Source of the DNA: Claveliimonas monacensis
GTDB lineage: Bacteria; Bacillota; Clostridia; Lachnospirales; Lachnospiraceae
DNA length: 64,000 nucleotides
Direction: 5' to 3'
NCBI RefSeq assembly: GCF_014982975.1
Contig: NZ_JADCKL010000002.1
Coordinates: forward strand, 62,001 to 126,000
The translations under genes and the position numbers were made by a program. The notes below the pieces were generated by a model. That model was not told the origin of the DNA. It saw nothing but the letters and a program-made list of their open reading frames with translations, and did no database searches. Positions 1 through 64,000 of this stretch are shown piece by piece (the stretch's first letter is position 1; each line of letters begins with the position of its first letter).

Positions 1-2
1 TG

Positions 3-755
3 CGATACGTAAATGCCGGGGAAAAGTGTTTCTTTTCCCTGGCTTCTGTCATACTCTGCATTGTCAGCCGTTCCATACCAGCCGCCCTTCTCCTCCTTCT
101 GGCCTCCACATACCTGACAGTCCAAAGAGGAGGCATTTTTCTTGGCAGATGGCTGAAATATCTGACCCTGCCCCTGTTTTTTCTCCTCCTTAGCACAGGC
201 GCCATCCTGATCAATATTTCCCAGGTTCCCCTGGATGCCTTCGCCCTGCCGGTGGGCTCACTCTATCTGACAGGGAGCCGGGAAGGTGTGTTTCAGGCCG
301 TGCAGCTGATCCTGACTGCCCTGGCCTGTGTGTCCGCCCTTTTCTTCCTGTCTTTCAACACACCCATGACAGACATCCTGGCCGTGCTGGAGTCCTGCCG
401 CCTGCCCCGCCTTCTCATCGAGCTTATGATGCTCACCTACCGGTTCATTTTCCTCCTTCTGGAAAACGCCTCCTCCATGCTTCTTTCCCAGAACGCCAGG
501 CTTGGAAATAAAGATCTGCGCACAAGCCTTAAATCCCGTGGGCTCCTGGCCTCCATGCTCTTCATCCGCGCCATGAGGCAGGCCGGCTCTCTCTACGACG
601 CCATGGAGTCCCGCTGCTACGACGGTCAGATCCGGGTACTGCGCGAACATCAGCCTCCCCGCCGGGGAGAGATCCTCTGTATCGCAGCCTTTGAACTGCT
701 GCTCCTCCTTCTGGCCCTGCTGCCCTCCGCAGCCCCAGCCGGTTGGATCATGTAG
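3..755 (+). CDS. cbiQ: Cobalt ECF transporter transmembrane subunit CbiQ (5' end outside window)
   Basis: This reading frame is open to the left window edge, so only the C-terminal ~250 residues are present. It is very hydrophobic with several membrane segments. It has the CbiQ/EcfT-type cytoplasmic coupling region after the last long helix, including RLPRLLIELMMLTYRF and a Lys/Arg-rich stretch with an Ala-Arg-Gly-like helix (KSRGLLASMLFIRAMRQA). EcfT subunits join the ATPases to the substrate-binding membrane protein (CbiM/CbiN for cobalt). The frame stops 11 nt before the cbiO start and cbiK follows, which fits Co2+ uptake for B12 synthesis rather than nickel or a vitamin. cbiM/cbiN would be expected just left of the window. 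Confidence 0.88.
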   Translation, partial: RYVNAGEKCFFSLASVILCIVSRSIPAALLLLLASTYLTVQRGGIFLGRWLKYLTLPLFFLLLSTGAILINISQVPLDAFALPVGSLYLTGSREGVFQAVQLILTALACVSALFFLSFNTPMTDILAVLESCRLPRLLIELMMLTYRFIFLLLENASSMLLSQNARLGNKDLRTSLKSRGLLASMLFIRAMRQAGSLYDAMESRCYDGQIRVLREHQPPRRGEILCIAAFELLLLLLALLPSAAPAGWIM

Positions 756-766
756 AAAGGAAGTTT

Positions 767-1636
767 ATGAGCGATTTTATTCTTGAAGCGAGACATGTAT
801 CTTACTCTTATGGAAGCGGGGAAGAGCCTTCCCTGAAAGACCTGTCCCTGTCCATCCGGCGGGGCAGCCGCACGGCAGTCATGGGGTCCAACGGCTCCGG
901 GAAATCCACCTTCTTCCTATGCTGCAACGGCATCCTGCGTCCGGATGAGGGACAGATATACTATGACGGCCAGCCTGTCACTTACCGGAAGAAGGAACTG
1001 CTGGACCTGCGCAAAAAGGTGGGGATCGTATTCCAGAACCCGGACATGCAGCTCTTTTCTGCCAGCGTGTACCAGGAGATCTCCTTTGGCCCTCTCAATC
1101 TGGGACTTTCTGAGACGGAAGCCAAAAGAGAGGTGGAGGAGGTCATCCAGAAGTTGGGCATCGCCCCCTTCCGCCATCGTCCCGCCCACGCCCTGAGCGG
1201 AGGACAGAAAAAGCAGGTGGCCCTGGCGGACATCCTGGTCATGCACCCGGAGCTTCTCATCCTTGACGAGCCCTTTGCCGCCCTGGACCCAAGCCACGTC
1301 CGAATCATCCGGGATATGATCCAGTCCCTGGGCGAGGACCGGTCCATGACAGTCGTCACCGCCACCCACGACACGGGCTTCGCCCTCTCTTGGGCCGACG
1401 AAGTCATCCTCTTCAGGGAGGGACAGGTGCTGGCCCAGGGGACGCCCGCCCGAATTCTGACAGATAGGGAACTGCTGTCTAAGACCAGCCTGGAGGTACC
1501 CGCCGTCATACAGGTCTTCGAAAACCTGCAGGCCGCAGGGATTCTTTCGAAGGGTCTGCCCTCCCCGAAAAGTTTTGAACAGCTTAACATGTATATAAAA
1601 AGAACTGCACATAAGGAGAATACACATGGAACATAA
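767..1636 (+). CDS. cbiO: Cobalt ECF transporter ATP-binding protein CbiO
   Basis: ABC ATPase of 289 residues that powers the CbiMNQO cobalt uptake system on the cytoplasmic face. Walker A (GSNGSGKST) is at about residues 40-48, the LSGGQ signature at 143-147 and Walker B (LLILDEP) at 163-169. The Q-loop lies in VFQNPDMQLF, typical of ECF ATPases. The ATG at 767 is chosen because AGAAAGGAAG precedes it by 6-8 nt. An in-frame TTG at 743 overlaps cbiQ and has no such site. The gene overlaps cbiK by 11 bp, so the two are translationally linked. Confidence 0.93.
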   Translation: MSDFILEARHVSYSYGSGEEPSLKDLSLSIRRGSRTAVMGSNGSGKSTFFLCCNGILRPDEGQIYYDGQPVTYRKKELLDLRKKVGIVFQNPDMQLFSASVYQEISFGPLNLGLSETEAKREVEEVIQKLGIAPFRHRPAHALSGGQKKQVALADILVMHPELLILDEPFAALDPSHVRIIRDMIQSLGEDRSMTVVTATHDTGFALSWADEVILFREGQVLAQGTPARILTDRELLSKTSLEVPAVIQVFENLQAAGILSKGLPSPKSFEQLNMYIKRTAHKENTHGT

Positions 1637-2405
1637 AGGACTTCTTGTAGTCAGCTTCGGCACCAGCTACCCGGAGACAAGAAAAAAGAATATCGAACAT
1701 CTGGAAACACTGCTTGCGGAGGCATTTCCGGACCGCACCTTCTACCGCGCCTACACAAGCGGCATGATCCGCAAGAAACTGTGGGAGCGGGACCAGATCC
1801 TGATCCCCAGCGTAAAGGAAGCTGCCCAGGCAGCGCTGGAAGATGGGATCACAGACCTTCTTGTCCAGCCCACACACATCATGAACGGCATTGAAAACGA
1901 CCAGATGAAGGAGGATATCTTAAGTCTGGAGAGCCATTTTGATAAGATCTCTTTCGGCGATCCTCTCATTTCCAGCACAGAGGATCAATTTGCAGTCATT
2001 GAGGCTCTAATGGAAGAGCTGCCCTGCCTCTCAGACCAGGAGGCCCTCGTCTTTATGGGCCACGGCAGCACGCACCACGCCAACACTCTCTACGCCGCCC
2101 TGGACTACGCTTTCAAGCAGGCAGGCTACCCGGGCGTATATGTGGGCACTGTGGAGGCTTACCCGGATGTGCAGGCTGTGCTGGCGCAGCTGAGAGAAAA
2201 GGACATCCGCCGGGTCTACCTGACGCCTTTCATGCTGGTGGCAGGCGACCATGCCAGCAACGACCTGGCAGGTGAGGAGACGGACTCCTGGAACAGTCTT
2301 TTCAGGGCAGAGGGGTACGAGACTTCCTGCATTTTAAAAGGCCTGGGCGAGTATGACGGCATCTGTGATCTCTATGTCCGCCACGCCCGCCAGGCCCTTC
2401 TTTGA
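1626..2405 (+). CDS. cbiK: Sirohydrochlorin cobaltochelatase CbiK
   Basis: 259-residue class II chelatase that inserts Co2+ into sirohydrochlorin, the step that commits it to the anaerobic cobalamin pathway. The two metal-binding/catalytic histidines known from Salmonella CbiK match His146 (MGHGSTHHAN) and His209 (VAGDHASND). The N-terminus LLVVSFGTSYPETR is family-typical. No signal peptide is seen, unlike periplasmic CbiK forms. Its ATG lies inside the end of cbiO, so cobalt import and chelation are co-expressed. It is transcribed toward the minus-strand cobalamin operon, which ends 42 bp away. Confidence 0.95.
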   Translation: MEHKGLLVVSFGTSYPETRKKNIEHLETLLAEAFPDRTFYRAYTSGMIRKKLWERDQILIPSVKEAAQAALEDGITDLLVQPTHIMNGIENDQMKEDILSLESHFDKISFGDPLISSTEDQFAVIEALMEELPCLSDQEALVFMGHGSTHHANTLYAALDYAFKQAGYPGVYVGTVEAYPDVQAVLAQLREKDIRRVYLTPFMLVAGDHASNDLAGEETDSWNSLFRAEGYETSCILKGLGEYDGICDLYVRHARQALL

Positions 2406-2419
2406 TGTCAAACCTGTTG

Positions 2420-2446
2420 GCAAAACTATCTTTGCTCTATTTCTTT
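2420..2446 (+). terminator. Possible weak terminator after cbiK
   Basis: In the 42-bp gap between the convergent genes there is a short stem (GCAAA/TTTGC, 6-nt loop) followed by a T-rich run (TCTATTTCTTTTTTA) on the plus strand. The stem has only 5 bp, so this is a weak call. No good terminator for the minus-strand operon is visible in the gap. Confidence 0.3.
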
Positions 2447-2447
2447 T

Positions 2448-3101
2448 TTATTCCACGCCATCCCGTGCCATGTACAGGATGGCATTGCAGATAGCGGCGG
2501 CAATATTGCTGCCGCCTTTTCTTCCCCTTGCCACAATGGATGGCACGTCTTTTTCCAGGAGCATCTCTTTTGCAGCCACCACATTGACAAACCCAACCGG
2601 CACGCCGATCACCAGGGCCGGATCGATCTTTCCCTGATCCAGCAGGGCGCAGATCTCCACCAGGGCTGTGGGGGCATTGCCTACTGCCAGGATGAGGGGC
2701 CGGTCTGTCTCTTCTGCCAGAGCTGCCGCCTTTTTCATGCTGGCCACAGCCCGGGTCGTCCCCTCTTCTTTGGCAGCCTTTGCCACGTCCGGGTCCGCCA
2801 TGAAGCAGACCGCCTCCCCGCCAAAGGAGGCGAGGACCTTCTTGTTGACCCCTGCTTTTCCCATGTTGGTGTCTGTAACGATGAGAGCGCCGGACCGGAC
2901 CGCCTCCAGGGCTCTCCTCACAGCTCCGGGTGAGAAGACAAGGGTATCCGCATAGTCAAAATCCGCACTGGTGTGGATACACCTCTTTATGACAGGCTCC
3001 TCCAGAGGATCAAAAGACCTCTCTCCCAGCTCCTGGCTGATGATCTCAAAGCTTCTCTTTTCTATATTTTCCGGCAGCACCTGCTCCAGTTTCTCTGTCA
3101 T
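2448..3101 (-). CDS. cbiC: Cobalt-precorrin-8 methylmutase CbiC
   Basis: 217 residues, normal for the CobH/CbiC family. The enzyme moves the C11 methyl group to C12, converting cobalt-precorrin-8 to cobyrinate. The conserved proton-donating histidine appears as His43 in RCIHTSADFDY. The family motifs ALIVTDTNMGKAGVN and VGVPVGFVNV are also present. GGAAGGAGA precedes the ATG. It is the last gene of the 18-gene minus-strand cobalamin operon and starts 32 nt after cbiP ends. Confidence 0.95.
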   Translation of the reverse strand: MTEKLEQVLPENIEKRSFEIISQELGERSFDPLEEPVIKRCIHTSADFDYADTLVFSPGAVRRALEAVRSGALIVTDTNMGKAGVNKKVLASFGGEAVCFMADPDVAKAAKEEGTTRAVASMKKAAALAEETDRPLILAVGNAPTALVEICALLDQGKIDPALVIGVPVGFVNVVAAKEMLLEKDVPSIVARGRKGGSNIAAAICNAILYMARDGVE

Positions 3102-3133
3102 AGTTTTCCCGTCTCCTTCCCTCTGTGTGCACT

Positions 3134-4645
3134 CTACAGCCCCTCCCCGATGATGCGGTACACCGCCTCCATATCCAGGGAGGCCCGAAGTCCCTCCGCC
3201 AGCAGGCGGTACTGGTCCTCCTTGTATGTTTTAAAATCCATTCCTTCTCCCAGGTCCTCCAGGGCAATGCCCTTTGCCGCAGCCAGTTTCTCCAGGATAG
3301 CGCCGGAGATCTCCCGGCTGTCAAAGATCCCGTGGATGTACGTTCCGGCCGCATGTCCCCGGCATATGCCCAGGATACGGTCCTCCTTCCGGGCCAGGAT
3401 CTGCACATACCCCCGGTCTGTGTCAACTTCCGTGTCGCCCATGTGGATCTCATACCCCTCGTATGTCCGGCCGGACAGGGCTGCCCAGGGCCCTGTCAGC
3501 TCTTCCATCCTGCCCTTGGCCTGCGTAGTCACTTTGGACCGCCCGAAAATCGTCCGCACCGGGAGCAGCCCCATGCCCCTCATAGAGCCGCCGGCTTCCA
3601 CACCGTGGGGGTCTGCGATCTCCTCTCCCATCATCTGGTAGCCGCCGCAGATACCAAAGACAGGCACCCCTTTTTCTGCCAGCTTCAAGATGGAAGCCTC
3701 CAGCCCTGACATCCGCAGCCACCGCAGATCTTCCATCGTATTTTTGCTTCCAGGCAGAAGGATCAGATCCGGCTCCTTCAGCTGCCGCACGCCGGAGACG
3801 TAGCGGACCGAGACACCGGCGCGGCTCTCCAGCGGAGCCAGATCTGTGTAGTTGGAAATCTTGGGGAGCCGGATGACAGCAATGTCCAAAAGCCCGGGCT
3901 TTCCCTTTTCTCCGCCATCCCGCAGTCTCTCCGAGATGCTGTCCTCCTCCTCTATGTCCACCTGCATCATGGGCACCACGCCTACCACAGGGATGCGGGT
4001 CTTCTCCTCTAACATGGCAATACCCGGGTCCAGAATGGTCTTGTCTCCCCGGAATTTATTGATGATGAGCCCTTTGATCCGGGATCTCTCCTCCTCTTCT
4101 AAAAGGGCTGCTGTGCCGTAGAGCTGGGCAAAGACGCCCCCTCTGTCAATATCTCCCGCCAGCAGTACAGGCGCATCCAGCATCCGGGCCAGCCCCATGT
4201 TGACAATGTCGTTTTCCTTCAGATTGATCTCCGCCGGGCTGCCGGCTCCCTCCACCACGATGACATCGTACTGGTCCGCCAGCTTCCGGTAAGATTCCAG
4301 GATCACCGGGACAAGCTCCTTTTTGTAGGAAAAATACTCTCTGGCGCTCATATTGCCAAGCACCTTCCCGTTCACAATGACCTGGGAGCCTGTGTCCGTG
4401 GTAGGTTTCAAAAGGACCGGATTCATAAGGACAGAAGGCTCGGTCCCGGCCGCCTCTGCCTGAACCACCTGGGCCCTTCCCATCTCCAGCCCCTCCGCTG
4501 TGATGTAGGAATTGAGGGCCATGTTCTGGGATTTGAAGGGAGCTGCCCGCAGCCCGTCCTCCTTCAGGATCCGGCACAGCCCTGCCACAAGGAGGCTCTT
4601 TCCCGCCCCGGACATGGTCCCCTGTATCATGATCACTTTTGCCAT
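3134..4645 (-). CDS. cbiP: Cobyric acid synthase CbiP
   Basis: 503-residue glutamine-dependent amidase that adds four amides (b, d, e and g) to adenosylcobyrinic acid a,c-diamide. The N-terminal dethiobiotin-synthetase-like ATPase has a P-loop at residues 9-17 (GTMSGAGKS). The C-terminal class I glutamine amidotransferase domain has its nucleophile at Cys333 ([12 protein letters not shown]) and the partner His in TYIHGIFDS near residue 440. Its start overlaps the cobD end by 13 bp. Confidence 0.96.
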
Positions 4646-5700
4646 CTGTCTGTCTCCTTCTCTTTCATGGTCTTCCCGAGGACTTCCAAAAGGACCTGGT
4701 TCTCCTTGCGCGTCCGCACACCGATCCGCCAGGTCCCTGCCCTAAGACCGGGGAAGCTTGCTCCGTCCCGTATATAGATCCCCTCCGCCAGACATGCTTC
4801 CTGGAGATCTTCCGGCCCTTCAAATAAAAGAAATGTGGTGTCGGAGGGCCACACATGAAATCCCAGCGCACTAAGCTTACAGGACAGACACTCCCGCTCT
4901 CGCAGGAGATACTCCCCTGACTTCCGGGCAAATTCCTCTTCCTTCAGTGCAGCGCACCCGGCCATCTGGGCCGGCCAGGACACGTTCCAGGGAGGCAGCA
5001 TCTGCCGGACCTTCTCCGCCTTCTCCCTGCTGCCTGCCGCCAGCCAGCCCAGCCGCAGCCCCGGCATGGCATACATCTTCGTAAAGGCCCGCAGCACCAG
5101 AAGCTCCGGACAGTCCCGCTGCAGGGGCAGGGCAGAGGCCGCCTCCCCCTCCCGGGTCAGGTCCAGGAAACACTCGTCCACCACCAGCGTGATCTGCCTA
5201 TCATGGCAGGCGCGGGCCAGCTCCTTCAAAATATCCGCGGGGACCAGCCTGCCGGTAGGATTGTTTGGATGGCACAGAAAGACCATCTCCAGTCCCGGTT
5301 CTTCCCACACCCTGCGGACCAGCTCCCGGGATACCAGCCAGTCATCCTCCTCTCTTAGAAAGAAGCGCTGCACCTGACATCCCCGGGCGGCAAGGGCCCG
5401 CTCATACTCCCCGAAGGAGGGGGCGCAGACAAGCGCTTTTTTCGGCTGCAGAGCCGCCGTGATCCCCCAGATCAGCTCCGCCGCCCCGCTGCCTGCCACG
5501 ATCTGATCGAGCGGTATGAGGAAGGCGGAAGCGATTGCCTGCCGAAGCTTTCTCTGCTCTGGGTCCGGGTAGCGGAAAGACTCCTCCACCCCCCGGGCAG
5601 CCGCCTCCCTGACCGCCGCCGGCATGCCAAAGGGATTGACATTGACTGAGAAGTCGATCCGTATATCTTTGTCGTAAATATTTCCTCCGTGTTCTTCCAT
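4633..5700 (-). CDS. cobD: CobD-like threonine-phosphate decarboxylase
   Basis: 355-residue PLP fold-type I enzyme, related to histidinol-phosphate aminotransferase. In B12 synthesis CobD decarboxylates L-threonine-O-3-phosphate to (R)-1-amino-2-propanol phosphate, the linker for the nucleotide loop. The Schiff-base lysine is Lys208 in [11 protein letters not shown], and NNPTG lies at 146-150. The N-terminus HGGN...[10 protein letters not shown] is typical of CobD rather than HisC. Context (cbiB before, cbiP after) strongly supports the cobalamin role. No threonine kinase (PduX) is seen in the window. Confidence 0.92.
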
Positions 5701-5719
5701 CGCATCCTACCTCAATCTT

Positions 5720-6688
5720 CTACAGTATCCAGATGACCGCCGCCTTCAAAGCTCCCAGCACGAGGAGCTGCAGGAGGGCAGTGACATATTCCAGGCGGCA
5801 GGCCCTGGCGATATCCTGTCTCTCTACAGGCCGGATGTCATCTCCGATAAAGGGCTTTTTAAAGAGCTTCCCAAAGTACCAGGCGTCCCCCGCCAGGCGC
5901 ACGTTCAGGGCCCCGGCCATGACCGCCTCGGTGTGGGCCGCGTTGGGGCTCTTGTGCTTCTTCCGATCCCGCTTGAAGATCCGCCAGGCATTCTTCCCGT
6001 CGTACCCGGCAAGGAAAGCAGCGGCGATCATAAAATGAGCGCTCAGACGGGCGGGGATAAAGTTTGCCGCATCGTCCAGCCGGGCAGCGCAGGTGCCGAA
6101 ATACTGGTATGTTTCATTCTTATATCCCACCATGGAGTCCATGGTGTTCACCGCCTTGTAGGCGATTCCTCCCAGGGGGCCTGCCAGGATCATATAGAAG
6201 AGCGGCGCTGTGACGCCGTCGGATGTGTTCTCCGCCACCGTCTCCACTGCCGCCTTTATGACCCCCTCTTCTGTCAGATCCCGGGTGTCCCTGCCCACGA
6301 TCATGGAGACGGCCCGGCGGCCCGCCTCAAGCCCTTCTTGTTCCAGTGCCTCCTGGACTTTCATGCTCTCCACCCGCAGAGATTTTGCCGCCAGCATCTG
6401 CCAGCAGAATATGCAGGAGAGCAAAAAAGAAAGAAGGGGGTGAATAAAGGAAAGAAGAAGAAGGAGCAAAGCCGGCAGCCCCACCGAGATAAGAAGAGTC
6501 AGGATGACCAGAAGGCCACCCGCCCATCTCTCCCCTGTCTTACCCGACGGAAAAATCCGCCGGAGAATTCTCTCCAGCCTGCTGATGACCCAGCCCATCC
6601 CCTGTACCGGGTGCCAGAGCCCTCTTGGGTCCCCCAGGATAAAATCAAGTATAGATCCGATGATCAATGCCGCAAGTGACTGTACCAT
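5720..6688 (-). CDS. cbiB: Adenosylcobinamide-phosphate synthase CbiB
   Basis: 322-residue membrane protein that joins aminopropanol (phosphate) to adenosylcobyric acid. Family motifs are ILGDPRGLWHPVQGMGWVI near the N-terminus, ETVAENTSDGVTAPLFY, and PNAAHTEAVMAGAL in the cytoplasmic part. There are about four membrane segments. The ATG at 6688 has GGAAGGA upstream. A longer frame runs up to 6763 but would overlap the cobC-like gene further without a better site. It overlaps that gene by 44 bp. Confidence 0.94.
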   Translation of the reverse strand: MVQSLAALIIGSILDFILGDPRGLWHPVQGMGWVISRLERILRRIFPSGKTGERWAGGLLVILTLLISVGLPALLLLLLSFIHPLLSFLLSCIFCWQMLAAKSLRVESMKVQEALEQEGLEAGRRAVSMIVGRDTRDLTEEGVIKAAVETVAENTSDGVTAPLFYMILAGPLGGIAYKAVNTMDSMVGYKNETYQYFGTCAARLDDAANFIPARLSAHFMIAAAFLAGYDGKNAWRIFKRDRKKHKSPNAAHTEAVMAGALNVRLAGDAWYFGKLFKKPFIGDDIRPVERQDIARACRLEYVTALLQLLVLGALKAAVIWIL

Positions 6689-7250
6689 CCAGCTGTCCTT
6701 CCTTCCATTTCGTCTCGTCGATCTCCAGTATGTAGCCCTCTCCGTTCTCCACGTTCCAGCCATAGTAGCTGCTGCCCTCTATGACCTGAGAGAGGACTGC
6801 CATGATAACGCCCCCGTGGACGCAGCATACAATGGAGCGGTAGCCTCTCTGTCTGCTTGTCTCCACTGTTTCCCGCAGTGTCTCCAGACACCGGGCATTA
6901 AAAGCAGGGATGCTCTCCCCTCCGGGAAAGGTATCCGCCCCTTCCGTTCCGATAAAGGCATCGTAAGCCGGATCTCCCAGCAGCTCCTCATGGGTCTTCC
7001 CTTCCAGTATACCAAAATCACACTCCCGGAATCCTTCCGCCAGTTCCGGCCTGCATCCCCCAAAAATGGTCTCCGCCGTCTGGATGCAGCGCAGCATGGG
7101 GCTGGAGAAAACATGGTCCGGCCGGGGATAGGTCCGCCCTCTCAGCGCCTCTAACCCCTCCCGGGACACAGGCTCATCCGTCCTGCCCCCGATAAACTTA
7201 TGTACTTTGTTTCCCTCTGTCTGTCCGTGACGGACCAGTATGATCTTCAT
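6645..7250 (-). CDS. cobC: Histidine phosphatase family protein, probable alpha-ribazole phosphatase
   Basis: 201 residues. The RHG triad (R7-H8-G9, in LVRHGQTEGN) and the second active-site histidine (VCCVHGGVIMAVL) identify the phosphoglycerate-mutase-like phosphatase fold. In cobalamin clusters this family removes the phosphate of alpha-ribazole-5'-phosphate or adenosylcobalamin-5'-phosphate (CobC). The fold is broad, so the role rests on its place between cobS and cbiB. It starts 5 nt after cobS. Confidence 0.85.
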   Translation of the reverse strand: MKIILVRHGQTEGNKVHKFIGGRTDEPVSREGLEALRGRTYPRPDHVFSSPMLRCIQTAETIFGGCRPELAEGFRECDFGILEGKTHEELLGDPAYDAFIGTEGADTFPGGESIPAFNARCLETLRETVETSRQRGYRSIVCCVHGGVIMAVLSQVIEGSSYYGWNVENGEGYILEIDETKWKEGQLDGTVTCGIDHRIYT

Positions 7251-7255
7251 CTTCT

Positions 7256-8014
7256 CTATCCTGTCACCGCCATGGCCAGCAGGATGGCCAGCTCACAGAG
7301 CTGGACAAAATAGCCTGCCAGATCCCCGGTGATCCCTCCGAATTGTTTTCTGCTCATGTGATAGTACCAGCCAAAGACTGCCGCCGCCGCTGCCGCTGTC
7401 ACCCCGCCTCTCCAGCCGCCGAGGCACAAAAGAAGCGCGCCCTCCAGGGTAAGGAGAAGAGCAAGGAAAAGGACGGCCCGCCGCTTTCTGGCTTTTTCGG
7501 CAAACATTGTCACATAGGAACCGCTCTTCTTTGCCTTGGGGAAGCAGAGCACCGACAGACCGCTCAACGTCCGGCTCACCATGTATCCCAGGCAGACGCA
7601 GACAAGCCCCCTTCCCGGCTCCAGAGCACACCAGGCGCCAAAGGAGAGGACCAGATACAGACCGCACCCCATGACCGCAAAGGCGCCTGTGTGGCTGTCC
7701 TTTAAGATGTCCAGTTTTTTCTCCCTGTCTCCGCAGGAAGCCAGGGCATCCTTTGTGTCCATGTACCCGTCCATGTGGATGCCGCCGGAGATCCAAAGGG
7801 GCAGGGCCGTCAGGATGGCCGCCAGCAAAAAGGCGGACAGCCCAAGGACATGCCCTCCCTGGCAGCAGGCCCAGGCAAGCCCCCCCATGACCGTTCCCAC
7901 AAAGGGAAAATAGCACATGACGTAATCCATGGAAGAATGCTCCCAGTCCGGCTGGGGCACCGGGATGCGGGAGTACATGCTGAAGGCAATGAGAAAGCTG
8001 TTGACCTGTTTCAT
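7256..8014 (-). CDS. cobS: Adenosylcobinamide-GDP ribazoletransferase CobS
   Basis: 252-residue integral membrane enzyme that couples adenosylcobinamide-GDP to alpha-ribazole (phosphate), the last assembly step of the nucleotide loop. CobS motifs seen are SRIPVP near residue 16, GGIHMDGYMDTKDAL and GGITGDLAGYFVQLCEL. Many hydrophobic helices are present. It overlaps cobU by 4 bp (ATGA-type), indicating coupled translation. Confidence 0.95.
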   Translation of the reverse strand: MKQVNSFLIAFSMYSRIPVPQPDWEHSSMDYVMCYFPFVGTVMGGLAWACCQGGHVLGLSAFLLAAILTALPLWISGGIHMDGYMDTKDALASCGDREKKLDILKDSHTGAFAVMGCGLYLVLSFGAWCALEPGRGLVCVCLGYMVSRTLSGLSVLCFPKAKKSGSYVTMFAEKARKRRAVLFLALLLTLEGALLLCLGGWRGGVTAAAAAAVFGWYYHMSRKQFGGITGDLAGYFVQLCELAILLAMAVTG

Positions 8015-8556
8015 CGGCTCTCCACCTCACTTAAGATCTCCCCGCCCTTGAGCACCAGGGGCAGGCCGAACTTCACTTCCACCACCACGTCCGCCTCCTT
8101 AGCCAGCATCTGGTTCACCCGGCCGGAGGCCTTTACATACCTGCGCATCTCCGGGTCCATGGGCACCTCCGAGAAGGCATCCTGGGCAATAACGATAAGG
8201 TCTTCCGCCTGTTCTTTCAGGTGCCGGATGCCCTCCATGATATAGGCCGGTATATCCTCCGCCTGTTTCGCCTCGGGGCTGTACATCTCATTGGCCAACA
8301 GGTTGGTCATGCACTCCAGAAGCACAAGCCGCTCCCCGGATATATCCAGGCTCTCCAGGGCCAGCCCCTGCTCCACAGTGCGGAAATTCTTTCCCTCCCG
8401 CATTTTCCTGTGATCCCGGATCCTCTGTTCCATCTCCGCGTCAATATCTGTCAGAGTAGCCAGGTAAACCTTCTCCCCCGGGCACAGCTTCACAGCCAGG
8501 TCTTCCGCATAGGCGGATTTTCCACTGCCGCTCCCTCCAAAAATCATGTACAGCAT
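8011..8556 (-). CDS. cobU: Adenosylcobinamide kinase / guanylyltransferase CobU
   Basis: 181 residues. The P-loop GGSGSGKS spans residues 7-14. The conserved RIRDHRKMREGKNFRTVE contains the guanylylated-histidine region, and LLECMTNLLANEM resembles Walker B. The enzyme phosphorylates adenosylcobinamide and transfers GMP to it. AGGAG lies 8 nt before the ATG. It sits between cobT and cobS, an arrangement found in many cob operons. Confidence 0.95.
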   Translation of the reverse strand: MLYMIFGGSGSGKSAYAEDLAVKLCPGEKVYLATLTDIDAEMEQRIRDHRKMREGKNFRTVEQGLALESLDISGERLVLLECMTNLLANEMYSPEAKQAEDIPAYIMEGIRHLKEQAEDLIVIAQDAFSEVPMDPEMRRYVKASGRVNQMLAKEADVVVEVKFGLPLVLKGGEILSEVESR

Positions 8557-8577
8557 TTTTCTGTCTCCTCTCTCTTC

Positions 8578-9654
8578 CTATGCTTCTCCTCCCAGGGGCG
8601 TGTACGCCTCGATCTGGATGCCGTCAAAATCCGGCATCTTGCGGTAGACCTCCAGTGTCATGTCCAGAAGGGGCATCAGGGCCACAGCCCCGGTTCCTTC
8701 TCCCAGCTTCATGTGACATCCAATGAAGGCCTCCTTCCCCAGCTCCTTCAAGATCCGCTCCATGCCCGGCTCCCCGGACATGTGGGAGGGAAGGATATAA
8801 TCCCTGACTCCCGGCGCGATCCGGCAGGCCAGGAGCGCTGCCGCCGCCGAGATAAATCCGTCCATCACCACCGGGAGATGCTCCATGGCTCCGCCCAGGA
8901 ACACGCCTGCCAGACCTCCGATGTCAAATCCTCCCACCTTGGAGAGCACATCGATGGGGTCTGCCGGATCCGGCCGGTGCAGACTGATGGCCCGGCGGAT
9001 CACTTCCCGCTTTCTTTGAAGTCCTGCATCGGACAGACCTGCTCCCCTTCCGGAGAGCCCTTCCGGGTCCTCCTGCAAAAGGGCAGCGGCCACTGCGCTG
9101 CTGGTGGTGGTGTTGCCGATTCCCATCTCGCCTGTCAGGAGGATCTGGTATCCCTCCCTCTTCAGTCTCTTTGCCGCCCGGATGCCGGCACAGATAGAGT
9201 TGATGGCTTCCTCCCTGGTCATGGCAGGCTCTTTTGCCATGTTTTTTGTTCCATATGCCACCTTATCTGTGTACACCATGGTGTCCGCTGCCACGCCAAC
9301 GTCGACAGGGAACACATCCACCCCGACTGCCCGGCTCATCAAGCAGGCAGAGGTGAGTCCCCTGGCAAAATTGTCCGTGACCACGGCTGTGACGCTGCTG
9401 TCTGTCTGGGAGATACCCTCCTCCACCACGCCGTTGTCCGCGCACATGACGATGAGGCCTTTTTTGTCAATGGAGACATCCGCCGTTCCGGTGATGCCTG
9501 CCATCTGTATGACAGCGTCCTCCAGAGTTCCCAGGCCAAAGAGAGGCTTGGCGATGGAGAGCCATCTCTTCCGGCACTTTTCCCTGGCCGTCTCGTCGGG
9601 AGAGGGGATCTCGCTCTCTCCCGGTATTTTGATCTCACTGTCTCTTTCTTCCAT
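8578..9654 (-). CDS. cobT: Nicotinate-nucleotide--dimethylbenzimidazole phosphoribosyltransferase CobT
   Basis: 358-residue enzyme that activates the lower-ligand base to alpha-ribazole phosphate. The catalytic glutamate is in KLGEGTGAVALMPLLD near the C-terminus. GEMGIGNTTTSSAVAAALL and MCADNGVVEEGISQT are further family motifs. The ATG at 9654 follows GGCGG and overlaps cbiA by 20 bp. The frame is open further upstream, but that part is not family-like. No bza/bluB gene for making dimethylbenzimidazole is seen, so the base may be scavenged or be another benzimidazole or purine. Confidence 0.94.
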   Translation of the reverse strand: MEERDSEIKIPGESEIPSPDETAREKCRKRWLSIAKPLFGLGTLEDAVIQMAGITGTADVSIDKKGLIVMCADNGVVEEGISQTDSSVTAVVTDNFARGLTSACLMSRAVGVDVFPVDVGVAADTMVYTDKVAYGTKNMAKEPAMTREEAINSICAGIRAAKRLKREGYQILLTGEMGIGNTTTSSAVAAALLQEDPEGLSGRGAGLSDAGLQRKREVIRRAISLHRPDPADPIDVLSKVGGFDIGGLAGVFLGGAMEHLPVVMDGFISAAAALLACRIAPGVRDYILPSHMSGEPGMERILKELGKEAFIGCHMKLGEGTGAVALMPLLDMTLEVYRKMPDFDGIQIEAYTPLGGEA

Positions 9655-11014
9655 ATTCTTCCGCCTTTCTGACAAATCTCCCGGCCGCCTCCACGCAGGA
9701 GTAAAAATACAGATGTGGAAAACCGGCATAGAAGATGTCTGATGTATGTCCGCATGTCCAGACCCTGTCTGTGACCGGTTTTCTGGCCAGGAGGTCCTCC
9801 CCGTTGCCGTTCGTGTCCATATAGTGGAACTCATGACCCCGGATGCTCTCCTCCGGCTTTAGAAGATCCCCGCCGCCTTCCGGCGTCAGAGTGATGTAGC
9901 CAAACCTGGATAATTTCCCCGTATAATGGCTTCTCCCCTCCAGGACCCCGGCCATCTGATACGGTTTTCCCTTCCTGTCTTCCAGCTCTTCCAGAAGATA
10001 GAGAAAGCCCCCGCACTCCGCTATGCAGGGCATGCCTTCACCAAGCCTGTCCCGGATGGACCGCCGCATAGAGACATTGTCCTCCAGCTCGCCGCCGTGG
10101 AGCTCGGGGTAGCCGCCCCCCAGGAGAAGGGCGTCCGCCTCCTCAGGGATTCTGCTGTCTTTCATCGGGGAAAAGGGGATAAGGACAGCGCCCAGCTTTT
10201 CAAGAAGGCGCAGATTATCTTTGTAATAGAAGGTAAAGGCCGGATCCCGGGCCACTGCGATCACCGGCTGACCGGCAGAAACCCTCCCGGGAATCCACGC
10301 CTCCGCCGCCTCCATCTGGGGCACCTCCGCTCCGATCTTCTCCAGCAGGTCCAGATCCAGCGTCTCCAGGCAGGTCTGCCCCAGCCGCTCCATCTGCTCT
10401 TTCATGTCCCGGATCTCGCCGGGCATGACAAGCCCCAGATGCCGGCTTTCCATGTGGATTTCCTCCATCCTGGGCAGATAACCGCAGACAGCGATGCCTA
10501 GCTGTTCCTCTGTCATGGCCTTCAGGGCCGGGTAGCGCATGGGGGAGACTCTGTTGAAGATCACACCCCGGACACGCCTGTCCTCCATAAAATCTGCAAA
10601 GCCCTTGATCAGGGCCAGCACAGACACGCTGGACTTTGCCCCGTCCACCACAAGAATGACCGGCGCTTCCAGCGTCCGGGCCACATCCCAGGTGCTGGCC
10701 TGGGTGGTACATCCTCCCAGCCCGTCGTATAGTCCCATCACCCCCTCCACAATGGAGAGGTCCGCCTGAGCCGCATCCTCCAGGAAGAGCTGACGGGTCA
10801 GCTCCTGCCCGGCAAAGAAGGTGTCCAGATTCTTGGAGGGCGTCCCCAGAACCGTCTCATGGAACATGGGATCAATGTAGTCCGGGCCGCACTTGAAGGC
10901 CGCCGCCCGGCGCCCCGCCTTTTTCATGGCTGCCAGTATCCCGCAGGTCACCAGCGTCTTGCCGCTTCCGCTGGCGGGAGCCGCAATGACCAGTCTCGGC
11001 ACGTTCCGTCTCAT
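9635..11014 (-). CDS. cbiA: Cobyrinate a,c-diamide synthase CbiA
   Basis: 459-residue glutamine-dependent a,c-amidase. The N-terminal ATPase P-loop is at about 13-20 (PASGSGKT), and the metal/phosphate segment reads KCGPDYIDPMFH. The C-terminal glutaminase domain carries its Cys in CIAECGGFLYLLEEL. A late histidine-rich segment (HEFHYMDTN, HTSDIFYAGFPHLYFYS) is typical. It overlaps the cbiJET stop by 4 bp. Confidence 0.95.
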   Translation of the reverse strand: MRRNVPRLVIAAPASGSGKTLVTCGILAAMKKAGRRAAAFKCGPDYIDPMFHETVLGTPSKNLDTFFAGQELTRQLFLEDAAQADLSIVEGVMGLYDGLGGCTTQASTWDVARTLEAPVILVVDGAKSSVSVLALIKGFADFMEDRRVRGVIFNRVSPMRYPALKAMTEEQLGIAVCGYLPRMEEIHMESRHLGLVMPGEIRDMKEQMERLGQTCLETLDLDLLEKIGAEVPQMEAAEAWIPGRVSAGQPVIAVARDPAFTFYYKDNLRLLEKLGAVLIPFSPMKDSRIPEEADALLLGGGYPELHGGELEDNVSMRRSIRDRLGEGMPCIAECGGFLYLLEELEDRKGKPYQMAGVLEGRSHYTGKLSRFGYITLTPEGGGDLLKPEESIRGHEFHYMDTNGNGEDLLARKPVTDRVWTCGHTSDIFYAGFPHLYFYSCVEAAGRFVRKAEEYGRKRQ

Positions 11015-12984
11015 TCCGCTTCTTCTCCTTCAAATGTGATAATATAGACCGGATTCTGTCCCTCCATCATCTGGTAGGATCCCGCCTTCTTTCCTCTGGC
11101 CACCTGCACCTGCAGGATCTGGGCCGGATGTTCTGCAAATGCCTGCATGCAGGCCATGCACTCTGCCACTGTGTTGATCGTGATAGCTGAGATCACAACT
11201 CTGGCCCGGGGATTTTTCCCCCAGACTGTCTCCAGGATCTGGCGCAGATTCCCGCCGCTGCCGCCGATAAATGCCAGATCCGGCGCAGGCAGATCCCGCA
11301 GCGCCTCCGGCGCCTCCCCGTGGACGGGCCGGATGTTGGACACGTGAAAGCGGATCTTGTTTTTGTGGATCAGGGCAAGGCCCTCTGCATTTTTCTCCAC
11401 AGCGTACACCATGCCATCTATGGCCTTTTTAGCCAGCTGGACAGACACGGATCCAGTGCCTGCCCCCACATCGTAGATAACTGCGTCCCTCGGAGGCGCC
11501 ATCTTGGAAAGAATAACGCTGCGCACCTCACTCTTGGTCATGGGCACCTTTCCGCGGACAAAATCCTCGTCCTTCCCGTCGGAGGCTTCCGGATGCCGGG
11601 TGGCAGGCAGCTCGATGTAGACCACACTCAGCCCCTCCCACTGCATCTCCTTCCTGGCCAGCCTCTCGGCAGATCCCTGGATGATCCTCTCCTTGGGATA
11701 GGAGAGGCGGCTGCCTACACACACTCGGGCTTTTTTCCAGCCATACTTGCAGAGCCTGACCAGCACAGACTGGATCTCTTTCCCGGTGCTCACCAGCAGG
11801 AAGACGCGCCTGTACTCCCGCAGATAATCCAGATAATTGCAGCTTCTCCCATGGATACTCAGAAGGGGCACGCCTTCCATGCCCACACCGATGCGGGCCG
11901 CCATGCAGGAGACCGAGGAGATGCCTGGCAGCACCGTCACATCGTACTCCTTCAGCTCCTCTTTCAGCCCGGCAGCACCGCTGTAAAATCCTGTGTCCCC
12001 GGACAGGAGGATGGCGATCCTGCGGTATCTGGAATTCATCTGTATGAACTCGCGGATCTTCTCCGCCCGGTACTCCTCATAATGCTCCACCGGGATGTTC
12101 TCCGCCACTTTCAGCATCCGCTCCGCCCCGATCAGCACATCCGCACTCTCCATAGCCTCACGGGCCTCCCCGGTGAGACATTTCTCCCCGCCCGGCCCCA
12201 CACCGATGAGGGTGATCTTCCTCGGATCCCTGAAACCATATTTCTCCGCAAGCATGAGAAAGACTTCCTTCAGGGGAAGCCCTCTCTCCTGGGGTCTGCC
12301 GATGACCACAGGAACGGCTCCGGCCTTTCTGGCCGCCTCCATCTTCTCCTGAAAACCGCCGATCTTACCGGAGTCCTTTGTCACCAGATAGCGCGCTTTC
12401 ACGTGGGACAGAAGCTGCTCGTTCATGCCCTCCGAAAAAGGCCCCTGCATGGCAATGAGGTGCTTGCCCTCAAATCCTTTCTCCACCGCGTGCTCCACCG
12501 CCTCTTTTGTGGAGAGCACCCGCAGGAAACATCTTCTCCTGTAATCCGGGATCTGGGTGTAGGGGTCCAGCTCTTTGCTGCCTGTGGTGATCAGGATATT
12601 GCCCTTCTTGTCCGCCAGATAGGCAGCGGCCTCCCGGATATTCTTCACCCACACGGCATTCTCGCCGCCGGCGGCTCCTTCCCGCAGCACCCGCACACAG
12701 GGAATGTCCGCCTTCTCACACATAGTCCGGATGTTCTTGGACACCTCCATGGCAAATGGGTGGGTGGCGTCAATGACAAGCTCCGCCTGGCATCCTCTTG
12801 CCAGCTCGCCCATGCCTGCCACATCCAGCCGGCCGGCCAGGACATGGATATTTTCCCCATCCTCCACAAGTTCTTTGCCATACTCAGTGGCCGTACACAC
12901 ATACACCTCCGGCGCATGTCCCCGGAGGTATTCCGCGATCTTTCTCCCCTCAGTCGTACCTGCAAAAATTAAAATACTAGCCAT
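11011..12984 (-). CDS. cbiJET: Three-domain fusion CbiJ-CbiE-CbiT (precorrin-6A reductase, C5- and C15-methyltransferase/decarboxylase)
   Basis: 657 residues carrying three normally separate enzymes. Residues ~1-250 are CbiJ (ILIFAGTTEGRKIAEYL, VIDATHPFA). Residues ~257-460 are CbiE (ITLIGVGPGGEKCLTGEA, VLPGISSVSCMAARIG), a tetrapyrrole methylase. Residues ~475-655 are CbiT (MTKSEVRSVIL, DVGAGTGSVSVQLA), an AdoMet methyltransferase with decarboxylase activity. Together they take cobalt-precorrin-6A to -8. The ATG at 12984 is preferred because AGAGGG lies 7 nt upstream. The ATG at 12990 is only 1 nt from it. It overlaps cbiH by 8 bp. Confidence 0.94.
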   Translation of the reverse strand: MASILIFAGTTEGRKIAEYLRGHAPEVYVCTATEYGKELVEDGENIHVLAGRLDVAGMGELARGCQAELVIDATHPFAMEVSKNIRTMCEKADIPCVRVLREGAAGGENAVWVKNIREAAAYLADKKGNILITTGSKELDPYTQIPDYRRRCFLRVLSTKEAVEHAVEKGFEGKHLIAMQGPFSEGMNEQLLSHVKARYLVTKDSGKIGGFQEKMEAARKAGAVPVVIGRPQERGLPLKEVFLMLAEKYGFRDPRKITLIGVGPGGEKCLTGEAREAMESADVLIGAERMLKVAENIPVEHYEEYRAEKIREFIQMNSRYRRIAILLSGDTGFYSGAAGLKEELKEYDVTVLPGISSVSCMAARIGVGMEGVPLLSIHGRSCNYLDYLREYRRVFLLVSTGKEIQSVLVRLCKYGWKKARVCVGSRLSYPKERIIQGSAERLARKEMQWEGLSVVYIELPATRHPEASDGKDEDFVRGKVPMTKSEVRSVILSKMAPPRDAVIYDVGAGTGSVSVQLAKKAIDGMVYAVEKNAEGLALIHKNKIRFHVSNIRPVHGEAPEALRDLPAPDLAFIGGSGGNLRQILETVWGKNPRARVVISAITINTVAECMACMQAFAEHPAQILQVQVARGKKAGSYQMMEGQNPVYIITFEGEEAE

Positions 12985-13708
12985 TTTCATACCCTCTTGG
13001 TGTTATCATGTGTCCTTTGAGTTCTCTTGTCTGTGAGTTGCCGATGAACACTGTTGTAAACATATCCGTCCGGGCATCTTCCAGCTCCCTCAGGGTACAG
13101 ATATGGTACGTCTCCCCCTCGCGGCCTATGTTGGCCGCATAACCGCAGACCGTATCGCCGCTCTGATACTCCTCTATGATCCGGCAGGCTTTTTTCAGGT
13201 AGTCCGCCCTCTTCCTGCTGGATGGATTGTAAAGGCAGATCACAAAATCCGCCTGGGCCGCACAGCGCAGCCGCTTCTCGATCTTCTCCCAGGGCGTCAG
13301 AAGATCACTCAGGCTGATGAGGACAAAGTCGTGGATCAGTGGCGCGCCCAGAAGGGCCGCCCCGGACAGAGCTGCCGTCACACCGGGGATCACTTCCACC
13401 TCCACCTGGGGGTAGTCCTTCCCCATGGAGAAGATCAGCCCCGCCATACCGTAGACTCCGGCATCTCCGCTGCACACCATGGCTGTGGTCTTTCCTGCAG
13501 ACGCTGTCTCCAGAGCCAGCCGGCAGCGCTCCTCCTCCTTCGTCATGGGTGTCGTGAGAAATTCTTTATCTGGATAATAGTCTCTGATCAGGTCCACATA
13601 CACGGTGTAGCCTGCGATTACATCACAGGAAGCAAGGGCCTTTGCCGCCCGCATTGTCATATCTTCATAGCTGCCCGGCCCCAGGCCGATCACATACAGT
13701 TTTGTCAA
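12977..13708 (-). CDS. cbiH: Cobalt-precorrin-3B C17-methyltransferase CbiH (TTG start)
   Basis: 243-residue tetrapyrrole methylase (CobJ/CbiH type) that methylates C17 with ring contraction. Motifs are LYVIGLGPGSYEDMTMRA at the N-terminus, VCSGDAGVYGMAGLIF, VEVIPGVTAALSGAALLGAP and DFVICLYNPSS. There is no ATG near the family N-terminus. The TTG at 13708 has GGAG 8 nt upstream and gives the expected start. Other non-ATG candidates are at 13717 (GTG) and 13741 (TTG). It overlaps cbiG by 44 bp. Confidence 0.92.
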   Translation of the reverse strand: MTKLYVIGLGPGSYEDMTMRAAKALASCDVIAGYTVYVDLIRDYYPDKEFLTTPMTKEEERCRLALETASAGKTTAMVCSGDAGVYGMAGLIFSMGKDYPQVEVEVIPGVTAALSGAALLGAPLIHDFVLISLSDLLTPWEKIEKRLRCAAQADFVICLYNPSSRKRADYLKKACRIIEEYQSGDTVCGYAANIGREGETYHICTLRELEDARTDMFTTVFIGNSQTRELKGHMITPRGYENG

Positions 13709-14726
13709 AATCCACACTCCAATCTTCCGCAGCCAGGGCAAGTGTCATGCCCTGCTCTGCCGTCTTTTCCAGCACGAGCCGTCCCCCGCCGCTGCCAAGG
13801 ATGGCGGCTCTCTCGCACACATTTCCAACGCCCACAGTTTCCTTCACAAAGGCGGACTCGCTTGTGACCGTTCCCACCGCCGCAAGCTGGTCAGCTGTCC
13901 AGGTCTCAAATGGGATCTGCCAGGTTTCCGCCAGAGCCTTAAGACCCTCTTCCTCCGCCTTCCTGTCAATGCTGGCAAGGCGCTTCACCTGACCGGGATA
14001 AAAACCCAGCTCTGTCAGTTTCTGTCGAAGAAATGCCTCCAGCTGCCTGCGGGGAACGCCCCTTTTGCAGCCCACCCCGGCGGTCAGGTTCCGGGGCAAA
14101 AGGCAGAGGACTTGCTCCCCGGTCTCCCCCTTCTTTCTCTCCTCCACCGCAATGGACATCGGAAACAGTCCCAGCTGCTGCCGGCTCTCCACCTGTACCA
14201 GCTCCTCCGGCACCCCGCCAAGGACCGGGAATTCACTGTAGAATCCCACCTTCTCCCCCTTCAGGATGCGGGCGGAAATGTCTTTTGCCTTCGCCCGGTC
14301 TGTCAGCACAAGGCCGCATTTTTTTGCAAACACATCCACCGCGAAGCGGCCGTTTACATCTGTGGCTGTTGTGATCACAGCCTCCGCCCCTGTCGCCTCT
14401 GCCAGAAACAGGGCCAGATCATTGGCTCCCCCCACATGCCCGGAGAGGAGAGGGATGACAAACTTCCCCTTCTCATCCAGGACCAGCACAGCGGGGTCTG
14501 TAAACTTGTCCCGGATAAAAGGGGCACAGAGACGGACGGCAATGCCTGCTGCACCGACAAAAATGATCTCCTGCACCTGGCGCCAGTACTCCCCGAGGAA
14601 GTCGCCTCCTCTGGGCCGCTCCAGTCCAAAGACCGTGCGCCCGCTATCCTCAAGCAGGCTGCGGATCTCTTCCATCTTCTTTTTTCCCTGGTCTGTGTAG
14701 CTTACGAGAAGCGTTTTATTTTCCAT
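13665..14726 (-). CDS. cbiG: Cobalt-precorrin-5A hydrolase CbiG
   Basis: 353 residues. CbiG opens the delta-lactone of cobalt-precorrin-5A and releases acetaldehyde. The N-terminal part has IIFVGAAGIAVRLCAPFIRDK. The middle part has PLLSGHVGGANDLALFLAEATGA. The C-terminal domain begins near LTAGVGCKRGVPRRQLEAFL, a hallmark of CbiG. The ATG at 14726 lies just inside the end of cbiF (11 bp overlap). The frame stays open to 14930, but that extension is antisense-like and unrelated to CbiG. Confidence 0.93.
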   Translation of the reverse strand: MENKTLLVSYTDQGKKKMEEIRSLLEDSGRTVFGLERPRGGDFLGEYWRQVQEIIFVGAAGIAVRLCAPFIRDKFTDPAVLVLDEKGKFVIPLLSGHVGGANDLALFLAEATGAEAVITTATDVNGRFAVDVFAKKCGLVLTDRAKAKDISARILKGEKVGFYSEFPVLGGVPEELVQVESRQQLGLFPMSIAVEERKKGETGEQVLCLLPRNLTAGVGCKRGVPRRQLEAFLRQKLTELGFYPGQVKRLASIDRKAEEEGLKALAETWQIPFETWTADQLAAVGTVTSESAFVKETVGVGNVCERAAILGSGGGRLVLEKTAEQGMTLALAAEDWSVDFDKTVCDRPGAGQL

Positions 14727-15492
14727 CCTCTGCCTGCCCATTTCCTTTCCGGAATTCTGTGGTAAAAGCGGGATCATACAGGCAGGAGCGCTGGTACGCC
14801 TCTCCTGAGAGCACCTTACCCACAATGATGAGGGCGGTCTTTTTGATCCCCTCCCGCTCTGCCGTCTCCGCCAGATCCGACACCTGGCAAAGTACTTTTT
14901 TCTCATCCGGCCATGTGGCCTTGTACACAATGGCTGCCGGCGTGTCCGGCGGGTAGCCCCCCTCCACCAGCGCCTGGGACAGTTTCCCGAGAAGTCCTGT
15001 GCTCAAGAAGAGGACCATGGTAGACTGGTGGGCCGCAAAGGACTGGATCTTCTCCTTTTCCGGCACAGGCGTGCGCCCCTCCATGCGTGTGATAACCACG
15101 CTCTGTGAGATGCCCGGCAGGGTGTACTCCAGCCCCAGGGCGGCTGCCGCCCCGGAGAAAGCGCTGACGCCGGGGCACACCTGGTAGGGGATAGACAGCT
15201 CATCCAGCCGGTCCATCTGCTCCTTTATAGCCCCGTAGAGGCTGGGGTCTCCTGTGTGAAGTCTCACTACATCCTGTCCTGCCTCATGGCACGCCTCCAT
15301 GACCCGTATCACTTCCTCCAGGGTCATCCGGGCGCTGTCGTAGATCCTGCATCCCTCAGGGCAGAAGGAAAGAAGCGCCGGGTTTACCAGAGATCCCGCA
15401 TATATCACGGTCTGCGCGTGTTCAAGAAGTCTTTTTCCTTTTACTGTGATCAGGTCCGGATCGCCGGGACCGGCCCCCACAAAATGTACCAT
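14716..15492 (-). CDS. cbiF: Cobalt-precorrin-4 C11-methyltransferase CbiF
   Basis: 258-residue tetrapyrrole methylase. It starts VHFVGAGPGDPDLITVKGKRLL and has VRLHTGDPSLYGAIKEQMDRL and YQVCPGVSAFSGAAAALG, typical of CobM/CbiF. It methylates C11 of cobalt-precorrin-4. AGGTG lies 8 nt before the ATG. Only 3 nt separate it from cbiL. Confidence 0.95.
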   Translation of the reverse strand: MVHFVGAGPGDPDLITVKGKRLLEHAQTVIYAGSLVNPALLSFCPEGCRIYDSARMTLEEVIRVMEACHEAGQDVVRLHTGDPSLYGAIKEQMDRLDELSIPYQVCPGVSAFSGAAAALGLEYTLPGISQSVVITRMEGRTPVPEKEKIQSFAAHQSTMVLFLSTGLLGKLSQALVEGGYPPDTPAAIVYKATWPDEKKVLCQVSDLAETAEREGIKKTALIIVGKVLSGEAYQRSCLYDPAFTTEFRKGNGQAEDGK

Positions 15493-15495
15493 CTG

Positions 15496-16185
15496 CTATT
15501 CACCTGCCTCTTTTGCCACTATAATAGAATAATAACTCAGATCATCGGGAATTTCATCAAGGGAGTGGAAAATCCGCTCTCCCTCCATGCCGCATCTCTC
15601 CACAGCCCAGCCCTGTGCTCCCTGCAGGATCAGCTCATCCCGCACCTGGGCAGCCGCCTTGCCCGCCTTCATCAGAACCCTGGTGCCGGGAAGTGCCATG
15701 CCCTCTTCTGCCGGGTAGGAGGCAGGGATCACATGGAGCATCTGGGAATTTTCCACAAGGCCATCTCCCACTGCCGCAGCAACAGCGATGAAAGAGGGAA
15801 TGCCGCTGATGATCTCTGCCTGGTATCCGGCCGCCTGCACTTTTCTGTGGACATAGAGGTACGTAGAATAGATGCAGGGATCCCCCAGGGTGAGAAAGGC
15901 TGCCTTCTTCCCTTTTTCCAGCTCCGCATTGATCCTGTCTACAGCCTCCTGATGGGCTCTCTGAAGTATATCCGGGTCCTTGGTCATGGGCATGTGGATC
16001 CCCACAGCCTCCTTTTCCGCCAGCTCCGGCACAGCTCCCGCCGCAATCTTCCAGGCCACTGTCTCCTTCGGCTCCCTGCCCGGCGCCAGGATCACGTCAC
16101 TTGCACGTATGACGCGCACTGCCTGCAGTGTCATAAGTTCTGGGTCGCCGGGGCCCACCCCGACGCCGTACAAAATTCCTGCCAT
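15496..16185 (-). CDS. cbiL: Cobalt-precorrin-2 C20-methyltransferase CbiL
   Basis: 229-residue tetrapyrrole methylase. It starts GILYGVGVGPGDPELMTLQAVR, has FLTLGDPCIYSTYLYVHRKV (the CbiL/CobI-specific form of the loop) and IISGIPSFIAVAAAVG. It adds the C20 methyl to cobalt-factor II/precorrin-2, the first cobalamin-specific methylation. GAGGAG is 5 nt upstream of the ATG. Confidence 0.95.
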   Translation of the reverse strand: MAGILYGVGVGPGDPELMTLQAVRVIRASDVILAPGREPKETVAWKIAAGAVPELAEKEAVGIHMPMTKDPDILQRAHQEAVDRINAELEKGKKAAFLTLGDPCIYSTYLYVHRKVQAAGYQAEIISGIPSFIAVAAAVGDGLVENSQMLHVIPASYPAEEGMALPGTRVLMKAGKAAAQVRDELILQGAQGWAVERCGMEGERIFHSLDEIPDDLSYYSIIVAKEAGE

Positions 16186-16210
16186 AACTGCTCCTCTCTA
16201 TGTCTCTTTA

Positions 16211-17398
16211 TCATTTCTCCCGGCCTCTGGCCAGAAGCTCCTCCCCGTACCGGGTCATACCCAGCACGCCGTACACATTGGAAAACAGGACGGCTCCCGT
16301 CTTCATATCCCTCTGCGCGCTGCTCTGGGCGCGGATATTCAGATGGGTGTGGATCTTCTCAAGGAGACAGTCCAGCACCTTCCTGCGCTCTTTCTCTGTC
16401 AGGATCTGAAGGGCATCCTCCGTGGTATTGCAGCAAAGCAGAGCCGCCGCTCTCTCCCCGGAGAGCCCGGCCCGGAGGGCTGACGATGCCAGAAGCTCCA
16501 TCCGGCAGTCTCCCCACCGGGAGTGGGTGTTCATGATCCCTCCGGCGATCTTCACCAGCTTGCCTATATGTCCCACAAAGAGCAGCCCCTCTGCCCCATG
16601 CTCTGCGGCCAGATCTATGGTCTCACCGATATAGTTGCTGCACTTAACTGTATCCCGCGCCAGAATCCCCCACCTGTCCCGGAGAAAGTCCAGGCCGTAG
16701 TTGCCAGGCGCGGCGATGAGGCACCGCCTTCCTTCCGCCAGCTTCACTTTGATCTCCACCTCTATGGTGTCGATGAGGGCCTTCTCGCTCATAGGTTCCA
16801 CAATGCCGCTGGTGCCCAGGACCGAGAGGCCGCCCACAATGCCGATCCTTGGATTAAACGTCCGCTGCGCCAGCTGCTCTCCGCCGGGGATCTCCACAAG
16901 GACCTGAAAGCCCCCTTCCCATCCTGCCGCCTCTTTCAGGCGGACCAGTTCTTTTTGGATCATCTGCCTTGGGACAGGGTTAATAGCCGCGCTGCCCACA
17001 GGCTGGGCAAGCCCCGGCTTTGTCACTCTCCCGACCCCCTGCCCGCCGTCGATCTCGATCCTGTCCTCTGAAAAAAAGGAGACCGTGGCGCAGACCGTGA
17101 CGCCGTCTGTCACATCCGGGTCATCTCCGCTGTCCTTCTTCACCTTGCAGGTCACAGCCAGGGGACGTCCCTGGCTGTCTCTCTTCTCTATTTTGCCGGA
17201 CTGTACCGGCAGGGTGAAGGGCTGTCCATTCGGCAGGTGGACCGTAACCGTCCAGTCTGCCCCTTCCCGGGGAAGGCTTCCGGCAAGAAGCGCCTGGGCC
17301 GCAGCCGCGGCCGCAGCCTGGGCGCAGGTCCCGGTGGTCCATCCTCTTCGGAGACCGGCTTTATTTTTCTCCATCCGGCTGCCTCTGTCCTTCTCCAT
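16211..17398 (-). CDS. cbiD: Cobalt-precorrin-5B C1-methyltransferase CbiD
   Basis: 395 residues. The N-terminus LRRGWTTGTCAQAAAAAAA is the CbiD hallmark. NPRIGIVGGLSVLGTSGIVEPMS and NYGLDFLRD further support it. CbiD methylates C1 of cobalt-precorrin-5B, made by CbiG. A GGAG five nt before the ATG at 17398 supports that start. It overlaps the cobA-hemD end by 38 bp. A second ATG at 17374 is possible. Confidence 0.95.
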   Translation of the reverse strand: MEKDRGSRMEKNKAGLRRGWTTGTCAQAAAAAAAQALLAGSLPREGADWTVTVHLPNGQPFTLPVQSGKIEKRDSQGRPLAVTCKVKKDSGDDPDVTDGVTVCATVSFFSEDRIEIDGGQGVGRVTKPGLAQPVGSAAINPVPRQMIQKELVRLKEAAGWEGGFQVLVEIPGGEQLAQRTFNPRIGIVGGLSVLGTSGIVEPMSEKALIDTIEVEIKVKLAEGRRCLIAAPGNYGLDFLRDRWGILARDTVKCSNYIGETIDLAAEHGAEGLLFVGHIGKLVKIAGGIMNTHSRWGDCRMELLASSALRAGLSGERAAALLCCNTTEDALQILTEKERRKVLDCLLEKIHTHLNIRAQSSAQRDMKTGAVLFSNVYGVLGMTRYGEELLARGREK

Positions 17399-18932
17399 CT
17401 TCTCTCTCCTTTGCCGCCATCTTCACGGCCAGATCCACCAGATCCCGGAGGGTGGCCCGGGCAGCTGTAAAAGTCTGCATTCCTGCCCGCTCTGCCTCCC
17501 CTGCGGTCATCTCACCGATACAAAGAGCCGTCACTTTTGACAGGTCCATGTCTCCGGCGCTCTTTACAAATCCCCGCACTGTGGAAGCGCTTGTAAACAT
17601 AGCCCAGCAATTTTTGGAGGCAAACTCTCTGTCATACTCCACCCAGGGGAAGGACTCGTACTCTGTATCGTAGACAGGCAGGTCTGTCACCTGGGCTCCC
17701 GCCTCCTCCAGTCTTCTTACCAGTGTCTGATTGCCTATCCTGGCCCGGGGGATGAGCACTTTCTCCCCGGCTTTCACGCAGCCAGCCAGCGCTTCTCCCA
17801 GGTGATCGCCATCATACTGCTCCGGCACCAGGTCCGGGTAAAGTCCCCAATTTTCCAGCTCCCCGGCTGTCCCCTCGCCTATGACTGCAATCTTAAGATG
17901 AGCCAGGCTGCGCACATCCTGCCTCCTCTTTCTCAGTTCCTCTCGAAAAATCCGCACACCGGAGGGGCTGGTAAAGACGATCCAGGAAAAGGCTCCGATC
18001 CCGTCCAGCGCCCGGGACAGGCCTTCCCCGTCCTCCACCGGCGCAATGCGGATTGTGGGAAGCTCCAGCACCTCCGCCCCCTCCTCACGGAGCAGGGCGG
18101 CAAGGCGCAGACTGCGCTCCCTGGGTCTTGTCACCAGGATCTTTTTCCCCGCCAACGGACGATTTCCATACCAGTCCATGTCCTGAAAAGCAGCCACATG
18201 CCCCACCAGGATGATGGCCGGGGACTGCACCTGCTCCCGGACGGCTTTTTTGGCTATATCTCCCACTGTTCCGACGATCTTTCTCTGGGCAGAGGTAGTC
18301 CCTCTCTCCAGCACAGCGGCGGGCATATCCGGGGACATTCCCTCCTCCAGCAGCCCTGCCATGACATTTCCTATGGTGCTCACTCCCATAAGAAACACGA
18401 TCGTGCCGCCCCCCTCAGCCAGGGACCGGTAGTGGATATCCGGCAGACTTCCATCCTTTTTGTGGGCTGTCACAATGTGCACGGAGGACGCCATATCCCG
18501 GTGTGTTACAGGAATCCCCAGATAGGAGGGCACCCCGATAGCAGAGGTGATGCCGGGCACGATCTCAAAGGGGATACCAGCCTTTTTCAAAGCCGCAGCC
18601 TCCTCGCCTCCTCGCCCAAACACAAGGGGATCCCCCCCCTTCAGACGGACCACCTTCTGCCCTTTCCGGGCTTCTCTCACCAGGATCTGGTTGATCTCCT
18701 CCTGGGGAATGGGGTGATGGCCGGACCGCTTGCCCACATCGATATACCGGGCATGTCTGCTGCCCCACATGAGGATGCCGTTTCCCACCAGCCTGTCGTA
18801 CACGATCACTTCCGCCTCCTCAAGAAGGCGTTTCCCCTTTACTGTGATCAGCTCCACATCTGAGGGGCCGGCCCCCACAAGGTACACTTTTCCCGTCTTA
18901 TCGCTTTTCTGTGTATCTGTCTCTAAGCTCAT
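17361..18932 (-). CDS. cobA-hemD: Fused uroporphyrinogen-III C-methyltransferase / uroporphyrinogen-III synthase
   Basis: 523 residues with two domains. Residues ~10-250 are the SUMT/CobA methylase (KVYLVGAGPSDVELITVKGKRLL, VRLKGGDPLVFGRGGEE, VPGITSAIGVPSYLGIPVTHR), which makes precorrin-2. Residues ~260-510 are HemD (KKILVTRPRERSLRLAALL, IVFTSPSGVRIF, MFTSASTVRGFVK), which closes and inverts ring D. Such fusions are common in clostridia. The ATG at 18932 has AGGGAG upstream and overlaps hemC by 35 bp. Confidence 0.95.
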   Translation of the reverse strand: MSLETDTQKSDKTGKVYLVGAGPSDVELITVKGKRLLEEAEVIVYDRLVGNGILMWGSRHARYIDVGKRSGHHPIPQEEINQILVREARKGQKVVRLKGGDPLVFGRGGEEAAALKKAGIPFEIVPGITSAIGVPSYLGIPVTHRDMASSVHIVTAHKKDGSLPDIHYRSLAEGGGTIVFLMGVSTIGNVMAGLLEEGMSPDMPAAVLERGTTSAQRKIVGTVGDIAKKAVREQVQSPAIILVGHVAAFQDMDWYGNRPLAGKKILVTRPRERSLRLAALLREEGAEVLELPTIRIAPVEDGEGLSRALDGIGAFSWIVFTSPSGVRIFREELRKRRQDVRSLAHLKIAVIGEGTAGELENWGLYPDLVPEQYDGDHLGEALAGCVKAGEKVLIPRARIGNQTLVRRLEEAGAQVTDLPVYDTEYESFPWVEYDREFASKNCWAMFTSASTVRGFVKSAGDMDLSKVTALCIGEMTAGEAERAGMQTFTAARATLRDLVDLAVKMAAKEREDGEGQRQPDGEK

Positions 18933-19797
18933 GTGCAAGCTCCCTTCCCATCCTCGCCCCCTGGGCCGGATCATTTTCTTCTATATAAAAGGTCTTTTCC
19001 CCGATACTGTATCCGCCGGATCCCTCGTCATAGTAGAGCCCCCGCAGGCGGCATGTATCCCCCTCCACCTGGGCAAAGGCAGCCACAGGCGAGGAACATC
19101 CCCCCTCCAGCTCCCGGACAAAAGCTCGCTCTGCCCCGGCCGCCAGGGCTGCCTCCCTATCGTTCACACAGGCTGTGACCTCTCTCATGGACGGACTTCC
19201 CTGTACAGCCATAATGCCCTGTCCTGCCGATGGAAGGATCTCCTCCACGCTGAAAAAACGGCTGATCCGCTCTTCCAGGCCCAGCCTGATCAGCCCGGCA
19301 GCTGCCAGGACCAGGGCGTCATACTCTCCCGCGTCCAGCTTTTCCAACCGGGTCAGTACATTACCGCGGATATTCCTGATCTCTGCTTCCGGGTACAGGG
19401 AGCCAAGCTGCAATTTTCTCCGGAGACTGGAGCAGCCGATGACGCTGTCCTTTTCCAGACGCTCCAGGCCTTTTCGCAGCACCAGCACGTCCCTCGGATC
19501 CTCCCTCCTGGTACAGGCCAGGACAGGGAAGTCCTCCGGCACCTCCATAGGCATATCCTTCAGACTGTGGACAGCCAGATCGATCCGCCCCTCCTGCAGA
19601 GCCAGATCCAGCTCCTTGATAAAAAGGCCTTTCCCCCCGATCTGATCCAGTGTCTTGTGAAGGATGCGGTCTCCTGTCGTCTTCATGGTGACCAGACTGA
19701 CCTCTGCCTCCGGGTGATATTTTTCTAATTCTTCCATGACGATCTGCGCCTGCCGCACAGCCAGGCGGCTCTGTCTGCTTCCCACTGTGATCCTCAT
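18898..19797 (-). CDS. hemC: Hydroxymethylbilane synthase HemC
   Basis: 299 residues. The dipyrromethane cofactor cysteine is Cys234 (ELEGGCSSPVAAFA). The N-terminus RITVGSRQSRLAVRQAQ and AVHSLKDMP are diagnostic. HemC polymerises four porphobilinogens to preuroporphyrinogen. It overlaps the upstream gene by 4 bp (19794-19797). hemA, hemL and hemB are not in the window. Confidence 0.96.
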   Translation of the reverse strand: MRITVGSRQSRLAVRQAQIVMEELEKYHPEAEVSLVTMKTTGDRILHKTLDQIGGKGLFIKELDLALQEGRIDLAVHSLKDMPMEVPEDFPVLACTRREDPRDVLVLRKGLERLEKDSVIGCSSLRRKLQLGSLYPEAEIRNIRGNVLTRLEKLDAGEYDALVLAAAGLIRLGLEERISRFFSVEEILPSAGQGIMAVQGSPSMREVTACVNDREAALAAGAERAFVRELEGGCSSPVAAFAQVEGDTCRLRGLYYDEGSGGYSIGEKTFYIEENDPAQGARMGRELAHELRDRYTEKR

Positions 19798-20297
19798 GCT
19801 CTGTCTCCTTTGTCCTTTTTTGTCTCCTCAGACCGGGCCAGGCACCTGCGGATCAGAGCCGCTGCTCTGGCTGTCTTCCCGTGGTCTGTCCCGTCCCCGG
19901 CGATACCCACCGCAAGGTCCTCCCCGGTCACCACGGCCGGAAAATAGAAGTCGCTCATCTTCCGATCCGAAGCGATATTCACCGGAATGTCCAGCTCCCG
20001 GCACCTCTCCCAGGCCATGCGGTCCGCCTCCGGGTCGTCTGCGGCGCAGACCACAAAGAGGTAGTTTTGCGTGATATCTGCCTTTTCAAGACATTTTCGG
20101 ACCAGACGGACTTTTCCCGTCTCCAGAAATTCTTCCATCTCCTGCCTCTGTTCTTCAGACACCTCTCTTGCCACCACCGTGATGTCCGCTCCGAACAGAA
20201 GAAGGGTGCGGATCCGGCGTACCGCCACATACCCGGCTCCCACCACCAGTATAGATTTATCTTCTATATCAAGAAATACCGGAAAACGAAGTCCCAT
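19794..20297 (-). CDS. Precorrin-2 dehydrogenase / sirohydrochlorin synthase (Met8/CysG N-terminal type)
   Basis: 167 residues. The Rossmann motif at residues 20-28 (GAGYVAVRR), the segment FPVFLDIEDKSILVVG and PVNIASDRKMSDFYFPAVV match the NAD-dependent precorrin-2 dehydrogenase part of CysG/Met8. It makes sirohydrochlorin, the substrate for CbiK (cobalt) or iron chelation (siroheme). The start at 20297 is chosen because GGAGGG lies 4 nt upstream. Longer in-frame starts at 20309 and 20360 would place coding sequence over the riboswitch terminator hairpin. First gene of the operon. Confidence 0.92.
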   Translation of the reverse strand: MGLRFPVFLDIEDKSILVVGAGYVAVRRIRTLLLFGADITVVAREVSEEQRQEMEEFLETGKVRLVRKCLEKADITQNYLFVVCAADDPEADRMAWERCRELDIPVNIASDRKMSDFYFPAVVTGEDLAVGIAGDGTDHGKTARAAALIRRCLARSEETKKDKGDRA

Positions 20298-20339
20298 TGT
20301 TCCCTCCATCCAAAGCAAAATCTTCCCAATTAAACAAAT

Positions 20340-20364
20340 GAGACTGCGCTTGACGCGCAATCTC
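20340..20364 (-). terminator. Intrinsic terminator serving as riboswitch expression platform
   Basis: On the minus strand a 10-bp stem (GAGATTGCGC/GCGCAGTCTC, loop GTCAA) is followed by ATTTGTTTAATT. It lies between the cobalamin aptamer and the first start codon (20297), as expected for premature termination when B12 is abundant. Confidence 0.8.
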
Positions 20365-20479
20365 CCGCACTCCTGGAACCTGCCATCCGGCGTTTTACCG
20401 GATATCAGGCATCACAAAGCAGGCCCGCCCCGGGCCATGCCATCACCATGGTGCGATCTTAAATCCTCACCGAAAGATC

Positions 20480-20664
20480 ACGTTCCTGTATATACAGGTA
20501 TCCTGGCTCGGAACTAAAACCTACTCCCCTGCCTTCCCACCCGGCAGCCGGCAAATCTTCTCCGCCGGCCCGGGCAGTGGCATATGTCGGGTTTCGTCAT
20601 TCCTCACAGTAGAGTGAGCTGCTGCGGATTTTCACCGCATTCCCTGTCTTATCTGTAAATAACA
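20480..20664 (-). promoter_or_regulatory. Cobalamin riboswitch controlling the cob/cbi operon
   Basis: The minus strand has the conserved elements in order. It opens with GGGAATGCGGTGAAAATCC, continues with a GCAGC...CTGTGAGG segment, and ends with the B12-box GAGCCAGGATACCTG (20495-20509). A start ~20664 from the promoter at 20671-20699 puts the aptamer at the 5' end of the operon mRNA. Adenosylcobalamin binding should favour the terminator at 20340-20364 and switch the operon off. Confidence 0.93.
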
Positions 20665-20670
20665 TTCTAT

Positions 20671-20699
20671 ATTCTATACTGTTTGGAGCTGTCCGTCAA
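20671..20699 (-). promoter_or_regulatory. Promoter of the cobalamin operon
   Basis: On the minus strand TTGACG (20694-20699) and TAGAAT (20671-20676) are separated by exactly 17 bp, a near-consensus housekeeping promoter. The predicted start is ~20664, directly before the riboswitch. Confidence 0.8.
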
Positions 20700-20754
20700 C
20701 CGCCTTTCCCGGCTCCCCCTCTCCCTGGCTCTCTCCTGGATATCAAACTCCTGG

Positions 20755-21288
20755 TCAAAGCACAAAGGAAAGCAAGATCCCCAGGGCCGCAAGCCCCAGC
20801 CCGGTCCATACAAAGACCCATCCCACAATAGAGCCTTTGACCGGAAGCTTTTCCACGTAGGCCCGCTGGGGCTTCTCCGGGTCATACCACACTGGGATGG
20901 ATGATCCCAAAGGGTACAGCCTCTCGGCCATAGCCCTCAGATTCAGGGCAGCCCCGCCCCGGATATGGACCACATCGTTCTCGCTGATATAGCAGCTCTG
21001 ATTCTCCCCTGTCAGATCCTTCGGAGAAATCCCGGTGCGCACTTCCACCACGCCCCGGAACCTGCGTTTTTTCTCATAGGAGACGCCGCCCACTGTGTAG
21101 GACGCCACAGGGCTCGGCGTTCCATTAACAAAACTGTATCGGACCACAGTACCTGTTGTCATAGCTGTGCAGCGGCTCTTTTTCCTGTTTTCCAGCGTAA
21201 GGATCAAAATCCCCGCCAGCATGAATGCCAGCCCAGGAGCCGCCAGTGTAAGAAACACCACCAGTCCCACGTTTACTCCCTTGTCCAT
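20755..21288 (-). CDS. DUF3592-like membrane protein
   Basis: 177 residues with a membrane segment near each end (residues ~7-30 and ~152-175). Between them is a soluble beta-rich domain (TGTVVRYSFVNGTPSPVASYTVGGV, VPVWYDPEKPQRAYV) typical of DUF3592 proteins of unknown function. AAAGGAGG lies 7 nt before the ATG. It starts 24 nt after the reductase gene and may be cotranscribed with it. No function can be assigned. Confidence 0.75.
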   Translation of the reverse strand: MDKGVNVGLVVFLTLAAPGLAFMLAGILILTLENRKKSRCTAMTTGTVVRYSFVNGTPSPVASYTVGGVSYEKKRRFRGVVEVRTGISPKDLTGENQSCYISENDVVHIRGGAALNLRAMAERLYPLGSSIPVWYDPEKPQRAYVEKLPVKGSIVGWVFVWTGLGLAALGILLSFVL

Positions 21289-21312
21289 CGGGCAGCCTCC
21301 TTTATCTTTCTT

Positions 21313-22854
21313 CTATGCCGTATATTTTCCGGCGATCTCAAGCAGTTTTTCTCTGTTTTCCTTCTCCCATGAAGCGTAGGAAAGTCCTGATGCCGCCACT
21401 TCTCTTCCCACTTCCACAAGGAAGGCAGGAATGTCGTCCTGCAGCATGGTCCCTGCACTCTGACCCAGGCGTTCCTCCCCCTGCCTGTCGCAGCCAAAGA
21501 AGCACACTTCAAAAGCCGGACAGGCTGTCTTATCGATCATCCTCACACCGCCCCGGAAGCCGATCTGCCCGATCTGATGCGTGCCGCAGGATGAGGGACA
21601 TCCGGAAATGTGAACTCTCGGAAGGGCAGATGCCGGGAGGTCTGCCTCTCTAACCGCCTTTACTGCCGCCGCAAGAAGACTCTGGGAATCCCGCACGCCT
21701 GCCTGGCAGACCGCGGAGCCGATGCAGGCCACCGAGGACTCAAAAGGAGTCTGCGCCCCATCCTGGGTCGCTTCCAATACTTTTTCCGCCTCCGTACCGG
21801 TCAGATTGACAATATACAGTGTCTCATCCGGCGCAATGCGCAGCTCCACCTCTTCCATGTTTTCGATCACATTGTAGAGTCTGCCAAAGACAGCCGGGTC
21901 CGGACATCCTCCCAGTGGATGGTAGAGGACAGAATAGAGCCCCTCCTGCTTCTGCTCCAGGATGCGGCTGCCGGACACTCTTGTCCCATCCGCCTTTTTA
22001 CGGATCTCCTCTGGCTCCACGCTGACAGTCAGGTCTTCCCCCGCTTCTGCCTGGGCCAGTTTCTCCAGGTAGGCCTGCTTGTAGCCTTCATCCCCCAGCT
22101 TGTCCCTCATAAAGCGGGTGCGCGCTTTTCCTCTCTGCTCATAGTTGCCGTGCTCCAGAAACACTTCCCTCATAGCCAGGATATAGTAGAGGATCCGGGA
22201 CGGGTCCACGGCCTCTGCCATCAGCATGCCGATCTTAGGCTGGTTGCCCAACCCTCCTGCGCTGTACACATCAAACTTCCCGTCCGGCCTGGCTACAAAT
22301 CCCAGGTCGCGGAATGTGGCGTGGGTCACATTGTCCGGGCTGTTGGAAAAGCAGACTTTCAGCTTTCTTGGCATCTTCTTCGCGTCCAGGAAGGACAGGA
22401 GAAATTCTTCCGCCTTCGTGGCATAGGGAAGCACGTCAAAACACTCCCCTCTCTGGGTTCCAGACAGAGGCGGAGCCATAACATTCCGCGGAAAATCTCC
22501 CCCTCCGCCCAGGGTAATGATCCCGTGCTCCATGGCTCCCTCCATGATGCCGCACACTGCGTCCGCGTCCAGGTCGTGGAGCTGGATGGTCTGGCAGGTG
22601 GTGAGATGCGCCTTCTTGACATGGTATTTCTCAATGCTCTGCGCAATATACAAAAGCTTGTCCTTTGTGAGCTGGCCACCCGCCATGCGCAGGCGGATCA
22701 TACTGCATTTTCCTCCTCTCTGGGCATAGCTGCCGTACCTTCCCGAATATCCTTTATAATCGTTTTTTGTGATCTTACCCTCGTAAAAATCCTTCGTCTT
22801 CTGTCTGAACTCTTCCAGCTCTTCTTTCCCCAGTGCAGGTGTTTTTCTTTCCAT
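21313..22854 (-). CDS. Siroheme-dependent nitrite/sulfite reductase family protein
   Basis: 513 residues. The four cysteines for the [4Fe-4S]-siroheme centre are Cys377, Cys383, Cys419 and Cys423 (ACIGSAVC, SGCPSSCGTHQ). Two ferredoxin-like half-domains and the substrate-side segment RGGKCSMIRLRMAGG are visible. The natural substrate (sulfite or nitrite) cannot be read from sequence. The nearby precorrin-2 dehydrogenase could supply sirohydrochlorin for its siroheme. A 77-residue gene lies directly upstream. Confidence 0.88.
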   Translation of the reverse strand: MERKTPALGKEELEEFRQKTKDFYEGKITKNDYKGYSGRYGSYAQRGGKCSMIRLRMAGGQLTKDKLLYIAQSIEKYHVKKAHLTTCQTIQLHDLDADAVCGIMEGAMEHGIITLGGGGDFPRNVMAPPLSGTQRGECFDVLPYATKAEEFLLSFLDAKKMPRKLKVCFSNSPDNVTHATFRDLGFVARPDGKFDVYSAGGLGNQPKIGMLMAEAVDPSRILYYILAMREVFLEHGNYEQRGKARTRFMRDKLGDEGYKQAYLEKLAQAEAGEDLTVSVEPEEIRKKADGTRVSGSRILEQKQEGLYSVLYHPLGGCPDPAVFGRLYNVIENMEEVELRIAPDETLYIVNLTGTEAEKVLEATQDGAQTPFESSVACIGSAVCQAGVRDSQSLLAAAVKAVREADLPASALPRVHISGCPSSCGTHQIGQIGFRGGVRMIDKTACPAFEVCFFGCDRQGEERLGQSAGTMLQDDIPAFLVEVGREVAASGLSYASWEKENREKLLEIAGKYTA

Positions 22855-22875
22855 TCTCCAAATCCTCCTTCTTTT

Positions 22876-23109
22876 TTATTCTTCTACTTCCACAACCAGA
22901 TAAAATCCTTTCTGGGTATGCTCTATCTTTGCGATCTTTCCTTTTCTCGCCTTGATCCTGTCATTTGTCCTGTAGATGCCGGACATGGCCACCGACGGCT
23001 CTACAAGATAGGTATATCGGCCTGTGCTTGGACTTCTCTCGCTGATCTCCACTTCCTGTCCTTCCTCCACAAGTCCTTCTCTCTCCATTTTAAACCGTTC
23101 CTGCCTCAT
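22876..23109 (-). CDS. Small hypothetical protein upstream of siroheme reductase
   Basis: 77 residues, charged, no membrane segment and no recognised domain. The sequence looks like a small beta-barrel (GQEVEISERSPSTGRYTYL, KGKIAKIEHTQKGFYLVVEVEE). AGAGGAAG precedes the ATG by about 8 nt. It ends 21 nt before the reductase gene, so it is probably cotranscribed. The role is unknown. Confidence 0.6.
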   Translation of the reverse strand: MRQERFKMEREGLVEEGQEVEISERSPSTGRYTYLVEPSVAMSGIYRTNDRIKARKGKIAKIEHTQKGFYLVVEVEE

Positions 23110-23243
23110 GGCTGTCTTCCTCTCTTTTTCATTCTCTGTTTCCTGATGCTTCCACTGTGCTTACATTTCTATTATACCCCCAGACGGTGCGAAAGTCATT
23201 GTAAACGGCAGGATAAATGTAAGAAATGAAAGCGCAATTTTAA

Positions 23244-23299
23244 AAGGGTGTCCGCGAACCGGTTACTGCCGCCATGGCAGCACCTGCGCAGACACCCTT
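23244..23299 (-). terminator. Terminator after the HPr-like gene
   Basis: A long stem (AAGGGTGTC with GACACCCTT, extended by CGC/GCG) holds an inner CTGCC/GGCAG hairpin. On the minus strand it is followed by TTTTAAAATT. It lies 38 nt downstream of the HPr-like stop codon. Confidence 0.65.
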
Positions 23300-23336
23300 A
23301 TCTACAAAATTTATAAAGCAGATTTTTAAGATAATC

Positions 23337-23579
23337 CTATCTTTCTTCCGCAAACTCTGAGAATATTTCAGTCGCCGACTCCTCGTCATCTCCGCTGACC
23401 TGTAGAATAAACGGCACATCAAGCTCCAGAGTCATAAGACCGATAATGGACTTTCCGTCAATCCTGTCGTAGGGATTCTCCACATTCACCACATCAATAT
23501 CTGATGTCATTTTCTGACATACAGAGCAGAAGCTCTTGATCTGCCCCGGTGTAGCAAATCTCACTTTCATTTCAAACAT
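23337..23579 (-). CDS. HPr-like protein lacking the phosphorylatable histidine
   Basis: 80 residues with the size and C-terminal half of HPr, including the Ser-loop GKSIIGLM at 42-49 (Ser44 equals the HPr-kinase site). The N-terminal active-site loop (normally GLHARPA) is replaced by PGQIKSFCSVC, so His15 and Arg17 are missing. It cannot carry PEP-derived phosphate on His15. A regulatory Crh-like role is possible, because Crh also lacks His15, but here two cysteines occupy the loop. GGAGG lies ~9 nt upstream. It stands alone between the reductase unit and queA. Confidence 0.8.
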   Translation of the reverse strand: MFEMKVRFATPGQIKSFCSVCQKMTSDIDVVNVENPYDRIDGKSIIGLMTLELDVPFILQVSGDDEESATEIFSEFAEER

Positions 23580-23694
23580 ACTTTTGTACCTCCGACATTA
23601 AAAATGCTACTTTCGTAATATACACTATTTCGAATGATTTTGGTACAGTTTTTTGAAAGAATCCAGCAAATTTCCCACAAGCAATTTACATATG

Positions 23695-24726
23695 TTATTT
23701 AATGAACATAGCATCGCCAAAGGAGAAAAACCTGTATCTCTCCTTTACCGCCTCCTCGTAGGCGGCCAGCACATGCTCCCTCCCCGCCAGGGCAGAGACA
23801 AGCATCAGCAGAGTGGACTCAGGCAAGTGGAAATTGGTGATCAGGCAGTCCAGTATCTTGAACTTGTAGCCGGGGTAGATGAAAATATCCGTCCACCCGC
23901 TGCCTGCCCGCAGATATCCATTTTCATCCGCCGCGGACTCAATAGTCCTGCAGCTGGTGGTTCCCACACAGATGATCCGTCCGCCATTTGCTTTTGCCCG
24001 GTTGATCTTTGCGGCCTCGTTCTCCTCGATCTGGTAGAATTCCGAGTGCATGTGGTGCTCCAGAATATTGTCCACCTTCACCGGGCGGAAAGTACCAAGA
24101 CCCACGTGAAGGGTAACACTGGCGATCTCCACTCCTTCCGCCTTGATCTCCTCCAGGAGCTGGGGCGTGAAATGAAGCCCCGCCGTGGGAGCTGCCGCCG
24201 ATCCGCTGTGCTTTGCGTAGACAGTCTGGTAGCAGTCCTTGTCCTCCAGCTGGTGGGTAATGTAGGGCGGCAGAGGCATCTGTCCAAGCTGGTCCAGTAT
24301 CTCCTCAAAAATCCCGTCGTAGGTGAATTTGACAAGGCGGTTCCCCTCATCCACCACATCCAGGACCTCCCCCACGAGAAGGCCGTCGCCAAAGCTGATC
24401 CTGGCACCCGGCTTTGCCTTTTTTCCCGGCTTCACAAGAGTCTCCCACACCTGATCGTCTTTTCTTTTCAGCAATAAAATTTCTATCTTTGCATCTGTCC
24501 CGATTTTGGAGCCGATCAGCCTTGCAGGAATAACCTTCGTGTCGTTGACCACAAGGCAGTCCCCGGGATGCAGATACTCTTTGATCTCCCGGAACACATG
24601 GTGGGAAGTCTCCCCGGTCTCCTTGTCCAGAACAAGGAGCCTGGAGCTGGCCCGGTCCTTTAGAGGATCCTGGGCAATGAGCTCCTGAGGCAGATCAAAA
24701 CTGAAATCCTGTCGTCTCATTTCCAT
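23695..24726 (-). CDS. queA: tRNA preQ1(34) S-adenosylmethionine ribosyltransferase-isomerase QueA
   Basis: 343 residues, the normal length. Motifs are [57 protein letters not shown] and [20 protein letters not shown]. QueA transfers ribose from AdoMet to preQ1 at tRNA position 34, making epoxyqueuosine. GGAA lies about 10 nt before the ATG. It follows pheT by 105 bp on the same strand. An alternative start is the ATG at 24720. Confidence 0.96.
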
Positions 24727-24763
24727 ATATCTGTCGTTCCTTTCTCCACAGCATGATTCATAA

Positions 24764-24798
24764 CATAGTAATACAGGGAGCCGGATAGGTCCCCCTGT
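24764..24798 (-). other. Hairpin between pheT and queA
   Basis: On the minus strand ATACAGGG and TCCCTGTAT form an 8-9 bp stem with a ~13-nt loop in the pheT-queA gap. Only a short T-poor tail (TACTATG) follows, so it is a weak terminator at best or an RNA-processing hairpin. Confidence 0.35.
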
Positions 24799-24830
24799 AT
24801 CTTATCACATCTGTCCTTTCTGTGACAGCT

Positions 24831-27251
24831 TTATTTACGAAGCTCGATGCCCATCTCTTCCAGGGCTCCAAGGATAGCATCCATGGCCTTGGACACATCC
24901 GCCTCCGCAAGCGTTCTGTCTTTTGCCCGGAACACAATGGAGTAGGCAACGGACTTAAATCCTTCTTTGATCTGCGCGCCCTCGTACAGGTCAAAGAGGG
25001 CATAGCTCTCCAGGTACTGTCCGCCTTTGTTCTCAATGACTTCCTCTACCTGTCCTACCATGATCTCCTTGGGCATCACCATGCTGATGTCCCTGGTCAC
25101 AGCCGGGAACCTGGCAATTCCTTCGTATTTGCGGTCGAAGTTTGCGCGGGACACAACCTCCGGCATGTCAATAACAGCCACATAAGCTCTCTCGCCAATT
25201 CCGTAAGTATCCGCCACGTCCGGATGCACCTCGCCCAGATAGCCGATTACTGTGCCGTCGTAGATGATATTTGCCTGGCGTCCCGGATGCAGGAAGGATT
25301 TTCCTGCTTTCGGATCATAGCTCTCCTTCTTGGAGAGCCCAGCCTTCTCAAGGAACTCCTCCACAACGCCTTTCATGCTGAAGAAATCGCCCTCACCATA
25401 CATACCGAGAGTGAACTGCATCCTCTCCTCAGGCAGTTCTGTAAGGGGCAGGGTCTTGGGAAGGTAAATATTTCCAAGCTCATAGAGTCTTACGTTTTTA
25501 TTTCTGCGGTTGTAGTTTGTGGCCAAGGATGTGAGCATACCGTTTAAAGACGTGGTCCTCATGATGCTGTAATCCTCGCCAAGGGGATTCATAATGCTGA
25601 TAGCCTTTCTCTCCGGTGCATCCGCAGGGAACAGAAGTCTGTCAAACACCTTCGGGCTCTCAAAAGAGTAAGTCATACCCTGGCTGAAGCCGCAGTACTC
25701 TGCCACGTTTCTCGCCACTTCCTCGATGCGCAGTTTGAAAGAGAGCTTTCCTGTAGTGGCCTCTCCTTTAGGAAGCGTGGTAGGGATATTGTCATAGCCG
25801 TAGAATCTTGCCACTTCCTCTGCCAGATCCGCAATACGGAACAGGTCGTGACGGAAGGTGGGCGCGATTACCTCATTTGTATCTTCATCGTACTCCAGAT
25901 CGATCATGCGGAAGTAGGAAAGCATGTCTTCCCTGGAAATGTCTGTTCCAAGAATGGCATTGATCTCGTCCGCGTCAAAAGGCACGCGGACAGGCTCTTT
26001 TTTCTTCCCGTACACATCTACCATGCCGCCAACCACTTCTCCGGCGCCCAGCTCTTCCACCAGCTGGCAGGCGCGGTCAATGGCCGCCTGGGCATTGTTT
26101 GGATCAAGGCCCTTTTCAAACTTGCCGGAAGCGTCTGTGCGCAGGCCGACTTTCTTGCTGGATTTGCGGATGTTTGTACCGTCAAAGCAGGCAGCCTCGA
26201 AGAGCATAGTCTTCACATCGTCCGTGATCATGGAGTTCTCGCCTCCCATGATACCTGCAATGCCCACAGATTTCTCGCCGTCGCAGATCATCAGCACAGA
26301 AGAGTCCATCTGTCTTTCCTGGCCGTCCAGTGTGGTAAATTTCTCACCGTCCTCAGCCCGCTTTACGATGATCTCACGGCCTGCAATGGTGTCAAGATCG
26401 TAGGCGTGCATGGGCTGTCCGTACTCCTCCATCACATAGTTGGTGATATCCACCAGGTTGTTGATGGGACGGATGCCCACAGAGGCGAGCCTTCTCTGCA
26501 TCCACTTGGGTGAAGGGCCGATCTTGATATTCTTCACAACTCTGGCACAGTATCTGGGGCACAGATCTGTGTCCTTCACTGTCACCTTGATATAGTCATT
26601 TACATCCTCGTCATTTCCTGTAGGTGTCACCTGCGGCGGGCAAAATGTCTTGCGGAATGTGGCAGCTGCCTCTCTGGCAATGCCGACAACACTGTAGCAG
26701 TCCACACGGTTTGATGTGATCTCGTACTCAAAGACTACATCGTCAAGTCCCAGCAGTTTCACCACATCTGCGCCGACTTCTGTGTCTTCGGGCAGGATGT
26801 AAATACCGTTCTCCGGGGCGTCCGGGTACATGTCCCGGCTGGAGCCCAGCTCCTCGATGGAGCACATCATTCCATTGCTCTCAATGCCTCTTAACTTGCC
26901 CTTCTTGATCTTGATGCCGCCTGCCACACGGCTTCCGGGCTCGTGGCCTCCCGCCACGCGGCCCCCTGCCAGAACTACCGGCACCTTGTCTCCCTCATGT
27001 ACGTTGGGAGCTCCTGTCACGATCTGTATGGACTCTGTGCCAATATTTACCTGGCACACGATCAGCTTGTCCGCGTCCGGATGCTTCTCTATCTTGTCGA
27101 TCTGGCCCACCACGATCTTGTCCAGATCTGCATCCATCTCCTCATAATTCTCCACTTTTGTCCCGGAAAGAGTCATGGCGTCTGTGTACTCCTGCGCAGT
27201 GACATCCAGATCCGGCACATATGCTTTTATCCATGATAATGATGTATTCAT
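24831..27251 (-). CDS. pheT: Phenylalanine--tRNA ligase beta subunit PheT
   Basis: 806 residues, the full bacterial beta chain. The order is an N-terminal EMAP-type tRNA-binding domain (~40-150, VGQIDKIEKHPDADKLIVCQV), B3/B4 editing domain, B5 domain, central catalytic-like fold, and C-terminal anticodon-binding FDX-ACB domain (FPAVTRDISMVMPKEI). It pairs with PheS to form the alpha2beta2 enzyme. It follows pheS by 99 bp and shares its T-box control. The gap contains a long palindrome (27284-27310). Confidence 0.97.
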   Translation of the reverse strand: MNTSLSWIKAYVPDLDVTAQEYTDAMTLSGTKVENYEEMDADLDKIVVGQIDKIEKHPDADKLIVCQVNIGTESIQIVTGAPNVHEGDKVPVVLAGGRVAGGHEPGSRVAGGIKIKKGKLRGIESNGMMCSIEELGSSRDMYPDAPENGIYILPEDTEVGADVVKLLGLDDVVFEYEITSNRVDCYSVVGIAREAAATFRKTFCPPQVTPTGNDEDVNDYIKVTVKDTDLCPRYCARVVKNIKIGPSPKWMQRRLASVGIRPINNLVDITNYVMEEYGQPMHAYDLDTIAGREIIVKRAEDGEKFTTLDGQERQMDSSVLMICDGEKSVGIAGIMGGENSMITDDVKTMLFEAACFDGTNIRKSSKKVGLRTDASGKFEKGLDPNNAQAAIDRACQLVEELGAGEVVGGMVDVYGKKKEPVRVPFDADEINAILGTDISREDMLSYFRMIDLEYDEDTNEVIAPTFRHDLFRIADLAEEVARFYGYDNIPTTLPKGEATTGKLSFKLRIEEVARNVAEYCGFSQGMTYSFESPKVFDRLLFPADAPERKAISIMNPLGEDYSIMRTTSLNGMLTSLATNYNRRNKNVRLYELGNIYLPKTLPLTELPEERMQFTLGMYGEGDFFSMKGVVEEFLEKAGLSKKESYDPKAGKSFLHPGRQANIIYDGTVIGYLGEVHPDVADTYGIGERAYVAVIDMPEVVSRANFDRKYEGIARFPAVTRDISMVMPKEIMVGQVEEVIENKGGQYLESYALFDLYEGAQIKEGFKSVAYSIVFRAKDRTLAEADVSKAMDAILGALEEMGIELRK

Positions 27252-27283
27252 TGTATTCTCCTTTGACTATTTTTTAACAGGTA

Positions 27284-27310
27284 ACGTAATACTTTTTAAA
27301 AGTATTACGT
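27284..27310. repeat. Perfect 13-bp inverted repeat between pheS and pheT
   Basis: ACGTAATACTTTT and AAAAGTATTACGT flank a single T. Transcribed on the minus strand it forms a long AT-rich hairpin in the pheS-pheT mRNA, 33 nt before the pheT start. No clear U-tract follows on the minus strand. Confidence 0.8.
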
Positions 27311-27350
27311 CCGGAATTCCACTAACTGGTGCGTTATTGTGTCTATTGTA

Positions 27351-28370
27351 CTAGAATTGTTTCAGGAACCGGATATCGTTCTCGTACAGAAGACGCATAT
27401 CATCGATCTCGTATTTCAAAAGAGCGATACGCTCCAGACCTACGCCGAAGGCAAAGCCTGTGTACTCCTCCGGGTCAATGCCGCACATCTCAAACACGTG
27501 GGGATGCACCATGCCGCAGCCAAGGATCTCGATCCAGCCGGAGCCCTTGCAGAAGCGGCAGCCTTTTCCGCCGCACTTGAAACAGGTCACGTCCATCTCC
27601 GCACTTGGCTCTGTGAAGGGGAAGTGGTGCGGACGGAATTTTGTCTTTGTCTCTGGACCGAACAGCTCCTTTGCAAACACTTCCAGCGTTCCCTTCAGGT
27701 CAGAGAAGGAGATCTTCTTATCCACTACCAGTCCCTCGATCTGATGGAAGGATGGGGAGTGGGTGGCATCTACCTCGTCGGAGCGGAACACACGTCCCGG
27801 TGAGATCATGCGAATGGGAAGCTTGCCCTCCTCCATGATACGGGCCTGTACAGGGGATGTCTGGGTACGCAGCACAATATCTTTGTTGATATAGAACGTA
27901 TCCTGCTCATCCTTGGCGGGATGATCGGCAGGAATGTTCAGTTTCTCAAAGTTGTAGAGGTCATACTCAATCTCCGGGCCTTCCACCACCTCATAGCCCA
28001 TTCCGATGAAAATGCGCTCCACTTCCTCCTGCGCAATGGTATTGGGATGGCTGTGCCCCACCATATTCTTCTTGGAAGGAAGAGTGACATCAATGACTTC
28101 CTGTTTCAGTCTCTCCTCCCGGATCTTTCTCTCCATGTTCTGCTTTGTCTCCTCCAGCAGCTTCTCAATGGCGGCCCTTGTCTCATTGACCATCTGGCCT
28201 ACCTTGGGACGCTCCTCCGGAGCCACATCCTTCATGGCTTTCAGGACAGCGGTCAGCTCTCCTTTTTTGCCCAGAAACTTCACCCGCACTTCGTTGAGCT
28301 TTTCAGGCACATCGGAAGCTTCAATCTGGCGGATCGCTTCTTCTTTAATGCTTTGTAATTTCTCTTTCAT
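27351..28370 (-). CDS. pheS: Phenylalanine--tRNA ligase alpha subunit PheS
   Basis: 339 residues. The N-terminal coiled coil (about 1-85) is followed by class II catalytic motifs: [21 protein letters not shown] (motif 1 region), [23 protein letters not shown] (motif 2) and [13 protein letters not shown] (motif 3). AAGGAG lies 7 nt before the ATG at 28370. A longer open frame upstream covers the T-box terminator and is not coding. Confidence 0.97.
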
Positions 28371-28422
28371 CACTTTTCTCCTTTTCTTTATGAAATGTAA
28401 TACAGGGACTTTCCTATAGAAT

Positions 28423-28455
28423 AAAAAAAGTCTCCTCCCTGAAAAGGGACGAGAC
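28423..28455 (-). terminator. T-box regulated terminator upstream of pheS
   Basis: On the minus strand GTCTCGTCCCT and AGGGAGGAGAC form a strong stem with a short loop (TTTC), followed by TTTTTTT. It lies directly after the T-box sequence and is the default off structure. Confidence 0.88.
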
Positions 28456-28699
28456 ATACTAACCCGCGGTACCACCCTGCTTCCCACCGCACTTCCTGCG
28501 GCAGACTCTCAGACATGCGTAACGTGCATGAAACGTCACAACCTACTCGCCGGCCACGGGCCTGTTCAGATGTGCGGCTCGCGTGGGAAATTCGATCCTC
28601 ATCTGAACCCGGGGAAACTTTCAGCCAGTGATCTCCCCTCTCTGCCGGAAAATGATTCTCTACTTACACGGTCAACGCCTTTACAATATTTCAATCGCT
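28423..28699 (-). promoter_or_regulatory. T-box riboswitch leader (tRNA-Phe) of pheST
   Basis: The minus strand carries the T-box core AGGGTGGTACCGCG (28465-28478) just before the terminator. The long structured stem I region lies upstream (AGAGAGGGGAGA, then a ~100-nt stem). Uncharged tRNA binds the specifier and the UGGN bulge (TGGT here) and favours the antiterminator. A TTC (Phe) triplet at 28587-28589 sits in the 3' side of stem I and is a candidate specifier. That assignment needs a fold. Confidence 0.92.
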
Positions 28700-28705
28700 T
28701 TTTTC

Positions 28706-28733
28706 ATTTTAACACAAGAAAATCGGATGTCAA
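28706..28733 (-). promoter_or_regulatory. Promoter of the pheST T-box transcript
   Basis: TTGACA (28728-28733) and TAAAAT (28706-28711) on the minus strand, 16-bp spacing. The predicted start ~28699 begins the T-box leader. It lies just downstream of the YihY-like gene stop. Confidence 0.7.
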
Positions 28734-28748
28734 GGTTTTCCCTGGATA

Positions 28749-29567
28749 TCAGGAAAACATCTTGTCCGCCGTCAGCTTGTTCAGCTCTCCTCCCAGCAGG
28801 ATACTGTACATACAACAGTACAGCCAAAGCATGATCAACACAATGGTTGTCAGACTCCCGTACATATCCGAAAATCCTCTGAAAATATCCACATACACGG
28901 AGAACACCCAGGAAATCACCATCCAGGCCACTGCCGTGAACACAGAGCCCGGGATCTGTCTGCGGAACGTGTCCTTCCGGTTGGGAAGGAACTTGTAGAT
29001 CAGAAGGGAAAAGCCCATCATCACCACCGGCGTGATGACTGCCCGCCGCTCGATCAGCCAGTCCGCCACCGGCTTCAGAAATTTCACATGGCCCGTAATG
29101 AAAATATTCAGGGTATTTCCAAAGACAGACACCACCAGAAGCAGCAGGATCACGACAATGAACAGCACCGTGTAGATTGTGGAGCGGATCCGCAGAAAGA
29201 CATAATTTCGCGTCTCGTGGCAGCCGTAAATACAGTTCAGTCCGCTTGTCATGGCCAGCACGCCCTTGCCCGCCGACCACAGAGCCACCAGCGCCGTCAC
29301 AGGGATGATACCCATGGACTGGTTATAGACCTGATTGACGATGGAGACGATCAGAGAGTCCACGGATGATGGAAACACCTGCACCACCGCCGTCATCACA
29401 TCCGCTTTTGTGACCGGCGTAAACTGCACCAGTGTGAGAAGCAACAGAATGATAGGGATCATACAGAGCATAAAAAAGTAGGCGGACTGGGCCGCGTAAG
29501 CCCCCACATGGTCTTTTCCCACTTCCTCAGATACGTCTATTGCTTTATGAAAAATCTTCTTGATCAT
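28749..29567 (-). CDS. YihY/BrkB family inner-membrane protein
   Basis: 272 residues with about six membrane helices. YihY/BrkB motifs are GAYAAQSAYFFMLCMIPIILLLL, VALWSAGKGVLAMTSGLNCIYG, PGSVFTAVAWMVISWVFSVYV and GSLTTIVLIMLWLYCCMYSILLGGELN. The function of the family is not settled. It was once misnamed RNase BN. It starts 101 nt after the SpoIID-like gene ends. No operon partner is obvious. Confidence 0.88.
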   Translation of the reverse strand: MIKKIFHKAIDVSEEVGKDHVGAYAAQSAYFFMLCMIPIILLLLTLVQFTPVTKADVMTAVVQVFPSSVDSLIVSIVNQVYNQSMGIIPVTALVALWSAGKGVLAMTSGLNCIYGCHETRNYVFLRIRSTIYTVLFIVVILLLLVVSVFGNTLNIFITGHVKFLKPVADWLIERRAVITPVVMMGFSLLIYKFLPNRKDTFRRQIPGSVFTAVAWMVISWVFSVYVDIFRGFSDMYGSLTTIVLIMLWLYCCMYSILLGGELNKLTADKMFS

Positions 29568-29667
29568 ATTCCTCCCCCGCTGTCATTTTGCAGGCAGGCA
29601 GCGGTTCTCCTGCCATTTTTATAGGGAAATCATACCATCTGCCCGAAAATTATGCAAGCTGGTTTCT

Positions 29668-30996
29668 CTATCCGATCTCCACGTCCTTATAGAACGTCTG
29701 CAGGATCTGCCTGTAATCCGCCCCCTGTTCTGCCATCTCGTTGGCACCATTCTGGCTCATGCCGATGCCGTGCCCGAACCCTCCGCCGCTGATGACAAAG
29801 GTATCGTCGCTCTTCTCAATGGTAAAAAATGCGCTGGGCAGAAGGGCGCTGCTCTGGGACGTGCTGCCGTCATTTTTCGTGATGGTGTAGCCGCTTCCCC
29901 CAAGGGCTGAGCGGATCTTGTTCTCTGTGTCCACCGTGACACTCCCGGCATCACCTGTAGCCACGATCTGCAGAGCCACATCCCCCGGTCCCCTTTTCGT
30001 CACTTCCACACTGGAAAGGGTTCCTACCTGTACACCCGTATTTGCACTTACAAGGGCAGACAGGGTCTGGACCGGCACCTGGGCCGTCCATCTGTACCAG
30101 GGCAGGTCCTTCTCATAATCCCCCTGTTCCCCGCAGACCTCCACGCTCTGCAGATATCCTCCTCCGCCGCCCGGATCCGTCCCCCAGGCCTCCAGGCTGG
30201 TTGTCTTTCCACAGGATGTTGAATAATAGTATGTGGTGGCGATCTCCCCTTTATACCTGACAACCTGTCCCTCTGTCTCAGCCACGGCCCGGGTACTGCT
30301 CTCCTGCCTCTGGCTGTTGTTGTACACCTGGAAATCCGTGCTGTCATTGACGTGTGCCTCATACTCCGGATAGCCGTAAGATGTCATCTGACGGAAAGCA
30401 TAGCTCCTGGCGCACACAGCCTGGGCCTTCAGAGCCTCCAGCTCGTAGGAGGCCGGCATCTCGCTTGGCACCACGCCGCACAGATAGGTCTCCACAGGGA
30501 GTTTATTGATGACCACTATACCGCCTGAGACCGCCCTGAGTTCCAGCACCCCTGCATAGGAGGGCGTCCCGCAGCCTCTCTCAATACTCTCCAGCCGTAT
30601 CTCCCCTCCTTCTTCCAGAGGCTCGATCCGTATGTTTCCATTCTGAAAACGGGTATCATCCGGAAGGATCTGATATGTATCCGCCTTATTCCACTCAATA
30701 CTCTCTCCCTGGCAGCTCACCCTTAATCCTTCATCCGATGAAACCCGCACCTCCCCGTGAAGTTCCGATCCGTATCCTGTCGTCATAAGAAGAACACGGA
30801 TGGTACTGCCGGATGTGGGCTCCGGCAGTGTCCCGTCGGGCAGTTCCAGCTCACTTTCCGTATCCGTCCCTCCAGGGCTGCCTCCGTCCCGGGACATCAT
30901 ATGCACAATTCCTGTAATCATAAGCAGCCAGATGAAAATGGCTGCCATATATCTCCCATAAATTCTTTTTGTTTTTCTCTTCCTTCTTTTTCTCAA
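29668..30996 (-). CDS. SpoIID/LytB-domain protein (sporulation-type peptidoglycan hydrolase relative)
   Basis: About 442 residues if started at the TTG at 30996. The N-terminus is very basic (RKRRKRKTKR), followed by one membrane segment and a linker. Then comes the SpoIID domain (INKLPVETYLCGVVPSEMPASYELEALKAQAV, ending GGGFGHGIGMSQNGANEMAE near the C-terminus). SpoIID is a lytic transglycosylase used in engulfment, and related LytB proteins modify walls. The start is uncertain. The ATG at 30948 has GGGAG close upstream. The frame also reaches an ATG at 31068, but that lies in the terminator of the ncRNA upstream. Confidence 0.82.
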   Translation of the reverse strand: MRKRRKRKTKRIYGRYMAAIFIWLLMITGIVHMMSRDGGSPGGTDTESELELPDGTLPEPTSGSTIRVLLMTTGYGSELHGEVRVSSDEGLRVSCQGESIEWNKADTYQILPDDTRFQNGNIRIEPLEEGGEIRLESIERGCGTPSYAGVLELRAVSGGIVVINKLPVETYLCGVVPSEMPASYELEALKAQAVCARSYAFRQMTSYGYPEYEAHVNDSTDFQVYNNSQRQESSTRAVAETEGQVVRYKGEIATTYYYSTSCGKTTSLEAWGTDPGGGGGYLQSVEVCGEQGDYEKDLPWYRWTAQVPVQTLSALVSANTGVQVGTLSSVEVTKRGPGDVALQIVATGDAGSVTVDTENKIRSALGGSGYTITKNDGSTSQSSALLPSAFFTIEKSDDTFVISGGGFGHGIGMSQNGANEMAEQGADYRQILQTFYKDVEIG

Positions 30997-31032
30997 ACCC
31001 GTCTCTTCTTCCGCCTTTTTCTTAAATGTATG

Positions 31033-31066
31033 AAAAAAGACAGCTGCATATACGCAGCTGCCTTTC
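31033..31066 (-). terminator. Terminator of the 6S-like RNA
   Basis: On the minus strand AAAGGCAGCTGC and GCAGCTGTCTTT form a stem with loop GTATAT, followed by TTT. It lies immediately after the predicted 3' end of the ncRNA. Confidence 0.75.
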
Positions 31067-31068
31067 AT

Positions 31069-31258
31069 CTTTTGTACATCCCCAAAATGCCGGTTCCTGT
31101 ATTTTGACTCCTAGCCGCAGCCAGGTGGGTGTCCGCATCTGTTTTTCTGTCTTCCACTGCAAGTACGGAGGCCTGACATATTACAGAGATAATAAGATTC
31201 CCGTTTAAAGTTTTGTAGGTTCAAAATTACAGGAATTGTCGAGCATCCCAGGTTTCCT
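31069..31258 (-). ncRNA. ssrS: Probable 6S RNA (SsrS)
   Basis: A ~190-nt transcript is predicted between a strong promoter (31265-31293) and an intrinsic terminator, with no open frame. Its ends pair into a rod. TTCCTGTAATTTTGA (31221-31235) pairs with TCAAAATACAGGAA (31094-31107) with one bulged base. GATGC/GCAT and CTTT/AAAG pairs lie outside. The 3' half holds GCGGACACCCACCTGG followed by GCTGCGGCTAGGAG, which resembles the corresponding part of bacterial 6S RNAs as I recall them. 6S binds housekeeping RNA polymerase by mimicking an open promoter. I could not run a covariance search. Confidence 0.68.
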
Positions 31259-31264
31259 AAAGAC

Positions 31265-31293
31265 ATTATACTCTATTGTACCCATCTTTTCAA
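31265..31293 (-). promoter_or_regulatory. Promoter of the 6S-like RNA
   Basis: TTGAAA (31288-31293) and TATAAT (31265-31270) on the minus strand, 17-bp spacing. It lies directly downstream of the histidine kinase stop and gives a start near 31258. Confidence 0.78.
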
Positions 31294-31324
31294 CCATAAT
31301 ATACTTCCTGTATTTACCTGCTCT

Positions 31325-32239
31325 TTACACAGATTTTCCTTTTCTCTCCTCCGTCTGTAAAAAGGAGACCCAGATCACAAATTCTTCGTCTTCCCTGTAA
31401 GCCCCTATAGATCCTCCCATCTGCTCCGTCAGGGTGCGGGCAATGGAAAGTCCCAGGCCCGTGCTCTCTCTGCCGCTCTCCACTGTGTAAAACCGTTCAA
31501 ACAGTTTTGCCGCCTCCACCTCGTCCAGACGTCCGGCATGGTTTGCAAAGGTCACCCGACCCTCCGGGTACAGAGTGATCCGAAGATCGCCGTCACTGTA
31601 TTTCACAGCATTGCTGATAATATTTCCAAAGACACGGGAAAGTGTATCCCGGCTGGCAAGGACAACTACCTTCTCCTCCGGGATATGAATCTGCGGCGTA
31701 ATCTTCTTCTCCACCAGAACGCCGTAAAACCCGGCAATGGATTCCGTCAGCACATCCCCCAGACAGACCGCCTCCCTCTCCTTTCTTTTGTCCGGAGAGA
31801 CAATGACCGAATACTGGAACAGCTCCTCTGTCAGCCTTGTCATGGCCAGGATCCGGTCATCCATGATATCCAGATACTCCCGCACCCGGGGCGGTACTTC
31901 CTCCTTTTCCAGAAGCTGCATGTATCCGCTTAAGGCTGTGAGGGGCGTGCGCAGGTCGTGGGAAATATTGGTGACTGCCCTCTTCAGCTCTGCATCTCCC
32001 TCTTCATACTTAAGCCGGGTTCTCCTCAGTTTTTTCATCTGCCTGTCAAGATCCGCGGCCAGAGCCAGCATTTTCCCATCCCGGCTGCTGATATCAATGC
32101 CCACATTGGTGTCCTCCTCAAGGCGCAGGGCACACTGACGGCGGATCTCATCCGCCGCTTTTCTCATAAAATAAATCTTCAGTCCCATTCCCCCGCAGAC
32201 AAGCAGGAGAAGGATACAGGCCACGCCTGGCAGATACAT
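31325..32239 (-). CDS. Sensor histidine kinase
   Basis: 304 residues with one N-terminal membrane helix (~5-25) and no large extracellular domain. A short linker leads to the dimerisation domain with phospho-acceptor His94 (ISHDLRTPLTAL). The HATPase domain has the N-box NIISNAVKYS and the G-box ESTGLGLSIARTL. The lack of a sensor domain is like intramembrane-sensing kinases that respond to cell-wall antibiotics. GGAGG lies ~7 nt before the ATG. Its partner regulator (upstream, 102-bp gap) is frameshifted. Confidence 0.88.
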   Translation of the reverse strand: MYLPGVACILLLLVCGGMGLKIYFMRKAADEIRRQCALRLEEDTNVGIDISSRDGKMLALAADLDRQMKKLRRTRLKYEEGDAELKRAVTNISHDLRTPLTALSGYMQLLEKEEVPPRVREYLDIMDDRILAMTRLTEELFQYSVIVSPDKRKEREAVCLGDVLTESIAGFYGVLVEKKITPQIHIPEEKVVVLASRDTLSRVFGNIISNAVKYSDGDLRITLYPEGRVTFANHAGRLDEVEAAKLFERFYTVESGRESTGLGLSIARTLTEQMGGSIGAYREDEEFVIWVSFLQTEERKGKSV

Positions 32240-32341
32240 ACGCTTTCCTCCGGTTCTTTCATCTGACAGCTCTTTCGAGCTCTGAAACTATGATAGCACA
32301 GGGCCGGTAAGTTTCCGGTTAAGGAAAAGGTAAAGAAACAG

Positions 32342-33027
32342 TTAACATTCCTCCTGTTCCTTATGCATCTTAAATCCGATCCCCCACACTGCCTCTATAT
32401 AATCTCTGTCCGTATCTCTCTTTAATTTCCGTCTGAGATGACTGATATGGATCTTGAGAGACCCTTCCGTACAGTCCGGCGTGTCCATGCTGATGGCATC
32501 CAGAAGCCTGGCCTTTGTGATCACCTGGGATGGGTGCATCATAAGCTGCCTTAAAATGGCGAACTCAGTGGGCGTCAGATGCAGCTCCTCCTCCCCCGCC
32601 CACACGCGGTACGCTGCCGTGTCCACCTTAAGATCACGGAACACCAGCACCTGCCCGCCTTCCGCCCCGTCCTGTTTCTCAGCCCGCCGCAGGTGCACCG
32701 CGATCCTGGCCAGGAGCTCCCTTATATCAAAAGGCTTGGTCACATAGTCCACCGCACCTCCAAGGAGAAGATCCACCTTGTCTTCCACATCGGCCCTGGC
32801 GCTGACTACGATCACCGGTATCCCCTCGATCCTTTTCAGCACTTCCTCCCCTGCAAGCCCGGGCATCATCAGATCCAGCAGCACCAGATCCGGCCTGTTT
32901 TTTCAAAGAGAAGAAGGGCCTCTGTTCCCGAGTAAGCCCGCACCACCTGGTAGCCCTCACTCACAAGCGCCCTCTTCAGCATATCGCCTATATATTCATC
33001 GTCGTCAATCACTGCGATCAGACTCAT
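32342..33027 (-). pseudogene. OmpR/PhoB-family response regulator, frameshifted in an A-run
   Basis: The first part starts at ATG 33027 with AAGGAG upstream and reads MSLIAVIDDDEYIGDMLKRA... (acidic triad D8-D10) through LLLFEK. At a run of six A residues (32898-32903) the frame breaks and stops 10 codons later. The next frame continues exactly where the family requires: DLVLLDLMMPG (phospho-Asp), VDYVTKPF, then a winged-helix DNA-binding domain to 32342. One extra A in the run would restore EKNRPDLVLLD. It is either a recent null mutation, a slippage-prone switch, or a sequencing error. Confidence 0.85.
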
Positions 33028-33030
33028 CTC

Positions 33031-33417
33031 TTACGTCTCCTTTTCCGCAGATATTCCGGCCGGCGTCCGCACTTCGATCAGATTGCCGTCGGGATCATAG
33101 AACCGGAGCATTTTCTGTCCTCCCGGCAGCTCCCGCAGCCTGTCTGTGTACCGGATCACCTCTTCGTATACCCGCAGCTTTCCGGCAAAGCTCTCCAGGT
33201 CCGTCTCCTCAAAATAAAGCTCCGAGGCACTGCTGTAAGACGCCGCCTTCTCTCCCAGGCTGTCCTCCCACACCTTTCGGTCCTGGAGCACGAGCCCTTC
33301 CGTCAGCATCACATTCGCATCCCCGTCCAGTATCACATCCAGACCAAACAGGTCTTTATAAAACGTTTTAGCCCGCTTCGTGTCCTGCACTGTGATGAGT
33401 ACATTTTTCAACCGCAT
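33031..33417 (-). CDS. VOC (glyoxalase/bleomycin-resistance fold) family protein
   Basis: 128 residues with paired beta-alpha-beta-beta-beta modules. LKNVLITVQDTKRAKTFYKDLFGLDVI and KMLRFYDPDGNLIEVRTPAG are typical of the vicinal-oxygen-chelate superfamily, with a C-terminal Glu in LIEV. AAAGGAGG lies 6 nt before the ATG at 33417. The substrate is unknown. Members include glyoxalases, resistance proteins and dioxygenases. It ends 3 nt before the regulator start, so it is likely cotranscribed with it. Confidence 0.85.
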   Translation of the reverse strand: MRLKNVLITVQDTKRAKTFYKDLFGLDVILDGDANVMLTEGLVLQDRKVWEDSLGEKAASYSSASELYFEETDLESFAGKLRVYEEVIRYTDRLRELPGGQKMLRFYDPDGNLIEVRTPAGISAEKET

Positions 33418-33514
33418 ATACAGCCTCCTTTTCGTTTTCTCATAGAAAGAGTATACTCCATGCGGTCCGCCGGGACAACCGTTTCCCTCTCTTTCCATTC
33501 AACCCTCCAACTGC

Positions 33515-33970
33515 TCACAGGTCCTCCATCCGCCTCACCAGCCTGCGGTTCAGGGCAAAGGCCCCCGCCACCAGGCACACGCCCAGCACGACGCTCCAGA
33601 CAGGCATCCGCATGTCAAAGCGGACCCGCAGGATAAGGGAGATGGACAGGTACACGCCTCCCAGCACCTGGAGAAATTCCAGTATCTTCCTCTGGTATTC
33701 CTGAAGCTTCACTTTTCTCTTGTATTTTATGAACTTGCCCGCCCCGGAGATCCGTTCCAGGTCCTCCATATCGTCATCGGATATGAGCGCGTCCAGGCTC
33801 ACCCCGAACTCCGTGGCAATCTTTTTCGCCGTGATCAGATCCGGGCATCTGGAGCCGTTCTCCCATCTGCACACAGTCTGCCTGGACACATACAGCTTAT
33901 CCGCCATCTGCTGCTGGGTCATCCCTCTCTCCTCCCGGAGCTTTCTGATATTATCGCCTAATGCCATCAT
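33515..33970 (-). CDS. XRE-family transcriptional regulator with C-terminal membrane segments
   Basis: 151 residues. Residues ~6-60 are a Cro/CI-type HTH (IRKLREERGMTQQQMADKLYVSRQTVCRWENGSRCPD, ATEFGVSLDALISDD). The C-terminal half has two hydrophobic segments (~100-118 and ~122-140), so it may be membrane-anchored. AAGGAGG lies 9 nt before the ATG. The target is unknown. It is transcribed toward the VOC gene with a 97-bp gap. Confidence 0.83.
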   Translation of the reverse strand: MMALGDNIRKLREERGMTQQQMADKLYVSRQTVCRWENGSRCPDLITAKKIATEFGVSLDALISDDDMEDLERISGAGKFIKYKRKVKLQEYQRKILEFLQVLGGVYLSISLILRVRFDMRMPVWSVVLGVCLVAGAFALNRRLVRRMEDL

Positions 33971-34108
33971 CTGTCATCTCCTCCTTGTGTCTTTCTGCCT
34001 TCACTATACAGCATTGTCAGTCCCATGGACAGCACCGCTCTGGTTTTTCCGTGTTTCCATTCCGGTAACAGGAAAGGACGGACCGCCGGCAGATGCACAA
34101 ATTAAAAA

Positions 34109-34132
34109 ACTCCCCGGCATAAACCGGGGAGT
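34109..34132 (-). terminator. Terminator of pckA
   Basis: The minus strand reads ACTCCCCGG / CCGGGGAGT with loop TTTATG and then TTTTTT. It lies 17 nt after the pckA stop codon and is a textbook intrinsic terminator. Confidence 0.9.
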
Positions 34133-34149
34133 CATATTTACATTTCTGA

Positions 34150-35760
34150 TTACTCTTCGATCTGAGGACCAGCTGCAACCAGTTCTTTTCCAAGCTCGTT
34201 GCTCTCGTATTTCTTGAAGTTTTTGACAAATCTCTGTGCCAGATCTTTTGCCTTTGCATCCCACTCAGAAGCGTCTGCATATGTGTCGCGGGGATCCAGG
34301 ATAGCCGGATCAACGCCCGGAAGCTCTGTGGGAACTTCAAAGTTGAAGTACGGGATCTGCTTTGTCGGTGCTGTCAGAATAGAGCCGTCCAGGATCGCAT
34401 CGATGATACCACGTGTATCTTTGATGGAGATACGTTTTCCTGTTCCGTTCCATCCTGTATTTACCAGGTAAGCCTTTGCTCCGCTGGCTTTCATTCTCTT
34501 AACAAGCTCCTCTGCATATTTTGTCGGATGCAGCTCAAGGAATGCCTGTCCGAAGCATGCGGAGAAGGTCGGTGTAGGCTCTGTGATACCGCGCTCTGTT
34601 CCTGCAAGTTTTGCTGTGAAACCGGACAGGAAGTAGTACTCTGTCTGCTCAGCTGTCAGGACAGATACCGGAGGAAGTACTCCGAAAGCGTCAGCGGACA
34701 GGAAGATTACGTTCTTTGCTGCCGGAGCTGCGGAAACCGGACGAACGATCTTCTCAATGTGATCGATTGGGTAGGACACACGTGTATTCTCTGTCACGCT
34801 CTTATCTGCAAAGTCGATCTTTCCGTCTGCATCCAGTGTCACGTTCTCAAGAAGAGCGTTTCTCTTGATGGCATTGTAGATATCCGGCTCGGAGTCTTTG
34901 TCCAGGTCGATAACTTTTGCGTAGCATCCGCCCTCGAAGTTGAACACGCCGTTGTCATCCCAGCCATGCTCGTCATCACCGATGAGAAGTCTCTTGGGAT
35001 CTGTGGACAGTGTTGTCTTACCTGTTCCGGAAAGTCCGAAGAAGATAGCTGTGTTCTCGCCGTTCATATCTGTGTTTGCAGAGCAGTGCATGGAAGCGAT
35101 GCCCTTCAGCGGCAGATAGTAGTTCATCATGGAGAACATACCTTTCTTCATCTCTCCGCCGTACCATGTATTTACAATTACCTGCTCGCGGCTTGTGATA
35201 TTGAACATAACAGCTGTCTCTGATCCCAGTCCCAGCTCTTTGTAGTTCTCAACTTTTGCCTTGGAAGCATTGTAAACTACGAAATCCGGCTCAAAGTTCT
35301 CCAGCTCCTCTGCTGTGGGGCGGATGAACATATTTGTAACGAAGTGAGCCTGCCATGCCACTTCCATGATGAAACGGATTGCCATACGTGTATCTTTATT
35401 GGCACCGCAGAACGCGTCTACAACGAAAAGTCTCTTTCCTGAGAGCTCGTTCTTTGCAATCTCTTTCACTGCATCCCATGCTTCCTGTGTGGCAGGATGG
35501 TTGTCATTCTTGTACTCGTCTGAAGTCCACCATACAGTGTCCTTGGAGTTCTCGTCCATAACAATGTATTTGTCTTTAGGAGAACGGCCTGTGTAGATAC
35601 CAGTCATAACATTGACTGCACCCAGCTCGCTGACCTGGCCTTTGTCAAAGCCTTCCAGGTTCGGGTTTGTCTCCTCTTCAAAAAGCATCTCAAAGGAAGG
35701 ATTGTGAACAATTTCTGTTGTTCCGGTGATACCGTACTTAGTTAAATCGATATTTGCCAT
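34150..35760 (-). CDS. pckA: ATP-dependent phosphoenolpyruvate carboxykinase
   Basis: 536 residues. The kinase P-loop [11 protein letters not shown], the metal site [28 protein letters not shown] and [10 protein letters not shown] place it in the ATP-using PckA family. In anaerobes it interconverts oxaloacetate and PEP, often running in the CO2-fixing direction. GAGG precedes the ATG. It is monocistronic, with its own promoter and terminator. Codon use differs from its neighbours in the way expected of a highly expressed gene. Confidence 0.97.
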
Positions 35761-35828
35761 GTTACGCTCAACCTCTTTCTTTCTATAGTATATAGCTGCC
35801 TGTGATCCGGCAGCCCCGATATGCCAAC

Positions 35829-35857
35829 ATTATACAGGAAACGGTATAAAAAATCAA
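35829..35857 (-). promoter_or_regulatory. Promoter of pckA
   Basis: TTGATT (35852-35857) and TATAAT (35829-35834) on the minus strand with 17-bp spacing. The untranslated leader is ~60 nt and contains a short CTGCCGG/CCGGCAG-like hairpin. Confidence 0.75.
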
Positions 35858-35957
35858 CCACTAAATGTTAAGAGAGTAACAAAGACATGAATTTTTTTAT
35901 TCCAAATCTTTTATTTTTTCGTTTTTTTTCGAAAAACAATGCCTGGTTTCAATAAAA

Positions 35958-35985
35958 ATGCAGGATTTTTGTTTTAATCCTGCAT
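35958..35985. terminator. Bidirectional hairpin terminator upstream of pckA
   Basis: ATGCAGGAT and ATCCTGCAT form a 9-bp stem with a 10-nt T-rich loop, flanked by AAAA on one side and TTTT on the other. It would end minus-strand transcription from the 36.0-36.6 kb side before pckA. Confidence 0.65.
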
Positions 35986-36138
35986 TTTCACGCCCTTCAA
36001 AAGAAGTTTCTCCTCCTTTATCCGCGTCTTGTATTCTTCATTTTTCCCACAAATCCGCCATCTCTGTCCGTCCCGTGCCGCTCCCGTCGGATATTCACCC
36101 GGCCGCCTGGCAAAAAACTGCTGCACATTTTTGCGCAT
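35974..36138 (-). CDS. Possible small protein (54 aa), very uncertain
   Basis: An open frame from ATG 36138 to a TAA inside the terminator stem, with a basic C-terminal half (KNEEYKTRIKEEKLLLKGVK). There is no good ribosome binding site upstream. It fits between the small membrane-protein gene and the terminator, which is the only support. It resembles nothing I know and may not be a gene. Confidence 0.2.
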   Translation of the reverse strand: MRKNVQQFFARRPGEYPTGAARDGQRWRICGKNEEYKTRIKEEKLLLKGVKMQD

Positions 36139-36260
36139 TTTCAGCAGGATAAAAGAAATGCTCCGCCCGCCAGAATAATGGCAGCCATCTCCCGGGAGGA
36201 CTTTTTTGGCATCCGTGCTCTCTTTTTTATAACATCAGAACCTGCCAAATGTCAGACTTT

Positions 36261-36605
36261 TCAGAAGTATGTATTGTTGGCTTTCTTTGTCCGGACTGCA
36301 AACCACACAAGAGCCACCATGGCAAGCACGATCACTGCAAAAATCGGTATTGGTATAGCGACCGCATAGGTGTTGATAAACTCCATCACGCCGTAGGCAA
36401 CAAGGAGAATGCCCACCAGAAGAAGCTGGGTGGAAGTCATCTTAATGTAGGCCTCCACGTCTTTGCATTTCTTTGGATCTTCATCTTTGGGGAGCATGAT
36501 CCCCTTGGGGATCTGACGTTTTCTGATCATCAGCATGTACCCGTAAATACAGTAGATGCCTGCGCCTACCCCCACAATACCGAAAAAACTTCCCATACCG
36601 TTCAT
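36261..36605 (-). CDS. Small integral membrane protein of unknown function
   Basis: 114 residues. Three hydrophobic helices (about 6-26, 59-79, 84-105) flank a polar stretch with KDEDPKKCKDVEAYIKM. AAGGCGG lies 6 nt before the ATG. It starts 66 nt after thrC on the same strand and may be its last operon partner. No known domain was recognised. Confidence 0.65.
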   Translation of the reverse strand: MNGMGSFFGIVGVGAGIYCIYGYMLMIRKRQIPKGIMLPKDEDPKKCKDVEAYIKMTSTQLLLVGILLVAYGVMEFINTYAVAIPIPIFAVIVLAMVALVWFAVRTKKANNTYF

Positions 36606-36671
36606 ATCTGTCCGCCTTTCCCTTCTATTTCTGTCCGTCCTGGCCGCTGCAGGACGCCCCAGGATCCCGCC

Positions 36672-38165
36672 TTATCGCAGGCCAAGGATTTCCTCTACAG
36701 TCTCCTGCATCCTGTCTGCATCGCACTCGCGGCTGTGACGCACCTGGGCGTCCAGGATCTCCCGGATGGCCCCGGGCATCTCCACACCGGAGATCTGCTC
36801 CAGATCGGGAAGCAGTTCCAGCTCCTCTTTCTGGCCGTATTTCTTTTCATCGATTGCTGTGAGAACACTCTTCACAAATTTGTAGGGGCTTGCCGTGGAA
36901 GCCACCAGGCATTTTGTGGTGTCGCCGGTGTCTTTCTTGTACTGCTCGCACACGTGGGCCGCCACTGCTGTGTGGGTGTCCATGACATACCCTGCTTTTT
37001 CGTAAGTCTTTCTGATCATATCAGCCGTCTCCGCTTCTGTAGCGTATCCTGCCGCGAAATCAGAAAGCTGCTCCCTCATGGCATCGGTGATGGTGTATTT
37101 TCCTTCCGTCTGAAGCTGCCCCATGAGATCCGCATCCACTTCGCCGTCCCGGCCGCAGATCTGGTAGATCAGACGCTCCAGATTACTGGAGACAAGAATA
37201 TCCATGGAGGGAGATGTGGTCAGCATGAACTCCCGGTTCTTATCGTAGGTTCCAGTCCGGAAGAAGTCAAAGAGCACCTTGTTCTCATTGGAGGCACAGA
37301 TCAGTTTCCCTACAGGCAGCCCCATGTGCTTTGCGTAGCAGGCCGCCAGTATGTTGCCGAAATTGCCGGTGGGAACCGTGATATTGATCTTCTCTCCCTC
37401 CTGGATCTCCCCGTTCTCGAGAAGTTTGCCGTAGGCATACACATAGTACACGATCTGGGGTACCAGGCGTCCGATATTGATGGAATTTGCGGAGGAGAAC
37501 TGATAGCCCTCTGCCGCCAGCTTCTCTGCCAGCTCCCTGTTTCCAAAAAGCTCCTTCACCCCGCTCTGGGCGTTGTCAAAGTTGCCGTGAATAGCCACCA
37601 CGTCCACATTATTTCCCTTCTGGGTCACCATCTGCAGCTCCTGCACCCGGCTTACGCCTCCCTTGGGATAGAAGACGATGATCCGTGTGCCCTCCACATC
37701 TGCAAATCCGGCCATGGCCGCCTTTCCTGTGTCCCCGGAAGTGGCTGTAAGGATGACGATCTCCTTATCCACACCGTTTTTCTTTGCCGCCGTTGTCATG
37801 AGGTGGGGCAGAATGGACAGAGCCATATCCTTGAAAGCGATAGTCGCGCCGTGGAACAGCTCCAGGTAGTAGGTGTCGTCCACCCTGGAGATAGGGGCGA
37901 TGTCCTCTGTGTCAAACTTGCTGTCATAGGCCCTGGCAATACAGCTCCTAAGCTCTTCCTCCGTGTAATCCGTAAGGAATTCCTTCATCACCACATAGGC
38001 CGTCTCCTGATAGGTCATGCCTTTCAGTTCCCCCAGAGACACCGGCAGCGCCGGGATCTTTTCCGGGACAAAAAGGCCTCCGTCCCCGGCCAGTCCCTGC
38101 AGAACCGCCTGGGAGGCTGTTGCCCTGATCTTCGGGTTTCTCGTGCTCATGTACTGTAAATTCAT
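36672..38165 (-). CDS. thrC: Threonine synthase ThrC
   Basis: 497 residues, the long fungal/enterobacterial-type class. It starts NLQYMSTRNPKIRATASQAVLQGLAGDGGLF. The PLP lysine is in ELFHGATIAFKDMALS, and SGDTGKAAMAGFADV binds phosphate. It converts O-phosphohomoserine to threonine. The ATG at 38165 is preferred (AAGGTG 7 nt upstream). A GTG at 38174 overlaps that site. It lies 45 bp after an NhaC-type antiporter gene. Confidence 0.95.
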   Translation of the reverse strand: MNLQYMSTRNPKIRATASQAVLQGLAGDGGLFVPEKIPALPVSLGELKGMTYQETAYVVMKEFLTDYTEEELRSCIARAYDSKFDTEDIAPISRVDDTYYLELFHGATIAFKDMALSILPHLMTTAAKKNGVDKEIVILTATSGDTGKAAMAGFADVEGTRIIVFYPKGGVSRVQELQMVTQKGNNVDVVAIHGNFDNAQSGVKELFGNRELAEKLAAEGYQFSSANSINIGRLVPQIVYYVYAYGKLLENGEIQEGEKINITVPTGNFGNILAACYAKHMGLPVGKLICASNENKVLFDFFRTGTYDKNREFMLTTSPSMDILVSSNLERLIYQICGRDGEVDADLMGQLQTEGKYTITDAMREQLSDFAAGYATEAETADMIRKTYEKAGYVMDTHTAVAAHVCEQYKKDTGDTTKCLVASTASPYKFVKSVLTAIDEKKYGQKEELELLPDLEQISGVEMPGAIREILDAQVRHSRECDADRMQETVEEILGLR

Positions 38166-38210
38166 GTTCTTCACCTTTCTACCTCTTCCACTCTAAAGAA
38201 AAGGATTGCT

Positions 38211-39521
38211 TTATGCTTCTTTCCTGCTCCGGAGCAGGATAAACAGAACCGCGCTCACTGCCATCAGTATAGGATAGTAGAGATACGGGATGATATCGTA
38301 AGGCGTCAGCGCCGTCAGAGAGGCCGCCGAGAGAAGCTGCGCTCCGTAGGGGATCAGTCCCTGTCCGACGGAGGTAAATATATCCAGCAGGGAAGCAGAC
38401 CTTCTGGGAGAGACGCAGTACTCCTCACTGATTTCTTTGGCAATGGGACCTGCCATAACAATGGCCACCGTGTTGTTGGCCGTGCAGGCATCCACCAGAA
38501 GGGCCAGCCCGGCAATGCCAAGCTCTGCCCCCTTCTCCCCCTTTATCCTCTTGTGAATCCACTGAAGGATAAACTGAATACCGCCGTACTCTTTTACAAG
38601 AGAGACAATGCAGGCCACGATGATGGAGATGACCGTGATGTCATACATGCCCATGACACCGCTGATCTCCTGCCCATTGATGGTGGTATTGCCGCCAATG
38701 GCCAGGAAAATCTGATTCCAGGCAAGGCTTCCTGTGGCGATACCTACGATCAGTGACAGGATCGTGCCGCCGATCAGCACCACGAAAACATTAATGCCTA
38801 TGAGTGCCCCCACCAGAACCAGCACGTAGGGAACCACTCTCCAGATGTTGAAGGTAAGGTCCCCCATCTCTGCTGTGCCGCCGCCTCTTGTGATAAACAG
38901 GAAAACAATGATCGTAAGGATGGCCGCCGGGAGCACAATGAGAAAATTCTCCCGGAACTTGTCCTTCATCTCACACCCCTGGGTCTTCACTGCCGCGATG
39001 GTGGTGTCTGAGATCATGGACAGGTTATCTCCGAACATGGCGCCGCAGACTACCGCGCCAATGCAGACAGCCATGGCAAATCCCGTCTTCTCGCTGATCC
39101 CCACGGCGATAGGCGCCAGGGCCGCGATGGTCCCCATGGATGTACCCATGGACACGGAGATAAAACAGCCGATGACAAAAAGTCCTGCCACTGCCACACT
39201 GGGAGGCAGTATGGAGAGTCCCAGGTTAACCGTGCTCTCCACGCCCCCCGCCGCCGTTACGGCACCGGAAAATCCTCCTGCACACAGGAAGATCAGACTC
39301 ATGGTAATAATGTTGTCGTCTCCCACGCCTTTCGCGATAATGTGGATCTTCTCATCAAAGCTGACTGACCGGTTCTGCAGAAAAGCCACACACAGGGCAA
39401 TAAGAAATGCCACGATGGTAGGCATGGAATAAAAATCCCCCGTCACAATGCCCGAGCCAAGAAAGATTACAAGGAATACTACGATTGGCAAAAGGGCTGA
39501 CGCTCTTCCTTTCTTTTCCAT
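38211..39521 (-). CDS. NhaC-type Na+/H+ antiporter family protein
   Basis: 436 residues with about 11 membrane helices. GTSMGTIAALAPIAVGISEKTGF, GAMFGDNLSMISDTTIAAVKTQG and VDACTANNTVAIVMAGPIAKEIS are typical of the NhaC/Na+-H+ antiporter-like part of the ion-transporter superfamily. Related proteins exchange amino acids or dicarboxylates, so the substrate is not certain. It lies between leuD and thrC on the same strand. Confidence 0.85.
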   Translation of the reverse strand: MEKKGRASALLPIVVFLVIFLGSGIVTGDFYSMPTIVAFLIALCVAFLQNRSVSFDEKIHIIAKGVGDDNIITMSLIFLCAGGFSGAVTAAGGVESTVNLGLSILPPSVAVAGLFVIGCFISVSMGTSMGTIAALAPIAVGISEKTGFAMAVCIGAVVCGAMFGDNLSMISDTTIAAVKTQGCEMKDKFRENFLIVLPAAILTIIVFLFITRGGGTAEMGDLTFNIWRVVPYVLVLVGALIGINVFVVLIGGTILSLIVGIATGSLAWNQIFLAIGGNTTINGQEISGVMGMYDITVISIIVACIVSLVKEYGGIQFILQWIHKRIKGEKGAELGIAGLALLVDACTANNTVAIVMAGPIAKEISEEYCVSPRRSASLLDIFTSVGQGLIPYGAQLLSAASLTALTPYDIIPYLYYPILMAVSAVLFILLRSRKEA

Positions 39522-39544
39522 AACAATAATGATCCTTCTGTAAA

Positions 39545-40033
39545 TTATTTATTATTATTTGTATAGTTCACAAGGCCTCCTGCCGCGATGAGCTTCTGCA
39601 TGAATTCCGGGAAAGCCTGTCCCTGGAACTGGGTCCCTTTTGTCCGGTTGTAAATGGTACCGCTGTCAAAATCCACTTCCACCTCATCCCCTGCCTCGAT
39701 GTTTTTCGCAGCCTCGGGGCATTCGATGATGGGAAGGCCGATGTTGATGGCGTTGCGGTAGAAGATCCGGGCAAATGTCTCTGCGATGACACAGCTTACG
39801 CCCGCCGTCTTAAGGCACAGGGGCGCATGCTCCCTGGAGGATCCGCATCCGAAGTTCTTGTTTGCCACGATCAGATCGCCGGGCTGCACCTTCTTCACGA
39901 AATCCGGGTCAATGTCCGCCATGGCGTGGCTTGCCAACTCCTGGGGATCAAAGGAATTCAGATATCTTGCCGGGATGATTACATCCGTGTCCACGTTGTC
40001 TCCGTATTTAAAAACTCTTCCTTTTGCCTGCAT
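39545..40033 (-). CDS. leuD: 3-isopropylmalate dehydratase small subunit
   Basis: 162 residues. The short LeuD type begins [22 protein letters not shown], with [42 protein letters not shown] forming the swivel domain. It pairs with LeuC. The TAA of leuC and the ATG of leuD share one base (TAATG). The LeuC/LeuD family also includes homoaconitase-like and dimethylmalate hydratase enzymes. leuA and leuB are not nearby, so the leucine role is the most likely but not proven. Confidence 0.9.
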
Positions 40034-41307
40034 TACATTTCACCTGCTTTCTCTGGATTGGCAATGTAGCCCGCGATAGCGCTGGCCGCCGCAGTCTCCG
40101 GGGATGCCAGATAGATGAGGGAGTCCACATGTCCCATCCTTCCCACAAAGTTGCGGTTCGTTGTGGAGACGCATTTCTCTCCTGCTGCCAGGACACCCAT
40201 GTGGCCGCCCATGCAGGGGCCGCAGCTCGGTGTGTTGAAGGAGCAGCCTGCGTCGATGAAAATGTCCACCAGCCCTTCTTTGATACACTCTTTATAGATC
40301 TTCTGTGTACCCGGGATTACCATGACGCGCACGTCCGGGTGAACCTTGTGTCCTTTCAAGATGGCGGCTGCCCTTCGCATATCCTCCATCCGTCCGTTTG
40401 TACAGGAACCGATGACCACCTGGTCGATCTTGATGGGCTCCATGGCCTCGATCTCATCGATGGTCTTTGCATTGCCCGGAAGATGCGGGAATGCCACTGT
40501 AGGACGGACGCTGGACAGGTCGATCTCCACCACTTCATCATAGACGGCATCCTCGTCCGCTGTGTAGATTTTGTACTCTTTATCAGAATGTTCTTTTATG
40601 TACGCTTCCGCCAGGGCATCCACCGGGAAAATACCGTTCTTGGCACCTGCCTCGATGGCCATGTTGGCCATGGTGAAACGGTCATCCATGGAGAGGTTTG
40701 CAATGCCGTCCCCTGTAAATTCCATGGATTTGTAGAGGGCTCCGTCCACGCCGATCTTTCCGATGATGTGGATGATGATGTCTTTTCCGCTGACGTACCT
40801 GGACGGTTTTCCTGTCAGCACGAATTTGATGGCGCCGGGCACCTTGAACCAGATCTGCCCTGTGGCCATGCCTGTCGCAATATCTGTTGTACCCATTCCA
40901 GTGGAAAATGCGCCCAGAGCTCCGTATGTGCAGGTGTGGGAGTCCGCGCCGATGATACACTCGCCTGCCACCACGATGCCTTTCTCCGGCAGGATGGCAT
41001 GCTCAATGCCCATCTGGCCCACTTCATAATAATGTGTCAGCTCCTGCTCCTTTGCAAACTCCCGCAGGGACTTTGCATTCTCTGCGGATTTGATATCTTT
41101 ATTGGGTGTGAAATGGTCCGGAACGAGAACCACTTTCTCCTTGTCATATACCTTATCCGCCATCTGCCGGAACACCGGGATCGCCATTGGCCCTGTGATA
41201 TCATTTGCCATGACTACATCCAGGTCTGCCATAATGAGCTGGCCTGCTTCCACATGATCCAGCCCGGCATGGGCGGCAAGTATTTTCTGTGTCATTGTCA
41301 TACCCAT
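40033..41307 (-). CDS. leuC: 3-isopropylmalate dehydratase large subunit
   Basis: 424 residues, the archaeal-type short form. It carries [14 protein letters not shown] at the N-terminus, [23 protein letters not shown], and the [4Fe-4S] cysteines in [14 protein letters not shown] and in [19 protein letters not shown]. With LeuD it isomerises 2- to 3-isopropylmalate. The ATG at 41307 has AAGGAGG 9 nt upstream. The frame continues to 41373 but without a start signal. Confidence 0.93.
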
Positions 41308-41376
41308 GATCGTATGCCTCCTTCTCTTCTTCGTATTAAAGTCCATTTTATCATGATAAAGTGCCAAGCGCAATAA

Positions 41377-42768
41377 TCAATCCTTCAAGGGCAGCTCCAC
41401 CCGGGCGGCAAATCCTCCCTTTGCGCTGTGCCCGATGTCCATCCTGCCGCCGTGGACCTGGGCGATCTGCCGGACAATGAGAAGCCCCAGGCCATGGCGC
41501 TGGCCGATGACATTTTCATCGCACATCATATAGTGGGGCGCGTTGTTCAGCTCTTCCAGCTTCTCCTCCGTGACGCCTGCCCCGTCGTCCTCTATGGTGA
41601 CTGAGCAGGTCTTCTCCTGCTGCTCCACAGTCACGTAGATGGTGCATCCTTCCGGATTGTGATTCATGCTGTTCTGGATCAGATTGCCTGCCGCCCGGGA
41701 AAGAAGGGCAGCATCGGCGTACACAAAGCAGGCCGGCACGTCCTCCCTGGTCAGCCATTCCATAGGATATTTCCCCTCCGCGTCCATGTTGAGAAAATCC
41801 ACCACCGTCTTTCGCATGAGCGATACCAGGCTGACGCTCTCCCTGTCCACAGGCTGCATATTGTACTCCAGCTTGGAGGCCAGGTTCAGATCGTTGATGA
41901 GGTTTTTCATCCTCTGGCTTTGGCTGCAGATCACCTGCGCCTTCTTTCTCTCTTCCCCGGACAGATGAGGGCTGTCCGCAAGCTGGGCCGCGTAGCCCAT
42001 GACCATGGAAAGGGGGGTGCGGATATCGTGGGACACTCCGGCGATCCAGTTGGCCCGTGCCGTCTCTTTTTTCCGCAGATCCCGGTTCTTTGCCTGCAGG
42101 ATCTCGGAGGTTTTGTTCACACTCTGGGCAATCTCGGAGAGAAGGCCTTTTTTTCTGATGTAGGCCGTCCGCCCCTTTGAAAGCTTTTCAATGCCGTCCA
42201 CAATGGGTCCCACGGATTTCAGAAGTTTCATGTCCGTCACCAGATAAATAAGAATGACCACCCCGATATCTGCCAGGATAATGGCCACTGCAAGAGGAGG
42301 GAGGATCTCGATAAGCCCTCTGTCCCAGGACGGATACATGTGTTTCCAGAAGGATTCCTTCGGATAGCCCGCCACCACCACATCCCCGCCCCGGCTGGCC
42401 GGGAAGGTGGGATAGTCCTGCACATATCCTCTTGTGAGGGAGGCAATGTCCGAGGCACTGTAGGAGAGGGGGATCTCAGCCGGCAGATCTTCCGTGTGCC
42501 AGACCACCTGTCCAGTACCGCTCTGAATGAGCATGGCCCATGCCCCGGCCTTTTTAATGCTCTCCTGCACCTGAGGCGCGAGGGCATAGCCTCCCTCCGT
42601 CTCGGAGAGCCCTGCAGCCACCTCCTCCGCCATGGTATAGGGAGAACCGTTACCGGCATATTTCACGGTAAAAGAAAAAAGGATAATCAAATCCAGCACC
42701 GGCAGGAGCAGGCAAACGAGGAACATGCCCACCACCAGCCGGCGCAGGAGCTTCAGTGCGTTTTTCAT
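41377..42768 (-). CDS. Sensor histidine kinase, antimicrobial-peptide-response type
   Basis: 463 residues. TM1 (~10-33) and TM2 (~155-178) enclose a ~120-residue extracytoplasmic domain. A HAMP-like linker leads to the His-box with His247 (WIAGVSHDIRTPLSMVMGYA). The HATPase domain has NLIQNSMNHNPEGC, DDGAGV and RHGLGLLIVRQIAQVHGG. It starts 1 nt before the end of its regulator gene. The divergent partner is a lantibiotic-immunity-type ABC transporter, which suggests sensing of a cationic peptide or cell-envelope antibiotic, like CprK of C. difficile (inference). Confidence 0.9.
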   Translation of the reverse strand: MKNALKLLRRLVVGMFLVCLLLPVLDLIILFSFTVKYAGNGSPYTMAEEVAAGLSETEGGYALAPQVQESIKKAGAWAMLIQSGTGQVVWHTEDLPAEIPLSYSASDIASLTRGYVQDYPTFPASRGGDVVVAGYPKESFWKHMYPSWDRGLIEILPPLAVAIILADIGVVILIYLVTDMKLLKSVGPIVDGIEKLSKGRTAYIRKKGLLSEIAQSVNKTSEILQAKNRDLRKKETARANWIAGVSHDIRTPLSMVMGYAAQLADSPHLSGEERKKAQVICSQSQRMKNLINDLNLASKLEYNMQPVDRESVSLVSLMRKTVVDFLNMDAEGKYPMEWLTREDVPACFVYADAALLSRAAGNLIQNSMNHNPEGCTIYVTVEQQEKTCSVTIEDDGAGVTEEKLEELNNAPHYMMCDENVIGQRHGLGLLIVRQIAQVHGGRMDIGHSAKGGFAARVELPLKD

Positions 42769-43473
42769 CTATTTCCCCTCCACCATCAGTTTGTATCCCA
42801 GGCCCTTCACCGTGACGAGGGAAGCCGGGTGGGAGGGGTCTTTTTCAATCTTTTCCCGGATCCTTCGGATGTGGGCCATCAGCGAATTCTCATAGCCGTA
42901 GGGGTTGTCTCCCCAGGCCGCCTCGCAGAGGGCGTCGATGGTGACGATCCGCCCGGCATTTCTGTAGAGGGCTGACAAAAGCTCAAACTCCTTGGCTGTA
43001 AGGGAGATGTGTTCCCCCTCCTTCACTACCTCGGCCCGTCCAAAGTCGATCTGGCTACCGGCAAGACGGACAAGGGGATCTTCATTTTTGTAGCTTCTCT
43101 TTAAGATCACGCCCACCCGCAGGATCAGCTCCTTTGGCAGGAAGGGTTTTACCATGTAGTCGTCGGCTCCAAGGCCCAGTCCTTTAAATTTATCTTCATC
43201 CTCACCCCGGGCCGTGAGAAAGAGCACCGGGTAGTCTCCCATTTTCTTCAGCTTCTCAAACAGGACAAAGCCGTCCCCGTCGGGCAGCATCACATCCAGG
43301 ATAGCCAGCTCCGGCCGGAAGGCGGCCGCCTCCTCCAGAGCTTCTTTTACAGTCCCGGCTGTCCGGATCTGCCGGTGGCCTTCCTCTTTTAATATAGAAC
43401 AAACCATGTCAAGGAGCCCCTGCTCATCGTCCACCAGGAGGATCCTTTTCTCTTTCAGATATTCCACGTCCAT
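42769..43473 (-). CDS. OmpR/PhoB-family response regulator
   Basis: 234 residues. The receiver domain has acidic residues in ILLVDDEQ, phospho-acceptor Asp60 (ELAILDVMLPDGDGF) and Lys in YMVKPF. The C-terminal winged helix contains ISLTAKEFELLSALYRNAGRIVT and ENSLMAHIRRIREKIE. The ATG at 43473 follows GGGAG by 9 nt. It is adjacent to its kinase and divergent from the ABC operon, whose promoter carries three phased TGTAAGG repeats that it may bind. Confidence 0.92.
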   Translation of the reverse strand: MDVEYLKEKRILLVDDEQGLLDMVCSILKEEGHRQIRTAGTVKEALEEAAAFRPELAILDVMLPDGDGFVLFEKLKKMGDYPVLFLTARGEDEDKFKGLGLGADDYMVKPFLPKELILRVGVILKRSYKNEDPLVRLAGSQIDFGRAEVVKEGEHISLTAKEFELLSALYRNAGRIVTIDALCEAAWGDNPYGYENSLMAHIRRIREKIEKDPSHPASLVTVKGLGYKLMVEGK

Positions 43474-43550
43474 TGTCTTCTGCTCCCTTTCCTGTGTTCT
43501 GCTGAAAGTATAGCACATTTTTCACCATTTCTCTCCCGCCGCTTTTCATT

Positions 43551-43605
43551 TGTAAGGTAAATGTAAGGCAGGGGAAATGTGCCTGTAAGGATGGCCCGGT
43601 ACAAT
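43551..43605 (+). promoter_or_regulatory. Control region of the ABC operon: three phased TGTAAGG repeats and -10 box
   Basis: TGTAAGG occurs at 43551-43557, 43562-43568 and 43584-43590, i.e. 11 and 22 bp apart, always on the same face of the helix. TACAAT at 43600-43605 is a likely -10 box, while the -35 region is poor. This is the layout of an OmpR-family-activated promoter, likely under the divergent regulator (42769-43473). Confidence 0.65.
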
Positions 43606-43637
43606 AAAACCAGCAAGAGAAAAAGGAGGCTCACAAC

Positions 43638-44393
43638 ATGAAAAACATCATTGAAACCCACGATCTGACAAAGACATACGGAGATTTCACAGCCGTCTAC
43701 CGACTGAACCTTCATATAAGAAGAGGCACCGTATACGGCTTTCTGGGCCCCAACGGCGCCGGAAAGTCCACCACCATGAAAATGTTCCTGGGACTTACCC
43801 GCCCCACGGTGGGGGATTTTACCATAGACGGAAAGAAGTACCCCGGGGACCGGATGGAGATCCTTCGGCGGACCGGCTCTCTTATCGAGGAGCCCGCCTT
43901 CTACGGAAACTTGTCCGGGCGGGAAAACCTGGACATCATCCGCCGCATCCTGGGGCTTAAAAGCTCCGCCGTAGACGACGCCCTGGAGCTTACAGGCCTT
44001 TCCCAGTTCGGAGACCGGCCCGCAAAAAAATATTCCCTTGGCATGAAGCAGCGGCTGGGCCTTGCGGGAGCTCTCATCGGGCGGCCGCCTCTTCTCATCC
44101 TGGATGAGCCCACCAACGGACTGGACCCGGTTGGCATCCACGAGATCCGCTCTCTCATCCGGTCCCTGCCAGAGAAGCTGGGCTGCACCGTCCTTGTATC
44201 CTCCCACCTGCTGCCGGAGATCGAACTGATGGCAGACGACGTGGGGATCTTAAACCGGGGGCGGCTCCTCTTTGAGGGCAGCATGGAAAACCTGCGGGAG
44301 ACGGCAGCCATGAAGGGGCTGCCCTCCGACAACCTGGAGGAGACCTTCCTGGCGCTGGTGGATGAGGACAACAGGAAACGGAGGCCTATGTGA
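43638..44393 (+). CDS. ABC transporter ATP-binding protein, lantibiotic-immunity (BcrA/NisF) type
   Basis: 251 residues. Walker A GPNGAGKST is at 37-45, the signature is YSLGMKQRLGLA near 134, and Walker B is LLILDEPTNGLDP. The C-terminal segment VGILNRGRLLFEGSMENL is typical of bacitracin/lantibiotic self-protection ATPases. AAAGGAGG lies 9 nt before the ATG. It is first of three genes with two different permeases, the NisFEG/CprABC arrangement. Likely it removes antimicrobial peptides from the membrane. Confidence 0.9.
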   Translation: MKNIIETHDLTKTYGDFTAVYRLNLHIRRGTVYGFLGPNGAGKSTTMKMFLGLTRPTVGDFTIDGKKYPGDRMEILRRTGSLIEEPAFYGNLSGRENLDIIRRILGLKSSAVDDALELTGLSQFGDRPAKKYSLGMKQRLGLAGALIGRPPLLILDEPTNGLDPVGIHEIRSLIRSLPEKLGCTVLVSSHLLPEIELMADDVGILNRGRLLFEGSMENLRETAAMKGLPSDNLEETFLALVDEDNRKRRPM

Positions 44394-45112
44394 TGATGAT
44401 CGGTATCGAACTGAAAAAACTGAAATCCACAGGATTTTTTACATCCTTTTTCGCCGGCGGCATACTGGCCGCCCTGGTCCCTGTGGCAAACACCGCTTTC
44501 CGGACAGAGCTTTTTACTTCCATGGAAGGGTCTCCCCTTTCCATTCTCCTGGATGCCAATCTGCAGATGATGACCATGCTGTTTCTGATCCTTATCATCT
44601 GCGGCGCCTGTCTCATGTACCACAGCGAGTACGCGGATCACGCCATGCGCCGGATGCTGGCCCTGCCCCTGCACCCGGAATCCCTTTTCTTTGGCAAGGC
44701 GCTGATCCTTGCGGCAGGACTCCTCTTTCTTCTGGTTCTCTCCAGCCTCTCTCTTACTTTCTGCACCCTGCACTGGTTTGAGATGCCGGAAGACTTTTTC
44801 CCGGAGCTTGCAAGAAACATGGGGTTCCTTCTGCTCCTTACACTGCCCACCCTGCTGTTTATGCTTCTGGCAGCCTCGGCCTGCCAGAACATGTGGGTGA
44901 GCCTTGGCATCGGCGTCATCTTCATGTCCATGGGGACTGTCCTGCCGGAGGGGCCTTTCCTTCTTACACTGTTTCCCTTTATCACACCTTTTAAGACATT
45001 TTATGCGGCCGGAGGCGACGCGGGGCTCTACGCGGTCTCATCCTGCGCGGAACTTCTGCTTCTTTCGCTGGCCGCCTGCCTGTTCATCCGCACAAGGAGG
45101 TATACACTATGA
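44393..45112 (+). CDS. ABC transporter permease 1, lantibiotic-immunity type
   Basis: 239 residues with six hydrophobic helices. It starts MIGIELKKLKSTGFF and contains MYHSEYADHAMRRMLALPLHPESLFFGKALIL, the conserved coupling loop of NisE/G and SpaE/G-type permeases. The start is read at ATG 44393 (GGAGG 8 nt upstream). GTG 44390 and ATG 44396 are alternatives. It overlaps the ATPase stop, so translation is coupled. Confidence 0.86.
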   Translation: MMIGIELKKLKSTGFFTSFFAGGILAALVPVANTAFRTELFTSMEGSPLSILLDANLQMMTMLFLILIICGACLMYHSEYADHAMRRMLALPLHPESLFFGKALILAAGLLFLLVLSSLSLTFCTLHWFEMPEDFFPELARNMGFLLLLTLPTLLFMLLAASACQNMWVSLGIGVIFMSMGTVLPEGPFLLTLFPFITPFKTFYAAGGDAGLYAVSSCAELLLLSLAACLFIRTRRYTL

Positions 45113-45876
45113 ACCTGTTTTCACTGACACTGACAGAAATAAAGAAAACCCGGCACTCAAAGATCCTGGTCCTTCTTTTCATCCCTCTTGTGATCCTGTG
45201 GATCCCCAACATTGTCAACGCAGACATGAGCCTTTCCCCTGTCATGGAGGGCATCACACCGGAAAACAACTTTTTTATCCAGAGCTTCATGGGCTTTGCC
45301 TGGTTCATCTTTCCGGCCAGCATCATTGTGTGCACCGTCCTTCTCCAGCAGTCGGAGCGGACCAATAAAGGAATCTTAAAGATGCTGGCCCTACCGGTGC
45401 GCCCCGGTCTTCTTTGCCTGGCCAAGTTCCTGGTGCTCGTTCTCCTTTCTTTTATCCAGATAGCGGCCATGACCGGGCTTTACTTTCTCTGCGCCCGGAT
45501 CGCCTCCGCCTACGTGGACTATGATCTGATGGTGCAGGCAGAGCAGGTCCTCAAGCTGTCCGGAACCCTTTTCCTGTTCTCCCTGCCCATGATGGCGCTG
45601 TACTGGATGATGGCTGTATGTCTCACCACACCAGTCTTTTCCATCGGCCTGGGACTTGGCACCATGGTGCCTTCAGTGCTTATGATCAACGCAAAGATCT
45701 GGTTTCTGTACCCGCCCTGCTATCCCTTCTACGTAGTCATGACAAACTATTTAAAATTGTCCACAGATCCGGGCCGCAAGTTAGACCTCATCCCCTGGAT
45801 CCCTGCAGCCGCCGCCCTGTCCATCCTGTGCCTTCTCATCGCCTGCCTGGCATTCGGCCACGCAGAAAGAAAATAA
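45109..45876 (+). CDS. ABC transporter permease 2, lantibiotic-immunity type
   Basis: 255 residues with six membrane helices. LTEIKKTRHSKILVLLFIPLVIL, QSERTNKGILKMLALPVRPGLLCLAKFLV and PMMALYWMMAVCLTTP parallel permease 1, so the transporter is probably a heterodimer. It overlaps permease 1 by 4 bp. Followed 27 nt later by a small membrane-protein gene in the same direction. Confidence 0.86.
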   Translation: MNLFSLTLTEIKKTRHSKILVLLFIPLVILWIPNIVNADMSLSPVMEGITPENNFFIQSFMGFAWFIFPASIIVCTVLLQQSERTNKGILKMLALPVRPGLLCLAKFLVLVLLSFIQIAAMTGLYFLCARIASAYVDYDLMVQAEQVLKLSGTLFLFSLPMMALYWMMAVCLTTPVFSIGLGLGTMVPSVLMINAKIWFLYPPCYPFYVVMTNYLKLSTDPGRKLDLIPWIPAAAALSILCLLIACLAFGHAERK

Positions 45877-45912
45877 AAACCAAGGCAAAAAATAACAAAA
45901 GGAGTGATCGAT

Positions 45913-46218
45913 ATGTATACACCAGAAACCAATCCCACAAAGGCAGCTCTCCTGACCGCCGTCTGCACAGTCATGGTCTTTGTCCCCTGGACCATCTTCC
46001 CTCTGCGCACCCAGCCCTGGGCGCTGGAGATCCCGGCAGCCGGCATAATCATAGCATGCTATGCAGTTTTTATGATATTCTCCGGAATTTTTACCATTAT
46101 ATGTTACTCAAAATTCCATGTACAGAACATACTGATGAAGATCTGTGTGGTCATCAACCTTCTCTACGCCATTTTCGGCGTGGCAGTTCTGGGGATGATG
46201 GCGGCGACAGCGGCGTGA
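45913..46218 (+). CDS. Small membrane protein at the end of the ABC operon
   Basis: 101 residues with three hydrophobic segments (~12-32, ~42-65, ~75-98) and no known domain. AAAGGAG lies 8 nt before the ATG at 45913. A GTG at 45904 is in frame but lies in the binding site. It starts 36 nt after permease 2 and is followed by a terminator, so it is probably the fourth gene of the operon. Possible accessory or immunity protein (inference only). Confidence 0.65.
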   Translation: MYTPETNPTKAALLTAVCTVMVFVPWTIFPLRTQPWALEIPAAGIIIACYAVFMIFSGIFTIICYSKFHVQNILMKICVVINLLYAIFGVAVLGMMAATAA

Positions 46219-46225
46219 CACACAT

Positions 46226-46273
46226 AAAGATACCCCCCTGCGGTCTTCTGTGTCCGCAGGGTGCATCTTTTTT
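46226..46273 (+). terminator. Terminator of the ABC operon
   Basis: AAAGAT...CCCCTGCGG pairs with CCGCAGGG...ATCTTT around a TCTTCTGTGT loop and runs into TTTTTT. It lies 7 nt after the last gene of the operon. Confidence 0.85.
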
Positions 46274-46433
46274 AATTTCCTCCATTTTTCTATTGCCAGA
46301 TTGCTTTATGTCAGTTATAATAAAAGCCACTCAACGGGAATATCTTTTTCCCTCATGTCATTTTCAAATGACATTCTTTTATTCAATCGGCGGTTTCCGC
46401 CTTTTGTTCCCTTTTATATGAGCTCTTAAAAGG

Positions 46434-46462
46434 TTGCAGCTTTCTGTTTTTATGTCTATAAT
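46434..46462 (+). promoter_or_regulatory. Promoter in front of the broken Rpn-type gene
   Basis: TTGCAG (46434-46439) and TATAAT (46457-46462) are spaced by 17 bp. The predicted start (~46469) is only a few bases before the first in-frame TTG (46476), so the transcript would be almost leaderless or the true start lies further downstream. Confidence 0.6.
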
Positions 46463-46475
46463 GGACGTGTAACAT

Positions 46476-47317
46476 TTGAAATCAAACTTCATAAATACTG
46501 ATGAATATCCCGAGGCAGACAGGCAGTACAAGGACCGGCTCTTCCGTTTTGTCTTTCAGAAACCGGAAGACCTTCTCTCCCTCTACAACGCCGTCAACGG
46601 CACAGACTACAAAGATCCAGACGCTCTGGAGATCAATACCCTGGGAAACGTCCTGTACCTGTCCATGAAAAATGACATTTCCTTCCTCGTCAGCGGCACC
46701 CTCAACCTGTACGAGCACCAGAGTACCTGCAATCCCAACATGCCCATGCGGGGACTCTTCTACTTCTCAAGGCTGTACGAGAAGTACATTGCCGTCCAGG
46801 ACATCAACATCTACAGCAGCGCCGCCAAGACCTTCCCTTTCCCCAGACATGTGGTCTTCTACAACGGGACAGCGGAAGAGCCGGACAGGAAAGTCCTGCG
46901 GCTCAGTGATCTATACGAGACAGTCCCAGGGGACAGCCATCCCTCCCTGGAGTGCGAGACGCTGATGCTGAACATCAATTACGGACACAACAGGTCTCTC
47001 ATGGAAAAATGCAGGAGGCTGTGGACACCTGCATCCGGGACGGGGTTCTGAAGGATATTCTGACAGAGCAGAAATCGGAGGTGATCCAGATGGTTCTGGA
47101 GACGTTTGACCAGGAGAAATATGAAAAGGCCATGCACCAGGAGAGCTATGACGACGGGTATTCTGACGGCAAAAAGGACGGGTATTCTGACGGCAAAGCA
47201 GACTTGTTTCTGGAGCTGGTCCGCAAGAAACTGGCAAAAGGAAGGTCCCTGGAAGAGATCGCCCGGGAACTGGAGACAGACCTGGAAACAATACAGAAAC
47301 TGACAGGTCAGATATAA
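46476..47317 (+). pseudogene. Rpn/PD-(D/E)XK transposase-like nuclease, broken by internal deletion and frame change
   Basis: The first frame (46476-47051, TTG start) reads QYKDRLFRFVFQKPEDLLSLYNAVNG and SFLVSGTLNLYEHQSTCNPNMPMRGLFY. This is the PD-(D/E)XK core of Rpn-family proteins. It ends after NINYGHNRSLMEKCRRL with a short non-homologous tail. The second frame (46952-47317) holds the family C-terminal part (MQEAVDTCIRDGVLKDIL, SEVIQMVLETFDQEKYEKAM, then a DGYSDGKK repeat). About 30 codons that normally join the two are missing. Rpn proteins promote recA-independent recombination. This copy is probably inactive. Confidence 0.75.
47155..47199 (+). repeat. Tandem repeat in the Rpn-type gene
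   Basis: Two copies of a 21-bp unit (GACGGGTATTCTGACGGCAAA with small changes) encode DGYSDGK twice. Such Gly/Asp/Lys-rich heptads are common in the C-terminal tails of this family and vary in copy number. Confidence 0.6.
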
Positions 47318-47332
47318 GTACAAAGGCAGGCC

Positions 47333-47373
47333 AAAACTGCCATTGTGGGGGCGTCCTCACAACGGCAGTTTTT
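47333..47373 (+). terminator. Terminator after the Rpn-type pseudogene
   Basis: AAAACTGCC...TTGTG pairs with CACAA...GGCAGTTTTT. The stem is interrupted by one mismatch and ends in a T run. Located 16 nt after the stop. Confidence 0.8.
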
Positions 47374-47463
47374 ATCCCTGTCCCTTTCTGGCCGCCCTCC
47401 ACAACTTCCACTTTTCTGCTCTACAACTTAGAATTTATCTATTCAAAACCGTTGTCCTCCGCC

Positions 47464-48180
47464 CTATTTAGTTTTGTGCTTGTTCAAAAGTATTTCACAT
47501 ATAATTACTGTCGCACAGAATACAAGAATTAAGTACCATAGATTTTCAAGGCAAAACCCATTATCTGACATCAAGCGGTATCCCCAGGAAGCGGGAAAAA
47601 AACGCCCTATGGCTTCAAGAAAATCAGGCAGCAAAGTAACAGGGAACATAATCCCCGAAAGCATAATCGAGGGTAAAAACACAAGCTGCGCTATCATTGT
47701 CAGCTTTGCCTGATTTTTTACAACCAATCCTAATATACTTCCAATACTCAGTGACACTACGATATATATGGCAAGCGCAAGAAAGAAAAATGGAAGCTGT
47801 ACTGGCAAGGCCGCCTCAAACAGTATCGGGGCAAGCAGTAATATAATGGCACAGCTAATCATCAAATGCACAAATGCAGAAAGGAACATTGTAACAAGAC
47901 CTAAATATAAAGGGACTCCATTTGCTTTATAAACCTTTTTTACATCACTTCCATATGTTTCAATCAATGATGGCGGCAACCCAATAAACGCTCCCATTGA
48001 AACGCTCATCACAATCATAGATTGTATCAGTGTGCTTCTCATTTCAGGCATAACAGAAGTAAAAATACCACCCATAAGCAGAAAGAAAATAAGAGGAACG
48101 ATATAGCAGGTTACCAACAAAGATTTACTGCGTATATCCAATTTCCACTGTAATGTTACGCCATATAAAAAGCCGTTCAT
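47464..48180 (-). CDS. ABC-2 type transporter permease (AT-rich cassette)
   Basis: 238 residues with six membrane helices. QLVFLPSIMLSGIMFPVTLLPDFLEAIGRFFPASW is the typical ABC-2 drug/peptide exporter segment. It overlaps the ATPase gene by 4 bp. Base composition is clearly more AT-rich than the flanks, which suggests transfer. With the ATPase and MerR-type regulator it forms a drug-efflux cassette (substrate unknown). Confidence 0.88.
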   Translation of the reverse strand: MNGFLYGVTLQWKLDIRSKSLLVTCYIVPLIFFLLMGGIFTSVMPEMRSTLIQSMIVMSVSMGAFIGLPPSLIETYGSDVKKVYKANGVPLYLGLVTMFLSAFVHLMISCAIILLLAPILFEAALPVQLPFFFLALAIYIVVSLSIGSILGLVVKNQAKLTMIAQLVFLPSIMLSGIMFPVTLLPDFLEAIGRFFPASWGYRLMSDNGFCLENLWYLILVFCATVIICEILLNKHKTK

Positions 48181-48992
48181 CCTGCTTCCCTCCTTGCCAT
48201 TTCAATAAAATGCTGTTCCAGCGTGCCACGATCAACTTTAATATCTAATACATGGATTTTTTTCTGTTTTAATTCGCCCAGTAAGGAAATCAAAGTGTCT
48301 TCAATATTGTCCGTTTCAAAAGTGTTATCTCCCTGCTGCGTCTTGATATGGATAAAATATTTTCTTGCAACCTTATCGGTCAGTTCCGAAGCTGTACCGC
48401 AAAAGACAATATTTCCGTTATTCAAAATAGCAATGCGGTCACATAAGGTTTCCACTTCCGCCATATCGTGACTTGCCAGGACGATTGTTTTTCCGTGTGA
48501 TTTGAGCTTTCGGATTTGTTCGTGGAGCGATAGTCTCCCCTCGACATCAAGTCCCGCAGTCGGCTCATCAAGAAAAATAACATCGGGATTGCCTATAAGC
48601 GCAAGGGCAAGATGTAACCGTCTTTTCTGCCCTGTGGATAATTGTATATACTGCTTCTTTTCCATTTCTTTGATACCAAGACCGTTAAGCATGACATCAT
48701 CAATTTTTGTTTTATTCCATTTTGCAAACAGCTTTACAGCCTCTATTGGCTTGATATGGGCGGGCAAAGATGATGATTGCAGCTGAATACCCATTTTCCC
48801 GTTTACAGTAATCGCACCACTGTCATATTTTCTTAGACCTTCGATACATTCAAGCGTTGTCGTTTTTCCCGCTCCATTTACGCCGAGCAGAGCGAAAATT
48901 TCTCCTTTTTCAATTTGAAAATCAAGTCCTTTAAGAACCATATGACTGCCATAACTTTTCTTTAATTTACGAACTTGTATTGCGTCTTTCAC
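48177..48992 (-). CDS. ABC transporter ATP-binding protein (AT-rich cassette)
   Basis: 271 residues. Walker A GVNGAGKTT is at 37-45, the signature is LSTGQKRRLHLALAL, and Walker B is DVIFLDEPTAGLD, followed by the H-loop LASHDMAEVE. The C-terminal domain is like DrrA/CcmA-type exporters. It overlaps the regulator by 4 bp and the permease by 4 bp, so all three are one translation-coupled unit. Confidence 0.92.
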   Translation of the reverse strand: MKDAIQVRKLKKSYGSHMVLKGLDFQIEKGEIFALLGVNGAGKTTTLECIEGLRKYDSGAITVNGKMGIQLQSSSLPAHIKPIEAVKLFAKWNKTKIDDVMLNGLGIKEMEKKQYIQLSTGQKRRLHLALALIGNPDVIFLDEPTAGLDVEGRLSLHEQIRKLKSHGKTIVLASHDMAEVETLCDRIAILNNGNIVFCGTASELTDKVARKYFIHIKTQQGDNTFETDNIEDTLISLLGELKQKKIHVLDIKVDRGTLEQHFIEMARREAG

Positions 48993-49789
48993 GGTTTCAC
49001 CTCCCCAAAAGGATTTGTTCCAAGTCTTGAGAAATAGACTTGCAAAGCTGGCTCTAAATAATCGTTAACGATTTTCTGCCTTTCTTCCCAGGCGTTTGTG
49101 GCAGTATCAATGTTACCGACTTCCACCAATTTCGGAAGCATACTCATATCGCCATTTGTAAACTCCATAATCAAGCCCCAATATTCTTTTACAACCTGTT
49201 GGCATTTTTCGCTTTCAGGCGGTACATTTTCTTTTTGAAGCTGTACAATTTCATCACTTAGGCGGTTAAATCTGTCCATAAAGTCTAAGCCGCTTTCCTT
49301 ATCAAATTGACTGCGTATATGATCGAGCGTATCATCATCAAAACGCTTAATAAGATAATAAGAGTCATTCTTCATTTGTAGATTGACAATAATATCTGCA
49401 TACTTCTTAAAGTTGACCGTCTGCATTTGTAAAACTTCTGCTTTTAGCTGTTCTATTGCTGACAATGAAGCCTGAAGCTGTTCTATTTTTTGGCGTATAT
49501 CATCTGCCTGCTCTGTAAGAGCATTTGCAACATCAGCCGGTGTTTCCAAAGAAATCAACCGCTCTTTTATATCGTCCAAAGAAAAGCCCAGTGATTTCAA
49601 AGATATAATCTGATGAAGTGTAATCAAATCTTTATCGGTATAAAGTCTGCGTCCGCCTTTGCTTTCTGCCGATGGGGAAAGAAGTCCTTCTTTATCGTAG
49701 TATTGCAGAGTACGGACGGTGACTCCCATTTTCTTTGCCACTTCTCCAACTGTCATAAACCCTTGCGGAATTGCTCTGTATTTTGCCAT
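48989..49789 (-). CDS. MerR-family regulator with large C-terminal (TipAS-like) domain
   Basis: 266 residues. Residues ~12-80 are a MerR winged helix (MTVGEVAKKMGVTVRTLQYYDKEGLLSPSAESKGGRRLYTDKD). A coiled-coil dimerisation helix (~100-125) and a ~140-residue helical domain follow, with a TipAS/antibiotic-binding look (KEYWGLIMEFTNGDMSMLPKLVEVGN). Such regulators bind a drug and activate the adjacent transporter. GGAGG lies 9 nt before the ATG. The promoter in front has the unusual 19-bp MerR-type spacer. Confidence 0.88.
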   Translation of the reverse strand: MAKYRAIPQGFMTVGEVAKKMGVTVRTLQYYDKEGLLSPSAESKGGRRLYTDKDLITLHQIISLKSLGFSLDDIKERLISLETPADVANALTEQADDIRQKIEQLQASLSAIEQLKAEVLQMQTVNFKKYADIIVNLQMKNDSYYLIKRFDDDTLDHIRSQFDKESGLDFMDRFNRLSDEIVQLQKENVPPESEKCQQVVKEYWGLIMEFTNGDMSMLPKLVEVGNIDTATNAWEERQKIVNDYLEPALQVYFSRLGTNPFGEVKP

Positions 49790-49811
49790 AATTATTTACC
49801 TCCTGGCACCT

Positions 49812-49842
49812 ATTATAAATCATTACGCGGCGTCACAAACAA
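49812..49842 (-). promoter_or_regulatory. MerR-type promoter/operator of the ABC cassette
   Basis: On the minus strand TTGTTT (49837-49842) and TATAAT (49812-49817) are 19 bp apart. The spacer contains the palindrome ACGCGGCGT (49825-49833), nearly centred. Long spacers with a central dyad are the mark of MerR-regulated promoters, so this regulator likely controls its own operon. Confidence 0.68.
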
Positions 49843-49861
49843 GACCTTTTTGAAAAAATTT

Positions 49862-49892
49862 GAGGCGGCAAAGATTTTTCTCTGCCGCCTTT
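49862..49892. terminator. Hairpin upstream of the MerR cassette
   Basis: GAGGCGGCA and TGCCGCC form a stem with a 12-nt loop. It is followed by TTTC on the plus strand and by CAAATTTTTTC on the minus strand. It probably insulates the cassette from minus-strand transcription upstream. Confidence 0.5.
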
Positions 49893-49944
49893 CTGTAATT
49901 ATGCGAAGATAATATTCAAGTTTTATAGCAATTTGGATTACAAA

Positions 49945-50077
49945 CTATAAGCCATTTATCTCAACAACTTCCAGTTTTTCGTTTTTCTTGATAACGCCAA
50001 TGTTGTCTATTAGCGACACGACACTCTCATTAAAACAGTCTCATCTGCTCATACTCTACATATCTTTTCAGCTTCAT
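49945..50077 (-). pseudogene. Decayed 3' end of an unidentified gene
   Basis: Reading the minus strand from 50077 gives MKLKRYVEYEQMRLF, then a stop caused by one extra T in a TTTT run. Removing it continues NESVVSLIDNIGVIKKNEKLEV and ends VEINGL-stop at 49945. The smooth coding look across the frame change suggests the end of a once longer gene. The wording resembles C-terminal tails of some site-specific recombinases, but I cannot name it with confidence. Confidence 0.35.
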
Positions 50078-50088
50078 AAGTAAAGATA

Positions 50089-50289
50089 TTATTCATAATT
50101 TACTATAATCTTTTTGCAATGATCACAACGATATGCTGCTATTCGGTCTCCGAGCGTTCTTGCAACCATATCTGGATCCGTATTGAGACGCAAAGTTTCC
50201 TCACCATCTTTCCAGACCAATGCTGGTCCACTACCCACAGCATGTAGCTGGCCTTCACGCATTTTTCTATCACAATATGGACACTTCAT
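50089..50289 (-). CDS. Small zinc-ribbon protein (DUF6487-like)
   Basis: 66 residues with two CxxC knuckles (MKCPYCDRKM and RCDHCKKIIV) around a region with ALVWKDGEE. The family is widespread in Firmicutes with unknown function. It overlaps the PadR-type gene by 4 bp and is probably translated with it. Nothing after it belongs to the unit. Confidence 0.78.
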   Translation of the reverse strand: MKCPYCDRKMREGQLHAVGSGPALVWKDGEETLRLNTDPDMVARTLGDRIAAYRCDHCKKIIVNYE

Positions 50290-50636
50290 TTATCACGCTC
50301 TCCTTTTCCCTGGATATTATTTCTGACGGTTCCCAGATAGTCCTCACCGTCCCGAATCATGGTCATCAGACGTTCCTGCTCGTCTTTCAGCATCTGCATC
50401 CCGGTTTCAGTGATAAGATAGGATTTTCTCCTTCCTGCTTCCGTTGTTTTTTTAATAATGTTATTTTCCTCAAACTTTGACAGCATGGCGTATAATGTCC
50501 CCGGGCCGACCTTGATCCTGCCATTTGATATCTGCCGGACGCGGTCCATGATATCAACACCACAGCATTCCTGGGTCAGCGCAAGAAGGATATAATACAT
50601 AGGTTCCGTCAATGTCTGAAATTGTTCCCTGGCCAT
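50286..50636 (-). CDS. PadR-family transcriptional regulator
   Basis: 116 residues. The winged-helix PadR domain has LTEPMYYILLALTQECCGVDIMDRV, ISNGRIKVGPGTLYAMLSKFEENNIIKK and GRRKSYLITETGMQML. PadR repressors often control stress or drug-efflux genes next to them. Here the neighbour is a small zinc-ribbon protein, and no transporter follows. A 15-bp gap separates it from the chimeric XRE gene upstream. Confidence 0.88.
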   Translation of the reverse strand: MAREQFQTLTEPMYYILLALTQECCGVDIMDRVRQISNGRIKVGPGTLYAMLSKFEENNIIKKTTEAGRRKSYLITETGMQMLKDEQERLMTMIRDGEDYLGTVRNNIQGKGERDK

Positions 50637-50651
50637 CTGATCCCCTCTCTT

Positions 50652-51251
50652 TCAGTTCGTATCTTTCAGAAGATTAAGCGTTTCCAGAGTCAGTTCTATC
50701 TGATCAGCAGCCGGAGGCGTATCCGCATAAAGAAACAGCAATGCATCTTCATAACGTGCACAGGTAGCAATACCATTCTTATTTCTGCGCACCTCCAACG
50801 CTTTCCACGGGCGAGGATCTGTCTCCTTTGTCCCCTTATAATACATAGTATCTGTCTCTGTTTCCCAGATTTTATGCAGAACCCATGCATATTCAGAGCG
50901 ATAGACATTATAGGAAAGTTCATTTTCTTCCAACTCTTCATTCGGCCAGATCACGGTTCCCTGCAGCCGGCTTCCGAAGAATGATTTCTGATAGGAGTAT
51001 TCCGCATGATCGGGCTCTCCTTTCATCTCACAATAATCCGCCTGGGTGAGTGGCAACCGTGCCAGTGCTTTGCGGTTTTCAGCAGGCCCGTTTTCTGTAA
51101 AGGCTACCGCAGTGACTACCATATTAGGTACCGTCTCGCCATTTTCCCAGCGTGACACGGCCTGGCGCGTGACAAAGATCTTCTCTGCAAGTTCATCTTG
51201 GGATAATCCTTTGTCCGTCCGCAGTTTAAAGAGCACATCTTTCGTTTCCAT
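50652..51251 (-). CDS. Chimeric protein: truncated XRE HTH fused to an unknown domain
   Basis: 199 residues. Residues 1-43 (METKDVLFKLRTDKGLSQDE..., VTRQAVSRWENGETVPN) match the first four helices of an XRE domain. There the normal continuation (TLKLLSKLFDVS-type) is replaced by MVVTAVAFTENGPAENRKALARL and a ~150-residue region I do not recognise (NELSYNVYRSEYAWVLHKIWETETD, TCARYEDALLFLYADTPP). GGAGG lies about 10 nt before the ATG at 51251. The join is in frame. It may be an in-frame deletion product. Confidence 0.6.
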   Translation of the reverse strand: METKDVLFKLRTDKGLSQDELAEKIFVTRQAVSRWENGETVPNMVVTAVAFTENGPAENRKALARLPLTQADYCEMKGEPDHAEYSYQKSFFGSRLQGTVIWPNEELEENELSYNVYRSEYAWVLHKIWETETDTMYYKGTKETDPRPWKALEVRRNKNGIATCARYEDALLFLYADTPPAADQIELTLETLNLLKDTN

Positions 51252-51275
51252 ATATCTTCCACCTCCATACAAAGA

Positions 51276-51518
51276 CTATAGCAGCTCCGTCTTCAGAAAG
51301 AAAGCAACCCGCTGTTGCCGGGAAGTTACAAACTCTATGTCTTCCAGATAAATGGAAACCTCTCCACATTCCGGACAAATGGCAACTTTAGGTTTTCCCA
51401 TCCTGCCGCCGAACAATTTATTTTCGTCTGAAGACAAAATAATCCCATATCCTGTGCCCTCCACCTTTATAGCACAGTTTTCTTTCATCTCACTTCCACA
51501 GCGAATACATTTCCTCAT
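51276..51518 (-). CDS. Small zinc-ribbon protein
   Basis: 80 residues with two CxxC knuckles (MRKCIRCGSEM and AICPECGEVSIYL). It resembles the small nucleic-acid-binding or DUF6487-type zinc-ribbon proteins of Firmicutes. Function unknown. It ends 24 nt before the chimeric XRE gene. Confidence 0.72.
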   Translation of the reverse strand: MRKCIRCGSEMKENCAIKVEGTGYGIILSSDENKLFGGRMGKPKVAICPECGEVSIYLEDIEFVTSRQQRVAFFLKTELL

Positions 51519-51548
51519 TCTAAAGCACCTCCATATATCTGCTCCAAT

Positions 51549-51926
51549 CTACAAAATACTGTTCAGCAGTATCCCAACAAAAATTGAACTTACTCCCACG
51601 ATCACGAACATCGTTCCCACCACACACTGGATCAGCTGGCCGCTCTTTTTGATGTAAGAGGACTTCGGATTTTTCAAGTTGTAAATGACACTGCATTCAT
51701 TTCCCTCAACGAAAATGCCATTTGAGGTCCACCCTGTGTTTTGCATATATCTTATTCCGCATACATCGTACTCAAATACAGCCCTTGTACTTCGTCCGTC
51801 TGTTTCAATCCTGGTAATCCTGCCTGTTGTCCGGCCTTTGTATTTTATAAATTTGATATATCTGGGAACAGAAACAATAAGTCCCACCACCAGAAATAAA
51901 GCTCCCATGATCCAGAATGCTATCAT
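51549..51926 (-). CDS. DUF3592-like small membrane protein
   Basis: 125 residues with one membrane segment at each end (~2-20 and ~102-122). A soluble middle (GRITRIETDGRSTRAVFEYDVCGIRYMQNTGW, ECSVIYNLKNPKSSYI) is typical of DUF3592. The ATG at 51926 has GGGAG 6 nt upstream. The ATG at 51941 has none. It is a second member of the family also seen at 20755-21288. Confidence 0.72.
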   Translation of the reverse strand: MIAFWIMGALFLVVGLIVSVPRYIKFIKYKGRTTGRITRIETDGRSTRAVFEYDVCGIRYMQNTGWTSNGIFVEGNECSVIYNLKNPKSSYIKKSGQLIQCVVGTMFVIVGVSSIFVGILLNSIL

Positions 51927-51943
51927 AGCTGTCTCCCGCATTT

Positions 51944-52423
51944 CTACTTAAGTTCAAAAAGAACCTTCTCATAATCCTTCACGTAGTATCTGATATTTTT
52001 TCTTCCTCTCTCAACAACCGTATGACCCTCTGCCTCCAGCTTTTCTTTCTGAGCAGCGATACCACCCGGGTATTTTGCGTTCAGCTCCCCGTTTGCCTTC
52101 AATGTTCTCCAGTAGGGCGTCTCATCCTCCGTCCGCTGATGACTTGCCCAGGCTGCAATAGATACAAAAATGCCTGCCGTGATCGGGTCTGTAAAATCAG
52201 CGCCATTCTCTTTTGCCAGATATTCTCTGATGGCGCCGACAATAATGACTTTTCCCCGGGGAACCTTTTTCATAATTTCATCGTAGGTGACCGGAGGAGC
52301 AAAAAACATCTTCTCCCCGCCATACTTTTTGATCGTAGCCTGGTCTGTGACGATCTGTATTTTGGGCATATCCGTGTCTTTGTGGAGCATTGCGTTAAAA
52401 TCTTTCTTCTCTTCATTTGCCAT
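51944..52423 (-). CDS. MGMT-like protein of the alkyltransferase-like (ATL) type
   Basis: 159 residues. The C-terminal ~110 residues match the DNA-binding domain of O6-alkylguanine-DNA methyltransferase (KVPRGKVIIVGAIREYLA, NAKYPGGIAAQKEKLEAEG). The reactive cysteine of the PCHR motif is replaced by tryptophan (TPYWRTLKANG, Trp105), so it cannot accept alkyl groups. ATL proteins flag O6-alkylguanine for excision repair. An unusual ~45-residue N-terminal extension is present. AGAGGTG lies 6 nt before the ATG at 52423. Confidence 0.78.
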   Translation of the reverse strand: MANEEKKDFNAMLHKDTDMPKIQIVTDQATIKKYGGEKMFFAPPVTYDEIMKKVPRGKVIIVGAIREYLAKENGADFTDPITAGIFVSIAAWASHQRTEDETPYWRTLKANGELNAKYPGGIAAQKEKLEAEGHTVVERGRKNIRYYVKDYEKVLFELK

Positions 52424-52545
52424 GTCTCTCACCTCTTGCATTCATTATACAGAAGCATAATATCTCATACAATGAGACGGTTTAAAAAATTTCCCCTTTT
52501 TTATATCTGCTATTGAAGCGTAACATTTAAGCAGCGCAAATAACA

Positions 52546-52570
52546 AGAGAGCAGGAAAATCCTGCTCTCT
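52546..52570 (-). terminator. Terminator of the ATP-grasp/racemase/Mur ligase unit
   Basis: On the minus strand AGAGAGCAGGA and TCCTGCTCTCT form a perfect 11-bp stem with a 3-nt loop, followed by TGTTATTTG. It lies 47 nt after the Mur ligase stop. Confidence 0.75.
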
Positions 52571-52616
52571 TTCCAAACGATAATCCATTTTTCACAGCGA
52601 CAGCAGGGTGACCAGA

Positions 52617-54137
52617 TCATCTCTCGTCATACTCTGCCAAATATTTTTTCACATAGTCCACATCGGACGGGCAGTCCAGGTAGTCGCTGCCGTACTTCTG
52701 ACGGGTCTCAGCACCTTTTCCTGTGACAAGGAAGAGGGTCTTGCCCTCAGAGCTTTCGATGGCAGCCTTGATCGCCTCTCCCCGGTCCTCGATCATCTCA
52801 TATGGACAATTCTGCGCCTTTACATACTGGGCAATATCAGCAGATATGTCTGCCACCGGCTCATATCCCGGATCTTCCGCCACAAGATAGACTTTCTTTG
52901 CGTACTGTCCGGCCACAGTCCCAAGATCGCGGCGGCGGATCAAGGCCTTCTTTCCCGGGCAGCCAAAGATTGCGACAATATCGTAATCCGGATACTCCTC
53001 TTTCATAGAAGAGAACAGTTTTTCAAAGCTCAGTTTATTGTGGGCGTAGTCCACGATAGCAATCTTGCTTTTATCTCTGCTGGCATAGAGTTCCATGCGT
53101 CCGCTGGAACGGGCCCTCTCAAGACCGGAGTGGATATACTCCCGCGGGATGCCCAGCTTTGTGGCCGCCGCTATGACGCCCAGGGCGTTTTCCACATTGA
53201 AAAGTCCGGGCATGGTGAGTACAAACTCCTCGTCAAAATCTGCGCATTTCACAGAGAACAGCGTCTCGTGCCCGTCTTTTCGGATATTGTAGGCGTAGAA
53301 ATCTGCCTCCGGGTTCTTCGTGCTGAAGGTAAAATACTCTTTCGCGTCTTTGGCGTATGTCAGGATACGCTCAATATGATCTGCGTCCAGGTTGACAAAA
53401 GCCCGGTCCGCCTTTGCAAACATCCGCATCTTGGATGTGAAATAGTCCTCAAAGTCTTCGTGTTCGATGGGGCTGATGTGGTCCTCCGAGATATTGAGGA
53501 AGATAGCCGCATCAAACCGCATATCGTCCACCCGGTGATATTTCAGCGCCTGGGATGAGACTTCCATCTCTGCGTACTCAATACCGCAGTCCAGCGCATT
53601 TCTCAGGTGCTGCTGCAGCTCCACTGCCTCCGGTGTGGTGATGTGGGACTCCACCAGGCTCTTTCCGTCATAGATGTCAATGGAAGAAATGACGGCGCTC
53701 TCTTTTTTCCCCAGAGCCTCCATGTAATCATCCACCACAGCCTTCATGTAGTAAGCGGAGGTAGATTTTCCTTTTGTACCGCCGATTCCTGTCACCACCA
53801 GATTCTCCCAGGGACGGTTGTAGAAGAAATTGGCCAGCACGGACATGGCCTCCCTTATGTCTTTCACAAGGATACAGGGCACCTGCTGCTCCAGGTCAAA
53901 GGTCTTCTCACTGATATAGCAGACAGCTCCCCGCTCCACTGCCTCCCGCAGATAGGTCATCTTGAAAGCCGCGCCCTTGCAGATGAACATGGTGTCAGCC
54001 CCTGCCTCTTTTGAGTTGTAAGTAAGGTTGCGGATCACATGGTCCTCTTCCCCCTCCACTCTGTTCTCCAGGAGCATACCCCTCTTTTCAAGCAGCTCCA
54101 CATAATCCTTCACGGTATAATACTGCATCTTTCCCAT
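52617..54137 (-). CDS. MurE-like Mur ligase with altered amino-acid-selectivity motif
   Basis: 506 residues with the three Mur-ligase domains. The N-terminal UDP-binding domain is ~1-105. The ATPase has GTKGKST (120-126), NISEDHISPIEHEDFEDYFTSKMRMF and DYAHNK (363-368). The C-terminal domain is ~345-500. MurE adds the third residue to UDP-MurNAc-L-Ala-D-Glu. The meso-DAP DNPR motif is here EDPG (421-424), so the added amino acid is probably neither DAP nor the usual Lys. It is third in a unit with an ATP-grasp ligase and an Asp/Glu racemase. Confidence 0.85.
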   Translation of the reverse strand: MGKMQYYTVKDYVELLEKRGMLLENRVEGEEDHVIRNLTYNSKEAGADTMFICKGAAFKMTYLREAVERGAVCYISEKTFDLEQQVPCILVKDIREAMSVLANFFYNRPWENLVVTGIGGTKGKSTSAYYMKAVVDDYMEALGKKESAVISSIDIYDGKSLVESHITTPEAVELQQHLRNALDCGIEYAEMEVSSQALKYHRVDDMRFDAAIFLNISEDHISPIEHEDFEDYFTSKMRMFAKADRAFVNLDADHIERILTYAKDAKEYFTFSTKNPEADFYAYNIRKDGHETLFSVKCADFDEEFVLTMPGLFNVENALGVIAAATKLGIPREYIHSGLERARSSGRMELYASRDKSKIAIVDYAHNKLSFEKLFSSMKEEYPDYDIVAIFGCPGKKALIRRRDLGTVAGQYAKKVYLVAEDPGYEPVADISADIAQYVKAQNCPYEMIEDRGEAIKAAIESSEGKTLFLVTGKGAETRQKYGSDYLDCPSDVDYVKKYLAEYDER

Positions 54138-54184
54138 TTAACTGATCTCCCTCAATGATTTTCTTATGTATGTTTTTACTGGTT

Positions 54185-54901
54185 TTATTGATATTCTGCC
54201 CCTGAGCGCAGGATGGCCTCCCGCACCAGCACATCCATGGCATCCAGACATATGGTGGGTATCTCGTGCTTGCCCTTGAACACAGAGAGCTCGGTACAGG
54301 CCAGGATCACTGCATCGCAGTTCTTTCTCATAAACTCACTCATAACCCGGTCAAATTTGGCCCGGTCTCCTCTCTTTCCGCTCTTAATGTCATCATAGAT
54401 CAGGGACATCACATCTCTTTGCCGCTCCGGTGAAGGTTTTACCGGCGTCACGCCCAGCTTTCGGCATTCTTTGTGATAGATCCGGGAACCGATGGTCCCG
54501 TCTGTCCCCATAATGCCGATCCGCTTCACATCCGGGAGCTCTCTCACTGCATATGCCACACTCTCATGGATCATGTCAATGATAGGAATGGACACAGCCT
54601 TTTGGATCTGCTCATAATAATAGTGGGATGTATTGCAGGTGATGGCAATATTGGCTGCCCCCAGCTTTTCCAGTATCCTTGCATCCTCCTGCAGCATATG
54701 GATCAGCTTTTCGCTGTCCCCGCTCTTGATGGCCTCTGTCCGGTCCGGTATGTCCGCATGGCTGAGGATCACCATGTTGATGTGATCCTGGTCTTTCTGC
54801 GCCTTTGTGTGGGCGATAACATTCTCATAGAAGTAGCTGGTTGCCTCCGGCCCCATGCCTCCGATCACGCCAAGTATCTTTTTTTCTTTTCCTTCTCCCA
54901 T
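54185..54901 (-). CDS. Aspartate/glutamate racemase family protein
   Basis: 238 residues. Both catalytic cysteines are present: Cys89 in AITCNTSHYYY and Cys202 in ILACTELSV. The N-terminus ILGVIGGMGPEATSYFYENVI is the aspartate-racemase (RacD/YgeA) signature. It makes a D-amino acid, most likely D-Asp or D-Glu, in the cytoplasm. GGGAG lies 5 nt before the ATG. It sits between the ATP-grasp ligase and the Mur ligase with gaps of only 27 and 47 nt. Confidence 0.9.
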   Translation of the reverse strand: MGEGKEKKILGVIGGMGPEATSYFYENVIAHTKAQKDQDHINMVILSHADIPDRTEAIKSGDSEKLIHMLQEDARILEKLGAANIAITCNTSHYYYEQIQKAVSIPIIDMIHESVAYAVRELPDVKRIGIMGTDGTIGSRIYHKECRKLGVTPVKPSPERQRDVMSLIYDDIKSGKRGDRAKFDRVMSEFMRKNCDAVILACTELSVFKGKHEIPTICLDAMDVLVREAILRSGAEYQ

Positions 54902-54928
54902 TGGCTCTCCCTTATTATTCCTGACAGT

Positions 54929-56140
54929 TTACTGGTAATATTTGTTGAAATAGCCGTACTGTTTCCAGTGTGTTTTCAGCATCCTAAGGAAACGCATAGG
55001 CTTCAGATCGCCCCGCATGAAGACAGGATTGACCATTTTCCCCTCTTTCACAAGCTTCTTCATCTTCGCCACCATGGCCGGATCTTTCACATGCTTGTAG
55101 GCAACGCCCTTTGGTACGGTCATCCAGAGATGCTCCTCTGTGGCCTCCTCGTAGGGCAGTTCCCGGTTGTAGATGTAATCCTCCACAAAGTATTTTGCCA
55201 CATTGAACCCGGAGCCTGTCACATAGTAGTTGCTGCGCCCCTGTCTTGTGTTGATCTCAAAGAAGCGGTAGGTACCGTCCCTCTTGTCATATTTGATATC
55301 AAAGTTGGAAAATCCCACATAGTGGAGATCCTCCAGAAGATTTTTCACTCTTCCCATGAGCTCCTGATTTGGCTCTGTGATGATGACCGCATGGTTGCCC
55401 AGGCCGTGGGGAGTGTGTTCCTCAAGAAGCACATGTCCCAGGCACATCATCTTCACCTTCCCGTTCCGGTCAGAGTAGGATGTGAGGACCCTCATGTACT
55501 CGTCATTTCCCGGGATCATGTCCTGGATGATCAGATCATCGTCATATCCCGCATCGTAGATCTGGGTAATGATCTCCTCCAGTTCCTTCCTGCTGCCCGG
55601 CTTGTAGATCTTGTTCTGTGTGGGGAACGGGTGCTCCCAGTAGGCGATGCTGTTGGACGGTTTCAGGATCACCGGATAAGGGAAATCGCAGGCAAAGTCA
55701 AGCCCCATCTCCTTCTTGTATACAATGGTCTTTGGATAATCCACGCCGTGCTTCTCGCAGAGCTGGTAAAACCGCTCCTTCTGCTGCAGGCTGTCCATCA
55801 GATCGAAGTCGATGTAGGGAGCAATGACATTGTCCGGCAGCTCGTTTTTATGACGGCTTGCCAGCGCCACATAGCTGTCCCCGCAGCCGATGAGCAGGAT
55901 TTTCTTATCCTTATGCTCCCCGGCAAAACGACTGATCCTCTCCAGGAAATAGTCGTCCGTATCGATCTTCGGATTGCCCTCGTATATCGTGATCTGGCTG
56001 TTGAAGCTGGGGCCTGTCTGGTACTTGCCAAAGACGTACGATTTTACCTGATACTGCTGGTAAAATGCCCGAGCCACACTGTAAGTATTAATATCCCCGC
56101 CAAGCAGGACGGGAATGAATTCTCTTTCTTTAAATTCCAT
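54929..56140 (-). CDS. ATP-grasp carboxylate-amine ligase resembling D-aspartate ligase
   Basis: 403 residues. The N-terminal domain starts FIPVLLGGDINTYSVARAFYQQYQVKSYVFGK. The ATP-grasp core has PVILKPSNSIAYW, DDLIIQDMIPGNDEYMRVL and FEINTRQGRSNYYVTG (the metal-binding Glu-x-Asn pair). This layout recalls the D-aspartate ligase (AslA) of enterococci, which activates D-Asp and attaches it to the Lys of the peptidoglycan precursor, and which is found beside an Asp racemase. Here it is first in a unit with a racemase and a MurE-like ligase. Substrate is inferred, not shown. Confidence 0.75.
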   Translation of the reverse strand: MEFKEREFIPVLLGGDINTYSVARAFYQQYQVKSYVFGKYQTGPSFNSQITIYEGNPKIDTDDYFLERISRFAGEHKDKKILLIGCGDSYVALASRHKNELPDNVIAPYIDFDLMDSLQQKERFYQLCEKHGVDYPKTIVYKKEMGLDFACDFPYPVILKPSNSIAYWEHPFPTQNKIYKPGSRKELEEIITQIYDAGYDDDLIIQDMIPGNDEYMRVLTSYSDRNGKVKMMCLGHVLLEEHTPHGLGNHAVIITEPNQELMGRVKNLLEDLHYVGFSNFDIKYDKRDGTYRFFEINTRQGRSNYYVTGSGFNVAKYFVEDYIYNRELPYEEATEEHLWMTVPKGVAYKHVKDPAMVAKMKKLVKEGKMVNPVFMRGDLKPMRFLRMLKTHWKQYGYFNKYYQ

Positions 56141-56179
56141 GATTTCTGCCCTTCTCTCCGTACAGATTTATACTAGCAT

Positions 56180-56210
56180 ATTATAACGCAGGAATACCCT
56201 GGCTTGTCAA
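56180..56210 (-). promoter_or_regulatory. Promoter of the ATP-grasp/racemase/Mur ligase unit
   Basis: TTGACA (56205-56210) on the minus strand is followed by TATAAT (56180-56185) with 19-bp spacing. An overlapping TTATAA gives 18 bp. It is the only good promoter in front of the three genes. Confidence 0.6.
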
Positions 56211-56237
56211 GTAATGCGCCCCCTTTTGGGATCCCTT

Positions 56238-57107
56238 TTACAACTCTTCCAGCTCTTCCTTAAAGCCTTCTCCCACCACCTCATTGGACTCCATGATAAT
56301 AGTAAAAGATTTGGGATCCACCTGTCTTGCCAGCCTTTTGATGGTGTACATTTCTTTATTGTTGCTGGCGCACATGACAATGTCCTTCTCCTGCCCTGTG
56401 TAACTGCCGGTTCCTTTGATGATGGTGGAGCCTCTGTCCAGGTATTCATCGATCTTGCCGGACACCTCTTTACCCTTGTCCGTAACGATCAGCGTCATTT
56501 TTCCTTCGTCTATACCGTACATGATGCGGTCCATCACAGTGGCCATGAGATACGTCACGATAAGACCGTAGATAAATCCGTCCACATCCTTGAACACGAT
56601 CACGCTTCCCAGCAAAATAGTCATCATGTCCAGCACAAATGTGATCACGCCCAACGTCATGTGGGGCTTCACTTTCCTGATCGCCACACTGATAAAGTCC
56701 TGCCCTCCGGTGGATGAGCCTCTCATAAAGATCAGCGCGTATCCGACGCCTGTCAGCACGCCCATGCACAGAGCAGCCAGGAGTCTGTCTCCTTCATATA
56801 CAGGAAGAAGAGGAGACACATAGTCCATCAGAAACGATGAGATGACCATGGATTTCACTGACTTCAGAAAAAACGTCCTTCCCAGAAATTTATAGCAGAA
56901 GATCGCCACCGGCACATTCAGTATAATGGTCCCCGCGCCCACCGGAATGCCAAGAAGGTGATACAAGATAATGGCCATGCCGGAAAATCCCGCCACCGGG
57001 AAATTGGCATACAGGGCAAAGTTATAAATTCCTATGGCAATGACCATACCTGCTACAATATCTATCAGTATGTCCATGCCTATCTCTTTCCAATTGATGC
57101 TTTTCAT
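56238..57107 (-). CDS. YitT/DUF2179 family membrane protein
   Basis: 289 residues. Five or six membrane helices in the first ~180 residues include GIYNFALYANFPVAGFSGMAIILYHLLGIPVG and MRGSSTGGQDFISVAI. A cytoplasmic DUF2179 domain follows (KMTLIVTDKGKEVSGKIDEYLDRGSTIIKGTGSYTG). The family is abundant in Firmicutes and its role is unknown. Its strong promoter overlaps the dinB stop and is followed at once by a terminator-like hairpin. Confidence 0.92.
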   Translation of the reverse strand: MKSINWKEIGMDILIDIVAGMVIAIGIYNFALYANFPVAGFSGMAIILYHLLGIPVGAGTIILNVPVAIFCYKFLGRTFFLKSVKSMVISSFLMDYVSPLLPVYEGDRLLAALCMGVLTGVGYALIFMRGSSTGGQDFISVAIRKVKPHMTLGVITFVLDMMTILLGSVIVFKDVDGFIYGLIVTYLMATVMDRIMYGIDEGKMTLIVTDKGKEVSGKIDEYLDRGSTIIKGTGSYTGQEKDIVMCASNNKEMYTIKRLARQVDPKSFTIIMESNEVVGEGFKEELEEL

Positions 57108-57197
57108 TTATTCTTTCTTCCTTTCCACTTCGATGACAGCTGCCCGTCGGATGCCCTCTCGTGCAAGAGCGGCGGCCTCTCTCCGGGCGTATCGCAC

Positions 57198-57240
57198 AAA
57201 AAAGCAGCTGCAAACTATAGAATTATAATTCGCTGCTGCT
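57198..57240 (-). terminator. Terminator between dinB and yitT, just downstream of the yitT promoter
   Basis: On the minus strand AGCAGCAGCG pairs with TGCAGCTGCT around an AT-rich loop that holds GAATTATAATTC, and TTTTTT follows. It ends dinB transcription, but it also lies within the first ~50 nt of any transcript from the promoter at 57254-57282. Confidence 0.72.
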
Positions 57241-57253
57241 CTTTTACTTATTC

Positions 57254-57282
57254 ATTATATCGGTCTGTTCCTGGTCTGTCAA
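57254..57282 (-). promoter_or_regulatory. Consensus promoter upstream of yitT
   Basis: A perfect TTGACA (57277-57282) and perfect TATAAT (57254-57259) with 17-bp spacing on the minus strand, overlapping the stop codon of dinB. The predicted start is ~57247. Confidence 0.75.
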
Positions 57283-58604
57283 TCGTTGGTGTCATCTTCC
57301 GCTTTTTTGAGAAAGCTGCCTCTCACCACCGCGTCCTCCCCGAACTTTTGGCGGATCTGATCCAGAGCCCGGGACAGTTTCTCCTGCTTCAGGGCATTTG
57401 CAGAGCTTCTCTTCTGCTCTCTGGCTTCTGCAGGCTTTTCTCCCGGCACGCTCCCCTTACCCGCTTTTGCTGTTCTCCTTGCCGTCTGCCCTGTCCCCGC
57501 CGGAGCCTGTGCATGAGGCAGGTCAAAGATGCTCATCTGCCAGGGCTCGTCCTCCCTCACCAGCTTGGAGGTGCGGATGCCAAGAAGACGTATGGGCCGC
57601 CCGTCCCACAGCTCATCAAAGAGCTCCATGGCAGCCTGGTAGATCCCTGTGTCGCTTGCCGTCTCTGCAAAGAGCTGCTTCTGGTGGGAGCTTGTCTCAA
57701 AGGTGGCATACTTGATCTCCACACTGACCATTCCTGCCTTCTGACCGGCTTTTCGCAGCCTTCCGCCCACGCTCTCGGCCAGTCCGAGAAGGATCTTGGC
57801 CGCCTCCTCCCGCTCTGTCACGTCCGCAGGCAAGGTGGTGGAGTTGCCGATGCCCTTCGCCTCTGTCTTCCAGGTGACCACGGGGGAGTCGTCGATGCCG
57901 TTGGCAAAATTCCACAGCATCCGTCCGTGGCTTTTCAGATGCAGCTCCAGTATCTTAGGGTCCGCCTGAGCCAATTCTCCGATGGTGCGGATGCCCAGCT
58001 TTTTCAGCGTCTCCACGCTGGAACCGCCGGCCATGTACAGTTCCCGTACAGGGAGGGGCCACATCTTCACCTTGATCTCTTCAGGGAAAAGCGTGTGGAC
58101 CCTGTCCGGCTTCTCAAAGTCCGAGGCCATCTTGGCCAGCAGCTTATTGGAGGAGATGCCTATATTGACTGTAAATCCGAATTTCTCCCGCACCCTGTCC
58201 TTGATCTCAAAGGCCGCGGACACATAGGAGTGATACCTGTGGGCGATGCCGGTGAAATCCAGGTAGCACTCGTCCACGCTGACCTGCTCAATGTCCGGCG
58301 TATAGGTGTGCAGGAACTCCATCAGCCTTCTGCTGTACTCATGATACAGGGCATGGTCCGGCGGCTCCATGTGGATATCCGGACACTTCCGCAGGGCATT
58401 TGCCACCGGCTCTCCGGTGTGTATCCCGTACTTTTTTGCCGGGATAGATTTGGCCAGCACTACGCCGTGTCTGGATTTCCGGTCCCCGCCTATGATGGCG
58501 GGAATGGTCCTGATATCAAGCGTGGCGCCGCTTTTCAACTGCTCCACAGCAGTCCAGCTCAGGTACGCCGAATTGACATCGATATGGAATATGATGCGGG
58601 ACAT
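57279..58604 (-). CDS. dinB: DNA polymerase IV (DinB, Y-family)
   Basis: 441 residues. Catalytic acidic residues lie in IIFHIDVNSAYLSW and VSVDECYLDF. The little-finger domain (~240-350) has TTLPADVTEREEAAKILLGLAESVGGRLRKAG. A long charged C-terminal extension (~365-441) exceeds E. coli DinB and lacks a recognised domain. It carries out translesion synthesis. No clear SOS box was recognised upstream. The promoter of yitT overlaps its stop. Confidence 0.94.
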   Translation of the reverse strand: MSRIIFHIDVNSAYLSWTAVEQLKSGATLDIRTIPAIIGGDRKSRHGVVLAKSIPAKKYGIHTGEPVANALRKCPDIHMEPPDHALYHEYSRRLMEFLHTYTPDIEQVSVDECYLDFTGIAHRYHSYVSAAFEIKDRVREKFGFTVNIGISSNKLLAKMASDFEKPDRVHTLFPEEIKVKMWPLPVRELYMAGGSSVETLKKLGIRTIGELAQADPKILELHLKSHGRMLWNFANGIDDSPVVTWKTEAKGIGNSTTLPADVTEREEAAKILLGLAESVGGRLRKAGQKAGMVSVEIKYATFETSSHQKQLFAETASDTGIYQAAMELFDELWDGRPIRLLGIRTSKLVREDEPWQMSIFDLPHAQAPAGTGQTARRTAKAGKGSVPGEKPAEAREQKRSSANALKQEKLSRALDQIRQKFGEDAVVRGSFLKKAEDDTND

Positions 58605-58687
58605 AGGCTTTCCTCCTCTCCCCCCCGGATCCGCGGATTTCTTCTTTCATTGTATCCAGCCCGCCGCAAATGTCAATAAATACACTG

Positions 58688-58721
58688 AAAAAGGGGCGAC
58701 GCCTCTGTAAAGCGCCTCCCC
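58688..58721 (-). terminator. Terminator of clpB
   Basis: On the minus strand GGGGAGGCGC and GCGTCGCCCC form a stem with one mismatch and a 9-nt loop, followed by TTTTT. It lies 31 nt after the clpB stop. Confidence 0.82.
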
Positions 58722-58752
58722 TGTGTGTTTCATTTCTGGATATTGCGGACTA

Positions 58753-61353
58753 CTATACAGCTGTCAGTCCCTCTTTTACCCTGGCCGTCAGTTTTCCATC
58801 CTGGTCATCTATGAGGATCGTGTCGCCGCTGCCCACATTGCCCTCAAGCATCAGCCTTGCGGCCGTTGTCTCCACATTTTTCTGCAGATACCGCTTCAGC
58901 GGTCTTGCGCCGTACATGGGCTCGTAGCCGCCCTCCACGATGCGGGCCTTGGCAGCCTCTGTCAGCTCAATGCCGACCTCCTTCTCTCTCAGCCTGCGGT
59001 TTACGTCCGCCACCAGCAGGTCGATGATGTGGTAAATGTTGTCCTTTGTCAGAGGCTTGAACATGATGATCTCGTCCAGACGGTTCAGGAACTCCGGACG
59101 GAAATGAGCCCGCAGGTCGTCCGTCACCGCCTTCTGGCTTGCCTCGCTGATGTTTCCGTTCTCGTCAATCCCTTCCAGCAGGTAGGCTGAACCGATATTG
59201 GATGTCATAATGAGAATGGTGTTCTTGAAGTCCACGGTCCGCCCCTGGGAGTCTGTGATACGGCCGTCATCCAGCACCTGGAGGAGCACGTTGAACACAT
59301 CCGGGTGGGCCTTCTCCACCTCGTCAAAAAGGACCACGGAGTAGGGCTTTCTCCTGACCGCCTCTGTGAGCTGTCCGCCCTCATCATACCCCACATATCC
59401 CGGAGGAGCTCCGATGAGCCTGGACACGGAATATTTCTCCATATACTCACTCATATCGATGCGGACCATATTGTTCTCATCGTCAAACAGGCTCTGAGCC
59501 AGAGCCTTTGCCAGCTCTGTCTTACCCACGCCCGTGGGTCCAAGGAAGAGGAAGGAGCCGATAGGTCTTGTCGGGTCCTTGATCCCGGCCTTGGACCGGA
59601 TGATGGCCTCTGTCACCAGCTCCACAGCCTCGTCCTGCCCTACCACACGCTTGTGCAGCTCGTCGGCCAAGTGCAGAGTCTTGCTCCTCTCACTCTCGTT
59701 CAGCTTTGCCACCGGAATGCCGGTCCACTTGGAGACGATCTTAGCGATCTCATCCTCTGTCACGCTCTCATGTACAAGGGAGAGATCCTCGTCTTTGACC
59801 TTCGCCTCCTCGGCCTCCAGCATCTTCTGAAGCTCCGGAAGCTTCCCGTACTGCAGCTCCGCCGCCTTCTCCAGATCGTAGGACTGCTGTGCCTTCTGGA
59901 TGTCGCCCCGTATCTGCTCAATCTGCTCCCTCAGCTTCTGCACTCTCTCCACGCTGACCTTCTCGTTGTCCCACTGGGCTTTCCTTGTGGCAAACTCAGC
60001 CCGCAGCTCTGCCAGCTCCTGCTGCAGATGCGCCAGGCGGTCCTGGCTCAGCCGGTCATCCTCTTTTTTAAGGGCTGCCTCCTCGATCTCAAGCTGCATC
60101 ACCTTCCTGCGGAGCTCATCCAGCTCTGCCGGCATGGAGTCAAGCTCTGTCTTGATCATGGCGCAGGCCTCATCCACCAGGTCAATGGCCTTGTCCGGCA
60201 GGAACCTGTCTGAGATGTATCTGTGGGAGAGGGTGGCTGCCGCCACAAGGGCGCCATCTGTGATCTTCACGCCGTGGAAGACCTCGTACCTCTCCTTCAG
60301 CCCGCGGAGGATGGAAATGGCGTCCTCCACTGTGGGCTCATCGACCATGACCGGCTGGAAACGTCTCTCAAGAGCCGCGTCCTTCTCTATATACTGTCTG
60401 TACTCATCCAGCGTAGTGGCTCCAATGCAATGGAGCTCTCCTCTGGCCAGCATGGGCTTCAGCATATTGCCGGCATCCATGGCGCCGTCTGTCTTTCCGG
60501 CTCCCACGATGGTGTGGAGCTCATCGATAAAGAGGATAATTTTACCGTCGCTGTTCTTGACCTCCTCAAGAACGGCTTTCAGACGCTCCTCAAATTCTCC
60601 TCTGTATTTCGCACCGGCCACCAGGGCGCCCATGTCCAGGGAGAAGATCGTCTTGTCCTTCAGAGTCTCCGGCACGTCGCCGCTCACGATCCTCTGGGCC
60701 AGTCCCTCCACGACGGCTGTCTTGCCGACGCCGGGCTCACCAATCAGAACCGGGTTGTTCTTTGTCTTCCTGGAAAGGATCCGGACTACATTGCGGATCT
60801 CGCTGTCACGCCCGATGACAGGGTCCAGCTTCTGATCCCTGGCACGGTCCACCAGGTCTGTTCCGTATTTGTTCAGGGTATCGTAGGTGGCCTCCGGATT
60901 GTCGCTTGTCACCTTCTGGTTGCCTCTCACTGTGGAGAGAGCCTGCAAAAAGCCCTCCCTGGAAATGCCCAGCTCACTGAAGAGCTGCTTTATCTCCCGG
61001 CTGGGATGCTTCAGAAGTGCCAGGAAGAGATGCTCCACAGAGACGTACTCATCTCCCATCTGCTTCATCTCGTCCTCGGCGCTTATGAGTGCCTTGTTCA
61101 GGTACTGTCCCACATAGGGCTGGCCGCCCTGCACCTTGGGCCGCTTTGCTATGGCCTGCTCCACCCGGTCCACGACCAGATTTTTATCCAGGCCCATTTT
61201 CTCCATCATCTTTAAGATCAGGCTGTCGTCCTGGGTCAGCAGGGCATAGAGAAGATGCTCCTGCTCGATTTCCTGGTTGCCATACTCCATTGCTGTCTTT
61301 TCGCAGTCCTGGACCGCCTGCAGGGATTTCTGTGTAAATTTATTTATATTCAT
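58753..61353 (-). CDS. clpB: Disaggregase chaperone ClpB
   Basis: 866 residues, full-length. The order is an N-terminal Clp repeat domain (1-145), AAA+ 1 (Walker [20 protein letters not shown]), the middle coiled coil (~400-530, typical of ClpB rather than ClpC), AAA+ 2 (Walker [32 protein letters not shown]) and a C-terminal domain. With DnaK it resolves protein aggregates. It is under a CIRCE element, so it should be repressed by HrcA and induced by heat. Confidence 0.97.
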
Positions 61354-61381
61354 AAAGGTCCCTCCTTGCCTTTCACTGAAA

Positions 61382-61401
61382 AGGTGCCCTCTCAGGCACC
61401 T
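61382..61401 (-). promoter_or_regulatory. Leader hairpin of clpB
   Basis: AGGTGCC and GGCACCT flank a 6-nt loop and are followed on the minus strand by TTTTC, 28 nt before the ATG. It could act as an attenuator or RNA-stability hairpin. Confidence 0.5.
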
Positions 61402-61421
61402 GGTTTTCCTGTTCTATTAGG

Positions 61422-61450
61422 AATATAACACTTTTTGTCAGCACTGTCAA
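61422..61450 (-). promoter_or_regulatory. Promoter of clpB
   Basis: TTGACA (61445-61450) and TATATT (61422-61427) on the minus strand, 17-bp spacing. The -35 box lies inside the CIRCE element, so repressor binding would block polymerase. Confidence 0.82.
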
Positions 61451-61464
61451 CACTCGAGTGCTAA
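61438..61464. promoter_or_regulatory. CIRCE operator (HrcA binding site)
   Basis: TCAGCACTG-N9-GAGTGCTAA matches the CIRCE consensus TTAGCACTC-N9-GAGTGCTAA. The right arm is perfect and the left arm has two changes. The spacing is exactly 9 nt. It overlaps the clpB -35 box. Confidence 0.85.
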
Positions 61465-61673
61465 TTTCCTGTTCAGCAACTTAGGATTTACTTAACAATA
61501 TGTGCCGTGATAATTGTATAACTATATGAATTGATAGTGATTTTGATATTTTCAACTTCACAATACCAATTTTCTGCTCGACAACTTCCAAATCATCAAT
61601 CTATTTAGCCTATTATAACACCCTGAATATTCCCCTGTCATTCTATTTCTCGCTCATACGGAATGGCCATACA
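61465..61673. other. AT-rich spacer between clpB and the C39-like peptidase gene
   Basis: About 200 bp that are much more AT-rich than the surroundings, with no open frame. Several TATAAT-like words are present but no clear promoter pair. I see no further structure. Confidence 0.5.
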
Positions 61674-61709
61674 GAAAGGGAGCGGAACATCATCTGTCCG
61701 CTCCCTTTC
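61674..61709. terminator. Strong hairpin after the C39-like peptidase gene
   Basis: GAAAGGGAGCGGA and TCCGCTCCCTTTC form a perfect 13-bp stem. It lies 13 nt after the peptidase stop. The tail after it on the minus strand is T-poor, while on the plus strand AAATATTTTTT follows, so the direction is ambiguous. Confidence 0.5.
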
Positions 61710-61722
61710 AAATATTTTTTCA

Positions 61723-62634
61723 TCATCCTCTGGAGACCGTCCACATCTCCTTGATCTGACCGGAGATATCGCTGTAGTTCCAGGTCTTCTCCGTGTTGCT
61801 GATGCTGAAGGGGTCGTTGACCGTCACCTGGCCGTTCTCATAGCCGGTGAGCACGATGAAATGTCCCCCGTCCGTGAAATCCCCCGGCAGCATGCTGCAG
61901 ATCACAGGGTGTCCTGCCTGCAGCTCGGCGGCGAGGATCCCCTCATCCATCATTCCCTCCTGGCAGGTCAGACCCCACTGGCGGGCCGCACTGTCCAGGA
62001 ACGCCCAGTAGGTATTGTTCTCCTCGTCTATGAAACCGTTCTCCTCGCTGTATTTCGCAAGCCGGTAGGGGGTGGCTGTCGTGTCGCCGGTCAGTCCCAC
62101 GATGACCATGGACATGCAGGTAGGACCGCAGCCGCTGGAGGCAATGGTGCTTGTGCCGTAGGAGCTGTACCCCCACCGCTCGTCCCACTGGAGAAAGTGG
62201 GGAATGGCCCCGTTCCCTGTAGATGTCTCCACCGTCTCCGGAATAGGCTTATCTTTATTCTCTGCATAGTCCCGCACAAAATCCAGCGTCTCCTCATTCT
62301 GGTCAATGAGGCCAATGATCTCCTCCGGACATCCCTCAGCTCTCGCCTGCTCCTTCACAGCAGCGATCTCCTGGGCTTTCTTCTCCTCCGGTGTGAGCTG
62401 CTGCTCCCTGGCCTCCTGCTCCTTCTGGCAATCTTCCTTCTTCTGCCGGGCTTCCTCCTGGATTCTCTGCTGATCGGCATAGTGCATGGCAAAGCCCCCC
62501 GCAATGCCGGCTGCCAGGATGAGGACAGCTGTCCCCAGTATCAGTCTCTTTGCTTTTCTTCTGTCTCTCTGTTCCTTCAGACCTCTGCTGCCATCCGCAG
62601 ATTTTCGCTTTTTGTCTTTCCAAATATGTATCAC
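61723..62634 (-). CDS. C39-like cysteine peptidase, membrane-anchored
   Basis: 303 residues. A basic N-terminus (KAKR), one membrane helix (~31-50) and a charged coiled-coil stalk (~55-125) precede a papain-like C39_2 domain. Its predicted catalytic residues are Cys169 (SSGCGPTCMSM), His258 (GGHFIVLTGY) and Asp274 (VNDPFS). It most likely acts outside the membrane on peptides or the cell wall. The target is unknown. It follows the LspA-like gene by 24 nt. Confidence 0.85.
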   Translation of the reverse strand: MIHIWKDKKRKSADGSRGLKEQRDRRKAKRLILGTAVLILAAGIAGGFAMHYADQQRIQEEARQKKEDCQKEQEAREQQLTPEEKKAQEIAAVKEQARAEGCPEEIIGLIDQNEETLDFVRDYAENKDKPIPETVETSTGNGAIPHFLQWDERWGYSSYGTSTIASSGCGPTCMSMVIVGLTGDTTATPYRLAKYSEENGFIDEENNTYWAFLDSAARQWGLTCQEGMMDEGILAAELQAGHPVICSMLPGDFTDGGHFIVLTGYENGQVTVNDPFSISNTEKTWNYSDISGQIKEMWTVSRG

Positions 62635-62658
62635 GTCTATCTTCCTCTTCTGCTATGG

Positions 62659-63108
62659 TTATTTTCTGATGGACAAGGCCGCCAGCAGAGCGCCTGTGGC
62701 AATGCAAATATCCCCCAGATTAAAGGTCAGTCTGGAAAGTCTCTTCCATCTGCTCTTAAAAGCTAAATAGTCCACGACCTTTCCCCGCATGGTGCGGTCG
62801 TAAAGATTGCTGAACGCTCCTCCGGTGAGAAGCATCATCCCCGCTTTTTCCACTGTATGTCCCTTTTTTCTCATAAGAAATGCATCCCGCACAAGAAGGA
62901 CAGCTCCCAGCAGAGCTGAGAGCTTCATCACAAACTGAGGATATTTTTCCAGCAAATTAAAAGCGGCGCCCCGGTTGTACACTTTCCGCAGGATCAGATG
63001 ACCGCCGGCCATCTCCAGGTCCTGTCCCTCGGCCACATTGTCCAGGACATATTGCTTGATCCCAAGATCCAGAGCCGCGGCCGCCGCTGCAATGGTATAG
63101 AATATCAT
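62659..63108 (-). CDS. Signal peptidase II (LspA) family protein
   Basis: 149 residues with four membrane segments. NRGAAFNLLEKYP, GGAFSNLYDRTMRGKVVDYLAF and LTFNLGDICIATGALL match LspA. The two active-site aspartates would be Asp113 and Asp133. LspA cleaves lipoprotein signal peptides. The N-terminal part is shorter than usual and FNxAD is changed to FNLGD, so it may be a divergent or second copy. Confidence 0.82.
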   Translation of the reverse strand: MIFYTIAAAAAALDLGIKQYVLDNVAEGQDLEMAGGHLILRKVYNRGAAFNLLEKYPQFVMKLSALLGAVLLVRDAFLMRKKGHTVEKAGMMLLTGGAFSNLYDRTMRGKVVDYLAFKSRWKRLSRLTFNLGDICIATGALLAALSIRK

Positions 63109-63399
63109 TTACAGTTCCTCTTTTATGCGCACGATCTGCTCCTCGTATTTCTCAATCTGCTCATCTCTCTTCTCGATGGCCTCGCACAGAGCGATCATGT
63201 CCATATCCTGTATCTCATTTTTGGTAAATTTTTCGTATACGGCTTTTCCGATATCCTCGAAATCTCTCTGATTGCCCCTCTTCAAAAAGCGGATCTCACT
63301 TTTCAACTTCTGGACTTCCATCGTGTCTCCCGCCTTTTTGCTCAGATCACTCGCCACATCTGCCACTTTTTTCCCAAATTCATCAAAAAAATCTGCCAT
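63109..63399 (-). CDS. Small coiled-coil protein of unknown function
   Basis: 96 residues, soluble and mostly helical. An N-terminal amphipathic part (DFFDEFGKKVADVASDLSKKAGDTM) is followed by a coiled coil (VQKLKSEIRFLKRG, EKRDEQIEKYEEQIVRIKEEL). It resembles the front of clostridial zinc-ribbon/coiled-coil proteins but has no zinc ribbon. It sits directly before lspA (0-nt gap) and 19 nt after the subtilase, so it is likely part of that operon. Confidence 0.7.
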   Translation of the reverse strand: MADFFDEFGKKVADVASDLSKKAGDTMEVQKLKSEIRFLKRGNQRDFEDIGKAVYEKFTKNEIQDMDMIALCEAIEKRDEQIEKYEEQIVRIKEEL

Positions 63400-63418
63400 A
63401 ATTCATCTCTCCTTTGCC

Positions 63419-64000
63419 TCAGATCTGTCTTAAGCGGTCCAGCGTCCTGTACAGATCCAGCGTTCCGTATCCCCACTCCCTGTTGGGATACGCTTCCCCC
63501 GGTCTCTGCCGCGCTCCAAGGATCAGCAGGTTCTTGAGCTGAAGGGTGTCCGCCCCTCTGCTGCCTGTGTAGTACAGGATCCATTCCATCAGGAGCGCCG
63601 CAGCACCGGCCGTGATGGCCGCAGCCGCGCTGGAACCGGACCGGACAGCAAACCTGCCGCCTGGCAGCGCCCCCTTCACATCTACTCCCGGGGCTGCCAG
63701 ATCCGGTTTTATCTTGTCAGTTCTAGTATATCCTCTGCCGGAATGAATATCAACACTATTCTCCCGCCCATTGTAGAAAGCCGCCGTGATAGCCGAACGC
63801 ACTGCCGACGGGGAGGTAAGAGTGATGTCCGGATTGGAGCGCAGAAAGTAGACCTCCCCGTCCAGGAACTCCTGCACAGGCAGCCACATGTGAAAGGCGC
63901 CTCCCGCAAGCTGCACCGGCTCCACCAGGATCTTCCAGATGCCGGGAGCCGGCGCTCCAAAGCGGAAAAAGATGAGCTGGGAGTCATTTCTCTCCACCAG
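63419..64000 (-). CDS. Subtilisin-like serine peptidase (S8), Csp-like, 5' end outside window
   Basis: Only the C-terminal ~193 residues are in the window. The frame is open to the right edge. The serine motif appears in VRSGSSAAAAITAGAAALLMEW (GSSxAA), with DLAAPGVDVKGALPGGRF before it, as in clostridial Csp-type subtilases that act in spore germination or on the cell surface. Unlike classical subtilases the motif has Ala instead of Pro. The other catalytic residues lie outside the window. Confidence 0.82.
   Translation of the reverse strand: MVERNDSQLIFFRFGAPAPGIWKILVEPVQLAGGAFHMWLPVQEFLDGEVYFLRSNPDITLTSPSAVRSAITAAFYNGRENSVDIHSGRGYTRTDKIKPDLAAPGVDVKGALPGGRFAVRSGSSAAAAITAGAAALLMEWILYYTGSRGADTLQLKNLLILGARQRPGEAYPNREWGYGTLDLYRTLDRLRQI

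Follow-up and report, generated by a model that had tools for sequence, protein, structure and literature searches.

A D-aspartate ligase-like gene unit with its own MurE in Claveliimonas monacensis, and an mDAP-type MurE that co-occurs with spore markers in related genomes

Lysinibacillus (Bacillus) sphaericus, a member of the Bacilli, has an L-Lys-D-Asp vegetative wall and an mDAP spore cortex, as the biochemistry of the 1970s established. In Lactococcus lactis, the ATP-grasp enzyme AslA attaches D-Asp to L-Lys3, and its operon includes racD (PMC4155827). The unit we describe here has in common with AslA/RacD and with Aslfm of Enterococcus faecium that an ATP-grasp ligase and an aspartate racemase stand in one operon (PMC4155827). 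Unlike those systems, it includes a MurE gene in the run, and the genome encodes another MurE, of the mDAP type. With L. sphaericus it would share two position-3 chemistries in one spore-former, a likeness that we infer; in contrast to the biochemistry of that organism, ours is a genome-level pattern, mostly in Clostridia. Neither this cluster nor a pair of MurEs connected with sporulation was the subject of any paper among the literature matches listed, and among the texts searched none paired Claveliimonas with peptidoglycan.

The window is the whole stretch of 64,000 nucleotides that was analysed (C. monacensis, contig NZ_JADCKL010000002.1). All three tightly packed genes pointed out in a preliminary description are confirmed as open reading frames on its minus strand: an ATP-grasp carboxylate-amine ligase, probably a D-aspartate ligase of the AslA/Aslfm kind (54929..56140, 403 aa), an Asp/Glu-type amino acid racemase, probably an aspartate racemase (54185..54901, 238 aa), and MurE2, a UDP-MurNAc-tripeptide synthetase probably of the lysine/ornithine type (52617..54137, 506 aa). 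Ligase and racemase genes are 27 bases apart, racemase and MurE2 genes 47 bases. Both proposed flanking motifs are present. The sigma-A-like promoter TTGACA-19-TATAAT 5' of the ligase gene (56180..56210, minus strand; weak evidence, read from the sequence) has a spacer of 19 bases and is unlisted by a promoter scan that takes 16-18, and the intrinsic-terminator-like hairpin 3' of MurE2 (52545..52571, minus strand, 12-pair stem) belongs to a class of sites counted nine times in the region against a shuffle mean of 8.9.

The preliminary description rightly compared the unit with pairs of D-Asp ligase and Asp racemase. The ligase is homologous over its full length to ligases of Lactobacillaceae (32.9-38.9% identity over 98-99%), among them a Latilactobacillus curvatus 'carboxylate--amine ligase' (36% over 99%) whose gene also adjoins that of an amino acid racemase. 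Of 79 residues invariant in 25 relatives, the L. curvatus homologue keeps 65, and 56 are common to all three Lactobacillaceae homologues. The likeness to AslA/Aslfm rests on these homologues as the compared sequences, from species that we take to be D-Asp-bridged lactobacilli, and suggests that the protein is a probable D-aspartate ligase. The racemase has both catalytic cysteines noted earlier (Cys89 and Cys202), scores 205 bits on TIGR00035 (cut-off 93) and finds the aspartate racemase 1jfl as its best PDB match (E 2.9e-40). It also passes the CuyB cysteate racemase model NF052483 (210.4 bits, cut-off 190); because the racemase beside the L. curvatus ligase scores 185 on it, this model separates poorly and the name is not decisive. 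We regard the enzyme as a probable aspartate racemase. Further cysteines are found at positions 146, 195 and 218.

MurE2 scores 293.4 bits on the TIGR01085 murE model (cut-off 257.3), and its GTKGKST motif, starting at residue 120, is confirmed, as is EDPG at residues 421-424 (codons 52866..52877, minus strand) in place of the DNPR/DNSR motif of mDAP-adding enzymes. In an alignment with the MurEs of E. coli, B. velezensis, E. faecalis, L. curvatus and C. aerofaciens, EDPG falls on DDPG of L. curvatus and DDPA of E. faecalis, leaving MurE2 without an Arg at the position of E. coli Arg416. According to passages of PMC3829189, Arg416 binds the mDAP carboxylate, the S. aureus enzyme likewise lacks the Arg (DNPA), and the motif at this position does not set MurE specificity by itself. 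MurE2 thus resembles the lysine-adding MurEs of E. faecalis and S. aureus in having no Arg there, and it further shares with lysine-adding enzymes a shortened FC-KG-xF loop and a Lys in place of the Arg of E. coli GGDRD. In a quick, unrooted tree of 36 rows, a branch with SH-aLRT 100 separates MurE2, the L-lysine MurE of E. faecalis and the MurEs of L. curvatus and Collinsella (C. aerofaciens) from the DNPR enzymes. MurE2 differs from the lysine-adding enzymes in several respects: identity to E. faecalis MurE is 32%, the motif is EDPG rather than DDPA or DNPA, its 341 bits fail the cut-off of 536 of the L-Lys equivalog NF010628 (as do C. aerofaciens with 323 and L. curvatus with 463, while E. 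faecalis passes with 681), and in some relatives it is fused to ArgB. Its best equivalog match is the diaminopimelate ligase model NF001130, at 348 bits below the cut-off of 715; L. curvatus MurE passes that model with 898 bits. Fusions of MurE2 to acetylglutamate kinase (ArgB) occur in three families, score 224.5-234.7 bits on argB (cut-off 151.3) and come from genomes that also have a separate argB; they point to ornithine in those families. MurE2 probably adds L-Lys or L-Orn, and its side of the tree together with the L. curvatus DDPG would make an L-Lys/L-Orn stem with a D-Asp branch the simplest product. The earlier proposal of an alternative UDP-MurNAc-peptide made beside a canonical MurE holds, with the Mur-like enzyme now placed more precisely on the E. 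faecalis L-lysine side of the tree. MEVSSQA and an xPxEH insertion, considered as lysine-type marks, were dropped since the genome's own DNPR MurE has them too.

The linkage of ligase, racemase and MurE exceeds chance. Among 80 loci encoding a relative of the ATP-grasp protein (five of which end within 2.5 kb), 50 have both racemase and MurE genes a short way downstream in the same orientation, 19 have a MurE without a racemase near the ligase, six a racemase without a MurE, and five neither; put otherwise, ligase and MurE occur together at 69 of the 80 loci and the racemase adjoins the ligase at 56. At 15 of the 80, murE(DNPR) and priA come after MurE2 in the same orientation, no more than about 1.3 kb away. 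In the genome G002, MurE2 looks interrupted. The three families are thus linked in relatives, and the idea of a strain-specific variant is rejected: 11/11 genomes of the genus carry the ATP-grasp gene as well as two MurE genes, and the unit extends to further Clostridia and to Coriobacteriaceae.

A DNPR murE does lie elsewhere in the genome (the C31 copy, motif SDNPREE), so MurE2 is not the sole MurE here; in many relatives without spore markers, by contrast, MurE2 is the only one found. The preliminary description did not notice that the mDAP-type MurE goes with sporulation genes. In the discovery set, all with a non-DAP MurE, a DNPR/DNSR MurE is present in 36/36 SpoIVA-positive and 3/33 SpoIVA-negative genomes; two of these three exceptions (G104 and G114) have a sigG match and count as spore-positive in the combined set. 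The held-out sample gave 17/17 against 0/15. Over the 95 genomes that combine the ligase with a non-DAP MurE, the mDAP-type enzyme occurs in 51/51 with spore markers and 1/44 without. On the ligase tree of the combined set, ten independent pairs went the same way in a mean of 9.8, with none opposite (median p 0.002), and on the RpoB tree seven pairs gave 6.9 and none (median p 0.016); in the discovery set by itself this test fell short of significance (six pairs, 4.7 of them in agreement, median p 0.0625). Across genomes that possess another MurE, the distribution of the mDAP-type enzyme resembles that of a sporulation gene. G015, sister of the genus on the RpoB tree (support 95), has a single MurE, which is not of the DNPR type, and neither spore marker; the ligase tree places it not with the genus but with G098, a metagenome-assembled genome with a DNPR MurE and neither marker.

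Some features of the census define these counts. It drew on the genomes of 68 of the 80 ligase loci, 12 being left out by choice, and one part used 46 of the 50 loci available to it. The 69-genome table omits G092 (SpoIVA-positive, no MurE match) and G039 and G110 (DNPR only); the set of 95 omits these and also G260 and G356, both with DNSR as the sole type, G304, which has DNPR alone and its ligase at the edge of a contig, and G390, with a DNPR, a DNPK and a distant third match. G068 (DDPR and EDPR) was scored non-DAP, and scoring it as DAP adds one exception; the second MurE copy of G093 does not cover the motif, and the only MurE matches of G145 and G197 fall slightly short of the cut-off, at 253 and 256.5 bits. 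The sigG matches have E 1e-70 or better, and only 8/78 genomes exceed the curated cut-off, which the genome of the window misses (411 against 457). G197 and G219 offered no ligase locus for the ligase tree, 10/76 genomes gave no rpoB match, and frames for the RpoB tree were chosen by similarity. The trees are quick ones, and several, including those of MurE, ligase and RpoB, carry long-branch warnings.

Starting from what is observed, namely the families of the proteins, where MurE2 falls in the tree, the linkage, the separate DNPR MurE and its co-occurrence with spore markers, we infer substrates and a division of labour between vegetative and spore walls. MurE2 would extend UDP-MurNAc-L-Ala-D-Glu by L-Lys or L-Orn, dibasic amino acids that lack a distal carboxylate; D-Asp would come from the racemase, and the ligase would join this D-Asp to the side-chain amino group, yielding a D-Asp cross-bridge. 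The trio would build the vegetative wall, with the mDAP-type MurE retained for the endospore wall. That the unit makes such an A4-type precursor (L-Lys/L-Orn stem, D-Asp branch) beside an mDAP-type MurE kept for the endospore wall appears to us a likely reading of the genes. We lean slightly towards its wider form, in which many gut Clostridia are two-wall organisms that grow on a Lys/Orn-D-Asp wall made by the operon (with ornithine, through the MurE-ArgB fusion, in some lineages) and keep the mDAP-type MurE only for the endospore, losing it whenever sporulation is lost.

Food for doubt is that the vegetative wall might stay mDAP in species with two MurEs, with the trio active at a low level or conditionally and contributing a minor Lys/Orn-D-Asp component. 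A review, in a passage citing Ezaki 1994, gives Coprococcus peptidoglycan as mDAP with no interpeptide (PMC11406416); the passage does not name the species tested. C. comes and C. catus carry both MurEs. Moreover, most Claveliimonas-group copies of the DNPR murE have, read by eye, a sigma-A-like TTGAC-17-GA(C/A)AAT on their 5' side, and the gene precedes priA, so that growing cells probably transcribe it. The review and this promoter weaken the two-wall reading. Against a wall that stays mDAP, the DNPR MurE is absent in 30/33 (discovery) and 15/15 (held-out) SpoIVA-negative, ligase-bearing relatives, whose wall must then be built by the non-DAP MurE, and 0/51 genomes with spore markers and a non-DAP MurE go without it, which mere redundancy leaves unexplained. 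We consider this alternative unlikely, if worth keeping in mind. Redundancy also underlies another explanation, that lineages without sporulation lost one of two MurEs through genome reduction with no functional link to spores. Indeed, 31 of the 44 marker-less genomes are under 2.5 Mb, and sampling through the ATP-grasp gene places lineages that lost the trio instead outside the sample. The split nonetheless holds in each size bin (DNPR MurE in 7/7 genomes with markers below 2.0 Mb and 0/5 without markers at 3.0 Mb or more), and streamlining alone seems improbable to us.

The architecture could also be as proposed with another acid in the side chain, the racemase and ligase supplying D-Glu or cysteate instead of D-Asp. 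The CuyB score speaks for cysteate, though the near-miss of the L. curvatus racemase blunts it; Bacillus is reported to have Lys-D-Glu and Orn-D-Glu cross-links (PMC9781867), whereas D-Asp is what L. lactis AslA/RacD, the closest system of known function, uses (PMC4155827). We give this substitution little credence. Finally, the trio might serve a non-peptidoglycan conjugate or a secondary metabolite, an alternative raised in the preliminary description, and its product is indeed a prediction. An exotic Mur ligase for a non-wall product is hard to reconcile with MurE2 being the only MurE found in many relatives, such as E. ruminantium, E. brachy and the isolates AC2028, P6A3 and YSB2008, or with murE(DNPR) and priA beside MurE2 at the 15 loci mentioned, and such a role is very improbable.

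For Lachnospiraceae, the annotation of a MurE as diaminopimelate ligase is not sufficient proof of an mDAP wall. The old question why the endospore cortex is of the mDAP type becomes genetically testable. Muropeptides with mDAP and with Lys are sensed by different host receptors, NOD1 being the one for mDAP peptides. If the two-wall reading is true, the signals that a commensal presents to its host could differ between its growing cells and its spores.

The operon is most likely a predicted pathway for D-Asp-bridged peptidoglycan of the A4 type (an L-Lys or L-Orn stem with a D-Asp branch), equipped with its own lysine/ornithine-type MurE. All three open reading frames of the unit put forward in the preliminary description lie on the minus strand where it placed them. 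The ATP-grasp protein (403 aa) is encoded at 54929-56140, the racemase (238 aa) at 54185-54901 and the Mur ligase, here called MurE2 (506 aa), at 52617-54137; the intergenic gaps are 27 and 47 bases. The racemase indeed has both catalytic cysteines (Cys89 and Cys202), MurE2 carries GTKGKST at residue 120 and EDPG at 421 as had been read, and a scan found a terminator-like hairpin for the unit. The proposed promoter holds up in its hexamers, which are perfect, but less so in its spacer of 19 bases.

No NCBIfam cut-off was passed by the ATP-grasp protein in a profile search. Its homologues in Lactobacillus crispatus, Latilactobacillus curvatus and Limosilactobacillus fermentum match at 33-39% over 98-99% of length, and out of 79 residues invariant across 25 ligase relatives, 66, 65 and 59 are retained in the three Lactobacillaceae proteins. 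D-Asp bridges are familiar from the taxonomy of all three species, and aspS and an amino acid racemase gene precede the ligase homologue of L. curvatus. The racemase of the window scores above the cut-offs of TIGR00035 and NF052483; the name of the latter, cysteate racemase, is not relied on, because the ligase-adjoining racemase of L. curvatus itself reaches 185 against a cut-off of 190. In L. lactis, according to a review, D-Asp is attached to L-Lys3 by AslA, an ATP-grasp enzyme whose operon includes racD, and this D-Asp is amidated by AsnH (PMC4155827). Asparagine synthase genes lie directly upstream of the ligase in L. crispatus (L105) and of MurE in Collinsella aerofaciens (L208), and perhaps encode an AsnH-like, D-Asp amidating enzyme.

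MurE2 passes the MurE subfamily model TIGR01085 (293 bits, cut-off 257) and reaches no equivalog cut-off, the top equivalogs being diaminopimelate and lysine models with similar scores (348 and 341 bits). Its EDPG aligns with DDPA in E. faecalis, DDPG in L. curvatus and EDPA in C. aerofaciens, and with DNPR in E. coli and B. velezensis. Common to MurE2 and the first three are also a shortened loop in the N-terminal region (FC-KG-xF) and a Lys, as against the Arg of GGDRD/GGNRS in DNPR enzymes. MEVSSQA and an xPxEH insertion were dropped as marks of the lysine type, both being present in the genome's own DNPR MurE. In a tree of 73 MurEs, a branch with SH-aLRT support of 100 has on one side 36 rows (chosen EDPG-type proteins with the E. 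faecalis, L. curvatus and C. aerofaciens enzymes) and on the other the DNPR/DNSR enzymes. By record name only the E. faecalis reference is an L-lysine ligase; those of L. curvatus and C. aerofaciens are diaminopimelate ligases, and the former passes a diaminopimelate model. Arg416 of E. coli MurE has been reported to bind the mDAP carboxylate, with Ala there in S. aureus MurE, and the motif at this position by itself does not set specificity (PMC3829189). In Peptostreptococcus and Intestinibacter, the MurE that adjoins ligase and racemase is of another kind, with DNPD or similar motifs. The Peptostreptococcaceae DNPD-type enzymes (L097, L102-L104) branch outside the lysine side, closer to the DNPR enzymes; they look to have lost the Arg of DNPR independently, and apparently their specificity changed independently too. 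An extra DNPK MurE (L272 in G390, L201 in G056) occurs in two genomes that also have a DNPR MurE.

A canonical, mDAP-type murE, whose presence elsewhere in the genome (3.0 Mb, 99.8% complete) the preliminary description had proposed to check, does exist: one further MurE above the subfamily cut-off, with the motif SDNPREE, is encoded on contig C31. It is followed by a priA-like gene, which we take from its sequence to be priA. Among relatives, 116 ligase loci were found and 80 kept for counting; within 1.7 kb downstream of the ligase, 50 complete the trio, 19 have only MurE, 6 only the racemase and 5 neither. Downstream of the trio, and in the same orientation, 15 of the 80 loci have murE(DNPR) and a priA-like gene. 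A strong ligase match (E <= 1e-100) occurs in 15 of 61 relatives, 13 of which have two MurEs; the other 46 comprise five with two MurEs (G017, G025, G041, G049, G056), 39 with one and two with none. By record name, near relatives include Lachnoclostridium sp. An118, Eubacterium sp. ER2, Mordavella massiliensis and Claveliimonas bilis. Class-wide, the ligase was found in 33 of 393 genomes sampled, this one included. Of the two MurEs of G017 (L195, L196), one is of the DDPG type and falls on the lysine side, the other of the DNSR type; no strong ligase homologue was found in that genome. In a genus member (G002; L032, 4740-6256), MurE2 matches as two pieces and looks interrupted. The ligase of Coriobacteriaceae/Collinsella assemblies (L069-L071) is 64% identical to that at 54929-56140, which suggests transfer between phyla.

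For this species the predicted stem residue is Lys or Orn, neither being favoured. In three families (f33, f53, f68) MurE2 is fused, in proteins of ~783-830 aa, to a C-terminal acetylglutamate kinase (ArgB; TIGR00761 224.5-234.7 bits, cut-off 151.3; PF00696), which acts in ornithine synthesis. Four fusion proteins were read (L358-L361; G182, G126, G147, G250), and a separate argB is also present in all six fusion-bearing genomes tested. The fusion points to use of L-Orn in these lineages, with possible channelling of ornithine into peptidoglycan. Ornithine by this route cannot be assumed everywhere, since 11 of 33 genomes tested gave no argB at E 1e-30.

Lysinibacillus sphaericus combines a Lys-D-Asp vegetative wall with an mDAP cortex, and spore genes were tested with this two-chemistry wall in mind. 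The ligase-linked MurE is the sole MurE found in many genomes, among them E. ruminantium FB3002, E. brachy and isolates AC2028, P6A3 and YSB2008. Our discovery set held 72 genomes; a non-DAP MurE, meaning an enzyme that lacks the DNPR/DNSR motif, is present in 69. Of these 69, 36 have both a DNPR/DNSR MurE and SpoIVA, 30 neither, three the MurE without SpoIVA and none the reverse (Fisher p 1.7e-16, kinship ignored). A kinship-aware test gave 6 pairs, 4.7 concordant and 0 opposite (median p 0.0625). G104 and G114, two of the three exceptions, have a sigG match and may lack SpoIVA because their assemblies are incomplete; both markers are missing from G098 (a MAG labelled Atopostipes), which remains an exception. 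Among 32 new genomes, drawn after the spore idea had been recorded, a DNPR/DNSR MurE is present in 17/17 with SpoIVA versus 0/15 without; sigG (E 1e-70) agrees with SpoIVA in all 32, and 4 of the 17 have no clear non-DAP MurE. Across the combined 95 genomes the MurE accompanies the spore markers in 51/51 and occurs in 1/44 without them, a split seen in all four genome-size bins. The ligase tree yields 10 independent pairs (mean 9.8 concordant, 0 opposite, median p 0.002); an RpoB tree of 66 of the 95 genomes, with 8 and 9 changes, yields 7 supported pairs (6.9 concordant, 0 opposite, median p 0.016). On the latter, G015 is sister to Claveliimonas (support 95); it lacks both markers, and its only MurE is not of the DNPR type. 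On the ligase tree, however, its ligase has a different position, so the trio of G015 may have had a separate evolutionary history. In Coprococcus comes (G061) the best sigG match (C36:46676-47242) is a fragment with an in-frame TGA and spoIVA is full length; this genome, which still carries a DNPR MurE, may have lost sporulation recently. A set of 29 sporulation genes is described as common in gut Lachnospiraceae and absent from rumen and oral members (PMC11406416, from Meehan and Beiko 2014), a pattern that fits the spore-negative rumen genomes of our sample.

Several observations weigh against a model in which the vegetative wall is of the Lys/Orn type and mDAP is kept for the spore. In the Claveliimonas group a sigma-A-like promoter, read by eye, precedes the DNPR murE; this, with the run into the priA-like gene, means that its regulation does not clearly mark the DNPR murE as a sporulation gene. 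Coprococcus peptidoglycan is given as mDAP without interpeptides (PMC11406416, citing Ezaki 1994), and C. comes and C. catus have both MurEs; if those were the species Ezaki tested, the idea of a vegetative Lys/Orn wall does not hold for them. For Coprococcus, Table 1 of PMC11382707 gives no peptidoglycan type. Four SpoIVA-positive genomes (G039, G110, G260, G356) have the ligase with only a DNPR/DNSR MurE, which the model leaves unexplained. A racemase adjoins the ligase in G110 (L093), G260 (L290) and G356. The sample was drawn via the ligase gene, and lineages that lost the trio fall outside it.

The chemistry of D-Asp bridges is itself known; the setting is new. New to us are the genome with two MurEs and the mDAP-type MurE that goes with sporulation. 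As a whole, with substrates and spore role predicted, we consider the D-Asp-bridge pathway the probable best explanation. Our confidence, here and in what follows, is slightly reduced by two shared motifs that do not discriminate and by two of three reference proteins being named diaminopimelate ligases. For many gut Clostridia, there is slightly more reason than not to think that the growing wall would be of the Lys/Orn-D-Asp type, with the mDAP-type MurE kept only for the endospore and lost along with sporulation.
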